Origin: Paramacrobiotus metropolitanus
Taxonomy: Eukaryota > Tardigrada > Eutardigrada > Parachela > Macrobiotidae
Length of the DNA stretch: 64,000 nt
Direction of reading: 5' to 3'
NCBI RefSeq assembly: GCF_019649055.1
Contig: NW_026570270.1
Coordinates: forward strand, 310,001 to 374,000
A program made the translations under genes and the position numbers. A model generated the notes under the pieces. That model saw only the letters and a program-made list of their open reading frames with translations. It ran no database searches and was not told where the DNA came from. Shown one piece after another: positions 1-64,000 of this stretch (positions are counted from its first letter, which is position 1; the number at the start of each line of letters is the position of its first letter).

Positions 1-1230
1 TTCGTCCACACTTTTGTGATTTGGACACTGTAAAGTATCGTTCACGGACGACAGTCCAGACAGCCTACGCGTTTCCTGTCAACATTACACGACGCGTACA
101 ACATTGAAGTTATTTCTACAATTCATAACTGGTGACCTTCCACGCAAATGGCTTGCACGGACAGACAGGTAGGTACCTGTGGTCTGTTTTTGCAATTGCA
201 GATTAAATATTACAGTTGGTTTATGTTGTATTTTACTGTTGGTCTACACGCGATTTTGAGCTAGCAAGCGCTCTCCTTTGTCTCCATTTCGTACCAATCC
301 AGGAAACCGAAAGGCTTTTCATGAAATACAATAGCAAGCGAAATATTAGAATTACTTTTACCATTTTTTAATCTGTCTTTAGTTTTCTGCGGCCCTTTCA
401 GAATTAAAAAAAACGAAATAACAAGCATAAAGATCTCGCCGTTGAGGTGAAAATCCGGGGAAAAATTGTTTACCAATTCCGGCAATTCATACAGCACTAA
501 GAATACATTGGTAAGTTACGTTATAAAGAACGAATTAGATCTTCACAGCCATCGCACTACGAAAGGGCTGTAAATTATAACAATGTGCAGCATTAAATCA
601 CATTGTCTTGTGGGTTTTGAGAAGCAGTGCCGTTTTTGGGATTTGACAATTACGTGTTCCAAAAACTGTTGATTTTTTTGTACGTCCGTTTAAATAGTTT
701 GTTTGGTCCAGTTCAATCTAATAAGTGCGCACAATTTAGCCCCACAAACTCTACTTATTCGTCTTTTTTTCTGCCGTTTCTCCACAGTGAGTATATTTAC
801 AGAAATCCTCCGGAATTCCATTTATTTAGCAATCAGCGCGTCAATAAAAACATATATTTTATATTAATTAGCAAATCCGTAAAAACAAAAAGGCATAAAA
901 TCAAAAACACCTGCTGACCACGTTGCCATGGACAATCAAAAGAGCAAGGAAAGCACACCGACAAACAAACGAAGCCAAAATAATCCACCAGCTGCCGCGT
1001 CACGAGCCATCAGTTCTGAGCAATTCCCCGAAACAAAATATCCCCAAAATATACATACAAACAAAAACCACTTTACACAAAAAACTGCCCTCCCCCTTCG
1101 CGAGTATTTCAACTAGAAAGGTCCCCACCGCGGCACAAAATAAAAAAAAACAGAGCACAATTCCTGTTTGAAGTATAAATTTCGTATTTCTTTTGGCATA
1201 GCGCGCATAACAGCTGGCATAATCTTTAAT
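1..1230. other. 3' flank of neuralized; no gene recognised
   Basis: No open frame here has recognisable domains or a convincing exon structure. The stretch lies downstream of the minus-strand neuralized stop codon, so its right part probably holds that gene's 3' UTR. The short frames present are AT-rich and low in complexity. Confidence 0.5.
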
Positions 1231-4200
1231 TCATCCACGATACGTGCGAATAATATCCTTGATGGGCGTGCGACAAATCGGGCAGGATTTGCCTTTTTGC
1301 AGCTGGGTAGTGGCACACGGATAGCACATCACCTGATGTCAGAACAATCCGTTAAAAAGCTGGAAAATTGAAAATTCGCCAAAAAATGGCTAATCCATAA
1401 AGTACGGATGGAAAAAATTCAAAATTAAATTGAATTTAATCTACAGAAAAATCAGTTTGTACCTATGGAAAATCCCATATAAAAATAATAAACAAATAAT
1501 TCTGATAATTAATATATAAATAATTTCTTTATTAACCTTTATTCAAAAACTACATAACTGTTTAATTAATATTAAAATAAAATGCATTATTATTATTTAT
1601 TAATTACCTATTTATTTAACTTTAATAAATAAATAAATTCTTAATAAATAATCTATTTAATATATTAGTTAATGTATTTATTAAATATTTAAAGTTCTTT
1701 TTGAAAATCAAGTAAAATCTATTATACTTATCATTATTATTTAATGAATATTTATTTATTCACCTGGTGTCCGCATGTGTACAGGACCGCCAGCGCCGCG
1801 TCCTCAAAACACACGATACACTCGCTTACCACCGCGGCCGACGGGGGCGCCGTGCTCTTCGTCCCCGGGATGGGTGGGAAGGCCACCGGTTGGCTAGGCG
1901 TCCCCACCGCACCGCGAAGGAGTCCGTACTGCGCCGGTTCCTGCGATGTCGAGGGTTTGGAGGGGGAGCGCGGACTGGGCAGGTCGACGGTCAGATCGAT
2001 GAGGTCGCGGTGCGGTTGGGTGGGGTAGGTGGCGGAGGTCTGCCGGCGGACGGGGGAGGTCCGCGGCCGCGGCACGGAGGACCCGGCCGAGGAGACGGTG
2101 CGCGGAAGGGCCACGGTGGTGGGCTGCGGGGGACGGGGGGTGGTGGTCGGGGTCGGAGCGGGGCTGGGACGGGATGAAGGTTCCGGGACGTTGGGGCATG
2201 AACCTATGGAGACAAAAATTATTATTTTACGTAACATGTAAATTAAGTATCACCGAAAAACTAAAAAAAACATTTCCATGTTTCGACATTCTTTGTTACT
2301 GTTCAATCTGTTTTTTAAAATTTACTCGTAATTGGCACTGCGGACAAAGCATAAATCTGCAGTGAAAACAACAGTTCAAAATTAAGGCTCCCTTTTTTTG
2401 AAAAATTATAAACCAGCTTAATCGCTAACAATCATTGCACCAATCACTAAAATCACTGCATGCATAACCAGTCAACGCTTGACTCGGGGCCATTCGCAAG
2501 TCACTAAACTACGAAATTCTTCTAACCGCAACACCATCAAATTAGATAGCGTACGCCGTACGGTCAAATTTGCAGACGAACCGCAAAATATTTCCGCGAT
2601 AAAAAAACAAGCTCAGTTTCGGATGTGACTTCATAATAATTACGAATTTACGCATGTAACGTACTGAAATTAGACACAACACAACTTATGCAGTATGACC
2701 CCAGTAATAAATTCAAATTCAGTGAATAATTGTACCTAATAACAGTATTTTCCTGGTGGTGCCGTACAGATCAAAGAACATCCAGAAGGTCTGCGAGTTA
2801 TCCACAAACAGGAAATCGGAGGGTTTATTGTTGTTCCGGCTGATCTGGACGGTGCCGTCGCGGCGGATGGTGAAGGCGTACTCCTGGCCTTCCTTCGGTT
2901 TACTGGCCACATCTTTGGCTACCACCCAGTATTCCTGTTTGAGAAAATTCAATCAATTCCTCGACAAAATTCCTAACAACATCTTTACGCAAAACACAAC
3001 AAATACAGATTCCGTACACAAAATCAGAAACTATTCCTGTTGACACTTTTATTTAAGGATTGCTAACTCCAAAAACAGCCACCGGCCACACTAAGAAGTT
3101 TATCTGTAAATCAGGATGCCACGAAACTTCTAAGTTCTGAAAAAAAAATAACCCACGAAATTTTCGAGGTTTAAAACTTAAACTTCTCAAATTTCCGACA
3201 AAATTTCAACTTTAGATGAATTATTCTTCATTTCGAGTTCAAATGGAAAATATTCAGATCCAGATGCATGGGATACACACCCACTTCACTACGAAACTGG
3301 ACATCTACGAGTACGACCATCATCAGCATTTTGTGAGCATATTCAACTAAAACCCTTTTCCAGCTTTTTGCGATCGATTTGCAAAATTCGCCAAATAAAT
3401 AAAAAAAATATAATTAAGAAATAAATCAAAAAACAAATAAAATTAGCTAAATTAATAAAATCAACTTATGCATTCGCAAAAGCAGCTTTTCTGAAAGGTT
3501 TCCCTACCGGTCGATCGAGGAGATTATCCGCATCATCCGGCAAATTCGCCTGGCACAACGCCGCCGGATCACACGTGGTCAATCCAAACGCCAGTCCCCC
3601 GTCAAAATCCCAGTCATTCTCAATAATCCTCACCACCACCGTCTCATTGACGGCGATGGGGCGCGGCGTGAACACATAGCCGTTGCAGAACTCCCCGGCT
3701 ACCAGCTTGACACACCGGCCCTCTTCCGACAACAGCACATTGCGCCCGGTGAGATTCCGGAAGAATTTCAGGCTCTTCAACTGCAGATGCGGGAAGTGTC
3801 GGGCCCGGTGGCGGGCGCTGACGGGGGCGGAGGAGGCCGACGCCTCCGAGCTACTGGAGACGGGAGGGGTCGTTGAGGAAATCGCCATCCGCGATACCGC
3901 TGCGATAAACAGCGGGTTTCGTTAGTAAAACTCTATTCTATTCACCCGGTTAAGCGCAATATAAATAACCGTATTTCGTTAAGTAAAATACTGGTGAATT
4001 CGTAAACAAACCCATCAATTCATGAAATACTCGTATATAATATTATCAAAACATATTATAAATTAAAAGATTTCAATCTGTTAATTTTTTCTTAATTCGT
4101 TAAGCACAGAAAACGCCCATTCTTATTTTTTGTACAGCATTGAGTTCATCCTGTCCTACTTTCTTTTTTAAAAAGAATGCTTTTCTTTCAAATTATCTGT

Positions 4201-6910
4201 TGTATCGTAAAAAAACGGAAAAGGCGCAACAAGAACCTACCCTAGTACTGAGATAAAGCACTGTCCAGAAACCGTTGATGATTTTAATCAATACAGAAAC
4301 CGCAAAAAAAGTTCACATCCATACAGAAAAAAATAACACAAATTAGTAATAGCACAGAAATTCAAATCCATGTACAGCACACAAGAAAAATAATCTAAAG
4401 TTTCAATTAAGGGCATTCTACTCTCTACAGCAATCAGAAATAAGGATATGATCGTATCCACATGTGCCGCTTTACTACGAAGACAAAGGTACTCGTACTG
4501 TACAGAAAGGGTCATAAACCGTAGATACAAAACGCTCCATGTACGAAATTGCATGATATAATGTACGCACGTTACAGTATCGAATACACGCGCGCATAAA
4601 TTTCGAGATAGTGCTAATTTTCAAAAACGGTCCAACAAAGGAAATCAAGCATGTCTTGTCGGTACTTTTCATACCGAATCTTTAGTATATTTTAGTGTTA
4701 TTAATTTTCTTCATTTTTGGTTTTACCTGCTGCTACGGCGGCAGGAGTAGAGTTAGGAGGAGGCGGAGCCGCCCGCACAGGAGGCGGCGGAGGTGGCAGC
4801 GGTTCCGGTACGGGTGGTGGGTGCGATGACGTCAGGGAATTCTGCCGGTTTCTAATGGCCATCAGCACCGACAACGGCGAAATGCTGCTGTGACTGCGCG
4901 TCTGGTTGGGCGGACGATTAATGCTGCTGCTATCTGTAAAATGCATCAATAAAACGTTGCCACCTCGCACAATCAGCTAGGGCTTGATAAAATTTACGGA
5001 TAAATTTCCCGTAAAAGGCGACAGTTAAGAATTTATGTGTCTGTTGGTCCGACTGGTCTAATTACAGCAGGCAGTTCCGTTCGAACGGAATTTATGGGAC
5101 TAACCGAGCAGCTGCAGCGCCACCGTCGTCCCGTACACGTCGAATACCGCCCACAAGGGAACACTCGTGTCCACGTTTTCAAATGCCGTTCCTGCAATAT
5201 TATCACTCTTAAAAACATTATATTCGCGCAAGTGCACAATAAAAGAAACCGGAGTCTGTCAGTTTTATACAGTTCGCGGAAATACCTCAAAGGATGCGTT
5301 TTTCAATCGAAACTGCACAATATCTTCACAGAACGAAATAACTTACAAAAAAGCAGAAATTATTAAAACTTTATCATTACAGTTATAAAATATGATCGAA
5401 CTTGTTCTGTTATAAAAGGATAGAGAAGCAGATATGTATACCAAATTTCTCAGCAAACGCAGTAATTTACAAATAATTTATTGTCAGGAATTTACCAAGC
5501 ATTTTTCTATGTTTGATATTATTTATTCTTATTTAAAACCGAAGTACGAGTATTAATAATGAATATTTAATACGTAACTAAATATTCTGAAATATTTAAT
5601 GGCAACAACGACAAATACATAAGTAACGTAAAATGTTTATTAATTTTTTTCATTCGATAAGCGTGCGGAAAGGTATCTAGGAAAATAAGCATTTAAGGAA
5701 CAAGAACAGGGAAATAAATCAAAATTGCTAAGGAAACTTCAAAAGAGCACCACTAAAACGTCGCTTACAGTTGCTAACCTTTATTGACACCGTTAACGCC
5801 ATAAACAATCGTGGCTCCGTCAGGCAGGCACTGGAAATGAATAATCCGCTCACTGGTATCCCCGGGCGCCGGACGGCACACTTCCGGCAGGGGACGTCCC
5901 CAGAAACCCGGCCGGCTGGTCAGGTCCGGGCAGAGATAGAGGGCCTGGGCCAGATCGACACCCTGCGGGTCGTGGGTGGTCAGGCCGATGCGCAGCGAGC
6001 CGCTCCACTGGGCCACCTTGGAGGCATCGCCGCCGCAGCGGGCGGATGCCGGGGGAACGGGCAGCGCCAGCTGTTCGCTGATACGGAAACACACGCATTC
6101 GCCTTTCTCGATGGGACGGTTGGAGAAAACAATACCTGCTCATCAAAATAAGAAATTTTATCAACTATACCGCATTACGGCAGAAGAATTTAGCAAACAA
6201 AACAGTTAACGAATTTAAAACTGGAAGCAGAAACTCGTAATTAACAAGGAATGCATGTATTTAACGCAAATATGTATCACAATTATCTTTCTTCTTCAAA
6301 CAATAATAACCGTTCGACTTTAACAGCAGTTTCCTGTTCCAAGAAGCAATTATTATATCGAAATATCATGGTTTACAAAAAAAGTCTCCATTTTCATTTA
6401 TTAACCGTAATTACTAGTACATCTTTTACACCCGCAAGGCATATTCGATTACATCAAGCTAACAATCTTCGCACAACGCCAACGGAAACATAAAAAATCT
6501 AGACAAAATCCTCACGGTTACGACTGATTTCGTAGCTATACTGTATACACACGAGTAGTAAAATCAAACAACACTAGGACATAAGTACAGGAGAAAAATA
6601 CAGCGAACTGATTTATCCTCGTACCTTTGCAATAACTGCGAACGCGCCTGGCCGCACTCCCATCCGGCGAAATCTGCACGTGCTCGCCGTGATTGGAATG
6701 AAAGCGCAGGGTGCCGACACTGGACGGTCGATCGCCGTGGCCCAGCGAGAATGATTTGGCCAGGGAGGGATCGGAGGAAGAGGAGGAGGCCGACTTGGGG
6801 CTCTTCATGCCCGCCGTGGCCCGCCCGCTCTTCGGCTCGTTTGACGGCAACATGGACAGATCGGAGCTCTGTGACAGCAGTCCCAGACCGTTGCTTGACC
6901 GATTGCCCAT
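1231..6910 (-). CDS. neur: Neuralized-family E3 ubiquitin ligase (NHR1-NHR2-RING), complete, 8 exons
   Basis: RING ubiquitin ligase; neuralized proteins are known to ubiquitinate Notch ligands (Delta/Serrate) at the membrane and drive their endocytosis. Coding exons on the minus strand are 6625-6910, 5779-6135, 5105-5191, 4727-4933, 3508-3899, 2736-2934, 1764-2203 and 1231-1332. All join at GT-AG sites in matching phase and give 689 residues. The start MGNRSS has Gly2 and Ser6, an N-myristoylation-type signal as in vertebrate NEURL1. NHR1 covers about residues 68-243 (FHSNHGEHVQI, GIVFSNRP, SGSLRIGLTTHDP, LWAVFDVYGTT). A Pro-rich linker follows. NHR2 covers about 356-509 (GRNVLLSEEG, FCNGYVF, DNLLDRPEYWVVAKDV, FFDLYGTT). 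A second Pro/Ser/Thr linker leads to the C-terminal C3HC4 RING at 637-684 (CIVC, CGH, MCYPC, CPIC), ending IKDIIRTYRG as in the family. Intron 7 (1333-1763) is extremely AT-rich. No break is seen. Any non-coding 5' exon is not located. Confidence 0.95.
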
Positions 6911-8501
6911 TGACGATTACAGCGCACGGCCGTCAGATTGAGCACGGTCCATGGCAATCTGCGGAAGAAACAAATCCTTGACATTTTGCTGAAAAATCAA
7001 TTTGTTGGTGATTTGACGAATTTAGCATGCATAACTGTACTCTGTAAAAATGATCAGGAAGTCTGGTTTTCGCTGATTTAGCGCCAAATTCCATACTCAT
7101 ACAGTCGTACTCGAAATTCCGCCACAAATTGCGGTATTATACTATGATGTTTTAACTAATAAGAAAGTGTACACAGAAATCGACAGAATTACATACGACG
7201 TAACAAATTAACAGCAAAACTGTTTCGCGTGCGTGCTTCCATTATAGCGCTACATGATGGATTCAAAAACAAATTTGAAACAAAAGTAAAATAAATCTGG
7301 TATCTTCCCAGATGCAATACAATTTGTGCCGCGTCGACTACTCTAACACCGATCATGACTTCATGAGGATCGATCAATGTGAAGAAACCAGAACGGAAGT
7401 TGTTCAGCCCGACTAGATTAGTACCTGCGGCTGCATTCCTTACATACTCGCAGTGGTTTCTATTCTTATGATATCCTCTCAGCATTCCAAGGGGGCTCCA
7501 AAAAATAAATCTGGAAAAATTAAAGAATAAATTTAAAAAAAAAATTAAAACATTAAACAGTAATATTAAATTGTGTATCAAAGTAATATTAAAGTCAAAG
7601 TATTAAAATACGTATTAAAACAATAATCAAAATGATTTCATTTAAATGTCAAGAACAGCAAAATTAAAGTATTTATTATAGTACTATTAAGAAATAAATG
7701 TTCAATAAAATATCCCAAAATTGACACAATTTGTAAGCAGTCAAAATCAACAATCCAAAGAAACCATACGAAGAATTACAGATACCAGTGCAGAGAAACG
7801 AGCGAGATGCTAATGCAGCCAGCCTGGTTCGTTCACGGCCAAGCGTGAAATCTGGCAAATATTTGATTGTCGAAAAACCTGAAGAGGGTGCCTTAATTAA
7901 CGGATATCAATCAGTCGGAAAAGTCCGTCACGTAACGGACGCGCTGTACGGCAAATGAGTTGACTGACTAATCTCGCATGCTTTGATACTCTGCTGGGCC
8001 ACTCAGTGCGTTGAACCAGATTTATCGCCTCAAGGTGCGGCGTCAGCACGTGCTCAAAAAAACAAATTTCTCACATTCCACAAAAACGGTAAAAACTGAG
8101 CTGACTATATAGTTATTAATTTTTATAAAACTCACTACGACTGTAACTTGTTCAAAACAGCTGTGTATCTTGGAAAAGCCTTTGCTGTTACAACTACCGT
8201 AATTAAATTACGTAATTTACTGTTTATACTACTCTACAGCATTATTTACTCACCGTGAATTTCTTCCGTAACTCCGTTTAGTCGAGATCGGGGACCACCG
8301 CAGAACCCACAAAAATCGGATTATTTAGATTTTAAAAATTACATCACCCACAGAACGTGCACGCACCGCGTCCGAAACCAAATACTACTAGTACGCTTAG
8401 TCTAAGCTCGAGTCAAAATGAATCTCTTCGTGATTCGGGATCCTTCAGTGAGTTCAGTCTCCCACAAAATCGACAAACATGCACGATGAAACTGAGAAGA
8501 C
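6911..8501. other. Upstream region of neuralized; no gene recognised
   Basis: This probably contains the neuralized promoter and 5' UTR. A minus-strand open frame at 7189-7581 (130 codons, hydrophobic start, then NAAAGTNLVGLNNFRSG) has no good splice context and no family I recognise. I do not call it a gene. Confidence 0.4.
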
Positions 8502-8504
8502 ATT

Positions 8505-8567
8505 AGTCCATTACATCAAGACACCTTCCCACTTGTTACCGATTCACTTGTAAAGATCAAAGTCCAT
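8505..8567 (+). repeat. Left terminal inverted repeat of the Harbinger element
   Basis: 63 bp, matching the reverse complement of 12268-12330 at 62 positions. It includes the motif CCCACTTGTTACCGA. Confidence 0.93.
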
Positions 8568-8633
8568 TGAGATAAGCGCAACAGCTGGGATTGGCGATAT
8601 GAAGTATGACACACATACAACTTCCAAAACGTT

Positions 8634-8679
8634 ATGCCGAAATGAAAAGCAGCGCCCGAGCTGCTTTTCATTTCGGCAT
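8634..8679. repeat. Perfect 20-bp hairpin inside the Harbinger 5' region
   Basis: ATGCCGAAATGAAAAGCAGC at 8634-8653 is followed by a 6-nt loop (GCCCGA) and its exact reverse complement at 8660-8679. It lies between the left inverted repeat and the SANT gene start, where a subterminal binding site or a promoter-proximal structure could sit. Confidence 0.9.
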
Positions 8680-8857
8680 TGCACTCTCGCATCAGTGTCT
8701 GCACGTTTTACATGAATGAGCGCAAGCAGATTAACTTCATGGTGTGTTGGTTTTCAAAATACACCAGTTTAATAAACTGTGGAATAATATTGACAAAGAA
8801 ATTAACTGACCCGCGCTTTTCCAAAATTTGATTTTGTCATATACTGTAATACTGTTG

Positions 8858-10286
8858 ATGGCTAAAGTAAGTAATCCACCGGTGCGAGCTATAATGCCGG
8901 CCGCTTCTGCTAATTCTACGCCTAATGAGTTGCAAAACGCTAACGCTAAGGAGAAGAAGAAGAGAGAAAATCACAGATGGACTGAACGAGAGGAGCGCTT
9001 ATTGGTTGAATGGTTGCAAAACCCGGATAATTACCAGCAGTGGAAATGCGCCGGGAAGAAAGATACTGCGGCGGGAAGCGGGGGCCAGCAAACCACAAAG
9101 GTGCAGCCAAACGGGAAAACCAAGACGGACGTTGCGAAGATGCTGGCGAAATATTTGGTAGCAAAATGTGGAGTTAGCGCCAAAATCCGCACTGCGAAGA
9201 ACATCAATGAGAAGATTTCGGGGTTTGAAAGTAAATGGCGCGAAGCTAACACCTGGCTGAAAGGAACCGGAAACGGGTTAATGCATCCGGATGAATCTCG
9301 TGAAAGCCGACTGCAGCGAACGAACATACGAGGTAAAACCTGCTTAATTTTATTACGAAGCAAAATAAATAAAAGCTTAATGTATTAGAGATTATAACAG
9401 CTTTTAAAATTTTTATTCGGTTTAGTCAACAGTAATTCCATTTTCTTATGGATAAGAATATACTGTAATTTAAAGGGAAGTGTGCCAGTACTGTACATGC
9501 ACTGATGCACAAAACTTTCGCTTTCCCGAACTACCAAACACATGCATTTTGTAAGTATTTTATAAACATTTTGTAAGTATTATTTTTAAGTAACGTAAAA
9601 GCGTTTTGATGTAGCAATATAAATGGTATTCACTGGCGTGTATAACATTTATAGAATTTTGCACAAATTGCACAGATACGTGAGACGTATATTTTGCTTT
9701 GATAGACGAAGTGAAAGATCAGCTCAAATACTTTTTTGACTTGGACGCTGTCTTTGGGGAGCGCCCTTCGAATGAGCCGGCTTATGTCTCAAACACCGGA
9801 TCAAACAACAATGAAAACGTGATGTCAGTGATGCGATTTAACGCATCCGGCGACGATGACGACGAACCAGATACACCTGAGGCGCCTACAACTTCAAATA
9901 ACAGTCGCCGGGAGAACAATACGGAGACAGAAGATCACAGAAGCTATCAGGATATGGTACTGGAGGGTGACATAGACCGCGAAATCGAACCGGCATCAGC
10001 TGATCCGGGCAAGATTGTTATTGGAGACAAAAAGAAAAAGAAGCGCCAGAAAACTGTAGATTTCCCGGAAGCCCTTATGGTCATCGAGGAGAAAAAAGAT
10101 AAACGTTTCGAAGAGGAAGTAGCACTTGCTAGAATGAGAGAAAATCGCATGGAGCGTCTGCAAGAGCGCCAAATTGAATTTCAAGAAAAACAACTGGAGC
10201 ACCAGAAAAGCGAACTGGAAGTGCGGAAAATGGAAGCGGAAAATCGCAGAATGGAGTTAGAGCTGTTGATGCGAAAAAATAACTGA
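8858..10286 (+). CDS. Harbinger-associated SANT/Myb-like DNA-binding protein, 2 exons
   Basis: The accessory protein of PIF/Harbinger transposons; in the family it binds element ends and brings transposase into the nucleus. Exon 1 is 8858-9332 and exon 2 is 9706-10286. The join (CGAG|GTAAAA ... GATAG|AC) keeps frame and gives 351 residues. The ATG at 8858 (MAKVSNPP) is the first in frame; nothing further upstream is needed. Residues about 35-120 hold a trihelix/SANT-like segment (RWTEREERLLVEWLQNPDNY, later KISGFESKWREANTWLKGTG). The middle is acidic and Ser/Thr-rich. The C-terminus holds a basic stretch (KKKKKRQK) followed by a long charged coiled coil (RMENRM...RQIEFQEKQLEHQ). No breaks are seen. 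The gene converges with the minus-strand transposase. Confidence 0.87.
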
Positions 10287-10784
10287 ATTGCGCAAATGTT
10301 GTTCCGAGTTTGCATCTTTTTGCATATACTGTGTGCTTTGTATATTGCGTATGGTATTCTGTCCAGTTTTTATACTTCTATGCGTTTTCTAAACTTAAAC
10401 TCTGAATATTTTCCTAACTCTGAACGTATTATTCACTATCAATTTTCCTTGTTGAATTCAGGCATTTTCTACTAATTAAAATTGTGCGTATGGGATCAAG
10501 AAGTTAAATGCATTTTATCGGCGCAGTATATTTTCCCCAATAAAAGTGCCTTCTAAAGTCGGGATACACAGTAGTTTTAAGCTATATGTCCGTGCTCCCT
10601 GGACAGTTTATCTGTGCAGTGGTATTCGTGTTGTAGATTATATAAGTATGTACGATGTACATACTACTGTAATTATATATATATTTGGCATATGCTTTTG
10701 TACAACGTATTCATCAAAAGCAAGCGACACAATTCTCCGGTTTTTATTTGCATATTATTAAGCAGCGCAGTACTATGTTTTTTT

Positions 10785-12047
10785 CTAATTCATTACGCTA
10801 GTAACTATGAAATTCATAATACGCTCCCGTTTATCTTGTCCATCTTCCGTTTCGTCCATGTGCGGCTCCGCATCACTGTTGTCATCGTTGTTCTTGTCTT
10901 CTTCTTGCTCCCAGTCTTCATCAACCTCGTCTGCATTTTTTACGCATAAATTGTGCAATATACAACAACATCTGAACCAATAAACAGCTCTAGTATGACT
11001 TTCGCCATCTGCTATGTAAGTTCTTAAGCCACGCAGACACTGAAATCGAGCTTTTACGTTACCGATAGTATGCTCAATTGTAACACGAGCAGAACAGTGG
11101 AGAAACTGAAATGTACTACGAAACGGTGTGGTAACGTTGTTTTTCCGAAAAGGTGGCATAATGGTGGTAGTGCACGAATAGGCGCTATCGGCTAACAGGT
11201 ACTCTTGTCCTTGGAAAAATTCCGTGGCTTTTGTTCCCAGCGGTGAATTTTTGAAGACTCTTGCGTCATGCACAGAACCAGGATATCCACAAGATGCGAA
11301 TAAAATCAACCGGTCAGAGTCACAAACCAACATAGCGGCTAATGCATAACGGTGTTTCCGGTTGTAATAATCTTCGCCATTAAGTGATGGTTTGTATTCT
11401 AAACCTATGTCGGTGCCATCCACAAAACCCAAACAGTGAGGAAAATGAAATTTGTTCTTTATCTTGTCCTTAATTAAGGCTTTCTCAGTCTGATTTGGCT
11501 ATCGCACTACATCGTTTTCAATGGACAATAGAGCTACGATAACTCTACGAGTGTAATTTTCCACTGCACCTTCTGAAATCCCGAATCGTCGAGCAACTTT
11601 TCCCACTGCACCGCCATTCCCAAACGTTCCGAATCGATGCAGAGCGACAGTTAACTGGTCAGCAACGGATGCTTTGGCATGCATAGATTTATTCACAAAA
11701 ATGGGATGATCACAAATTTTGCCAAGCACGATGTTAAATGTTGACCTTGACATCCGGCATTCTTGTCGGAATCTGTCATCGTCCAGGCGGGGCAGAATAA
11801 GTCGAAGAAAATCCGTACTTTTCGGCACTGTTAAACGGCGATTTAAATAACGAGTAACGTGCAGGTAACCTCGAATCATTAGAAAAAGAGACTCATCTTC
11901 TTCCTTTCTACGTGCAGAAGAATGCAGCAATAACTCTTGTTCATCCGATAAAAATCGCAGTGATGAATTTGTTCGCGAGGAATTTAATAAAATTAGCTTC
12001 TCGACAAGTTCTATTGCTAATTTTCTTTTACTTTTGCGCGGGGCCAT
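10785..12047 (-). pseudogene. Harbinger DDE transposase (DDE_Tnp_4), broken by one in-frame amber codon
   Basis: The transposase of the 8505-12330 element. The frame is continuous from the ATG at 12047 (MAPRKSKRK) to the stop at 10785, 421 codons, except for a single TAG at 11499-11501. The N-terminal part has a helix-turn-helix region (RRFGISEGAVENYTRRVI). The C-terminal part has the Harbinger nuclease: GFVDGTDIGL (first Asp), FASCGYPGSVHDARVF (second Asp region), YLLADSAYS (third), and VTIEHTIGNVKARFQ (the Glu). The TAG lies where relatives have a conserved Trp-Pro pair just before the nuclease domain (VVR-stop-PNQTEKALIK), consistent with TGG to TAG. Read-through, an untested small intron, or true inactivation are possible; inactivation is most likely. 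Confidence 0.9.
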
Positions 12048-12267
12048 ATTAAGAATATTACGACACGGTTATTGCAAAAAGTCCAAACTGTGCAGATGCA
12101 CACTGGATTTCCTCTGAAAAATATGCAAGCAAAAGATACAAGTGCATTGCACTTTTCTTCGCGCCAAAACATATGGCGGTGTTTTGATGTAGCGTTCATT
12201 GCTGTCTGGATGCCAGTTCATCTGTTATCACGCTAATGGCTGTTTTTTTATGCGTCACTTGCTTTCG

Positions 12268-12330
12268 ATGGACTTTGATCTTTACAAGTGATTCGGTAAC
12301 AAGTGGGAAGGTGTCTTGATGTAATGGACT
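12268..12330 (-). repeat. Right terminal inverted repeat of the Harbinger element
   Basis: Inverted partner of 8505-8567, with one mismatch, followed by the ATT duplication at 12331-12333. Confidence 0.93.
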
Positions 12331-12675
12331 ATTCTGCCTTGACGAAAGGGTTTTCTAAGCAGACAGTAGCACTGAGTACTGTTTACAGGACGAGCAGCAA
12401 CCACTGCTCATTGAGTAGTGACTACTTATAGGCTATGTCATATTCAGCGCAAACGATTGTTTCTCCGTTTCCGGCTGGATGCGGAAGTTTTTGTGGCGTG
12501 ATGTGCCGAAGCACCTTCAGTGGCTCAGGCCTACAGAGCAGAGACTCTATCAGTTGAACTTTTAAAAACCTTTAAAAACGTTCCCGATCCGCTTTAGTGC
12601 TGTGGTTTGCAGGTTAGTTTTTTGTTTGTAATTTGCGCTGCGAGTAAACACAACAGCTGATAATACAGTACGTCC

Positions 12676-12799
12676 AGTACAGTACAGTACAGTACAGTAT
12701 AGTACAGTACAGTACGGTACAGTACAGTATAGTACAGTACAGTACAGTACAGTACAGTACAGTACAGTACAGTACAGTACAGTACAGTACCACGGTACA
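12676..12799. repeat. GTACA pentanucleotide microsatellite
   Basis: About 24 near-perfect copies of AGTAC/GTACA, interrupted by a few single-base variants (TATAG, ACGGT). It abuts the left end of the next inverted-repeat element. Confidence 0.95.
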
Positions 12800-12805
12800 A
12801 AATAA

Positions 12806-14039
12806 TCTGTGTAGTACGCGTATTCTTAGCCGGTCCTGTCTGCCAGTCTCAACAACCTGTGGTCGAGTTGTAATGAATTATGCAAACAAACTGCACCGTC
12901 GAATTTGCAAGCCAGGCGGCCAAAAATCGGCTCAGGCGGTATTCCGGTACGTAACAGACTGAATCCGAGCCGCAAAATAACTACTTCTACTGATTTATAA
13001 TTTCTGTACGAGTACGCTTAGCGTTTATAAAGTCGCACTTGTAAGTCCTAGAGTAGTACTTCTAAATTTATTTGTGTTTCGGTTTATTTGCCATCTGAAA
13101 CAAAACGCCGTGAGCAAGTGTAGGATTACAGAGAATTTCTCTACGAAAGCAAATTTGTAACGTACTCCCGTAGGCGGTTGCCAATAAAAAATTTTCAATA
13201 AACACGTCATGTACTGTATATACAAATGCACTGCGAAATACTGACTGGTACGTTTTCAGCATAGTATTTTAAATACATGTAAAAAACTGTCTCCGTAAGC
13301 CAAATAAGCAAAAGCGGTATAGTATTTAGTGTTGACGAGTCGTTAAGTCAGAAACATTGCCAGTATAATAATACTCACCACTGAGCGTTTGTTCTTGCTT
13401 CGCTGCATCCGAAGTCACGTAAACAACCATCCTTGGGATCGTAGTAAAATCAGATAATACAATTTGCAAGTAAGAAACTCCCTTGCATGTAAATTGGGAT
13501 TGGATTTAAACTATTTCAGTTTAAAATCAATGATAGCGTTTGACGGGTTGAGAATAATGTACAGTTTAATCAGTTACACGAGGCAGTTCTTCGAAATGGA
13601 TGCTGACACTAGTAAAGCTTAACTCGTAGCGAACATTATGCAATTCGATGAAATTAGCGCGTTAATTTTCGGGCGGTCTGTGGTAATAGAGTCGCACATA
13701 CAGTGTTGCTGATCCGGGACCGAGCAAATAGAGCCGGGCAGAGGCGCGGTCTACAGCGTGCAAATGGCACTTACGTCCGTGAATTAAGCCCACTGTTAGC
13801 ACGGGTGATTAAAAATTTGAAGAAGCATCTATTACTTTTTAAAACTTTTATCAGTTTGAATCCTTACGTCTTACCGATTACAGCGGTGTGTTCAGTTTGT
13901 AAATCGGATCGCAAAGTTTTGCGATATCGCTTCCCGAAGAATATGTCGGTGCAGTTTGTTTACACAATTCATTACAACTCGACCACAGGTTGTTGAGACT
14001 GGCAGACAGGACCGGCTAAGAATACGCGTACTACACAGA
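12806..14039. mobile_element. Non-autonomous DNA element with ~92-bp inverted ends
   Basis: Arms 12806-12897 and 13948-14039 are inverted copies with about two mismatches (terminal motif TCTGTGTAGTACGCGTATTC). The 1050-bp interior has no recognisable transposase. I could not define a convincing target-site duplication because the right flank is interrupted by a second element at 14041. Confidence 0.75.
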
Positions 14040-14042
14040 TTA

Positions 14043-14573
14043 GTCTCTGTTCGGGGCACATACGGTAGGTTTTCCGGTAACGATAACGGTATGACTCATC
14101 CCAAATTTACCGTTTTTCTGCCTGTACCGTATCGTTCTGCTCGCTAGGATAACGATAGATAGCGTTCGTATCGTTGGGCATCTCCGGTAGAATCTTGAAA
14201 GCAATGGAATTAGTGGATTACCGTTTTCTCAAAAGATATAACTACTTTGAACATCGCTCTATTTACTAAAATATTTCAACAAACAAAAGAAAGAAAAATA
14301 ATATTTAAAAACAATTTATTTTGTGAGGGACTAAACGCACCGGAAGTCGTCAGTTCACTCAAACTGCCTCCCCACAAGCGGCTGGTCACGCTCTTGCAAA
14401 TTCACTTCACATTTTTAATTTAGTGAGACCGGACCGAGCCCGAGCCGAACTCTGTATCGAGCGTTATCGTTGTGCTTAGCGAACACACAAACTTCTAACG
14501 GTGGTGAAAACCATGACGGTAGCCTACCGTTATGGTTACCGGAAAACCTACCGTGTGTGCCCCGAACAGAGAC
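14043..14573. mobile_element. TA-flanked MITE with ~50-bp inverted ends
   Basis: The ends read GTCTCTGTTCGGGGCACA (14043 onward) and its inverted copy ending at 14573. TA dinucleotides flank both sides (14041-14042 and 14574-14575), as in Tc1/mariner-type insertion. The interior is non-coding and itself rich in ACGGT/ACCGT palindromes. It abuts the 12806-14039 element. Confidence 0.8.
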
Positions 14574-15051
14574 TATTAGATTATTATCGCCCCACAGTCG
14601 CGATATACGGTCCGGTATACGATACGGTGGGCCACCGTATCGTGACCGTACCGTTGATAAGGTAGAGTGATCGCAACGCGCAGACGGTAAACGATACGGT
14701 CCAATCCTGCCTCTGACACGAAACATGATGCGGTTCAAATCAGTCTTCAGGCTCTGGCTGATGGTAGCAATCGTTCAATTGAAAACTCGATGAAAACTAA
14801 AATTCTAAACTATTTTTTGATACCAAAACATCCAGATTTAACAGCCCATGAATCTTTCTACGAGCATTCGAATTTTAACACAGGCGCCTATGGAGTTTAA
14901 ATGACAACTCGCGCGGAGTACTCCAACGGCTCCGTAAGCTTGGCATACTAAATTCAGATGGCTACAGAATCGTTCGTTTTTAGATATACTGCACTCGCTT
15001 GGTATCAAAAAACTCCTTAGAAATTTATCTTTCTTCTAATATCATTTTCTG

Positions 15052-18000
15052 ATGAATCAAGAGCAACTAAAATCTATCAGAACAATTTTAAAGTTCCGTG
15101 ATTTGGCAGCTGCAAACGTTATGCTTCAAGCCACTGCCACTGAGGGTGGTTGCTATATCGCAGACGTCAACGGTAGGCATTACGATATCTCAGCCTTCTA
15201 CCGTCAAAAGTATTTATGCTTTAACCGTTTAAATTTTCTTTTGAAAAATGAAGAATAGATCAGAAGAAACGATTTGATGTTTAAATGCATACAGACGTTG
15301 GAATCAAGCTGGTGCGAAAACAGCGATCTGCTTTAACGGCGCACAGATATATGCAACGTAAATCGAACGTGACGTAAGGCGAACGTTCAGTTTAATATGT
15401 TTAGAAAAGGATGTATGCCCCTCGTACGAGGAGGCGAAGCGGAATATTGAGGAGAACAAATGCTCTTTGGATGTGTTTAAGCCGGTGGACGGTGGCCGCC
15501 TGAGCAACCTTCTGAAATGTTCTGTTGACGGGGGCGCGATTACTTTTGATGGGATTCTGCCAGATGGCCGGCATAAACTGACTGCAGCTGGAAAACTGGG
15601 GGAATTAGATTCCTTTCGCGAGTATCTACTGTAAGTGAGGAAATACGAGGGCGCAATCTTCCTCGGGAATGTTTTTTAACTGCTTAAATCTAGAAATGAA
15701 TGACATTTACTCGAACTTAATTATTCTGGCTATGACCAATAATTTTTTCATGGAAATTACCATATTTAAAGCAAATAGATTGCAGGAATAAATGGTGATA
15801 AGCATTGCCAAATAATTTCAGAAACAAAATTATTGAGAATTTTTGAATGAGCTGTTTCAATTTGCTGCCGCTCCTTTGTACTTGTGATTTCGTTTTACTT
15901 TACAGCAACAGAATTATCTTTTGTGTGATTTTATTAATTTATCTAGGACGCTTAATTTAACCTACGCGAAGTACGGATTGCATTTCGGCGCTGAAGAGAC
16001 AATAATTGTCAACGAAGCTGGCACCGGCGAGGATGCCCTGAAGGACCGGGAACGTTATCAGCGCGAGAAGGAAGCTATTGCCCGATCTCACGAAAAGGAT
16101 TTGGAGAAGACTTCCGGTGGCCACCGGAACGAACCAGTTAAAATTAGTTTTATTGAAAACGTAATGAAAAGATGAATAATTTTGGCTAATTCTATGTGCT
16201 TATTTATTTAAATAACTTCCTGCTTATTTTCTGAACTTGCTTGATTTCTAAATGGTTTCATATGTTTAGGAATGGCTAGCAGAGACAGCGAAGAATAATC
16301 CTGTCAGCGAAGGTACAGGCGTACATTTAAGGTGGCTTTTTTTTATTTTTTTAACGAATTTTGAGTGGAAGTTGACACTACAAGAACATTAATTAACAAC
16401 TAAAGATTTTTATTTGATTATAATTCCCATAAACTCGTAGATGCTCGGCTAATAATAATTAATACACGTACCATAATTATTTTATTTTTTTATTTACGAG
16501 TTAGTTCTAATTTGGTACTCATATAGTTGTATGCAGTAATAATAACCAGGAAAGTGCACCGCTGTTGGCTTGCACTAAAAGACCGAAGCGAAGCGGGGTA
16601 GTGCATTTAATAAACTGTTTGCTGATGGTGAGTTTGTTTCAAACGGTTTTAAAATGCAGTTTTTATATTTAAATAATATTTTCTTTTTTATTTAATATTT
16701 TTGGGTGTGTTCTTCCATACTTTATTTATTTGAAATTATTGAGGCGTGACCGACGTGACCGACAAACTCCTGTTTTCTTAAACATAGAGGACCTTCGCTT
16801 CGCTTCGGCCGATAATAATTAAATAAAAATACGAATAAGTATTAGTAACAATTATATTAATTTAAATAAAGGATAATAACGGTCTATTTATGCAGGTGTC
16901 GCAAGTGTTTGTGATCGCGCAAGTGCGCATGCAAACGTTGGATCGCAAATTGGAGCATTTGCAGAGTCAGGTACTTCCGGACTAATGTGATTGTCTAGCA
17001 CGCAGACCTAAATACGAGACAGAGACAAGATAGATCTGGTGGGAAAATTCGAAAAAAAACCGACAAAGCGGTGGCTAAATAAATTTTTCGCTGGTGCTAA
17101 AATGTGTTGAAATGGGATTTCGTGGGCTTTTTGCGCAAAAGAACAGCTTAAGTGTTGGTCAGTGCTTAGCGACCTAGTTAATCTTTATAGCAGACAAATG
17201 CAAATTGCAAAGTAATATTGCAAAGGTCACGTTGGCTTCTTTGAAAAACAAAGGAGTCGACGGATTTAGCAAAAGCTTTGAATGGCAATCAGCCCAGCAT
17301 AATTTTTTCGGACTTTAGAATAAGCGGAATGTTTTAACAAATTTTAAATTGGAGGAAGATAAGGATGGTCGTTGGGTCGAACCGCAGTTTTAAGTTAGAT
17401 CTCACTGTATTTTAAGTCACACTCGCAGCGACGCGATCCATAGTGAAAAAATCCATAACACATACAGGGATAATAAAGAAATTGAATACTTAATTAGTAA
17501 TTTGCTGATTTGTGACCTACTCGTAGAGACCTTCAAGTGGCCACCCATGTTAAGTCAATGGACGACATACCTTCAAGTGGCCAGGCTGCAGTTATTTGGC
17601 CCCAGACCCGATTTTCTTCCTGTTTTTGGTATAGCATGTTCAGCTCAACATGCTCTTTACAGAGTCCCTGAAAATTTTAAAATCGGTTGAACCGTTTTTT
17701 AGGTATTTACGTTGTAAAAAATCAGTGACGAAACGCGTAAGCCACGCCACGAGAGCCACTAAACTACATGTGCGGTTGATAAGTGAAATACGTTGGCGTT
17801 AGTGTAGTGGCTCTCGTGGCGTGGCTTACGCGTTTCGTCACTGATTTTTTACAACGTAAATACCTAAAAAACGGTTCAACCGATTTTAAAATTTTCAGGT
17901 ACACTGTAAAGAGCAAGTTGAGCTGAACATGCTATACCAAAAAACAGGAAGAAAATCGGGTCTGGGGCCAAATAACTGCAGCCTGGCCACTTGAAGGTAT

Positions 18001-19096
18001 GTCGTCCATTGACCTAACATAGGTGGCCACTTGAAGGTCTCTACGAGTAGAGTAGAGTGAATTTTAAGAGAAACTGCCCGAACGTGGCGCGGCGTCTCTG
18101 TAATTATGTTACTAATATAATATTTATGCGTTTATACAGATTGTAACGCGGCCCCTGCTAGCGTAACTGTCGGCTCGGTAACCAGAATTGTTGTGGAAGC
18201 AACTGACATGCGAGAGAATGACCCGAAGAAGAAGGGACTTAACCAGCACGAAATAGAAGCTTCCGGTCGATCTGACGACATGGAGCTCGAGAAGAAGACC
18301 GATTCCTACCGAAAAGACGCCAAGGTATGTGTTTCAAATTTCCCGTTTTTAAATAGGCTTTAATTACTTACTAATTCGGGAAGTAAGTTTTTTAATGAAG
18401 ACGTAAATAATTCTGACTGATTTGTGGGAAGTGTTGCACTTATTTAAAAAGTTATGAGTTTTCTAAACATGTTAGTTTGATTTGTGCAGGAAGAGGCTGA
18501 GCTGATCCGCAAGGAACTGGAGAAGCAGGATGAGCGTCCCAAGAAAATTTTTGGCAAGGCCATAGGGCGCCATCCGCTGGAGCAGGAGACCAAGTACGCC
18601 AAGAAGGAGCAGCAACGTGAACACCACCTGACCGAGGAATCTTTGGACAAGAGCCGCGTGGCCACCAACATCGACGCGTCCATGGACGCTTTTGCGTAAG
18701 AAATGTCGACTTAATTTATTTTCTCATTTTTTATATAATTTTTCTTTGAAGTTTATTTTTTCGCTTTAAAAAAAAGTTCTGGTAAAAAAATTAATTTTCC
18801 GATTTGTCAACCTTTTAGTTATTGCTGGCATTAATCAGTATCGATCACATACAATTTGATTCATTTATTACTTAATCAAAGTAATTAGACAGTTAAATAA
18901 TAATCATAAAATAATAATTATTTTCAGTTATATTTATCGTAGAAAATCTCGCATTTGAGCTCAGTTTTTAATTAAATTATTCTACAGGAGCGGCAGTGCA
19001 CGGACTGTGTCAAAACCTGTTAATACTTCCGAGGTTCGCGAGAAGGAGAAGAAATCCCTGTTCGATAAGTTTAAGAGTACCTTTGGGCGTCGCTGA
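15052..19096 (+). CDS. CAHS-like (cytoplasmic abundant heat-soluble) protein with unusual N-terminal exons
   Basis: CAHS proteins are tardigrade-specific disordered/coiled-coil proteins that form fibrous gels and protect cells during drying. Exons that chain in phase: about 15052-15170 (uncertain end), about 15405-15630, 15947-16160, 16270-16312, 16896-16970, 18140-18324, 18490-18695, 18988-19096 (TGA). Exon 15947-16160 carries ALKDRERYQREKEAIARSHE, the classic CAHS helix. Exons 18140-18324 and 18490-18695 carry MELEKKTDSYRKDAK, then AELIRKELEKQ, KYAKKEQQREHHL and ESLDKSRVATNI. The end, EKEKKSLFDKFKSTFGRR, is a CAHS-type basic tail. The helix block is thus present twice, the first copy with a degenerate end (LEKTSGGHRNE). 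The first two exons (GRLSNLLKCSVDGGAITFDG, KLTAAGKLGELDSFREY) do not resemble CAHS N-termini I know and may belong to another gene. The last three exons are the safest part. A polyadenylation-like AATAAA is at about 19424. Confidence 0.72.
16545..16720. repeat. Dispersed repeat, copy A (in a CAHS-like intron)
   Basis: Shares TGCACCGCTG.TGGCTTGC, AAAGACCGAAG and TTTTTGG.TGTGTTC with 58821-58975. It contains GAAGCGAAGC, with an inverted counterpart, CTTCGCTTCGCTTCGG, just downstream at about 16794. Confidence 0.75.
17517..18050. repeat. Giant foldback (two ~244-bp arms) within a CAHS-like intron
   Basis: 17517-17760 and 17806-18050 are near-perfect inverted copies around a 45-nt loop. The outer ends read CTACTCGTAGAGACC / GGTCTCTACGAGTAG. 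Mismatches are few (for example CATGTTAAGTCA versus TGACCTAACATA). No coding frame or target duplication is clear. It looks like a foldback-type element or a recent inverted duplication, and would form a ~244-bp double-stranded RNA stem if the intron is transcribed. Confidence 0.93.
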
Positions 19097-20080
19097 GCCA
19101 TTCGGTGGAGGCTATTTGTATTCCTACGCAGCTGGTTCGCTCCTGCGCGTCACACATTCTTCCCCTTGGTTTCCTTTATTAATTTAATCTCACTAATTGC
19201 ACACCCTAGGGACGTCGCGATGTTTACTACATATTTCTCAATGTTGCTGGAGGATTTTATTTGGCTACTTTGGTGTTTGTACCGGAAGGTGGTTTTGCAT
19301 CAAACTTGTGGAATACTAATATTTATATTAATTTTTTGTATCATTAATCAGTCCGGTTTCTTGCATTCTGCCATTTTGAGTCTTTCTTATTAATGTGATC
19401 AATTCATTTCGGTGCGAAATTTTAATAAATTCATTGAATCATAGCGATTCATACTTCTGGAAGTTGTTTTTCTTAAGAAAGCTTTAGCTGAATGGTAATA
19501 AGCAGCGCCGCTGCAGATTCAAATATAAATCCGTGAAGTATCACAAGGAGATTATATAAGGTTCTCAGTAACAGTATTACTGGAGATCGCTATTGCATAT
19601 TCGCATGAGATCTCTAGCTCAGTATATCTGCGTCATCATAATGATTCGAAAAACGAATGCTTATGGAGCGTACTAAATGTACCTCGACACTTACAAACCT
19701 AAAGCCATTAACAAATCCCGGGCCGAAAATGACAATGCATTAGCAAAATGACTAAGGAAAAACTGCCGAAACCGTTACTGTTGCTGGCCAATGTATATAT
19801 AAGTTAACACCGAAAGACGTTGCCGTATCTTAGTTGCATAGTTTTTTACAGACCGTGACCTTTTTATAAAATAACTTTTTACAAATTTGCTTGTCATAAA
19901 CTTTTCTGGTCTTATCAGCATAAAACTGCCGGAATAGAGCATGGTTCGTATAATTTTTTAATCAAGCACGCTGAACAGGAAACTAATTTCATGTAAGTAT
20001 ATGTTTAAAACTCTATGATTTTTACTTAGTAGTCGCGGTATTTTTTTACATTCGTCAGATGCTCACCAACTGTGCTGAAT
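19097..20080. other. 3' flank of the CAHS-like gene; no further gene seen
   Basis: Contains the likely 3' UTR and a polyadenylation-type signal near 19424. The short plus-strand frames at 18996-19187 and 19166-19393 are in frames unrelated to the exon and have no features. Confidence 0.45.
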
Positions 20081-20082
20081 AT

Positions 20083-20519
20083 TCAAAGTTTCAATGATTT
20101 TGGTCCGGCAAATGACGGCTACAATTACAACATCCCGTCACCGGTGTATACGCCAATTAAGCACCCCGCCACCCCCACTGTACAGTTCCGGCTTCCCCGG
20201 TGAATCAAACATACACACCGGCGCCTTATCATTTTATGCCCAGCCGACACCGCAACCCTTTCTCTTACCGCCGTCACCCTATGGCAACGGATACAACGTC
20301 CGCATTACGCCGGTACCGGTTCCGCTGCCACCGGCACCATACTCTAGCGGATCTCCGGCGAATTCTTATGACATTATACTTTGTACTCATGTATCCGGTA
20401 ATTCAGCGGCAACCGTACAGCAGTCCACCCAACTGCCGCTGTGACCATATGTAGTCCGTAATCCGTATATTGTCATCCCGGTGTGGGGAAATAATGGAGT
20501 GAAGTACGGGAATATCTGA
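20083..20519 (+). pseudogene. Decayed Pro/Tyr-rich protein gene
   Basis: Coding-like composition switches frame. DFGPANDGYNYNIPSPVY lies in one frame up to about 20180. STPPPPLYSSGFPGES then begins in another and runs through PTPQPFLLPPSPYGNGYNV and ITPVPVPLPPAPYSSG. That frame meets a TGA at 20442-20444, then continues as PYVVRNPYIVIPVWGNNGVK to a stop at 20517. One indel plus one nonsense codon fits a recently dead low-complexity (possibly cuticular or secreted) protein gene. Sequencing error is the alternative. No signal peptide was found. Confidence 0.45.
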
Positions 20520-21083
20520 GCTCTTGTTAACGCTATGGCGAATACACAGGGTAATTTCTTGGGAATTAAAATTATGCTAACTTTAAATAATTTTTATTAT
20601 TTGATGACCTGTCGATTAACAAGTCTGGGATTTCGGTGTGGGGCGGCGTGCCCTTGCCGATATGATGTGACTGGTAAGCGAGAGAGAAAATACAGTGTCA
20701 TAATAATGATATGCCCGCTAAAATTATGATACATGCCGCTAAATAATATATAAACAAATTATGAGCTCCAATACCGACTAAATTATTTAAAGCATTAATA
20801 TTGTACGGGCATTATGCGGTTATAAAAATAGACCATGCCAGCACATTGTAAAGCAATCAATGGCCTTTTGTGCTTTAAATTATCGAGGCGGGATAGAGCG
20901 TCCCATTCGGGGTCGCCAACCGCCTCTCCAACGGAACTACCGTACGCGGCCCGGTGGATGTCCGCACAGCGCTAGTTTTTGGTCCGTCTAAGTTCTGCTA
21001 TGTAAGACTATAAGTTGCACTTTGGTTGACTTGATTTTCTGATAATTTGATTTGGTTTTTCAACTATTGGTGTACACTGTACG

Positions 21084-21633
21084 ATGCGACACCGAGTGCT
21101 CCGCCTGTCAAAACAGCCCCTGGCAATGTCCCAGCTACCATCTGTAAGTTTATGGATTTTACACCGCACTATAATGACAACCGACCCGTCCCCACCACTT
21201 CCCTATCCACCATCATCAACGGTCTTCGGCGGCCCTCCAGTACGTTCGCTCAGCACCACCGCCACTTCACGACCCGCGGTGGTCGTCGTAGTCCGCACCC
21301 GAGGGCCACCGGCACCACCGGCAGTGGTGGTTGTAAGTCCCAGAAGTGAGACTGAGGCAACACCGGTGCCGGTAGGTGAGACTACGGAACCCACGGAAGG
21401 AAAAGCAACGGAAGCTGCTCGGCTGGAGAAAACCCGAAGGGTGAAAGCACAGTGTGGGCCGATGTCAAAGGTACACCACCACCCGAAGGCGGTGAGCAAA
21501 CTTCTGCACCGGAAGCCGCCATGAGTCTCCAGAATCAAGTTCACAGACGCCTCTGGAAACCACAACTGGAGGTGCGGGAGGAGAAACAACCAGCGCCGCA
21601 AATGAACCAGTAAAAAAAAGGACAAAGAAATAA
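21084..21633 (+). pseudogene. Decayed Pro/Val then Thr/Glu/Gly-rich coding remnant
   Basis: Three frames each look coding in succession: PPAPPAVVVVSPRSETEATP with VPVGETTEPTEGKATEAARL to about 21425; PKGESTVWADVKGTPPPEGG with EQTSAPEAAMS to about 21520; then SPESSSQTPLETTTGGAGGE, TTSAANEPVKKRTKK and a stop at 21631. Gaps between frames are too short for introns, so at least two indels are implied. It may be the 3' part of the Pro-rich gene starting near 20083. I recognise no family. Confidence 0.4.
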
Positions 21634-23577
21634 GATTTTTGATGGACTGCGAGCAGCAGTTATCTGTATGAGCAAAAGGTCAAGGAAAACCAACCGGCTT
21701 ATGTTAAAAACGGCTGCTAACAACTAGAGTGGTGCACGCGTGAGATCGTGTTTTACTGTTCTCCCTTCTTTGTTCTTCCTTTCTTTATGAGCGCTGCTGC
21801 TGGAGCCGGCGACGCGGCAGCGGCCTGCACGGCGCCCGTAACGGTCAAGACGTAATCAGGCCGTTTACATGACGTTTACGTCTGTTTTTCAAAAGTTGCT
21901 TTACGACAGCTTAAACATTCCGCTGCTTTTCTCGGCATAATGAGTACATCTGAGCCAGAAGGACTGTACCCGTATAAACAGTCTCTGCGTAGCAAAAAAC
22001 GGACGAATTATATAGGTAAGCGCACTTCATACCGTCAGGCGCTAAATAGTGGGCTGTACCAACACGGTTGACAGGCGTTTCGTAATACTCGTATACCGAA
22101 ATGTGACACTCACAACGGCCCTGCACTGCAGCCAGGCCATTCCGGCAGAAATCCTCACAACCTGCCAGCGCCTACTGCGTAAGTTCACATTTCCCGGGCC
22201 GCTTGAAGCGTATAAGCAATACACATCAGATCCCTACAATACCCCGCACTGCGTTATTGTGCCAACACACACTTAAGAGTGGCGAAGCGCTCTGTAAAGG
22301 AGGATTACGTATTAGATAGGAGCGATGATGGCCGGGGAGATAAGTTTACAATGGAGAGAAATGTCGTCAGTGTGCTGCGGCGCCGCGATCGAATGAGAAT
22401 TGATGAGACAGGCCAGAGCCCTTTAGTGGGCCGGGCAGCTGTCGCGCGGTGACATGTGCCATATATTCCGGATACAAATCCGCCGCAGCAGCGCGGATTG
22501 GATGTCCTCTCGCGCGTTAGCGGTTTGTTATGCAAAGGCGACGGGTTATCGACTTATCGTACTCGCTGACCCTTATGTGCCATAACAAGGTTTTCAAAAA
22601 TATTGCGCTGATTGTTTATAGCAAATCAGACTAAGTATGGCCTTGTGCACTTCGAGGTTGCCCGCATTCCGCACACTTTTACTGTACAATATGCGGGTTT
22701 TGCGTGCCGGACGCCAAAGACAGAGAATTCTCTGCGCTGTTCTGCATTAGAAAACTTGATAGTTTTTTTGTTAATCTTGTACAGAAGTATAAACTTGTAT
22801 AAAAAAACTAATCACCACAACCAATTTTCGAAATGTATTTGCCATGTGGAATAACGCGGAGAATATCGTGTCTGTGAGGTCAGCCCGGTCATGCACGCGG
22901 ATGCCCGTTGTGAAAATGTCCGGATTGCAAAAAACGTCGAAGTATGCAAAATGTGGAGAAACCGAACAAATTCTTGATGCTGCCATATAGTCAGTTATTT
23001 ACGTTAACAGTATACGCGTAAGTGAGTGAATTTGAGTTACGTAAAAATTGCTGTAAGTTCGCGTAGTTTTCCATTTTCGTAAAAGGCAGGCAGTCGCAGA
23101 GAATGACAAACTTTCGGCTTCTTAAACACTGGGATGTAGAGACTGGCCTGGGAAAAGATGAACGAAATCAAATATTCACATTGCCAATCATCATGTCATT
23201 TATCATTATAACAGGAAATCCACAAGTTGACGATGACGCTCCATGATTTACATAGCAAGCCAGCTAAACCGGCAACAAAAAATCCCGGGGCACCCAAAAA
23301 TCTTTTTTTGACGGCCGGCTCTAAAAAGTGACAACACTGGCTGGCACTGGGCAATTGTGTCGAATTCACTGTCAACAACTTTCACAGCTCCTCCTCTCTA
23401 ATCTTAACAGTAAGACTGTCAAGGAATAGTTAAGGAATGAGGTTTTAATGTCCAGCAAGTGTCCATGGTGCAATTCTTAATCAGCAATACCGCTGTACTT
23501 TATGCTGCAGGGGATTGTTGACGTGCGTGTATTTTAAAAGAATTTGACACTAAAAGTAAAGGTTTGTAGACTAAGAA

Positions 23578-23665
23578 TTTAAGATTCACCCATCTGACCG
23601 TTTAAGATTCACCCATCTGACAGAATTATAGTAAAGTGACCGTCCGCCACTTTACTATAATTCTG
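23578..23665. repeat. Short tandem duplication followed by an 18-bp hairpin
   Basis: TTTAAGATTCACCCATCTGA occurs at 23578 and again at 23601. It is immediately followed by CAGAATTATAGTAAAGTG (23621-23638), a 9-nt loop, and the exact inverted copy at 23648-23665. This resembles a mini-transposon end or a replication-slippage product. Confidence 0.85.
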
Positions 23666-25079
23666 CAAGCACATGTTTTTCTGTTTAACAGTTAAAATTT
23701 TGTTAGCACACATACAGTAGGCACTCATAGTAATCGTTGCACATCGAGGCGTTCGAGCGGGTTAGTCATTAATACAGAAGACTTTTTTCCGGCGCAGAAG
23801 AACAAAGACAACATACCTCATCCAAAGATCGACCAATCGATAAGGTCTGCTAAAACGCAGCCACTTCGATCAGAAAATCATCACAATGGAAATCTAGTAT
23901 AAGCCGACTGAAAGCTCGAAAGATCAACGCAGCTGTCGTCGTGACTCGTGCAATTCCGAACGGCAGAACCATTCGCCGACACTGCCAAGCGATAATCAAA
24001 CCGAACCTTGCTAAACGACTCAGAAAGGGTAGCCAGGAATAAATTGCAACCCGCCGTGTCCACGGCAAAATAATGCAACAGTACATAGAAACATGTCGCC
24101 AGAGCGCCAAGAAAAATCCGGGATGATAGTCTACTAATGGAACTGGACAATCCCCACCATCATCACCATGTGGGAGGTGTGTCGCCGGTATGGCAAACAG
24201 GGGATAAAGATACAGATTCACCTTCAGATTGCCCTTCTCAAAGCAACGGGAGCCATCGACGCCCGAGTGGCGGACAAACAAATTGCTGAATATTAAGTCC
24301 GCGCTTCACTAAACGACCTTTTATTAGGATTTAGAACGTCGAGCTGCTGGACGGTTTACTGAATCGATTAATGCGATTAAAGGATATTCCTAAAGAAATT
24401 TTTAACCGCTCGGCTCAAGAGGTTTTTAATCCTTAAGATTATGATAAAAACCACGCTTTAGCTACTCACTTTTATAAATTGGTAGTGAATCTAGTGAGTG
24501 GTTAAAATCACATTTCTAAAAGGTCGCTTAAAACTGACAATCAGTCGATGTGCTGCAGCTTCTGCTGGCTATACTCAGGGTAAAGCAATGGCTCGTCAGC
24601 CTGGTGAGCCTAATGCAACTTCCATGTTATCTGTAACGGCTGTACATACGTAGCTCTACTCTGAACTAGTATGTTTACGCAATTAGTTTAAATTTGGGCA
24701 GGCTTCCTGGCATTTTTACGCAATTGCAAATAATTTAAGGTCGCCGCGCATGCAAATATTGTTATTCTGGTGGCTGTCACTAAAATTTATATGCATAAAC
24801 CAAAATTTTTTTAAAAAGATATTCAAATGCACAGTACATGCTGATGCACATAAAGGAACCATAAGGTTTTTGCGAGATTACTTTTAAAACTTGAAAGCGT
24901 ACCTTTTCCTGGATTTCCGGCTCCTTGTCTTCGCGCTGTTCGCCTAATAGGGCTCGCGACAAAACCAACAGCAATAGATGTAAGGAAAACATGTTACGGG
25001 CAACAGGCAGCAGTGCCAGCTGTCGAATAAGGGCTTGGCATGGGAGTTCTTCTCTAGATCTCTTCTTATCACATCGTCA

Positions 25080-25330
25080 AAGGCTGGATACAACGTTAAA
25101 AATCCCCACACGAGCGAGAGCGGATAAAAGCATAGTACCACTACCACTGAAGGGCTGTTATATGCACCTCCACTCTTACTACGAATAAGGGCAACGGTTT
25201 CGGCAGATTTCGGAGTTCGGACCGTTGAGTCATCCTATGTACTAACGCTATAGGCATGGCTGGAGAACTCGAATTTCGAAGGGATTTTATAACAATCGAA
25301 ACATACAGTTTAAGAAAAATAACGTAAAAC
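25080..25330. repeat. Dispersed repeat, copy 1 (pair with 27650-27850)
   Basis: Shared blocks with copy 2 in the same order and orientation: AAAATCCCCA.ACGAGCGAGA, GCGGATAAAA, ACTAACGCTATAG.(C)ATGGCTGG. No coding potential is evident. Confidence 0.7.
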
Positions 25331-26258
25331 CCATGGAATACCGTACCAACACGATTTACTGTAACACGTCAATGCAACCAACAGGCAACAGCCAACAGGC
25401 AACAACAAATAAAGCAAAACTGGGCGAGAAAAAGCCGCATACTTTATTTCTTTTGAATTGCTACCGTATTTACAGTAAATGCGTGAAGCAATGGCCGCAG
25501 GCGCCATAATATAAGTACGAGACTGTGCAGACTATAATAAAGTAATACATCGAAACGAGCCAGCGCGCGCAGAGCAGGATAAAGTGACGAAGTATCGGGA
25601 AATCACATAGGACTACATGTCTGTTGCCTAGTAGGCGTCGAAACACTCGGACCGGACGCCTCCCGCTTGATCACGTCACAGAACTCGGGAAGGTGACAGA
25701 CAAGGTAATGTGACAGGAAACGGTCGACGTACGGGCGGCGTACCTGTGTTAGGGGTCAGCATCGAATCCAACGCAGGAATGCGGCCTCTGTCATGGAAAC
25801 AGCACAACGTCGGCTAATTTAGACGAAATGTTCTATGTGATTAGGTCGCCTATTTCCGCTCCCGGTTACAAGACTGTGTATTGTAATCAGTAAAATCTTT
25901 TACTTTATCAAAAACTTGGGAAAAAAACGTTCCGATCAAGTTTTATGATTTGGGTTAGTTTTCACGTGATTTTCGACTTCATACTCTTTATATCATCAAT
26001 TCGAGTGAATATGCTCAATCATTTTCAGTTGCTCACGTCAAGATCGATCAATAAATTTAGCACTTTTACTCACGTACATACGTAAAGCACTGGAACCCGA
26101 CCAGGCGTTTGTTTTACTGCATCGTTACACGATTACATACTGTATGCTACCGTGACCTTTCTAACACTATACCTTATGTTTTACTTAGTAAATTATGTTT
26201 GTCTATCACCACATTACTTCCGAATTACCACTGGATTTTACCGATGATCTCCAAGAAG

Positions 26259-26591
26259 CTATGACAACATCACTGCTATCTTCACAAAAACTGGGGAACG
26301 ATATCTGTGAATATCTTCAACGATCTTTTGAGAAACTTCAACAGTACGAAGAAGCCTCCATACGCTAAGTCTATCGGAAAAAAAAGCCACATTAACGCAA
26401 CTGGCTCTGTCGACACCACCATGAAATCTGGATAGTCCTCTGTTTTTCCAGCTATCTGTACCATTAAAATCTGCAATAAACAGTACTACTCTACGTGGAA
26501 ATTCATCAAATTCTTTGCAGTCGGTAAGCGGAAAGGAACCAGGTTCAAGTCGACGAATCATGGTACTGACGAAATTACGCCTCGCCGCCAT
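26259..26591 (-). CDS. Small hypothetical ORF, 110 aa
   Basis: Begins at a well-placed ATG (context AGCATGG; MAARRNFVSTMIRRLEPGSF). The body contains RRVVLFIADFNGTDSWKN and ends with a stop at 26259. No signal peptide, membrane span, cysteine pattern or family is recognised, and there are no obvious flanking exons. It may be a chance ORF in a repeat-rich area. Confidence 0.22.
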   Translation of the reverse strand: MAARRNFVSTMIRRLEPGSFPLTDCKEFDEFPRRVVLFIADFNGTDSWKNRGLSRFHGGVDRASCVNVAFFSDRLSVWRLLRTVEVSQKIVEDIHRYRSPVFVKIAVMLS

Positions 26592-27019
26592 GCTGACGAA
26601 AATTACGGATTCATCTTCGCGCGAGAAGTAACGAAATAATTCACAACTTAACGTAGCGCATGACTCGAAATCTTGTACTGGCTTTTCCTGCTTTTGGGAT
26701 CTGCTAACTTAATGCACCTGTTAATTGCAGAACTATTTAAAATAATTCAAAACCTTCATAATATGTTGACAGTAATCTTTTTTTCTGGCTGACTTAATCA
26801 ATTGCTAAATTACAGCTTAGGAGTTAGGACTAATAAGACACATAACCCCATACCCAGATATCCGTACGCATGTGGCAAGTGCACTTGTACGACAACCGGA
26901 TATTTAGCTGAGTCGTACAGCGCACTGCGCTGCATACTTTCGGAATGCGGTGGGTGGGACTATGCGTCTTTTTTGTCCTAAGCTGTAACTTATAAGCTTA
27001 AGTAATCATCATCTAGGCT

Positions 27020-27440
27020 TTATCTGTTTTGCGCTCAAAGCATCCCGATGCACCAATGGACAGTAATTTTCCGTCACCCTGCGCCAACGACATACCTGCA
27101 TTCGATCCAGTTACAGCCGCCGAAGTTATTAGCGCCGTTTTCAGTTTTCCTAGCGGCTCTGCTGGAGGTTTAGATGGTCTCCGTCCGCAGCACTTAAAAG
27201 ACATGCTTAGTTCCAAAGATGCTGTCGAGTCTCCACTACGTACTGCACTGTGCAAACTAGTTAATTTTCTTGTGGCCGGCAAGTTATCAGAGGAGCTGAA
27301 ACCTGTTCTGTTCGGTGCAAACTGCAAACCTGATTGCCGTGTCAAAGAAGGATGGCGGCGTTCGACCGATTGCTGTAGGAAACGTTTTGCGACGACTGGC
27401 TGCCAGCCTAGAACTCAATAAAGTTAAGTTTTATGTGTAC
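27020..27440 (+). pseudogene. Reverse-transcriptase fragment (non-LTR-type)
   Basis: The first frame reads AFDPVTAAEVISAVFSFPSG, then SAGGLDGLRPQHLKD and LVNFLVAGKLSEELKPVLFG, the start of a reverse-transcriptase palm as found in LINE-like elements. At about 27330 the frame must shift by one to continue as LIAVSKKDGGVRPIAVGNVL RRLAAS. No catalytic YxDD region, endonuclease or poly(A) tail is found nearby, so this is a dead, truncated copy. Confidence 0.8.
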
Positions 27441-27649
27441 ACTCTGTACTAAACCAGACTAGACCAATTAACTACTAGATTTTCTATGGATTTTGCGTAT
27501 GCTTTCTGTTGGTTTTCTGTCGTGGGTTCTTGGCAGAGTGCCTTTATTGTTCCCTTGTGTTCTCAATAAAGATTTTGCGGCATTAGCTCGCCTTTGTTTC
27601 GCTATTTCTGATACAAGTTTCTCGAGAAGTACGAGAACATCGTTTCGCC

Positions 27650-27850
27650 AAAGGCAGGATCAAACTCTGAAAAATCCCCAAACGAGCGAGAGCGGATAAA
27701 ATACAATGGATTCGGCACATTTCGCGGCGCGGAATCGTCCTTGCTACTAACGCTATAGCTATGGCTGGAAGTCTGGAAGTGTTCGGATCTGGAAGAAATG
27801 TTAAAACAACCGGAACGAAAATAAAACATGACATAAAAACCAGGCAATAT
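27650..27850. repeat. Dispersed repeat, copy 2 (pair with 25080-25330)
   Basis: Directly downstream of the reverse-transcriptase relic. It shares the CCCC.ACGAGCGAGAGCGGAT block and the CTAACGCTATAG block with copy 1, so the family may be the 3' region of the same retroelement. Confidence 0.65.
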
Positions 27851-29567
27851 CGTGTCAAAACGGTTTGCTGCAAGTCTGGGACATTCATGCAAGAGCAAAT
27901 CAATACAACACAGCCGGAGCGAATACCGTATACGGTATAAAGTAAATACGATAAACTCTTACAATAAGCAATAAACTCTGTTTCTTTGGAAATGCTATCG
28001 TGTGTAACGCCATGGAGTGATGAGCGGAGGCGGCATAATACTCGTGTATAAATGTTTCAGTATAAAAATATAAATACGGTAGTTACATACTGTATTACGA
28101 GTGTATCAGCCTTTTCTTTAAATGTTAATGTAATTACTGTATCTGAATGAAATCTGTAGGAATACATCCATTAATATTATTGACGGGCCGAAATTTAGTG
28201 GATGCTTCGTACGTAATATAAAAAAATACACTGCCGCAATGGGCAAGTTGTGCGGCATGGCTTAATTTTCACCCGATTTCTGACTTCATATACTTTAATT
28301 TATAATTATTCCATTGCAATATTATGCATTCATCTACGCTATTTTACTTTAGGCGCCAGATCGGCAGCGTCTGCTGCGCGTACCGTACTGGCCGCATCTT
28401 ACAGTATGTAGGTGTGCGCAATACCGTGCTCTCAGTTATTATTAAACGGTTTCACCTTCTTAAAATGGTTTAAATCCACAAAACCAAAAACAAAAGGAAC
28501 AGATCGTTGCAACTCATCGCTTTTAAAAACAGGGTTTTTGATAACCCTGATAGCAAAATTTAATAGATGACCTTTTACACAGATAAATGTGTGGTGGTAT
28601 TCGTTCCAGCCTTTTACAGAGATTAGCGCCAGTAAGCAATATTGGCAGATTCGTGCACATAGTACCACGTCCCGTAAAAAGATTTTCCAGGCAGGATAGC
28701 CTTTCATAACTGTCCTGGAGTAATCTCGATTGCGCAGTCGAGCAAAGCCATAAAATCAACAAAAGCGTAAGGGCTGTGACAGCACTTCTTGATAATAAGT
28801 TATTATTAAAAGATTCAACTAAAATTCAAGCATCTGGAAATTTAAAAGTTGGGAAGCATGCAGAAAATAAGAAGCAAGCGAAGGAATGAAGAGACCCAAC
28901 GGTCGGCTGAGAATTCACAAAGAAAGAACAGGAAGACACAACGACAAATTTATCGAAAATGGTTCCTCAGGACACTAAGTGTCCTGCTACTTATAAACAT
29001 TCGTAAGGTAGGCAGTGACAGACAAATGCCAGATGAATTTCGATGTGATGTACGTGTACTTCTCCTGTCACAGGAGATCTTTCGATGCTGGCATTACTCT
29101 CGCAGTGTCACGATAGCTTGCTGAATGGGATCAGCGTTGATCATCATGCGGTCATGTTTTTTCATACTCGGAACACCTCGTTTATCCCGTATATGGCCAT
29201 TTTGCTCCATGTGGATAGATGCACACACCGTAGATCAACCTCGTCCCATACCTTCGGTGTTCCGTCCGAGTGAAATCCGCTGAACCTACCCAACAGGATG
29301 TGCACGTGGTTAACTGTAGTGTATAGTGCGAGTTCACGTACGTACAGGTACAACGATGTGTATTCTCGTGAATTTGAATACTGTCCGATGCCCATTGTGC
29401 CGTAACAACTGGTATTGGAAGTACCAGCATTGCTACGTTATGTTTTTTAGTTGGTTGTTTGCTGCTGCTGTACCGAGCGGACATAATAAAGATCATGCCG
29501 TTCGATACATATAATTATGACACTAACCGTTTTCCAAAATAAATCACAAAAAATATGAGAATTTATT

Positions 29568-29629
29568 GATTTCGAGCCATATTGAAAGGACCACATTAGA
29601 TTTCGAGCCATATTGAAAGGACCACATTA
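29568..29629. repeat. Two perfect tandem copies of a 31-bp unit
   Basis: The unit starting GATTTCGAGCCATATTGAAA occurs at 29568-29598 and 29599-29629 without mismatch, so it is a recent slippage or duplication event. Confidence 0.95.
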
Positions 29630-29851
29630 GAGAGTACTTTCAGTACTCGTATACGTACTCGCACTACTATTACTACGCAGTATTAACTATTATCAAACTG
29701 CATTAAAGGAACCTTTAAGTGGCGTCTAGTTCCTACTTCCTGCCCCGTTCTTGGAAAACTCACGGATTTGTTCTTACTCAGATCAATGCTACTTCGAGAT
29801 TCCGGATTCGGAACAATTAGTCACTCCAACTACTAATTAAGAACAACAAGT

Positions 29852-29955
29852 AGAACGGCAAGAGTCGTTCAACTTATTTTTTGCTTCAGTGTTTAAGTTT
29901 GGAAATAATGCGATCGCGAGGGACTGCTGGGAGTGTGTTGTATATAGTCCCTTCT
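29852..29955. repeat. Dispersed repeat, pair with 33831-33945
   Basis: The shared order AGAACGG.(A/G)AGAGTCGT, then GTTTAAGTTTGGA.AT(A)ATGCG, then AGTCCCTT.TC is found again at 33831-33945 in the same orientation. Non-coding. Confidence 0.75.
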
Positions 29956-31230
29956 CGTGCTAACTGGGACAAATTTTTTATTTGAACGTATTTCGTGAGC
30001 GATGCTTGCCTTTAAAAGTATGGATTGCGAATAAAAATTTATTCTAGAACCATTGGTCAATCCACGCATTGAAGACACAGCTTTTTTTACAAGGAATAGT
30101 GATTACGATACTTATGTAAATACTGTACTGTACTCTACTCTGTAGTTGAGAAGCTGCGTTCCGCAATACGGTGCGGCTTAACAACTGTTTAGATGATAGT
30201 ACAATTAAACATTTATCACGGAAGCCGAATCGCTTTAACCCAAACTCTTAACACAAAATGCATCGCAATGCTTGCTATTTAGTGCTAGCACCGAAAGAAT
30301 GGAGGCATAAAAAACTCTTAAAATCACAGATCTTAACATTCCATGGAACTGATATAAATGCAGTGTATAAGTACGTACTGCACTTAATTACTTTAAGAGA
30401 TGTCTGTTTTTATTTGGACAAGCCATTCAAATTTTGTAGCAAGAATCGAATTAATTTCCGCAGCGAAATTTCTTTTAAATTATCCGTTCCAGTTATTGAA
30501 CCGGGGAGGTTAACCGCGCTATCCCCTTATATTCTGCGAAGCACGCTCTCGCTTGCCGGGAAGCGTATAGCGGCAGATTCCAAACAGTAAGATCAATATC
30601 CAAATATTTTAATGTTTATTAAGCTAAAATTGCGTACAAAAATTTATAACCCATCTGGAGACAACGCAACACGACACAGTTTGACGGAATGAGTCTACTT
30701 AAATTACTGTACTTATTATGAGTGTGTGCACAACGCACTCAACCACTTTCTCATTGAACCCCGTTGCAAGACCCGTCTGTCACTTCCGTCCGTCAGATCC
30801 GTGGCTCTGTCTCTGCTTTACTAAACCTTTCCTTTGCAAACATTGGTTCTCGTCTTCTCGAATTTCCCCGATTTTTAAACTAGAGCGAATAGCTACATTC
30901 TACAGTCTACACACATTTGCTGCAGATTGCTCACCTTTACAAAACTGCTAAGTTTAAGCAAAGATCGCTGCCTCCAATAGGACCACAGCGAAAAAGTTCA
31001 ATGGCATCAATTTTTCCATACCCAGTAACTGTATCGACCGGCAAATACACGGTATACACCTATGGTAAAGTTAGTACAAGTTAAGTTTTTCCGGGCATGT
31101 TTTTTGACTTGTAGTTGTATCCGAGTATGGTCATCAGTGTGAGATCATTAGTGTGTGGTGCAAGTGTGCAATAAACTACGAGCCGTGACCGTGGCGTGAA
31201 TAATATTTGTGGTACTCAGCGATAACCAAA

Positions 31231-31825
31231 TGGCTGCCGGTGGTAGTGGGAGTACTACGACAACATCGGCCGCTGCCGCAGCTTCCGGTGGAGAAGGAAA
31301 TAACGCATATGGCTTGCTGCGTTTTGAAGCGACTGTCATGACGTCGAGGTCGTGCCAGTTTAGGCATCGATTACCCGGTAGCGCAGATCGTGGATAACAG
31401 GCGTACGTCCGGAAGACGAACGCGAACGTGAAGTGGGCCACCTACTTCAAGCTGCAACAGCAGGCCGCAAAAACGCTGTTGGAGTATTGCAACAAGCTGC
31501 CGCCGAAGGCTGCGCATTTCAAGCGGAAGTTCTGGAGAAGAACATGTCCTCTATCTGTATGTTCCTTAATGGCGTGGCCGGCGCTGCCACTCGTTAGTAT
31601 CTAATAACGAAGGACTTCTCCACGTTGGAAAAGCCCTAGAAATGGCGCAGCAGTACAAGGTGACAAAGAGCAGCAGCAGCAGCCAACCGGCTACGGAAGT
31701 GCCTGACGTTTCATCGTGCGCAGCGCGGGGCAAGGGTGCGGCTAAGATCGTAACCAAGGTCATTGGGGCCGAGCTGGGGGGTAGAAGCAGCAAAACGGTA
31801 AATAAAGGTCACTGTATAATGTAAT
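31231..31825 (+). pseudogene. Possible frameshifted Ala/Gln-rich coding remnant
   Basis: Begins MAAGGSGSTTTTSAAAAASG at an ATG (31231). The frame stops at 31395, but a coding-like helical stretch follows in another frame: VRPEDEREREVGHLLQAATA, then VLQQAAAEGCAFQAEVLEKN, stopping near 31592. A third frame then reads GKALEMAQQYKVTKSSSSSQ. Family unknown. A degraded gene or retrocopy is one reading; coincidence in Ala/Ser-codon-rich DNA is the other. Confidence 0.25.
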
Positions 31826-32225
31826 GTTCAAAGACAAGTTCAATGCACTCGGCGGTTTTCCGTGGCGGAGCCGGTATTCACAAAAACAAGACAGGCTTAT
31901 ACCCGTTATCTCGTAAAACGGTCCTAGCAGCAAATATTTGGCAACCTTGCTGTTTTCCTTCTTGCTACCACGCACAACAAAATTTTTAGAAATTTTCGCG
32001 CTAGCAATAATCCATATTTGTGATTATTTCTTCTAGGCTCCGGCCATGAGTGCCAGCAGACTCTAAAAATTTTGTTGTGCATTTTCCTAGTAGTCATAGA
32101 TTTGGTGGTGGGAGTTTATAGGCCAGAATTGATTATACTGATCTTGGTCAGAGTTTCAATGATGCGAAACACTGGCTTACGGGGTTGTGTTTGCTAAGCC
32201 GAAGACCAAATTAAAGTTCTTGCAC

Positions 32226-35200
32226 TTACAGCAGGAGGTAATTGCGAATGCTCTGCCAGTCATCAGGATAGCTCAGGGTACGAATCCAGCGCGCACGGAC
32301 TGCCCCGACCTTTGCTAGCATGTCCTGTGTGACCGGCGGGAAGTTGTCGTCCAGCGCGCGCATCAAGCGGCGTGTCATATGGAATCTGCCTTCGCTGCAG
32401 TGTATATGCAGCTTCGGAATAGTGATCTGCAGTTTGTCAATGGCCAGTTCGTGCGCGTGGCGTGTGAGACTCACCATCCACTCCCGCTCGTGCGCCGGCA
32501 GGCGACAAGGAATCGCTCCCACGCCGGAATGTCGCTCATAGTAGAAATTACTCACAAAGACATCATACATTTGTCTACCGAAAAGGTCAGAAATTTTCCA
32601 GTTGTGCAGCAAGACGGAGTTGCAAGTGTGTTTATATAATGTTAAATCAATCGCTGCTCCGTGCTTCAAACGCGACTGTTTTTGTTGAGAAAGTCCCACA
32701 GGTTTGACGTTAATGTGATCTTTGAGAACAAGCAAAGGCAACGTGATTTTCATCGTACGTAGCATAGGATACAATAAAGCTGCATGGTCAGGCGGGAAGA
32801 CCTTCAATAGGGTCAGACTAACTGTCGTGGAATTGATGCAGCGGCTTAGTAAAGAGGCCGCTTTGAAGCAGTTATCGGAGTCTCTTTTGAGGAAGCACTT
32901 AGCACCATCGGCTTTGAGTTGCCAGCAGCTTTCGAAGGAGATGCTGACGTGTTCCATCATCCGAGGGTTGCTTAGCAACAAATGCCATAAGGCACACGCT
33001 CTATCAAAACCAATACACCGTATTAATACGAGAGTGGAGTTTTTATGAGAAATGGCTTCGCTCGCCACTGGGCTTCGGGTGAAATTTTTGCGGACATACT
33101 GAACAGTCGGCAGACCTGTACGGCTACACCTATCTACCAAGCAGTGTTCGGTAAATTTTAATAAAAAACCTATTGAATAGACAAAGACACTGTCGGATTG
33201 CAGCGTATGGTAGCGTTAGGGGTGTCTGAAGTTAAACTCTGAACTGTATAAGTACCGGTAAATGACATCATGGATTAGTTTGTGAATGTAAGAAGTGTGT
33301 CGGTAGAAGGGAACGGCATAAAGGTATTAACGATATTATTTTGCGAGCGTTATGTAAGGATTGAATCGTATCCCGAGCCTGCTGGCTGCGAAAATGAAAA
33401 GCGTCCGGATGGCGCCACGCGATGGAAATGGTACCCGGGACAACCTTTAGTATTGGAGAGAAGACCTGTAGAGACACGATGGCGGATTCGTATGTCGACG
33501 CGAGCTCAAAGTGTGCGGGGCCTGTGGGCGCAGCCGCCGCACTGGCATTCACCAACAAGATGGGGAAGTACAAGTCGCTTACCGATCGATGTTATTACTT
33601 ATTTTTGTCCCCATTGCATGTGAGACATTTTGCATTTGTGTGTGAGGCCGCAATTTTTTAAAGGCGGGGCGAATTTAAAGTACTGAAAAGGGGCGTGGCG
33701 AGGCTGGCGGACGTGTCACGTGTTTCTTTTCGCCATACTTTGAGCTCGGCGGGCCGCCCCCTTCTTTCAAAAACCTTGTGGTGGGCCTGATTGTTTTGTT
33801 AAATTGGAGATCGGTAAGAAATTGTTTGTCAGAACGGGGAGAGTCGTGCGACTTGTTTTTTGTTTCAACGTTTAAGTTTGGAGATTATGCGTGGCAGTGT
33901 AGCCAGTGCTGTTAGTGTATTGTGCACAGTCCCTTGTCTTTATTCTTTATTTCTGAGATGTGAGTGCTGCTCAGTGGTCACTGATGTGCTGAGCAGTGCT
34001 CACTGATAGTGATGTGCATAAGGCTGCATATACTGTATGTTAAATTATTGGTGTCATTACGATAAAAAAAAACAGCCGTACTTTGCGATTGCTTTATTCG
34101 GCTAGTTGTTTCGAATGACTTTTCTTAAATATTCTCTGTTCTCTTCGAAGGGGGAGGGGGTAAAGTGGTCTGCAGATATTAAAGGAGCTTGCGTTTTCTC
34201 AATTCAGCTAGGGATCTAGAGGGCTTCCTATTATTTCGTCCACCATTCATTTTGTCCACCATTCATTTTGTCCACCATTCATTTTAGTGTGCATGGAACT
34301 GTAAGGTGGACAAAATGTACAGTGGACAAAATGAATGGTGGACGAAATGAGTGGTGGACAAAATGAGTGGTGGACAAAATGAAGGGACACGATTAGAGTA
34401 GTTGTGGCTTGCGGAGATTCCGGTTTTTATGCTGACATACTGTACGATAGTTTTGTTCATCTCTCATTAGTGTTTAGTGGGTTTACGAACATTACACTTT
34501 GTGTTTCTTTGTCATTGCATCGAAAATGAAGGTGGATTTCTCAACGAGATAAAAAGTAATACTTGTATCAACCTAATTTATTTCAGGCTAATAGTTCGTA
34601 CCGTTTGGCTTTCATTTGTGAATGTAGATCCAAATGCGATAATATGTCGCTCAGCAGTGAAAGCGTCAAATCCTGGATGCAGGCAGTCAACATTAATGCA
34701 TCAACATCGAGATCTACCAGAATAATAAAATGCAAAATTCAAATAAAATATATATATTATTTATGCATATATACAAACAGTCCCGTCTTCAGCTTTTTGG
34801 AAGGGGTGGGCGCACCATTGTTCTTCCCGAGAAAGAGCAATTGCGCCAGTTCCAAATTTTCCTTTTTTTAACATGTAAGGTCCGACGCCAGTTGCGCCAG
34901 TCTGTTGCGTCGCCAATTTGAAACTCCAATCCTAGTAGATATGTTTTCCATGTTTTTCCGAGCAGAAGTACCCAATTTCTAACAGTTTTTCTCACCCATT
35001 TCCATTTCATAATTTTTTGGATCAAACTCATTTCCTTCCACCCTCGTTTCACCGTTCCCATTTTTAAAATTTGTAACCAAATACCTCCGCAAAATAAACG
35101 AAGAAAAGATTGTACGTATGCACTAATGCACACAGTAGTTTATTTCGCATTTCACTAAAAAGATGGTTAAATTTCGTAAAGATAACATTTACGACAGTCC

Positions 35201-36020
35201 ACCAACCGGCTTCGCGAGGGATATTCTCATGTGCTGGGAATGCTAGATTATCGACAGGTAGTAGATAGGGGCGGCTGGTCAGATGTGTTTCCAGGATTTT
35301 CGGCAATATTTCTTCCATCCACTGAGTCTGTTGCGCGTCTGTAGGGAGGCTGACGAAGACAAACAGGCAACCCTCAGATTGGATGCGCAGGTGAAACCGG
35401 CAGCAGTCCGGCAGATTTTCCCGTCCTGATTTCAATTTAGCTTCTATGGCGTCATAAACGTGCTTGATGATGCGAAATTTATCAGCAGGCTCGCTGAGAA
35501 CGATCCTCGCTTGGCCAAACGGGATAAAGTATTTGGTATACAGCAAACCGCTGCGGCATTCCAGCAAGCATGGACCGGTGGGTGGTAGCGCACTAGCCAC
35601 TTGGCGCAGATGGACCAGCTCAAAACCAGCTTTGTGAGCAGAAGCATCAGCTTCGGAAATGTCAGTTTCGATGCAGAACATTTGATAACCATCTAATGTC
35701 TGTAACAAAACAGCCGGTCGAAAACGAAACGGTCCGTCAACTTCATCGCGCAGTGCCGCAAATATTCGACGTTCTACAGGAAGCTCGCTTTCCCAGTACG
35801 ATGGGAGAGGCCAGACGTTTTGCATGTGCATCCAGCGAGCTTCGAATGTTGTGGAGCTGAAATGTATGAAGGCGTGGTTGCCGTCGATGTCCTGAATGTA
35901 TCCCAACAGCCAAGTGTCGTCAGGCATCCGAACAGCAACACTGTTATGATAGTTCATTTGGTTGGCGTCCGCCAACAACGCCTGATATGGAGGCATTGTT
36001 TCTAGCATGTCCACAATTTC
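32226..36020 (-). CDS. Lineage-specific protein with N-terminal Tudor/Agenet-like segment, 2 long exons
   Basis: Exon 35207-36020 begins after a TTTTTCTAG acceptor; the first ATG in frame is at 36008. Exon 32226-33169 ends in TAA. A donor at 35207 (GCCG|GTTGGT) and an acceptor at 33169 (CAATAG|G) join them in phase, giving about 581 residues from that ATG. The N-terminus (VAVRMPDDTWLLGYIQDIDG, HAFIHFSSTTFEARW, MQNVWPLPSYWE) has the spacing of a Tudor/Agenet-type five-stranded barrel. The rest is alpha/beta with CRFHLRIQSEGCLFVFVSLP, and in exon 2 NFYYERHSGVGAIPCRLP and ERE WMVSLTRHAHELAIDKLQ; no enzyme motif is recognised. It resembles an expanded family I associate with tardigrade genomes, but I cannot verify this here. 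A further 5' exon is possible because exon 1 starts at a splice acceptor. The ~2-kb intron holds several repeats. Confidence 0.6.
33420..33580 (+). pseudogene. Weak coding-like fragment inside the intron of the 32.2-36.0 kb gene
   Basis: A plus-strand frame reads MADSYVDASSKCAGPVGAAA followed by ALAFTNKMGKYKSL. Composition is protein-like, but there is no start context, splice structure or recognised family. It could be a fragment of a retrocopy. Confidence 0.2.
33831..33945. repeat. Dispersed repeat, pair with 29852-29955
   Basis: Same block order as the 29852 copy (AGAACGGGGAGAGTCGTGCG, GTTTAAGTTTGGAGATTATG, CAGTCCCTTGTC). Confidence 0.75.
34234..34386. repeat. Inverted array of 16-mers (TCCACCATTCATTTTG and its complement)
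   Basis: Three head-to-tail copies of CCACCATTCATTTTGT are followed, after about 30 nt, by four to five copies of the reverse-complement unit GTGGACAAAATGA(A/G)TG. The whole can fold into a long slipped hairpin. It lies within the intron of the 32.2-36.0 kb gene. Confidence 0.9.
34778..34910. repeat. Dispersed repeat with CCCGTCTTNAGCTTTTT end, copy 1
   Basis: Shares CAG(T/GC)CCCGTCTT.AGCTTTTT, then GAAGGGG(G)TGG.CGCA and GCGCCAGTT..AAA with 38358-38430. It resembles a transposon terminus that occurs twice in the window. Confidence 0.65.
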
Positions 36021-39000
36021 CTAGAAAAACAACGGAATTCTGTTACAAGGATTTCAGTGCACTTTGCCGCTTTAAAATTAGACCATTCATATTTCGACCT
36101 CATCTTCAGTCTTGAATACGGTGTCTTCAGTTTTGTGTTCTTCTAGGTATATCAGAATTTTTATTTAAAATTGTTTTTGTTCATTTAGGATAGGCAATGA
36201 CAAGCGCCTTTTTATTTTACTTGGGCAGCTCGTGACCTCGGCTAAAGCATATATCGCTCGGCGCACACAAGCCAGCTTCTTGAGTCTTGCTGGCATCCAT
36301 TTGGTAAATGTTTCATTCGAAAGCTCTTTCGTTCGCTCTTTCTTAATTGTTATTTGTTATGTTTTTGTAAAGAAGACACTAGGCGCGATGCAGAAATCTG
36401 AAAACCAAAACAGGGCCGCCTTGAAGTAGTGAAACAAACCGCTAACACTGCGATTTGTTTGGCGGTGGTTCGGTTGAGACTTGTCTGTCGTTACTGAACC
36501 AAAAATTTCCCATTTCCTCGAAATGTTCTTTAATATGTAAGTAATGTACTGACCAGACGAACGCAGTTTTAAGTGCAGCACAACCTGTCACGTGATACTC
36601 AATTATTAATTAATGGTCGATGTTGCGTGCACGGAAAACACGGGTTTAGGCTAAGTGCACGGGTAAGTTATTTCTTTTTAAATCGCTTAAAATTAAAAAA
36701 AAACTTATTTAAATCCGATTTTCGGGTTGGAATATGAGGACGGAAACCAAGCGTTTAATTGGTCTCTAATGATGTTAGACAAAGTACAAAAGGGGTGGAT
36801 ACGGTCAGGGAATGGATTTCGCAAGCAAAAGGGCGCTGAATACGGCGGCTCTGTGTTATCTCAATATCAACCGAATTTGTTTACGGGCTTGACCAGGGAA
36901 CGGCAATATTCGAACCGTAATCGATGCGAGGAAATCTGAAGGCTGCATTCGAGGCCGTGAACATCACTCATTCCCTTGTGCTACTGACAGGGTTGAAAAA
37001 AGCCTGACCCGAAAGATGAAATTTTTTGAATTTACAGCCGGTGACTGTCAGATAACTTATCATATTGCAAATACCTTAAACCATGCATCAAGCCACCAGC
37101 CAGCCAAATGCACGTTACGTGCTTAAACAGTGTGGCGTGGCGCGCTGTAGTATGGGTTTAAGCGTAACCCGTGAATTTGTTATTTCGCTGTATTTACGAA
37201 TGCTAAATTTATCGTCAGGTTTGTACTGTAGTAAATAAAGGCAAAAAATTAGAACTTTAAATTACAGCCTGCAGTATGAGTTTGCTTAGATAAGACAAGA
37301 CAATCTGTAATAAAAGTTGCTCAAATTAGTTAAGAACCTAGACTATTAACTTATACATCACACGAACCGGGGCCTTCTTGTCTCCGCGGAAAGCACCATT
37401 GTGAGCTACATCATTTTTGAATACTTTTCGAGCAATAAAAATGTTCGATTGTTCAAAGAAGAAAGAGATATAAATTCGCAGAATCTCACAGGGTGAAGAT
37501 GGTTGGTTACTGCATGTATGTACCAAAAGTCTGGTTATTTAATTACCCGATTTTCTTGAAACTTTGCTGTAAAAGACACATGGTCATAAAGTCAGAAAGC
37601 GAACCAATATCAGATTCATTATTCATAGCATTTATTTCCGATTTTAAAATCAATTTCAAAAATTTAAAATTCATTTCAAAATTACGGGAAAGTGCTTTGG
37701 ACTTGAAACTGGTTCACTTTTGTTACGGACTGTTGTGCCGTACAGTAAATATACCGTATACGGCAGTACTTACAGACTAAAAGTTACAGTACTTATAATG
37801 TTTGGGGGCTCTAATTCAAATAATAATTACGTAACACGTATTAAAGCTCGCTGGTAAAACCGTAAAGCACTATAAGTCTATAACCGACTGTCAGCTTCGC
37901 GCTCCCGCGAAACCAGCATTTAACCATTATTGTACTGTATTTGATTACAGTAAATGAATTTTAAATCCCTGCGCCAAATATGGTTTCTGCGAATGTTCTA
38001 CAATACTCTAAGATGCACATATTTTACTGAGTAGATTTACTTGTTTATAAATCAACTATGCTTTATGAAATACAAAGTGCTTTACAAAAAATTCGTAATA
38101 ATTTAGAATCTTTTATAGAATTTCCAGAATTTGACTTCGCGCGTTACAACGTAGCGTCAGCTTCGCGCGAAATTTCATATTTTCTGTAAATTTTACATGG
38201 TAAGTTGTAAGTATATTTTGATACAGCCTTACTTCTTGCGGCCTTGGTAAGAGGGTGTCAAATGGAAGTGAAATGGAGTTCTTAAAAAATCTTAAGTATT
38301 TTCGCGGAACACTAAAAAGCCATTTGTAGTACTCGTACTCAAGTATTACCCGTACACAGCCAGGCCCGTCTTTAGCTTTTTTGAAGGGGGTGGCGCATGA
38401 CTTCGCGCCAGCTGCGCCAGTTGGAAAATGGCCGAAAATCAACACAGCAGAAAAGTTAAAAAACTCTGAATACTTCAAGATACACTAATAATTATGGCGA
38501 TGCTGTCACAGCTTATTAGAAGCGATTAAGGCATTGAGCACTCTTGCCAATGGCAAACATGAAGGCTGAGAAAGCAATGAATGCATCCATAAAAGATTAC
38601 TCACTGGCAGTGACGTAGAGAGGTAGGGCCTATGGGGCAAAGGGCTCTACTCTAAAGTCTAAACTAAAGTTAAAATCGACTCATAGGCTATCGAGTGCAA
38701 AGGCAAGCCGCAAGATAGTTCGATAAATTTGTCGGATAGAGACGAATAAAAGCGCTGAACTGGGTTCGTAATAAGTACAGTAGCAGCAAGGCATGACGCA
38801 GAAACAGGAGGCTTTGCATGCCCTGCTGATAACGAAAATCAAAGAGGACATTAAGCTGGAGCCTGGAGCAAATACTTGACGCAAACGGCTGTTATCTGTA
38901 TTTCGTTTTCTTCTTTAGCCAATCAATGATTGTGCGATATCTCGTATAAATGCCGTATTGAAAAACAATGGCATTCAACTGCGAAAACTGGCAGTATATA

Positions 39001-40034
39001 GTATAGTATATCTGTATAATGTATTTGCAGTACTTTGTAATTTAGTTTAGGCTTCATTATTTAGCTTTTTTGTCGATTACGTACGGATTGCCAGTATGGT
39101 TTCTGACGCGATTTCATATTAATTAATATGCATTACCGACGTTAACTATAATTATCTTATCTATATACTGACAGTCAGTATAACTAACTGCTCGACGCGC
39201 ATACAATTACTTGCAAAGTTGCAAGTGCAATTACTGCGAGAAACGAGATAGGAGCTGCAAAAATGAAAAACGGAAAGAGTTTTTATAATTGTACTGGTAC
39301 AGAGTACAGACAGCACAATTAATATTTTCACCAACTCAGCGAAAATGCCTGCACTGCAACGAAATTAGTGATACCGTACAGACGTTTTGTTATGATTTTA
39401 TTGTGGTTCCGTACTTCGTATGTGGAGGTATTGTATTAAAATCATTAAATTCAGTCCTCGCATTTAGCACTGCTCTGAAGATCTCAGAGTGCGTCAAACT
39501 ATGAGCATCATTGGTAAAAACAGAGTGTAAAGTATAGAACCTGTACGAGCGCGCAACACAAAAATTAATCATTTCCGGTTTGTTTTTCGGCAATTTTAGA
39601 ATCCAAAATTGTACAGTGCATGATAACATATATTAAATGTTTATTACAGTGAACATATGTATATTAAAATCCTAGCATTCGTACATGCTACCGGCATCGA
39701 TGGAAATGCAAACGTGACACCTAATTACTGCATTATTAATGTATATGTTAAGTGTTTACCCACATAATTACGAATTTAAACCTGGAGTCACCGGCTCGGA
39801 AGGTATTACAATGGCAGTTAGCAAATTAACAAAGAATTAAAACCTGGCACTGCTGCACAATTCAACGGTCGCAACTTTGGCGGTATCGTTTGCCGACAGC
39901 AACAATGCGCCATGAATTAAATCGATTAATCCCGTTTTTTTTTGTCAATAGTATGTGGAAAGGCGGTCTGCAATAATGGCCATGGTACAAAGCTGCTCGA
40001 AATATTCCATCTCATAAATTCGCAATTACAGAAG
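36021..40034. other. Intergenic, no supported gene
   Basis: A 70-codon plus-strand frame at 36727-36939 (EYEDGNQAFNWSLMMLDKVQ) and neighbouring short frames look weakly coding but have no start, splice sites or family. No RNA gene is recognised. A dispersed-repeat copy is at 38358-38430. Confidence 0.35.
38358..38430. repeat. Dispersed repeat with CCCGTCTTNAGCTTTTT end, copy 2
   Basis: Second copy of the 34778-34910 repeat (CAGGCCCGTCTTTAGCTTTT, GAAGGGGGTGGCGCA, GCGCCAGTTGGAAAA). Confidence 0.65.
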
Positions 40035-40436
40035 TCAGTGCTTGGGATGCATCTTGTGCAATAAATCCGAGACAAATCCATGATGCTCCTCCTGTTTACC
40101 GGCATGCATGTGTCCATCGTTATGACCGTGACCTTGGCTCCCTGTGTCGCCGGCATGATGACCTCGACGATCGGCCGAATGGTCCCGGTGTTGCTTATCA
40201 TGGTGGACATCCAGTTTATCGTGTCCGTGTCCATGTCCATGTTTATGGTCATCCGGTTTGTGTCCGAAAAGGAGATTATACTGCGGGGTCACGCCGTCCG
40301 GGCCCGGGGGCGGCGGGTTGGGCATCTCGTCGGCCGGGTTATGATGATGATGATGGTGACGATGTGGTGAGCGAGAATGCGGGTTCGGTGATGGGGAACG
40401 CGAACGGGAGTGATGTTGGTGATCGGCGGAGAGCAT
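40035..40436 (-). CDS. Histidine-rich disordered protein, 133 aa, single exon
   Basis: An uninterrupted frame from ATG at 40436 (MLSADHQHHSRSRSPSPNPH) to the stop at 40035. About a quarter of the residues are His, with a run of six His near residue 29, GHGHGHDK repeats, SR/SP dipeptides at the N-terminus, PNPPPPGPDG, and a short possible amphipathic C-terminal helix (GFVSDLLHKMHPKH). There is no signal peptide, membrane segment or Cys. The composition predicts an unfolded, metal-binding or pH-sensitive protein; the function is unknown. A TATAAG-type box on the same strand at 40451-40458 lies only about 15 nt upstream of this ATG. If that box is used, translation may start at the in-frame Met at residue 38 (MPNPPPP). 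Family not recognised. Confidence 0.6.
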   Translation of the reverse strand: MLSADHQHHSRSRSPSPNPHSRSPHRHHHHHHNPADEMPNPPPPGPDGVTPQYNLLFGHKPDDHKHGHGHGHDKLDVHHDKQHRDHSADRRGHHAGDTGSQGHGHNDGHMHAGKQEEHHGFVSDLLHKMHPKH

Positions 40437-40450
40437 TTTTAATGAGGCGT

Positions 40451-40458
40451 CTTATATA
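40451..40458 (-). promoter_or_regulatory. TATA-like box upstream of the His-rich ORF
   Basis: TATATAAG on the minus strand, followed by ACGCCTCATT. Its position predicts a transcription start near 40425, slightly inside the annotated ORF, so either the box is fortuitous or the start codon is the downstream Met. Confidence 0.4.
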
Positions 40459-40732
40459 CTCGGTGCCTGGTCTGTAACCAACAATACGTGCTAAAATAGA
40501 CCGATATTCTGGTGGAATAGGTACGTATATCTATATAATCGACAATAGCCGGTAAAAACGTACCAGACAATCAACGGTGAAAGATAAGTACCGGTATCTG
40601 GTATGTAATCGACAATAAACGGTAAATTTAGGGTTAATGTAATAAAGAATTCCGTCGTGATCAAATAGTGCGGTGATTACTGGATTGTTGGATGTGGAGG
40701 ATTCCCGGGTATTTATAGATCTGGCGGAGTGG

Positions 40733-40903
40733 ATGATTGCAGCATTGTTGCCGGTGGTGGTGCGTCAGACGGTGTTCGACAGCGGTGCACTGAAAAAACA
40801 GTTAAAACACCCGGTTGGATCGATGGCCGCACAACGGGCGGCTGCTGAAGCGGCCGCGCAGGATGAAAACAACCGGATACTCTTACCGGGAACTGGCTCA
40901 TAA
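40733..40903 (+). CDS. Short hypothetical ORF or terminal exon
   Basis: The frame reads MIAALLPVVVRQTVFDSGAL then KKQLKHPVGSMAAQRAAAEA to a stop at 40903. The first ATG in frame is at 40733. A plausible acceptor (TTTATAG) just upstream could make this a last exon of an unseen gene. It is hydrophobic then Ala/Gln-rich, with no family recognised. Confidence 0.25.
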   Translation: MIAALLPVVVRQTVFDSGALKKQLKHPVGSMAAQRAAAEAAAQDENNRILLPGTGS

Positions 40904-42490
40904 AGCGGACAATTGAGAAGACAATTGTTCCCGGCTTCCGGGGATGTGGAGCATGGCAGGGATAATGGGGAATAGCTCAGTATGGATGACGAAATACATG
41001 TGCTTGTGTAATACTCAGTAATTGTGATCGGCTGCGCTGCGGGAGCCGGTATGTATATACGTCCTCTACGTAGTTAGGCGTGATGTTGATTGTGGTCTGA
41101 GAATCCAGGTTGTTTTATACGTTTCTCCACATCTGTGTCGGTGTCGGTGTTGGGCACATTGAGCCTGAAGATGTAGAAGCAAAAAAAGACTAGGAGACGA
41201 TTTGTATATGACATAATTATGCAATTGTCAATTGTTGTAACTCTCAACCCACCGCGCTTACTTGGATGTTAGCTATGGAATTGTTTCTTCGGGGATTCTG
41301 TATATGTGTAGAAGTATAGACATTTATTAATCATGTACATATGCCTATGCTGGATCTATTATATCTATATATACGTGTATATTCGACAATAACAGAATCT
41401 CTGGCATTATGGTACAATACAGTACAGTAGTTGCCAATCGACATCCACAAGTATTTACTACCGCATAAGCCGAACACATTTTTCGGAAGCGTTAGTTTGA
41501 CGTTAAACTTTTCTTCACAATTACTGGATGACGTCGCTTATTGATTATTGTAATTGTAATCAATACCTTGACGTTAGTTAACCTCAAACTACAATCATGT
41601 ATTGCACAAGTAGTGTATACAGCAGGGTTATTCATGTGATATTTCAGTAACCAGACGAATCAAATGGCTATCGCACCCGGTCATTATAACTGTAACTGAA
41701 ACCGGCTCAAATAAACCACAAACTAAAGTTAATGTCTTTTTATTATGCGTAATATTACGTGTATTACGTAATACAATGTACGGTATACGACATGCCGGCG
41801 AATAATATAGTGCAGCATAAAATTTTGAACATCCACTATACTAATTATAAAGTACTCCGCGTTGCTGTACAAAGCAATTTATACTAACACGAGTAGTATG
41901 CGGCAAAATTATTGGATGTATCATGTATCCAAAAGTTAAATTAATTTTACCAGTTAGTGTAAAATGCAATCGTTTAGTGTAAAATGCAAGCGCCTACAAA
42001 CAACCTTTAAGATACGTGCTATTTCAACGAATGTTTTCGCCCCCTTTTTTTTCTGTAATAACAGTGCTTTTAATAATTTGCGCGTTATAATAAATTTTTG
42101 TTGTGGTCGTTCCTATAGGATTTTTCATTGCATTGTTGCATAACGCCAGCGTTTAGCAGTGATTAACTTCCTTTACACTTGTAATCCATAATTATACTGG
42201 TGTTGTAAAGCACAGTTCCTTGTTAAAGCGTAGTGTTGTAGCGTGCCGGTATAATATTCAAAACAAATTTAAAGGTATGCCAGCCACATGTAAATGATCG
42301 CTTGGCGTATAAACAATTCTTTTGTTCTCATTAAAGTGTAGCGACAACTTCAACACCTTGTCGATGGCGTAACCGGCATGAGTGGTATCACAGGTATGAA
42401 TTTATATGCAGTAAATAATTATGCATCTCAGTTTTGGCCGGTAAAATGCAGTATGACACACAAGCGCCTGCAGTCATTCCGATTTCTGCT
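40904..42490. other. Intergenic, no gene seen
   Basis: AT-rich with short palindromes and TA-rich runs. No coding frame or RNA gene can be supported. Confidence 0.4.
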
Positions 42491-42496
42491 ACCGAG

Positions 42497-42504
42497 TATA
42501 AAAT
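42497..42504 (+). promoter_or_regulatory. TATA box of the chitin-binding protein gene
   Basis: TATAAAAT within CCGAGTATAAAATACATG, 92 nt upstream of the ATG at 42596, which predicts a start site near 42527 and a 5' UTR of about 70 nt. Confidence 0.6.
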
Positions 42505-42595
42505 ACATGTCGCTTTTCAACCATTTTCATCAGCGTTTTCGGCGTTTAACTTTCCCACATAAAGGCGTGGCAGTCCCCAACTTTCACCGGTAAAA

Positions 42596-43491
42596 ATGAT
42601 GAAAGCCGTCGTTTTCCTTTGCCTTGTCGCCATGGCGGCCGCCCAACGGCAGTACGTGTGGGATCTGTTGAAGCCGGCGTTGAACGCGGCGGAAGTGCAG
42701 ACTATCCTGGCCAACCGGGACACCAACCAGTACCCCAACTACAACACCATCCCGCAGACGGGATTCAACTGTCAAAGCAAGAAGCAGCCGGGATTCTACG
42801 CCGACACCGAGGCCCAGTGCCAGGTGTTCCATCGCTGCGATATCAACGGCAACCAGACTAGCTATCTGTGTGTTAACAGCACCGTCTTCAACCAAGTGAC
42901 GCTCATCTGTGATTATTTTTTTAACGTCGATTGCCAACGGTAAGGCATTTTGTCTACTTACCTATACGTACGAGTATTTCCACGCAATTTTTTATTAGAT
43001 TTATTCGAAACGCGTCATCGTACAGTTTATAATACTTTTTAAAAATTTTGTTACAATTACAGTAAATGTATACATATGAATTTCTGATAAGTTTAATATG
43101 AACATGCCTACCAGTAGACAAAAATATTTGATTTTTATTACAGGGAACTATGTAATCTGGTTTAAAGTACACATTAATATTTTACATACTGTTTGTGTGT
43201 AAATTTATTTATTCGAAATTTCTTTAAATTTTTGCGAAGTATAATATACTTTTATGATTGATTATTTTTCGAGCGAGTACGTGACAAGTGCGCTTTTCAC
43301 CACGCAGATTCGCAGCCTATGAAGACTTCGCCAACTCCCGCCTGTACACTGACCAGCCGCTCTTCGATACCCCTCCGGCTGACTACGTCCCGCCCGGTGT
43401 GGGAGCCCCGCAGATCTTGGCTGTGCAGCCGGTTGCTGCCTTACCTAAGCCCAAGCCTCTTCCTAAACCGCGATCGGCCGGTCGCCGCTAA
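42596..43491 (+). CDS. Secreted chitin-binding type-2 (peritrophin-A/CBM14) protein, 2 exons
   Basis: Predicted extracellular chitin-binding protein of cuticle or gut lining. Exon 1 is 42596-42939 and exon 2 is 43308-43491 (CAACG|GTAAGG ... CACGCAG|A); phases match, giving 175 residues. The start MMKAVVFLCLVAMAAAQ is a clean signal peptide with cleavage expected after AAA. The CBM14 domain spans about residues 58-115 with the expected pattern: FNCQSKKQPGFYADTEAQCQ, VFHRCDINGN, LCVNSTVFNQ, CDYFFNVDCQ. A single domain is followed by a Pro/Lys-rich tail (PKPKPLPKPRSAGRR). A TATA box at 42497 supports the start. No break is seen. The family is common in arthropods and tardigrades. Confidence 0.92.
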
Positions 43492-44911
43492 ACTTCCGGA
43501 GTGCCCTTCCCAACTGGAGGGTGTCACACGCTTTGCAGTATTAAGGCAACCTACGGTCACCAAAACGATGTCGCTGATGCAGGCGCTTGCATCTTCGCAT
43601 GACGATGACTTTCTGTAATACAACCAGCTTGATGCTTTTCCTGAAACATTCGGGTGGTCATATGTTGCTCAATGTCGAATTAAAATCGGATGTGATACCA
43701 ACTGCCGAGTATTTCTACTGTAATCTTTGATTATTTAACTGCAACCACATGGCATACATAATTAATAACATTATATATAGTCATGAACGTATAATACAAA
43801 ATACGTAGGAGTAGTTTGCATTACAGTATACCGGTACACTGAAGGTTAAAACTACTATAGACTATATTAAAAAATAACCTACTTGTTTCGTCAGTTAGCG
43901 CAGGATGATGTTCTATAATTTTAGACCCTATAATAAAATTCTCCGGAGGAAATATGCAGCAGCGAAAACTGGAATACGTACAGCTGAAAATATTTCTAAA
44001 AAGAAGATGCATTCTCTTTAATTTTCAGTATTAACCATTTCGACGTAGTACGTACGAGTATATACTGTATGTAAGTACCCGGGTAGCTGTAGATACCATA
44101 AATAAATTTTCACATAAGAAATCAGAGCTTAAACACCTTATCAATCAGAGTCCTTGATGTCTCGTATACTACATCATCCGACAACGAACACTGGTGACAC
44201 TGTAAAAGGGATTCTTGCGGTTAGAAGTACTGCACAATGTACGAGTACAATACATACATGCTTCCTGTGCTATCTGTACAAACAAGTGCTCACTGTAGCG
44301 TTTGAAAGTGGTACAATACTAATAAGTCATGAGGCTGCAGTGTGTAATTTTCCGGCCACCGCGAGGCGAGGTCAGCTTATAGTTTACGACTGATTTACCA
44401 GATTGTCCTTGTTATAATAGTGCGTGACAAACATGACGCCAGGCCTAATTAAAACGACTTTCGAAATTTTCCTGGCTTTTGGTAAAATTTCAATGAGATT
44501 ACGGGTTGCCTTAGGAAAGACGGTTTGTGCTACGTCAAGTGTAAGAGTAGGGCCTATAGTGCGGCTTCGTATTGTGCTCGCAGTATATACGAGTATAACA
44601 GCTACATCGCCTGCTTGGAATCCTTGATTCCATGGTGGATCATCATCACGCTACAGGAAATAACACATCCACTGCATCGTTACCAATATCCAAACATTCT
44701 TTCACCATAGTGTAAATATTCAATTTATTGTGGAATGTAAATATTCAATTTATAGCCGGTCATTTCTGCACGTGATTAATTCTTTCAATTTTGTCTTACT
44801 TGTAAGCGTTAACAAAATGAAGTTGACATCCAACAACTTCCGGTGCGTTGCGAAAGCCTCGCTCAAAGCCAATATACCGTAACATTCGCCAATGTCGAAG
44901 TAAAAATTAAT
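43492..44911. other. Intergenic, no gene seen
   Basis: The 3' end of the chitin-binding gene and the 5' flank of the receptor gene. Only short frames without features. Confidence 0.4.
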
Positions 44912-46347
44912 ATGTCGCAGAATCTTAGTAATCAATCATTCTCCAACCTATCGGTTATTACACTCTGGACATTGCATAAAAATTCCCTGACCGTGTGGTT
45001 CGCTTTTATGATAACATCTGCAGTAATCGGGACAATCTTAAATATTCTAGTTATATTCGTTATCCTGTCCTCCCACAATTTCCGTCGCGGATCCGGTATT
45101 TTAATCTTCAACTGTCTGTTTGTTAATGTAATTCTGTGCGGGATGATCATGCCCATGATAACCGTCAACACGTATTACGGCGATTACTATCAAACCTTCC
45201 CGCGATATTTCTGCCGGTATGTCGCATTTTTCTACATGTCCTGCGTCGACACGGTCGACTGGGTACAGCTCGCCATCGGGATCAACCGGTTTGTCGCCAT
45301 CTTCTTCCCACACGCGTATAAATACTGGGTGACCACAAAGGTCATCGTCATCATGCTCCTTTTTCCATATATAATTCCCTTCAGCTGTAATTTACTCATG
45401 TTGTTGGATATTGGCGTCAGTCTGCAGTGGTTACGGCCGTGGGGCACGTGTGGCACACAGCCGCATCCCGGGAGTAATTTACTAGGTATCCTTACTGCCG
45501 TCAAAGCGGCGGTGCCCATCGTCGGGCTGGCCGTGATTTATTTGGCGATTTTTATTTTTGTGTGGTGGCGATCGGTGACCTTTCACCGGCGGGTTAACAC
45601 CGGGGATCAGCGGAGCTCCCAGTTCAGTGTGTCGTTGGAACGCCGCTACCATAGTGCACAGATGCTGTGCTTAACCGCCATTTGGTATTCCATTGCACTG
45701 CTCCCGGCGCCCATTGCGTCCAGTTATTTTTTGGATGGATACCGTGCGAATCCATTTCTGCAACTGATTTTCCGAGCGTTTTTGCTGTTTGCCTATGCAA
45801 CCAGTCCGGTACATATATAAAATATGAAGTTTTATGATATACTCGTAGAATATTATTTTATATGAAAATGTAAAATCTATGTTGTACTCTGTATCTCTAC
45901 ATAATATAATCGAATAAAATATATATCTATATAATATGTAAAATGTGTAAAACGGTAAGACTCTAAAGTGTATAAAATGTGTAAAACAGTAAGAACATTT
46001 CTGATAAAGCCAGTAATCTATTAGTTATTACTTTCTTATTGCTGCGAAAAGCTATGAAAAAGCTGTTTTATTTAAAAATGCAGCACTGATGTAATGTGTA
46101 TACATATCGCAATTCACTGATTTTCAATTAAGAAAAACTTGCATTTTGGTTTTTTCAGATCATATTTCTGGCAAAGACAAAGCGATACCGCAGTCAGCTT
46201 GCCATATTATCCTCCACTGTTTTAAGGCGTTTTTTAAGTTTTTTGGGAGTGCAATCGCATCTTGACGCAAACGTCCCTCTGAAAGTAGCGAAACCCACTC
46301 GCACTGCCCGAGCATCCGGTCTGGTTTACAATACTAGCGGAGCATAA
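44912..46347 (+). CDS. Class-A (rhodopsin-like) G-protein coupled receptor, truncated in TM7
   Basis: Seven-helix membrane receptor; ligand unknown. The first frame runs 44912-45820 (302 codons). The ATG at 44912 is followed by N-glycosylation sites (NLSNQSFSN). TM1 has GTILNILVIFVIL (Asn1.50). TM3 ends GINRF in place of DRY. TM4 begins near VTTKVIVIMLLFPYI, TM5 VPIVGLAVIYLAIFIFVWW. TM6 has IWYSIALLPAP for CWxP. TM7 breaks off at ATSPVHI-stop where a relative at 52350 continues QYIFYWFCKNLALSNNVK into a splice donor. A downstream exon at 46159-46347 (TTTTTTCAG|ATC; IIFLAKTKRYRSQLAILSST, ending YNTSGA) is still open and matches the relative's second exon. So a small deletion has removed the end of TM7 and the donor site; the locus may be a young pseudogene or make a truncated protein. 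Confidence 0.82.
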
Positions 46348-49149
46348 TTTTTTTGTTTCCCGCATCTTCTGATGCTACGCACAGGTTTCACGTGACTTAT
46401 TGCGACACTTCCGCACAAGCAGCTGCAGAATTTTCGAGCGTTACTTTTGCGGGGAAAGTAAGAAATTCCCATCCAAACAATCATCTGCATAATAATAACT
46501 TAGCGAACCGGAATAATAACACGCTGGGTATTCGGCACGAAGTTATGTATCTACGTACCGGCGGTATTTACAATAAATGCATCTTGGATGTGCGTTTTCC
46601 ATGCTTTAATAATGCGTTTGACAACGGTCATATTCAGAGACTAACCATTTTCAAATGCAAATCAAAATGCATAATACAGGCCAAACATACACAAATAAAA
46701 CATCATTGAATAAAAAGCTTTTTAAAATGGTTGTAACTAAAGTGTGCAGCCTGTGCATCAAATTGAAACAATTGTCACAACTCACAATTATCACTTAATA
46801 TTGAACTTTGCCAGCCAACACGCAAAACGTCCTACAGTCCATAGAATGCAGAACCAACATTTCTAATACTATGCAAATTGCGTACGCAACTGTAACTGAT
46901 GCGCTGACCAGCTGCGTCTGTCCGCTAAAAATTAGTACTTCAAGTACATCATATGAATTAACCATGAAGATAACGGATCTTTTAGTCGTATATTTCTGTT
47001 TTTTACCAAACAAGCCATGGCGTGAAGTCTCCTAAATTTTATTTTCATATATAAAACAAGAGCCGGGCGCAGTGACCTTGGCACCAAGCCACAGCTGAGC
47101 GGATATCCGGAAAGTCGGGCTGGCCATCCATGCAATTACTAAGCAGTTTTCTGGCTGGTAAATATTCTGTAACCTGTAAGCGAATGTCGTACAGTACATA
47201 CTGCACTATGCGATTCGCCCTCGCCGCTTTTGTACAGAAAACTTTGTGTCGTGATGGTAATGTAATGTTCGTGATGGTACCTACCATTAATGTAAATTCT
47301 GTATTGCGGTTATTAGTTAAGAATTAATATGGAAAGCTGCTTAAGATTTGTATCTTAAAGACATAAACAGCAATAATGAGTTGCAGTATCAACCGTTCTC
47401 CAGCCCCAGTAAACAAGTCATTAAGATGCTCTTCAAATTTTGCACGAAAACACATATTGGTGTGAACATCGTTTTGGTACCGAACCAGCTTTCTACCATT
47501 TTTAAATTTTAAAATGAATTTCAAAAATTTTAAAAATCATTTTAAATTTTGAAAAAAATGGTAGAAAGTTGGTTCGGTACCAAAACGATCTTCATGGTAA
47601 TGTGCGTTTTCGTGCAAACTTTGAAGAGCATTGGTTCATAATGAGACTTTTGGTACACCTCCGCGCGTTTAAACTTTTGGAATATTATTTCGCTAATAAC
47701 TCCCGAACCGGATGCTGCGCGCACAAACGGTTTTTTCGCCTATGTTTACGCATCCTTTGGCTACAAAATATCATAAAGCAATGGAAAAAAAGTGTTTAGG
47801 AGTGCGCGACAGCGAAAGTTGCCGTGGATGCAGACAAATTTGGTGCTATGTACCGGACCGAATCCTTTAAGTACTTCACAGGATTATTTACTTCCAACAC
47901 CTGCTCCATCTGTACATCTGTTTATAACGATAAGTGCGAGATATATATAGTATACTGTATCTATACTATAAAGGCATATTGTAGCCAGCTAATCATGGTT
48001 TTCGTCAATTTGCGGTGTCATCGAATAAACTGCTGCCGACAGCGTACGTATAAAGTACAATTGCTACAAACTTTCAAACTAAAAGAACTGTACAGGTTTA
48101 AATTGACCTGATTCGGATATCCGGCGCTTGGATCTTGTAACGTGTGGCAGGATGCACATATATTTCGGTGCGGTGCATTTCCTCGGGTCATGATCAATGT
48201 GGACATATACCCGGAAGAGCTCAACCAGGGACCACGCGGGCATATAGACGATAATATTTCTAATGGAGTCGAACCAATTAAAAGATACTGCACTATCGAC
48301 ATGCACATCCCAGTCCATTTTCCAGAACTACGAGTTTCCCTATTGCGTTACATTGCTACAAGTCTGCACCATCAGAAAGTTCTTGTGCTTGTATAGCCAG
48401 GATTAAATTCCCATGCTACCCCGCAATCGTAGCTGATAAAAGGTTACCTACTACCAAACCAAACCAAACAAGAAATTATTACCTGTAAGTTCAATAAACC
48501 ATAAACAACATAGATACCGTTCTTATTATCCAGCCACAGACGAGCGCTGCAACAATTTTGTTCTTTTGAATGATGTATTTTGCTAAAAACCAACAAATCG
48601 AAGGCACTGTGTTCAGTGATACAAAAACGTTATTTTAAATTAACTTTACTTTTTCTTACAGAACATTCTTTCTGAGAAAAAGGAAAAGATTTGCTGAGAA
48701 AAGAAGCGCGAAATTATTTATGCATTCACGACGATTATCCTAATTCAGATCTATATCGCCACGAATGGGATACACCAGAGCCGGCAAACCAGAAAAGACT
48801 GACCAACACCAATATTATATTCTGAAAGACCGTAGTCGAAAACCCGGCCAGATAGTATTCATTTCTTTCAAAACCTCTCCCGCTTCGAACGCCAAAGCGG
48901 AAGAGTTTTGACTAACTTCACCAAATGCAACTACATAAATTATTGTAACAATAATTATCATCGTGGTATGTTTAACCAGGCAATGTTGCCACGTAAACCA
49001 ACTAAAATATAGCTAAAAAACGAAAGTCATTTCTACTACTTAAATTATCAGAATGAATTTAATTAGCAGACCGTTATTACGACAAGAACGACTATATATG
49101 TAACGTTGTCATCGAGGACAATTTCTGCACGAGTGCCGGCCAACCAAGT
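46348..49149. other. Intergenic, no supported gene
   Basis: Contains a large palindrome at 47426-47631. A plus-strand frame at about 48142-48396 (INVDIYPEELNQGPRGH) is unsupported. No RNA genes are seen. Confidence 0.35.
47426..47631. repeat. 206-bp imperfect palindrome
   Basis: The left arm begins ATGCTCTTCAAATTTTGCAC and the right arm ends in its inverted copy (GTGCAAACTTTGAAGAGCAT). Arms are about 80 bp with several mismatches. The AT-rich centre (TTTAAATTTTAAAATGAATT ...) is also self-complementary. It probably represents a foldback element or MITE. Confidence 0.85.
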
Positions 49150-49990
49150 GACCGGTACTGTCCAGTGGTGCACAGGACCCGTTAGGTCAGCGGGTGACCG
49201 AGCAACCGGTACTGTCCAGCGCAAATAGCAGGTTAGGCAGACGAGCTATTTGCTCTCGGTACTGTCCAGTGCACGGGACCTTTATAGGTGAGCGGGTGAC
49301 CAGGCTAACAGTACTGTCCAGTCTACGGGACCCGTTAGGCGAGCGGGTGACCGAGCAACCGGTACTGTCCAGTGCACACTCACAGAGCCCGTTAGGCGAA
49401 CGAGCCCGTTAGGCGAACGAGTGGTGACCAAGTTGTCACTACTGTCCAGTGTACATGTACAAAGCCCGTTAGGTGAAACGAGTGACTGACCTACCACTAC
49501 TGTCCGGTGCAGAGATCCCGGTAAATGAACGAGTCACCAAGCTGTCATTATTGTACAGTGTATATCTATATGAGTGACCGAACTACCACTGTCGTCCGCA
49601 GAAAGCCCGTTAAGTAAAGGAGTGACTGAGCTACCACTACTATCGAGTGCACAGAGTCCGTTAGGTGAGCAGGCGACCGAGCTACCACTATCTGTACTAT
49701 CCGGCGAACAGAGCCGGTTAGATAAGCAAATCTCGAGGTACCACTACTGACCGGACACAGCCTCGGCTTCGCCGAGGCTCTGTCCGGAGTACGGGGCACT
49801 TTAGGTCACCGGGTGACCGAGCAACCGGTACTGTGTACGGGACCGTTAGTTGAGCGAGACCATTAGATGGGCGGGTGACCGAGCTACCGGTACTGTCCAG
49901 CGCAAATAGCCTGGTAGGCAAATGAGCTAGCAGGTGAATGATCTACCGGTACTGTCCAGTGCACAGATCCCGTCAAATGAACGAGTGACC
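49150..49990. repeat. Minisatellite, about 15 diverged units of ~50-60 bp
   Basis: Units contain GTGACCGAGC(T/A)ACC, (GG/AC)TACTGTCCAGTGCAC and a variable (GA)CCCGTTAGG(T/C)GA(A/G)CG block. The TACTGTCC core recurs at roughly 49150, 49204, 49255, 49308, 49358, 49434, 49490 and on to 49942. The short frames across it are by-products of the repeat. Confidence 0.92.
49751..49787. repeat. GC-rich 17-bp hairpin in the minisatellite
   Basis: CCGGACACAGCCTCGGC, loop TTC, GCCGAGGCTCTGTCCGG, with one mismatch. A related hairpin, CAAGAAAC...GCGAAGCCGAGGCT...GTTTCTTG, lies at 50233-50268, sharing the GAAGCCGAGGCT core. Confidence 0.85.
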
Positions 49991-50731
49991 GAGCTTCCAC
50001 CACCCAGATTCATCAAGTAGAGGTTCACAGAATCATGAATTCAGTTGTGGGAATTTATGGTGATTTGAGAGAATCATGAACTGATTAAAAAAATCATAAA
50101 AAATTAAAATCCGTGTTTATATAATATAAAATCCGTTTTTTTTGCGTTAGTACGATGTAGCGATTATGTTTCGACGAAATATGTTATTCTAATAAATATT
50201 CATTGAAAACTGAATAAAGTGGCCGTTGACCACAAGAAACGCGGAGGCGAAGCCGAGGCTGTTTCTTGTAGTATGTGAGAGCCGTGTCTATATTCCGGTA
50301 GTCTTGTGGAGCTAATTTCTTACCTCCGCAATACATACAAATATTCATACGTTTCATATGTTAAAACTTTTTATGCGTTTATTTCATTTATTACAACTTT
50401 TCATATGTTCGCTCTACTAAAATATGCACATTTTATGACGCTTTTAGATTCGGAGGCAGAGCACGGGACACTAATAAACACTTTATGCTGGACGGACATA
50501 TTATGAGCAGTAAGAAAAGTGCACTGTGAAAACTGTAAAACGTTTTAGAGCATCACTTATGCTAAACACATCTTCTCTTTGTTAAGTACTTTAACTAGTT
50601 TAATATTGCGCTTGGACATGTAATACGATTATACGAGTATTTGTGTTACATCGCAAAATATAGATTCGGTTCCCAGCTGGTTATTAAGATAACTCGTAAT
50701 ACATTGTTTTACTGCCTTGTAAGTTATGTCT
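49991..50731. other. Spacer between the minisatellite and the trypsin pseudogene
   Basis: AT-rich, with the hairpin at 50233-50268. A 66-codon frame at 50306-50506 is without features. No gene. Confidence 0.4.
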
Positions 50732-51749
50732 TTTTAGTGGCGTTAGCAATTGTATTTTCAGTCCAGTTCTTTAAATAATACACATTAGCATAGATTAGAT
50801 TCCCGGCACACCGGGCGCGCGCAGCCCTTCCCGCCGCGACACCACCCCGATCAGCTCGTGATGCCCGTCCTTGTCCTTAGCCACTAACGGGCCACCGCTG
50901 TCGCCTTGACAGAAATCTTCACCACCTTCCGGGGATCCACCACAAATCTACAAATTAACGGTAGTCGGTTATTTTGCGCTGGATATACCAGTATAATCAG
51001 AATCCAGCAGCAGGTTCATACCATAGCTTCAGGGAAGGTGAACCCTTCCAACTGTTTAACGCACGTAGTCCGGTCGTATGAATCAATGGCCATTTGTTCC
51101 AGTTTGTCCGAGCCGGCGCCCAAAGTAGGAATGGCGAAATTATTGTCTGTTCGTCCTGAAGATAAATCCACTTTTTATTATTTTCAGCAGCTCTGGATAA
51201 CCTTTTTCGCAGCTTTCGCAAGCTTGAAACCCCGGTATACATAATATATTAAGTTTTTTTAACAGCGCAAGATGACCTTTATTAACTTGTAATCAAGATG
51301 CGGAATTACAATTTAATACAGTAATTCGAAAAAACTGAAAACCGTATCAGCGTCCTTTGTAATAAAATAGTAGTTAAAGTCTGACCTTGGTTTTCCACCA
51401 ACTGACCCCATGCAGCCACGAATGTCGCTTGTTTTCCGTCGCGTTCTTTGTCAATATTGGCGACGTTGGCCAAATCCGTGGACGGATGCGTCGGCAGACA
51501 GACAGGTTGAACACGCGACGTGAACTTTACAGGTTGGGCTAATTCCCGCAATGTCACATCGTTGTTGGTGGTATCCTTGGGATTGTCGTATTCCGGATGA
51601 TGGAATCCACGGGAAATGGGCAACAAACGTTGCTCGGTGTTTTCGAGTCGCCGACGGCGGTGCCTCCCGTGGCTGGCACCGGAAGAGGCGGAGCTTTGGG
51701 ATTAACTGCCGGGTTGTTGCTGATTGGCTTCCACCCCATTCTGTCAATG
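50732..51749 (-). pseudogene. Trypsin-like protease pseudogene, internally deleted copy of the 55.0-57.1 kb gene
   Basis: Matches the intact paralogue exon by exon. The last exon (about 50788-50947) keeps [20 protein letters not shown] but has SWGKGC changed to SRREGL by compensating shifts and then a premature TAA at GVPGI. The fourth exon lies at about 51010-51160. The third (about 51387-51625) keeps LLPISRGFHHPEYDNPKDT and NND but loses everything upstream, including the catalytic His. That exon is fused directly to the pro-region linker ([20 protein letters not shown], to 51745), so an intron and parts of two exons are deleted. The copy ends abruptly at 51749, where receptor sequence begins. 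Confidence 0.9.
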
Positions 51750-52676
51750 GGCAAATTTTCTGCCGGTATGTCGCGTTTTTCTATCCATGTCTTGCGTTGA
51801 CATGGTCGACTGGGTACAGCTCGCCATCGGGATCAACCGGTTTGTCAACATCATCTTCCCACACACTTATAAATATTTGGTAACCACAATGGTCATCGTC
51901 ATTATGCTCGTTTCCCTGTACATGATTCCCTTCGGCTGTAGTTTACTCATGTTGTTGGATATTGGCGTCAGTCTGCAGTGCTCACGACCGTAGGGCACTT
52001 GTACCACCCAGCCGCATCCCGACAGTAATTTTTTAGGTGTCTCACAGCCGTCAAAGCGGCGATGCCCATCGTCGGGTTGGCCGTGATTTATTTGGTAATT
52101 TTTATCTTTGTGTGGTGGCGATCGGTAACCTTTCACCGGTGGGTTAACACCGGGGATCAACGGAGTTCCCATTTGAGTGTGTCGCTGGAACGGCGCTATC
52201 ACAGGGCGCAGATGGTGTGCCAACCGCCATATGGTATTCCATAGCGCTGCTCCCGGCGCCCATAGCGTCCTTTTTTGATGGATACCGAGCGAATCCGTTT
52301 CTGCAACTGCTTTTCCGAGGATTTTTGATATTTGAATACGCAACCAGTCCGGTACAATATATTTTTTATTGGTTTTGCAAAAACCTAGCTTTATCGAATA
52401 ATGTGAAAGTAAGTTTTATGTTGTAAGTGTAACACGCCGTGCATATTTTGGAGGAAGGTTAACACTGCTTTTTATTTTTTCAGATCATATTTTTGGCGAA
52501 GACAAAACTGCATTCATGCTTCCAAGTGAGTTCCAACTTATTCTCAAATGTCCTGAGGCTCTTTTAAACTTTTCTTGGAGTATGGTCCCCTTTTAATGCA
52601 AATGTTCTTGAGTAAGGAGGAAAACCCACTCGCACTGCCCGGATATCCGGTCTAATTTACAACACGAGCGAACTAT
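51750..52676 (+). pseudogene. Class-A receptor pseudogene, 5'-truncated copy of the 44.9-46.3 kb receptor
   Basis: Starts mid-gene at TTTTCTGCCGGTATGTCGC, equivalent to the TM3 entry in the 44.9-kb gene. Coding-like blocks: MSCVDMVDWVQLAIGINRF, then LLMLLDIGVSLQCSRP ending in TAG (Trp to stop), a frameshift, GLAVIYLVIFIFVWWRSV, another frameshift, then FFDGYRANPFLQLLFRG and ATSPVQYIFYWFCKNLALSN ending at an intact GTAAGT donor (about 52410). A second exon follows TTTTTTCAG at about 52483. Unlike the first copy it retains the end of TM7, so it records the ancestral structure. Confidence 0.92.
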
Positions 52677-52854
52677 GACGCATTCTTGTTTGCTTGACGC
52701 ATCTGCTAACGCTACAGATACTGTACATGTACAGATATCTTTTTACGGCTCACTTGCACAAGAAGCTGGAGCATTGGTAAAGATTATTTTGTGCAGAACA
52801 ATTCTCTTTAAAAACACATCTGCAGATTGCTTGATGTACGTAATTTTTGAAACT

Positions 52855-53110
52855 GTCCCGGCTTTCTGATACTGAACGGTTTGTTTCTAAATTTCATCTC
52901 GTGGGACATGGCCTTGCGGTTCATGCCCATGATCGCCGTCCGATAATATCGTACTACGCTGAACACTATTAAACCTTTTTCGCCCCTATTCTGCTGCTTT
53001 TTTCGCTTACTTTTACATGACCTTTGTCGAGAATGGGCAGCTCAGTGCAAATAGCCACTGGCATATCGCTATCTTTTTTCCGTATGTGTACGATATACAT
53101 TTAAACACTG
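52855..53110 (+). pseudogene. Third receptor fragment (TM2-TM3 region), heavily decayed
   Basis: Frames read MALRFMPMIAV and ISYYAEHY-stop-TFFAPI, then SSVQIATGISLSFFPYVYDI. These align with MIMPMITVNTYYGDYYQTF and WVQLAIGINRFVAIFFPHAY of the 44.9-kb receptor. Multiple stops. It lies just 3' of the second receptor pseudogene in the same orientation, suggesting a former tandem array. Confidence 0.7.
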
Positions 53111-53448
53111 GCAGGGACCGTTTTTCAGATACATACTATTCTGAATGGCTTTAATCGTAAGTCAACATGTTCAAGGTAAGGTTGTTTGAGGTGAAAACCA
53201 GAGAATATTGAGAGAAGCCAAAGGGTTGCATCTTAATAAGCGTTCAAAAGAAAAAGTCAGGTAAACAACACGAGCTTTATTCTTATTGCCCTTTTTAATA
53301 AATATGTAAACATAAAATTTGCTGGAGTTACTTTTTATAAGTACTAGTCTACAGTAAGATCAAATGGATGTCTTTTTGCATACAAGTTTTTTGTTAGCTG
53401 TATCCAAGAAAAAAGCGAGGTTATACGATATTAATCCGTACGAGCTCT

Positions 53449-54201
53449 TTAACACTGATAGTAGGTTGCACCTCCATCGTTGCTGCACCATGTCGTTGTC
53501 GTTTCGTATGATGGCTGGACTTCGGCTTCCTGGACGTCGTCATCGTCATCGTCATCACAACGTTTCCTGCGTGCATGACTTAAAGGTATAACTGTATTTT
53601 CCAAGCAGGGATGTGCCTTCCTAGGCTGCCATTTTCCATCCTTATTGATATCGATAGTGTTATACAGTTGATCAATGATTGTCCGATTTAGGGTTGGATC
53701 GTTAGTGAGTTCATTCGCTTCAAGGACGTAGTCGTGATTGACGTCAGCATAGGCGAAGGCAGTGGCAATAATTCGGCATGTGTCGTCTGTGTCGTTGACA
53801 CTCCGTTTTCCGCGGTCGTCCCACGTTGCATCTCCGAAACCTACACCCATTCCGATTCCAGTCAGCGCGCCGGTTGCGGCTCCTGCCAGTACGCCTATTG
53901 GTCCTCCTGCCGCTCCTCCTACTGCTCCTAATGTCAGCCCCACTGCTCCACCTACAGCTCCACATGTGCCAAGCCATTTTGCTTTTGCCCAGTTCACGCG
54001 CCGTTTTGCACGCGTACCGTGTAGGCGGAAAAACTGGTCTACGGAAATTATGCCGGTATGGGATGTGTTGTTAATATTCGATGTCACAACAGGCAACAGA
54101 ATAGGCAGTTCATCGGTGGCAGCACACGTCACGGCACCAGTGTTCACAAATACCAACAAGGCAACTGCACATAATATAATCTTTATCGTAGTACCGGTCA
54201 T
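53449..54201 (-). CDS. Secreted glycine-zipper / EF-hand preproprotein, 250 aa
   Basis: Single open exon from ATG at 54201 to stop at 53449. Signal peptide: MTGTTIKIILCAVALLVFVN, cut near GAVTCA. A short propeptide ends in RAKRR (residues ~63-67), a furin-type site. A ~50-residue Gly/Ala hydrophobic region follows (GAVGGAVGLTLGAVGGAAGG, PIGVLAGAATGALTGIGMGV) with glycine-zipper spacing, as in membrane-inserting or amyloid-like segments. A second dibasic site is at DDRGKRS. Then comes an EF-hand loop with canonical ligands (DVNHDYVLEANE) and a second, incomplete one (DINKDGKWQPRK lacking the final Glu). The tail has HARRKRC, a run of seven Asp, and a Cys-bounded Thr/Tyr-rich end (TTTTWCSNDGGATYYQC). 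No known family is recognised. A TTTATAACC motif about 95 nt upstream may be its promoter. Confidence 0.72.
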   Translation of the reverse strand: MTGTTIKIILCAVALLVFVNTGAVTCAATDELPILLPVVTSNINNTSHTGIISVDQFFRLHGTRAKRRVNWAKAKWLGTCGAVGGAVGLTLGAVGGAAGGPIGVLAGAATGALTGIGMGVGFGDATWDDRGKRSVNDTDDTCRIIATAFAYADVNHDYVLEANELTNDPTLNRTIIDQLYNTIDINKDGKWQPRKAHPCLENTVIPLSHARRKRCDDDDDDDVQEAEVQPSYETTTTWCSNDGGATYYQC

Positions 54202-55045
54202 CTTTGTAATTACAGTTCGACGGGCTTCTCTTGCGCACTTGCGCTTACGATCGACTGATGTGAACTGGTGCTACTGAAAAATTGCCCATCTTGTTTGGTT
54301 ATAAACGCTTTCTACAGAATTTTGCCAGCAGGGAGACCTGGCATACTTTTTCTGCTAGCAGAAAACTGCTCCGTCACAGAGAATGCAGGCCTGCATCGAA
54401 ACACGTAGATCATTTGCTAAATAGTAAATACTCATCATTTCAAATTTGCTTTAGGTTGGCATAGCCTATGCAGAAGTTGCGCGTTTTACTACGGCCGTTT
54501 AGAGACGAAACACAACAACACACGTTTAGTATACAACACTTACAGTTGCAGTTATGCATTGTTTATTTTTTACTGCAACGGCAGTGTAACCCATTAAGAA
54601 CTGGTATCATAATCTAGCATGGGAGTCTAAAGCTGGTTCAAAACAAATTAGACAAGGAAAAGGAAGTGGCATTAGCCTGAGTTACGGCACACCCAAAGAA
54701 CGCTACTGCCCCAACCAGCATTATAAACACCTAAATCCCTAATCATATAAATAAGTAATGGTTGCGTCTGTAAGTGTGTGTGCACTGATACAGAGTTGGT
54801 AGTACGTTAATTTACATTTATATTAATATAATCTGTTTATATAATCATATTTATATAAATTCCCCTCGAGCGATGGAAGCATCAAGAAGATATCAAGTTG
54901 TCATCACTTGTTGACACCAACGTTAAATTGATATCGTTTAGGGTTTAACTGTTTCTTTGTTCAAAATTATATAACTTTAGCATCGATCAGTATATGTGCA
55001 ACGGAAGGTTTTTAATAAAATGAAATTTCTTCTAGATGGTTAAAT
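54202..55045. other. Spacer between the EF-hand gene and trypsin gene 1
   Basis: No coding frame of interest. Probably holds the 5' flank of the EF-hand gene and the 3' UTR of the protease. Confidence 0.4.
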
Positions 55046-57071
55046 TCATGTCGATTTGGTGGCGTTGGCAATAGTACTTTCGATCCAGTTCTTGAGGTAG
55101 AACACATTCGAATAGATTCCCGGCACACCGGGTTGCGCGCAGCCCTTCCCCCACGACACCACCCCGATCAGCTCGTGATGCCCATCTTTGTCCTTAGCCA
55201 CTAACGGGCCACCGCTGTCACCTTGACAGGAATCTTTCCCGCCTTCCGGAAATCCACCACAAATCTGAAAATTCACGGCACCCGGTTATTTTGGGTCAGA
55301 TAATATATGAACCTATATAGGTAATCAGAACTGCCGGTAAGCAACAAAGGTTATACCATAGCTTCAGTGAAGGTGAACCCCTCCAACTGTTTAACGCACG
55401 TAGCCCGGTCGTATAAACCGATCGCCACTTGCTCTAATTTATCCGAGCCGGCGCCCAAGATAGGAACGGCGAAATTATTGTCGGTTCTTCCTGTTATAAG
55501 ATAAATTCCACAAGTATTATTGTTTTTACTAACACCTGATGATATTTTTCGCGGTTTTGTCATCAAGCTTGAAACTGCGATATACTATGTAAAAGTATAT
55601 TTAATAACACTAGATGACCTTTACTGACTTTGTGATTCAGTTCCAAAATTACAGTTTAATAATCATTGAGAAAACCTAAGAAATCGTATCATTGACTTCT
55701 GTATGATAGTAAAGTCTGACCTTGGTTTTCCACCAGATGGCCCCATCCAGCAACGAACGCCACTTTCTTCCCGTCGCGTTCTTTGTCGATATTGGCGGCG
55801 TTGACCACATCCGTGGACGGATGCGTCGGTAGGCAGATAGGTTGAATACGCGACGTGAACTTGACCGGTTGCGCTAATTCCAGCAATGCCACGTCGTTGT
55901 TTGTGGTGTCCTTGGGATTGTCGTAGTCCGGATGGTGGAAGACCCGAGAGATGGGCAGTAGCAGCTCCGGCTGGGTGAGCACCTGCTTTAAATCGGTAAT
56001 CCCGACCACCGCTTTAATGTGGGTGGTGATGAAGTCGTCGGGGTGGTTGTCCACGCAGTGACCGGCAGTCACGATCCAGCGGTCGCTAATCTGCAGTGCA
56101 ATTTTGTCAATTAGGCAGTGCAATGGTATTTTATTAAAGGAAAGTGCCTTATTAAGCATAAATCACGGTGTGTTCATCTTGAAAACTATACGAATGCCTA
56201 AGGCTTAATTAAATATATACGTTAATGATTATTTTATTTGTGCAAATACTTAGGCACAAATTGTGTGGGCGTTATTACAATAAGAAGCATTAAAACCTCA
56301 AAATCACAATAAGAAATTCCGCATTAAAAATGTAATGGTTTTTTTTAATCTTACTTGTTCTGCAGTAAATCAAGAACTTCCAGGAAAGAGAGGAAATATG
56401 TACGTAAGGATAGTGTTCAGGCGGACTCTATTGCCTCTACACTACGATTTTAAGTAATCAGAAACAAACTCGCTGACAAACCGGCGTGTTCAACACAAGT
56501 ACCGAGTATGTGCAGAAAATTAACGCAGCGTATGCCGTAGATAAATGTTTTTATAATATGTATGAAGAATAGCCTTAAACTCACATATCGCTTAAACATT
56601 GCTACCTGTACATACCAGACTGGCACCACAAAATTGGTAGACGGGCGGCATGTACTCCGGCCGGAACTGGATGAGCGCCACAATCCATGGCCAGCTTTCT
56701 TCCTGCGCCTCCACACCGCCGACGATCCTGGAACCGGTGGCCCACAGAGCGTCCGGACTGTTCGTCGGCCGACCACATAGTGATGTTGGTAACACTTTGG
56801 TCGGTGTATTGGAATCGCCGACGGCGGTGCCTCCCGTGGCTGGGGCCGGAAGAGGCGGAGCTTTGGGATTAATGGCCGGGTTGTTGCTGATTGGCTTCCA
56901 CCATTCTGTCAGTGCATATCAATTCATTATTTCATAATGACAATAAAAATAAAACAAGGTTTGAATGAACAGGAAAAAAATATTTATTTTTACAATAATT
57001 AAGCTACGTTGATACTTACGAGCTTGAACAGCAGCCGCAAAGGATATGAAAATGCACAGTGATTTAATCAT
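55046..57071 (-). CDS. Trypsin-like serine protease (S1A) with pro-region, intact, 5 exons
   Basis: Secreted protease predicted to cleave after Arg/Lys. Exons: 57020-57071, 56616-56905, 55721-56090, 55357-55490, 55046-55264. All phases match, giving 354 residues. Signal peptide [18 protein letters not shown] Pro/Thr-rich pro-region ([20 protein letters not shown]) with CGRPTNSPD leads to the activation site [10 protein letters not shown]; the pro-region Cys probably pairs with the catalytic domain. The triad is present: His in WIVTAGHC, Asp in NNDVALLEL, Ser in CQGDSGGPL. Asp six residues before that Ser (KDSCQGDS) gives trypsin specificity. The substrate is unknown; gut or hemolymph roles are possible. 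It is paralogous to 57575-59545 and the source type of the pseudogene at 50732. Confidence 0.95.
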
Positions 57072-57574
57072 AATTAAGTGAACTGACATCAGCAACCGCT
57101 AATGGGTTGTTACAATTATTCCACCGCCAAGGTGGTGAAAATTAATTATGGCAGAAATACGCAATATAATTTTGCAGTCGGGTTGTGAAAATCACATGTG
57201 CATGATTCGGTGAGCGCATTTCTTAGGCCAAGGTGAAGTGGAGAATTTTGCTTCTCTTCGCATTTTTGCAGGAGTGCTGAAGTGGAAGCATTGACCAATA
57301 TTTCGAAATTATATCACTGATGTTAGTGCTGTGTTAAAGCAGCGTGTTATATGACTGTGTATTGCACTACCGGCACCAAAACAATCCTGTCGCGTTAAAC
57401 ATTTGTATTTTTTCATTTGGTACAGCGGTAAATCAGCGGCAAATCCTTACAAAATTGTATTTTTTTAATACCGCTGTCCCTGGCCTTGCTCTAACATACG
57501 AAACGTCGCGCTTATTTTTCAAATTTGTATAAAATTTTTAGGGAATAAAGCGTGTGAATGGCCTGGTCGAACTC
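57072..57574. other. Intergenic between two trypsin genes
   Basis: No gene. Contains the 5' flank of the 55.0-57.1 kb protease and the 3' UTR of the next. Both genes are on the minus strand, head to tail, consistent with tandem duplication. Confidence 0.5.
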
Positions 57575-59545
57575 CTAATTAGTTATAATTGTCGTGCCAA
57601 TCCAGTCTTTAAATGCGAAAACATTGGTATATATTCCGGGGCTGTTGGCTCGCGCACATCCCGATCCCCACGAAACAATGCCGATCTGTTCGAACCGTCC
57701 GTCCAAGTCCTTCGCCACCAGTGGGCCTCCACTATCGCCCTGGCATGCGTCTTTTCCGCCTTCCGGGATACCACAGCAAATCTATACATAAGACGTTCGG
57801 TTAAAACTTGTCAATGTTATCAAATTGATCCATTTGTTCTCACCATTTTCTCGGTGAAGACGTAATTGCTGAGGCGTCGTTTGCACTCGCTGTTGTCGTA
57901 AAGGTCAATCGCCACTTGCTGCAGCTGATCGGTGCCAGCGCCCATACGGCTAGGGTCATCGCTATCTAAAAGTCAATAAGAGAAATTTTATTCAGTTCGC
58001 GCTGAGAAATTAACAAATTATGTTGTTTATTACGACTCGTACTTCGTTAAATATTTTAAGCAAAGGTAAAAGTTTTAACATACTTTAAGTGCAGAATAAA
58101 ATTTAAAACTTTTTCGAAAATGCACATGGTACATTAGGTAAAGGTCGTTAGAGACAATTTTTAATGAAAACGATCTGAATGATCCAATATCATGTACTGC
58201 AGAAGAAAAATTTTGTAATTCACTTTGGAAGTTCAAACATAATCTTAATTGTCAATATTAAAATACTATATTTTGAATACAGTTAATCTGACCGATACGT
58301 ACCCTGATGCTCCTTTAAAACGCCCCATCCCGCCGCAAAGACCACGCGCTTGTTACCGCGTGCTTTATCGACATTTCCCCATCTGGTTCGATTGTCCGGG
58401 TGCGTTGCCGGCAGACAGATGGGCTGCGTGTACTGGTCGAACTTCAAGGGCTTGGCCAGCTGCAGCATCGCAATGTCGTTGTTGTAGGAATTCTGGGGAT
58501 CATCGTACTCCTCGTGTTTAAACACCCGAGCGATGCGCAGCGCCAATTCCGGATCGGCTACAACGTCCTGCAGATTGTTCACGCCGGCTACGACCAGCAC
58601 ATCATCGACGATCTGGCGTTCCGTGAGGGCGGCTACGCAGTGACCGGCAGTCAGAATCCATCGTGTTGCGATCTACAATATATATTTTGTAACAGTATTT
58701 CTGAATATAAACAAAATGTCAAATTACATTAATAAAATAAACTCCTATAATACAGTTATTAATACTACTATACGCAATTATTTTGTAATTATTATGGGAT
58801 ATTTATTACTTATTATTGTTAGTAACGTGCACCGCTGCTGGCTTGCCTTAAAAGACCGAAGAAAAGCGAGAAAACAATTTAAGTAAACTATCTGCTGAGT
58901 TTGTTTTAAAACTGTTTCGAAAATATATTTTGTATATTTAAAGAAACATTTTCCCTTCATATTTTTGGTGTGTTCGTTAAATATAATCCATAAAAAAATA
59001 ACTCCTAAAAAATTTCCGGATTTTATTTGGTTGATATTATTCGGTGATAATAATTATTAATGAAAATCCTCTTTTGATAACAGTTCTTTGAAACTCGCTA
59101 TACGCTTTGGATAATGGTAAGTACTGAAGGACGTACAATACTGCCGCTGCAAAACTGATACGCCTGATAGCCTTGGTCCGACCGATTACGTATTAGCGCC
59201 ACAATAAACGGCCATCCGCCATCGGGCGCCTCCACGCCGCCGACAATCCGCGAATCTGTCGTCCAGATGGAATCCGGCGTGGGATCCGGCCGGCCACAGG
59301 GAAAGCGCTGGAAGCCGGTTGTTGTGCGTGGCGGACGCGGTGTCACCGGCTTCCCTTGTTGATTATTCTTGCCTTTTATAGGTCGCCAGAATTCTGCAAA
59401 TCAGGGATATAAACTACCAGCTGATGTCCTATTTCCAGCTGTAATTATTTTTGTATTGTCGGATGTATACCGTGAATGACTTACGACCATAACTCACGGA
59501 ACCGATGGCGAAGATGACGATAATCCGTATTGTAATTCCTGCCAT
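57575..59545 (-). CDS. Trypsin-like serine protease (S1A), intact paralogue, 5 exons
   Basis: Exons 59485-59545, 59137-59393, 58303-58672, 57844-57965, 57575-57781 join in phase to 338 residues. Intron phases equal those of the neighbour, and exon 3 has the identical length of 370 nt. Signal/anchor start: [20 protein letters not shown]. The pro-region is Pro/Arg-rich ([18 protein letters not shown]) with CGRPDPTPD before [10 protein letters not shown]. The triad is complete: His in WILTAGHC, Asp in NNDIAMLQL, Ser in CQGDSGGPL; Asp at the specificity position (KDACQGDS). It differs from its neighbour throughout, so the duplication is old. Intron 2 carries dispersed-repeat copy B (58821-58975). 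Confidence 0.95.
58821..58975. repeat. Dispersed repeat, copy B (in a trypsin intron)
   Basis: Same family as 16545-16720 (GTGCACCGCTGCTGGCTTGC, AAAGACCGAAG, ATTTTTGGTGTGTTCGTT). Confidence 0.75.
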
Positions 59546-60098
59546 GGTCCAACACCGTTGCACCGTTCACTGCAATTTTTAATTTACTTTTTCAGATCGA
59601 AGAAGTGAAAGACATAATTTATGGCTACGCTACTGGAATGATTACTTGACGTAGGCGAAAAAAGTATCCATCTCCGAAGGCGAAGGTGAAAGTTAATTCT
59701 GTATATAAGATGATACAATGTGCTGCGCTGGGAGAAAATTATTCCGTTAAACTGTACAATGAATGCAACAGCAGTAAGTATATTTTTTTTTATACGGTAG
59801 TTCAGTTTGAGATTCGTTGCAGTCTGCTAAATGTTCATCAAAGCGGTTTATGCAAACACGCCGCACAGAGACGGTAGTAGTGGACTAATAGTCTAATAGT
59901 ACAAGTTTTTTTTTCTGTTTGGATTTTACGTCACACTACTAGCCACAGCGATATTACAGTAGTGTACAGAATTAAATTAAAAGTTAATTAAAAATTCAGT
60001 AAAACAAATTTGGTATGTCGATTTGTCTGCTTGCATTTGATCGCTTTTTTCGCCTTTATGTTATTACTAATTTATAGAACGATTAATAGCAAAATTTT
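59546..60098. other. Upstream flank of trypsin gene 2; no gene
   Basis: No supported frame. A weak GAAGGCGAAGG run at about 59678 resembles the tracts of the inverted repeat that follows. Confidence 0.4.
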
Positions 60099-60300
60099 AG
60101 GCTATATATGAGTGGCCTTCGCCTTCTCCTTCCGCCTTCTCCTTCGCCTCCGCCTTCTAGCCGAAAACCTTCTCCTTCGCCTTCTCCTTTTAAGTTTTCC
60201 GCCTTTTCCTTCTCCTTCCACTTCCTAATTTTAGGCCTTCGCCTTCTGACTTTGCAACACGGAAAATGAAAACATTATTGAACAAAAATTGAGCTTTATT
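60099..60300 (+). repeat. Left arm of a large inverted repeat with CCTTCGCCTTCT tracts
   Basis: Begins ATATATGAGTGGCCTTCGCC, followed by CCTTCTCCTTCGCCT-type hexamers, then GACTTTG and ATGAAAACATTATTGAACAA. Its inverted copy is at 62775-63000. The tract is almost pure pyrimidine on this strand. Confidence 0.9.
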
Positions 60301-60361
60301 CATTTACAAACTGTATAGCACATAGCAAGGTAGTAGGTACACCGTACCGTAATCATAATTA

Positions 60362-62220
60362 CAGGGTTATTGGGCCAAGTGTGGACGGTACAAAAAATTC
60401 CCGAGTTGCAATCAGTGAAGTCAAAAATTTTAATGTTAATTTTATACAGGGTGGTCACGCCAAGTTGTCACCATCACTGAAATTCATTTTTAAAAATTAG
60501 AAAAAGTTCACTTACTCCAGTTGATTTGTTTGTTGCTAGTACAGAATTTAATTCTGCGTATACTGAAATTAATATCTGACCATTGGCTTTGAAATCGACG
60601 TTAGAAACAAGGTCCGAAATGAGATCCCTGGTGGTGCATTTGTGATCATTATATTCACCTCATCAGAAAAACAGGAAAACATTTTATACTCCCGAAATTA
60701 GTTTAAAGAAGCTGAGAATACATTAGGTAAGCGTTGCAAAAGTGAACCAACGCAGTGGAACCATTACTTCATTTATAAAAAATTTTTGTTGGAGATTGTC
60801 AGGCTTTTATAATGCTATACGGTACGTGCGGCGAAAATTTTTTCGTAAATACCTGGAACTTTCAGGTGTCCGAATGATCGTTAAAAAATACGCTGCAGGG
60901 ATCATTTTAAAGATCCTAAAGTAAACAAGGATATAGATCACATTCCTGATTTACTGTGAACCACCTACGAATGGAAGAAAGAATCAAGAAAGCGTTCGTC
61001 AAAAAATATTATGTGCCCGATGGTGATTCGCTGGAACGGAATGAGCCGCGTTCACCTGGTCTATAGCAAACGCGAAACTGATGCTACATATGTCCGTAAT
61101 CATATTATGTTAAAAATGATTAGGGGTGACATTCCTCGTTTGTGTGGGGATCGCTAAAAGGGGGTCCTCCCCCATTTTGACAGTGCTAATTTTCAAGTCG
61201 CAGTTGTGACCTCCCAGGGGTTCGAAAAGAACCACATGATATACGCCCAAAGTCAGTATTGGTGGTTGAAAAGTCTTGACTTTTCACCGATTAGCCAAGG
61301 GATGACCTCGATTTTTAATTAAATTTATGGCGAACGGTAGGCGAACAAGGTAGACGGGTCGGGACGTATTCTAAAGCAGGTGGCGTGCGAGTTTTCTGGT
61401 GTAACTTGTCAAAAAACCCTTACCTGTTGGCGGTCTTGGGCTCAAATGATGCAGAAGAGAAATTATGATCATATCAAAATTAAATAAAAATTCTAGAGTC
61501 ACTCTGGAATATAAAATAAATTATCAAACTTTTGGTGACAACTTGGCGTGACCACCCTGTATGATAGGTCTTGGTCTGTAGCAGCTTCTTTGGCCATCTT
61601 CCCGCTCTAAAAGCTATACTGCAGGAAACGGGAGCCGAAGATTTACTTTCGTTTTCTCCGAAAAATTGCACTGCTTAACGAGAAATAGTCACGTTCAACC
61701 AGCAATATTTTAAAAATGTTGGACGATTGAGAACCACCACGTAATAACATCATGCTCTAATGGTTCCTTTCGGACTTCCGTTAAACCACTAACATCTCTT
61801 CCAACGCAACCAGGATCCAGGCAACAACATTCTTCGAAATGTAGGTTTTAACATACAAGTCTATGGGAGACACATCTTGTTTTGAACTCGCGACGAGCAG
61901 AGATCGTGCTAGAATTTTTTGCTAACCGGTAATAAAGACCTTGTAGAGCACTCGATAGTTTACTATAAAGGTCACGCAAAAACACCCCTTACTGAATTTC
62001 TGAGAGGGGTCATTGTAAGCGTTAAAAAATTGACCGCTACCCCCTCCCTTTAAGCACCTCCCGTTTCCTTTCGGATAGTTCAACAGATATCAGTTTTGGT
62101 ATCACTGAATCCGCAATACAAAGGTACACTAGAAAAAAGCAAAACATGCGCCAAAGCGATTTACAGGAAAGTTTCTTAATTTATTTTACGCAACTGTCCA
62201 CACTTGGCGCGATAACCCTG
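60362..62220. mobile_element. Outer TA-flanked inverted-repeat element (Tc1/mariner-like, non-autonomous)
   Basis: The ends CAGGGTTATTGGGCCAAGTG (60362) and the inverted CACTTGGCGCGATAACCCTG (ending 62220) are flanked by TA at 60360-60361 and 62221-62222. ~25-bp imperfect TIRs, 1859 bp in all, interrupted by the inner element at 60447. No intact transposase is seen in what remains. Confidence 0.82.
60447..61559. mobile_element. Inner TA-flanked element nested in the outer one
   Basis: The ends CAGGGTGGTCACGCCAAGTT (60447) and the inverted AACTTGGCGTGACCACCCTG (ending 61559) form exact 26-bp TIRs. TA duplications are at 60445-60446 and 61560-61561. At 1113 bp with near-perfect ends it looks younger than its host. 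Broken frames inside (for example 60742-60924) could be transposase remnants but lack recognisable DDE motifs. Confidence 0.88.
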
Positions 62221-62347
62221 TAGTTCATGACCTTCTAGATCTGGCGTCTGTAATGGGCCAGTGGTCAAGAAGACCTTAACACTTCAACAAGGTTCTTATC
62301 TAGTAAAGCAACTGTATCGCATGCGAAATCCGTTAGAGCGTTACCGG

Positions 62348-62695
62348 TTAAACAATCGCAAAACTGTGAAAATTATTAGGTGGAAACTTCCTGTTGGCCT
62401 TGAATGCAGCAAATGCGTTCAGATCAATGTCGGGAAACTCTTCAAGTTTTACGGCTGGGTCGAGGCGTGTCACCCTTGGATCAAAATCTGGGTGCCGTTT
62501 CTGGATGCAGCACAATTTCATACAGTATCTTCTTTGTTTAGCTTCGGAAATTACATCCACCGTAACCATGAAATCTGCACCTTTCCCATAATAAGCCCCA
62601 CCCCTTCCTCCGTAATAAGCTCTCTTCCCTTGACCGGTTTGAAAAATAAGGCCTCCCACAAAAAAAAGCGTTAATAAAAATGTCAAGTGCCGTAA
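62348..62695 (-). CDS. Possible small secreted protein or exon
   Basis: The open frame includes LTFLLTLFFVGGLIFQTGQG, a signal-peptide-like segment, then KRAYYGGRGGAYYGKGADF, CMKLCCIQKRHPDFDP and a stop at 62348. There is no ATG before the hydrophobic segment, so a 5' exon ending near 62690 would be needed, or this is a relic. The GYY/GGR composition recalls cuticular or antimicrobial-like peptides but no family is identified. It straddles the right part of the large inverted repeat's interior. Confidence 0.3.
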   Translation of the reverse strand, partial: LRHLTFLLTLFFVGGLIFQTGQGKRAYYGGRGGAYYGKGADFMVTVDVISEAKQRRYCMKLCCIQKRHPDFDPRVTRLDPAVKLEEFPDIDLNAFAAFKANRKFPPNNFHSFAIV

Positions 62696-62774
62696 ACTGA
62701 TAAGTGTACCGCAAAATCCTTCATAATAATTTAATAATTTAACGGAAAATTGCAAACGGATATAAAAAATAATG

Positions 62775-63000
62775 AGAATTAGCTCAGTTTTTGTTCAATG
62801 ATGTTTTCATGTTCCGTATTGTGATATCTTGTAAAATTCACATTGAACAAAGTCAGAAGGCGAAGGCCTAAAATTAGGAAGTGGAAGGAGAAGGAAAAGG
62901 CGTAAAACTTAAAAGGAGAAGGCGAAGGAGAAGGTTTTCGGCTAGAAGGCGGAGACGAAGGAGAAGGCGGAAGGAGAAGGCGAAGGCCACTCATATAAAG
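62775..63000 (-). repeat. Right arm of the large inverted repeat (GAAGGC tracts)
   Basis: Inverted copy of 60099-60300: CAGTTTTTGTTCAATGATGT, CAAAGTCAGAAGGCGAAGGC, AAGGAGAAGGCGAAGGAGAA, ending GGCCACTCATATAAAG. A ~45-bp indel separates the arms between the GACTTTG and ATGAAAAC blocks. Confidence 0.9.
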
Positions 63001-64000
63001 CCAAAATTTTATTGCAAGCTGTGAAGGCGCATTTGAAAACGCACTAGCATGTCTTTCATTTTAGAAAACATCGACATGTTTTTACTTTTTGTTTGTGTTT
63101 TTAATTATATAATAAGATACAGTAGTTATTTCTGTATCGTTTTGAATTAAACCCTATGTGCATATCTGAGACCTGTATGCTAATGTAAAAACGTCACTGC
63201 AAACAATCCAAAGACAACTGACGAAAAAATGCTGAAAACATAGGTCAGTCTAGGATATAACTGAAAAGAATCGGACCAAGTGTGGCGATCAAAATGACGA
63301 AGCAGAAAACAAACACCTGAGGCAGAGTGTTCTCCTTTTCAAAACTTACGCAAAAAAATAGTGCACAATCGCTTTCATATTGGGTATAGCACATCTAACA
63401 GGGAATGAACGGCTAGTTCACCCCTGTGCGCGAACAGAAACGGAAACTGAACGCCAACACACTGCACACTTTATCTCTCTCACATACATCACATCAAAGG
63501 CCACCGCAGCACCTTGCTGCGGGGCAAAATGGAAAAAGCATCCAGCTCAGACGACGAAATCTAGCAACTGAAGAATCTACCAGATTTAGAATCTGGTAGA
63601 TGGAGAAAAACACGGCAAAAACAGCAAAACAACCTAGCAGCCGCCTGTGCGCGGGTGAACGGAGAGGCCACTCCTCCTCACATGCCTGCGGGTGGATCCC
63701 ATGAGGTCCTCCGAATGCATCGCGCGGCGTCGCGAACTCCCCTCCATGTCTTCCCGGGCGTCCTTGCTGCCCATTGGGGCTTTAAGCCTCAGCTCGTCCG
63801 TCCACACAGCCGATGCGCATCCTTCACACTGCAGGCACGGGCCGTGCCTGCGGTTCTGGAAAAGCGGACACATACAGTGTAAGCACCTTGCTTAACGCAC
63901 CTTCGCGTAAAAACTGTATCCGCTGACGTCACCGGTGCCTGCGGTACTGGATAGACGTCACATACGGCTGGCTTCACATCGGCTCGGCTCACGGTACGCT
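63001..64000. other. End of window; no supported gene
   Basis: Short hairpins occur: ATCTACCAGAT ... ATCTGGTAGAT near 63575-63602 and GCAGGCACGGGCCGTGCCTG near 63831. The last 170 bases contain a diverged direct duplication around GTGCCTGCGG(T/A)(T/A)CTGGA (63846 and 63931). Short overlapping frames on both strands in the GC-rich part are not convincing. Confidence 0.4.

What the first reader, a model, noticed from the sequence alone, without database searches (positions are those of the whole stretch)
15052..19096. CAHS-like desiccation-protein gene with a duplicated helix block and non-CAHS N-terminal exons
Seen: two separate CAHS-type helix blocks (15947-16160 and 18140-18695) and a CAHS-type basic tail chain in phase with each other. 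They also chain with upstream exons (15405-15630 and possibly 15052-15170) encoding LSNLLKCSVDGGAITFDG and KLTAAGKLGELDSFREY, which do not look like CAHS. Known: CAHS proteins normally have short genes with a compact variable N-terminus. Inference: either a new CAHS architecture made by exon duplication and fusion, or a degenerating locus beside an unrelated gene.
Basis: partly seen in the sequence, partly recalled or inferred. Interest (0 to 1): 0.75.

Follow-up and report, generated by a model that had tools for sequence, protein, structure and literature searches.

The report
Decaying CAHS-derived copy amid transposons
A tardigrade drying-protection (CAHS) gene was copied here long ago; its second half is still readable but has lost a core family motif, an extra helix exon lies upstream of it, and part of the supposed new front end is repeat DNA, so it looks more like a drifting gene copy than a new kind of protein.

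Summary
The two CAHS-type helix blocks and basic tail are real. Exons 18140-18324, 18490-18695, 18988-19096 and the 3'UTR match exons 4-6 of an intact six-exon CAHS gene on contig C9; 15947-16160 is a second exon-4 copy. All joins can be made in frame, but one new fusion gene is not supported. 'Exon' 15052-15172 lies in a dispersed repeat, 99% identical to a copy on C7. Exon 15405-15630 had no other genome match and stays unassigned. Exons 16270-16312 and 16896-16970 show no CAHS signal. The extra exon 4 is nearer C9 (88% in its core) than its downstream neighbour (68%).

The 3' half keeps its frame (no stop; 5 of 5 coding indels in threes). But nearly all protein change lies on this branch (omega 0.5-0.7, 1 not rejected; other CAHS 0.03-0.06), and motif QH.RD[IV].FR, present at 12 of 14 CAHS loci, is missing here and at C15. 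Best reading: a 5'-broken, relaxed CAHS paralogue in repeat-rich DNA. Boldest reading not excluded: core-less CAHS copies modulate CAHS filaments. No expression data.

The parts
14041..14575 (.). Foldback (inverted-repeat) element adjoining the repeat that contains 'exon A'
   Evidence: arms 14041-14091/14525-14575, 51 nt, 96% complementary
14572..15207 (+).
   Evidence: 99.06% identical over 636 bp to a copy on C7; 40 matches listed (54 candidates, 40 scored), of which 1 self and 33 on this part of the query
15052..15172 (+). 'Exon A': ATG then phase-1 GT donor, inside the repeat; not a CAHS exon
   Evidence: own-frame synonymous codon score ranks 4th of 6 frames
15405..15630 (+). Exon B: open exon with TTTAG acceptor and GTAAGT donor; no other match in this genome; identity unknown
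   Evidence: only self; no Pfam; no PDB; own frame best of 6; structure model mean pLDDT 52
15659..15889 (.). Dispersed repeat inside the proposed B-C intron
   Evidence: six other copies at 83-84% on query 1010-1240
15947..16160 (+). Exon C: extra copy of CAHS exon 4 (helix block 1); its frame stays open to a TGA ending at 16175
16270..16312 (+). Proposed exon D (position of CAHS exon 3); no sequence support
   Evidence: not among the 12 best hits of the exon-3 profile; phases fit
16538..17520 (.). Repeats in the proposed introns: 16538-16849 (eight other copies listed), 17024-17180 and 17211-17520 (two other copies each)
   Evidence: query 633-950, 1125-1281, 1312-1621; 486 candidates, 40 scored
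16896..16970 (+). Proposed exon E; no CAHS support, removable without frame change
17517..18050 (.). Foldback element with 97-98% complementary arms, many copies genome-wide
18140..18324 (+). Exon F: CAHS exon 4 (first part of helix block 2), same length as in C9 (185 nt)
18490..18695 (+). Exon G: CAHS exon 5, core motif lost, 21 nt shorter than C9 in three in-frame deletions
18988..19096 (+). Exon H: CAHS exon 6, basic tail and TGA stop at the C9 stop position
19126..19327 (+). 3'UTR homologous to the C9 CAHS 3'UTR (73%)

Best explanation
The locus is an old partial duplicate of a CAHS gene whose closest relative here is an intact six-exon gene on contig C9. Shown: exons 4-6 and the 3'UTR correspond, with introns at the same places (F, G, H). 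The frame and splice signals survive, amino-acid constraint is weak or gone, and the conserved motif QH.RD[IV].FR is destroyed. No credible counterpart of C9 exons 1-3 was found in the window. Much of the DNA upstream is dispersed repeats, one of which supplies 'exon A'. An extra exon-4 copy (C), less diverged from C9 than F is, lies about 2 kb upstream of F, in phase with an unassigned exon B. Inferred: the copy lost its original 5' end, is at most a weakly constrained gene and is drifting towards loss. Any protein made from F-G-H would be partly helical and would not assemble like CAHS, because prolines, glycines and deletions break the coiled-coil core.
For: Homology: F, G, H pair with C9 exons 4, 5, 6 at 0.69, 0.75 and 0.68 DNA identity; 3'UTR 0.72; introns 4 and 5 0.58 and 0.51; the alignable end of intron 3 0.64 (gene model). 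Relaxation: in the protein tree the window branch is 0.77 and the C9 branch 0.000003, pair support 99. Branch omega is 0.53, 0.48 and 0.65 with 3, 4 and 8 sequences; omega 1 costs 2dL 0.46, 0.66, 0.14; background 0.04-0.06; an earlier 8-sequence run with wider bounds gave 0.71 and background 0.03. Core motif absent at C50 and C15, present at 12 of 14 loci scanned. No credible exon 1-3 match. Repeats. Core identity C-C9 0.877, F-C9 0.691, C-F 0.679.
Against: The frame has been kept: in 1000 neutral simulations to the observed 76 amino-acid differences of 165, 2.6% had no stop (mean 3.8 stops). All 5 coding indels are multiples of three, against 10 of 25 in the noncoding stretches compared (one-sided Fisher p 0.021). 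Identities cluster along the protein (p 0.019; longest run p 0.064). Pairwise dN 0.28 against dS 0.90 looks constrained, although the branch models place the constraint on C9. Omega is poorly determined: fixed values from 0.2 to 4 all stay within 2dL of 3.2. Exon B has the best codon score of six frames and a good donor, so a real 5' end using B is possible. Synonymous counts do not clearly place C with C9: 4.0 of 16.0 (C-C9), 6.0 of 16.0 (C-F), 7.5 of 15.3 (F-C9).
Confidence: 0.62

Rival explanations
1. One working fusion gene: exons A to H are spliced into a 392-residue protein with two helix blocks and a new N-terminus.
For: All joins are in phase and the 1179-nt frame is open; splice ends look consensus-like (consensus recalled).
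Against: A lies in a repeat 99% identical to another copy, so probably a recent arrival; D and E have no CAHS signal; F-G shows no clear amino-acid constraint.
Confidence: 0.06
2. C and F are alternative exon 4s of one gene: B-C-G-H and x-F-G-H isoforms share the tail. C can join G directly in the phase of the normal exon 4/5 junction.
For: GT sites in phase 0 end C, and G begins in phase 0 behind the conserved acceptor; C and F keep different halves of the exon (C keeps KDRERYQREKEAIARSHEK, F keeps LEKKTDSYRK).
Against: The ancestral donor of C is changed (CGGAACGAACCAGTTAAA against CGGAAAGAAGCCGAG|GTATGC in C9); C and F need different upstream phases; no transcript evidence.
Confidence: 0.1
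3. A functional CAHS variant without the core motif, kept to modulate (cap or block) assembly of normal CAHS filaments.
For: Frame kept while the core is lost at two loci by different lesions: C50 by substitutions and a 12-nt deletion, C15 by a 42-nt in-frame deletion; C15 coding indels 3 of 3 in threes against 2 of 17 noncoding (p 0.009).
Against: C15 has dN 0.15 against dS 0.14 to C9, as expected without constraint; absence of stops in C15 is not surprising (0.31 of simulations); C50 omega is not shown to be below 1.
Confidence: 0.12
4. A plain pseudogene, not translated.
For: Branch omega compatible with 1, core motif lost, no CAHS 5' exons found.
Against: No stop and no frameshift across F-G-H.
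Confidence: 0.1

Closest known systems
CAHS gene on contig C9 of the same genome (L032; 1783.4-1786.0 kb, minus strand)
   Same: Exons 4-6, their intron positions and phases, stop position and 3'UTR
   Different: C9 has exons 1-3, the core motif and almost no protein change on its branch; only one exon 4 was seen in the 9.9 kb read
CAHS partial copy on contig C15 (L018 with L042)
   Same: Exons 5-6 and 3'UTR of the C9 type; core motif lost in frame; a CAHS exon fragment with a GT donor lies about 3.4 kb upstream
   Different: Much closer to C9 (dS 0.14 against 0.90); its upstream block joins an exon-5 start to an exon-4 end
Cytosolic-abundant heat soluble protein 94063 (PDB 9rkp_A)
   Same: Helical core matched by F-G (E 4.1e-11) and weakly by C (E 0.013)
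   Different: Around the core motif the match is poor and gapped

Membership tests
CAHS | Sequence homology to the CAHS helical region | tested here: met
CAHS | Conserved C-terminal core (CR1/CR2 in PMC9592077, passages read: in all 40 CAHS compared except CR2 in one). I take QH.RD[IV].FR as part of it; that mapping is my inference, the passages print no sequence | tested here: not met
   motif at 12 of 14 loci, absent in the window (13001-20000) and at C15; for the paper
CAHS | CAHS N-terminal exons, including the YTHTE..APL and GLA.E stretch before exon 4 | tested here: not met
   Searches (C9 exons 1-3, best E 0.23-0.43; profile): no credible match in 64 kb; weak similarity could be missed
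CAHS | Exon 4-6 organisation as in the nearest CAHS gene | tested here: met
CAHS | Amino-acid constraint as in other CAHS | tested here: not met
   omega 0.48-0.65 against 0.04-0.06 background; 0.1 rejected, interval wide
CAHS | Heat solubility, abundance, stress-dependent filament or gel formation | not testable with these tools
   needs RNA, protein and cell assays

The most novel reading that the evidence does not exclude
This tardigrade lineage keeps producing CAHS copies by exon-block shuffling that lose the assembly core in frame (C50 and C15, by different lesions) yet stay open. They may be retained as short-lived, non-assembling CAHS partners that cap or soften filaments, with C50 adding a new N-terminal exon (B) and a second exon 4 (C).
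Probability: 0.1. Interest if true: 0.65.

Novelty: new variant of a known kind. Interest (0 to 1): 0.3.

Why it matters
CAHS genes are central to tardigrade drying tolerance, and their copy number is used in evolutionary arguments. This locus warns that an in-frame exon chain can mix CAHS exons with repeat DNA, and that gene counts may include core-less copies. If core-less copies proved to be expressed, they would be a natural test of which parts of CAHS are needed for assembly.

Tried and rejected
Recent exon duplication F to C: not supported, since C is nearer to C9 than to F in its core (0.877 against 0.679). Synonymous counts are small (4.0 of 16.0 sites C-C9, 6.0 of 16.0 C-F, 7.5 of 15.3 F-C9), so neither a later arrival of C nor an early duplication inside the locus is proved or excluded.

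Purifying selection from pairwise dN/dS (0.28/0.90): rejected as proof, because branch models put the constraint on C9.

Capture of block C by a transposon: a search with 15900-16200 found only self and C9 (2 candidates, both scored). Not supported.

Identity of exon B: genome, Pfam and PDB (with a longer query gave one match at E 0.081, taken as chance) gave nothing; the single-sequence model has mean pLDDT 52, so I ran no fold search.

Homology of D and E to CAHS exon 3 and the start of exon 4: neither is among the 12 best hits of the profiles.

Codon score as a coding test: weak. Exon F, a homologous CAHS exon, does not score best in its own frame (-0.141 against -0.094 in a reverse frame), so B's rank is only a hint.

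Literature: search listings for CAHS with exon/intron, pseudogene (one paper, not read) and duplicated helices (listing only). I saw no report of core-less or exon-shuffled CAHS copies in these listings or in the passages read; most subscription papers are not held.

Full report
SETTING. The window is C50:310001-374000 of a genome of 169.8 Mb in 533 contigs. A published Paramacrobiotus sp. TYO assembly has 170.48 Mb in 684 scaffolds (PMC8277472, passages read); it was later called P. metropolitanus (PMC9592077, passages read). I infer that this is that species or a near relative. A CAHS protein search of this genome gave 19 exon-level matches (22 candidates, all scored) at 14 places; a DNA search added a fifteenth at C73:137142, which I did not examine. 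Published counts are 16 for P. metropolitanus (PMC13006486, passages read) and 16 for Paramacrobiotus, of which that paper says 15 may represent only 7 homologues (PMC10799326, passages read).

THE OBSERVATION. The CAHS-type blocks are real. A profile from exon-4 regions of eight other CAHS genes, run over 3555 open segments of the window, ranks 15888-16172 (per-domain E 6.9e-14) and 18121-18360 (1.9e-8) first; the next is 5.6. The exon chain A 15052-15172, B 15405-15630, C 15947-16160, D 16270-16312, E 16896-16970, F 18140-18324, G 18490-18695, H 18988-19096 is one open frame of 1179 nt; leaving out E also keeps the frame, as does joining A straight to F. In-phase joining is therefore weak evidence by itself.

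THE RELATIVE ON C9. The best relative is an intact CAHS gene on C9 with six exons of 141, 141, 82, 185, 227 and 118 nt, coding for 297 residues. F, G and H correspond to its exons 4, 5 and 6. DNA identity is 0.69, 0.75 and 0.68; 3'UTR 0.72, intron 4 0.58, intron 5 0.51, alignable end of intron 3 0.64. In another tardigrade CAHS splice sites are not conserved among family members (PMC3429414, passages read), so shared intron places point to close kinship. A third copy of exons 5-6 and the 3'UTR, on C15, is closer to C9 (exon 5 0.84, exon 6 0.90, 3'UTR 0.92).

THE N-TERMINAL EXONS. 'Exon A' lies in a repeat running from 14572 to 15207, 99.06% identical over 636 bp to a copy on C7. Of 40 matches listed for window 14650-15950 (54 candidates, 40 scored), one is self, 33 lie on this repeat and six on a second repeat at 15659-15889. 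At protein level exon A matches 25 other places at E 0.001 or better. Its own-frame synonymous codon score ranks fourth of six frames. Exon B differs: its only genome match is itself, it has no Pfam or PDB match, the best codon score of six frames (2083 training codons; a weak test, since exon F does not score best in its own frame), acceptor TTTAG and donor GTAAGT. It has no ATG in frame, so it needs an exon upstream. Exons 1, 2 and 3 of the C9 gene have no credible match in the window (best E 0.23, 0.43, 0.41), and a profile of the exon-3 region finds none. D and E are not among the twelve best hits of their profiles.

THE EXTRA EXON C. In the 27-codon core, C and C9 are 0.877 identical, F and C9 0.691, C and F 0.679. 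C is therefore not a copy of F as it is now. Synonymous differences are 4.0 of 16.0 sites (C-C9), 6.0 of 16.0 (C-F) and 7.5 of 15.3 (F-C9): they hint that C is the younger relative of C9 but cannot exclude an early duplication in this locus. C keeps the first half of the exon and F the second half. The space between C and F is largely repeats, including a foldback element at 17517-18050 with many genome copies.

CONSTRAINT. Against decay: no stop in F-G-H (neutral chance 0.026 in 1000 simulations); 5 of 5 coding indels in threes against 10 of 25 noncoding (p 0.021); identities clustered (p 0.019; longest run of 11, p 0.064). For decay: in the tree the window branch is 0.77 substitutions per site and C9 0.000003. 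Branch omega is 0.53, 0.48 and 0.65 in three data sets over 129 codons of F-G, with 1 not rejected and 0.1 rejected (2dL 10.1, 8.9, 10.9); background is 0.04-0.06. A run with wider bounds gave 0.71 and background 0.03. Several branches are saturated, so omega is rough. C15 shows dN 0.15 and dS 0.14 to C9, with no stop (neutral chance 0.31) and 3 of 3 coding indels in threes against 2 of 17 noncoding (p 0.009).

THE CORE. QH.RD[IV].FR occurs at 12 of 14 CAHS loci scanned and is missing in the window (13001-20000) and at C15. In G the stretch reads KQDERPKKIFGKAIGRHPLEQETKYAKKE, with prolines, glycines and two deletions where C9 has [35 protein letters not shown]. PMC9592077 (passages read) reports that CR1 and CR2 are in all 40 CAHS compared except CR2 in one, and that leucine-to-proline changes there impair filament formation. 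I infer, without test, that an F-G-H protein would not form CAHS filaments.

VERDICT. A CAHS-derived paralogue with a lost or unknown 5' end, an open but relaxed 3' half and an additional exon-4 copy, in repeat-rich DNA. Descent from CAHS is clear; it fails the core test, so I file it as a derived variant and not as a full member. A chimaera with exon B, alternative use of C and F, and a modulator role remain possible and need RNA.

Noticed in passing
window 19126-19327; L032 and L018 3'UTRs: The 3'UTR of this CAHS subgroup is about as conserved as the exons or more so (0.72 window-C9, 0.92 C15-C9) while introns 4-5 are 0.51-0.68, which suggests a regulatory element. Among the loci held it matched only these three genes.
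   Followed up: partly
L018 + L042 (C15, gene-strand position 5562-5675 of the joined 10808 bp): A shuffled CAHS block: the start of exon 5 (88% over 34 bp) fused to the end of exon 4 (79% over 48 bp), open, with a GTATGT donor, about 3.4 kb upstream of exon 5.
   Followed up: partly
window 10788-11333, minus strand: DDE_Tnp_4 transposase ORF (Pfam E 6.8e-26); a PIF/Harbinger type is recalled, not tested.
   Followed up: partly
window 17517-18050: Foldback element with 97-98% complementary arms and many other copies or half-copies at 76-97% across the genome (40 of 486 candidates scored).
   Followed up: partly
window 50852-50899 and 55169-55216, minus strand: Two identical 16-residue peptides ([16 protein letters not shown]), seen in a tblastn listing, suggest a local duplicate pair; likeness to serine proteases is recalled, not tested.
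   Followed up: no
C18:1574765-1575317 (L017, L019): A CAHS gene that seems to have an intron inside the conserved helix region.
   Followed up: no
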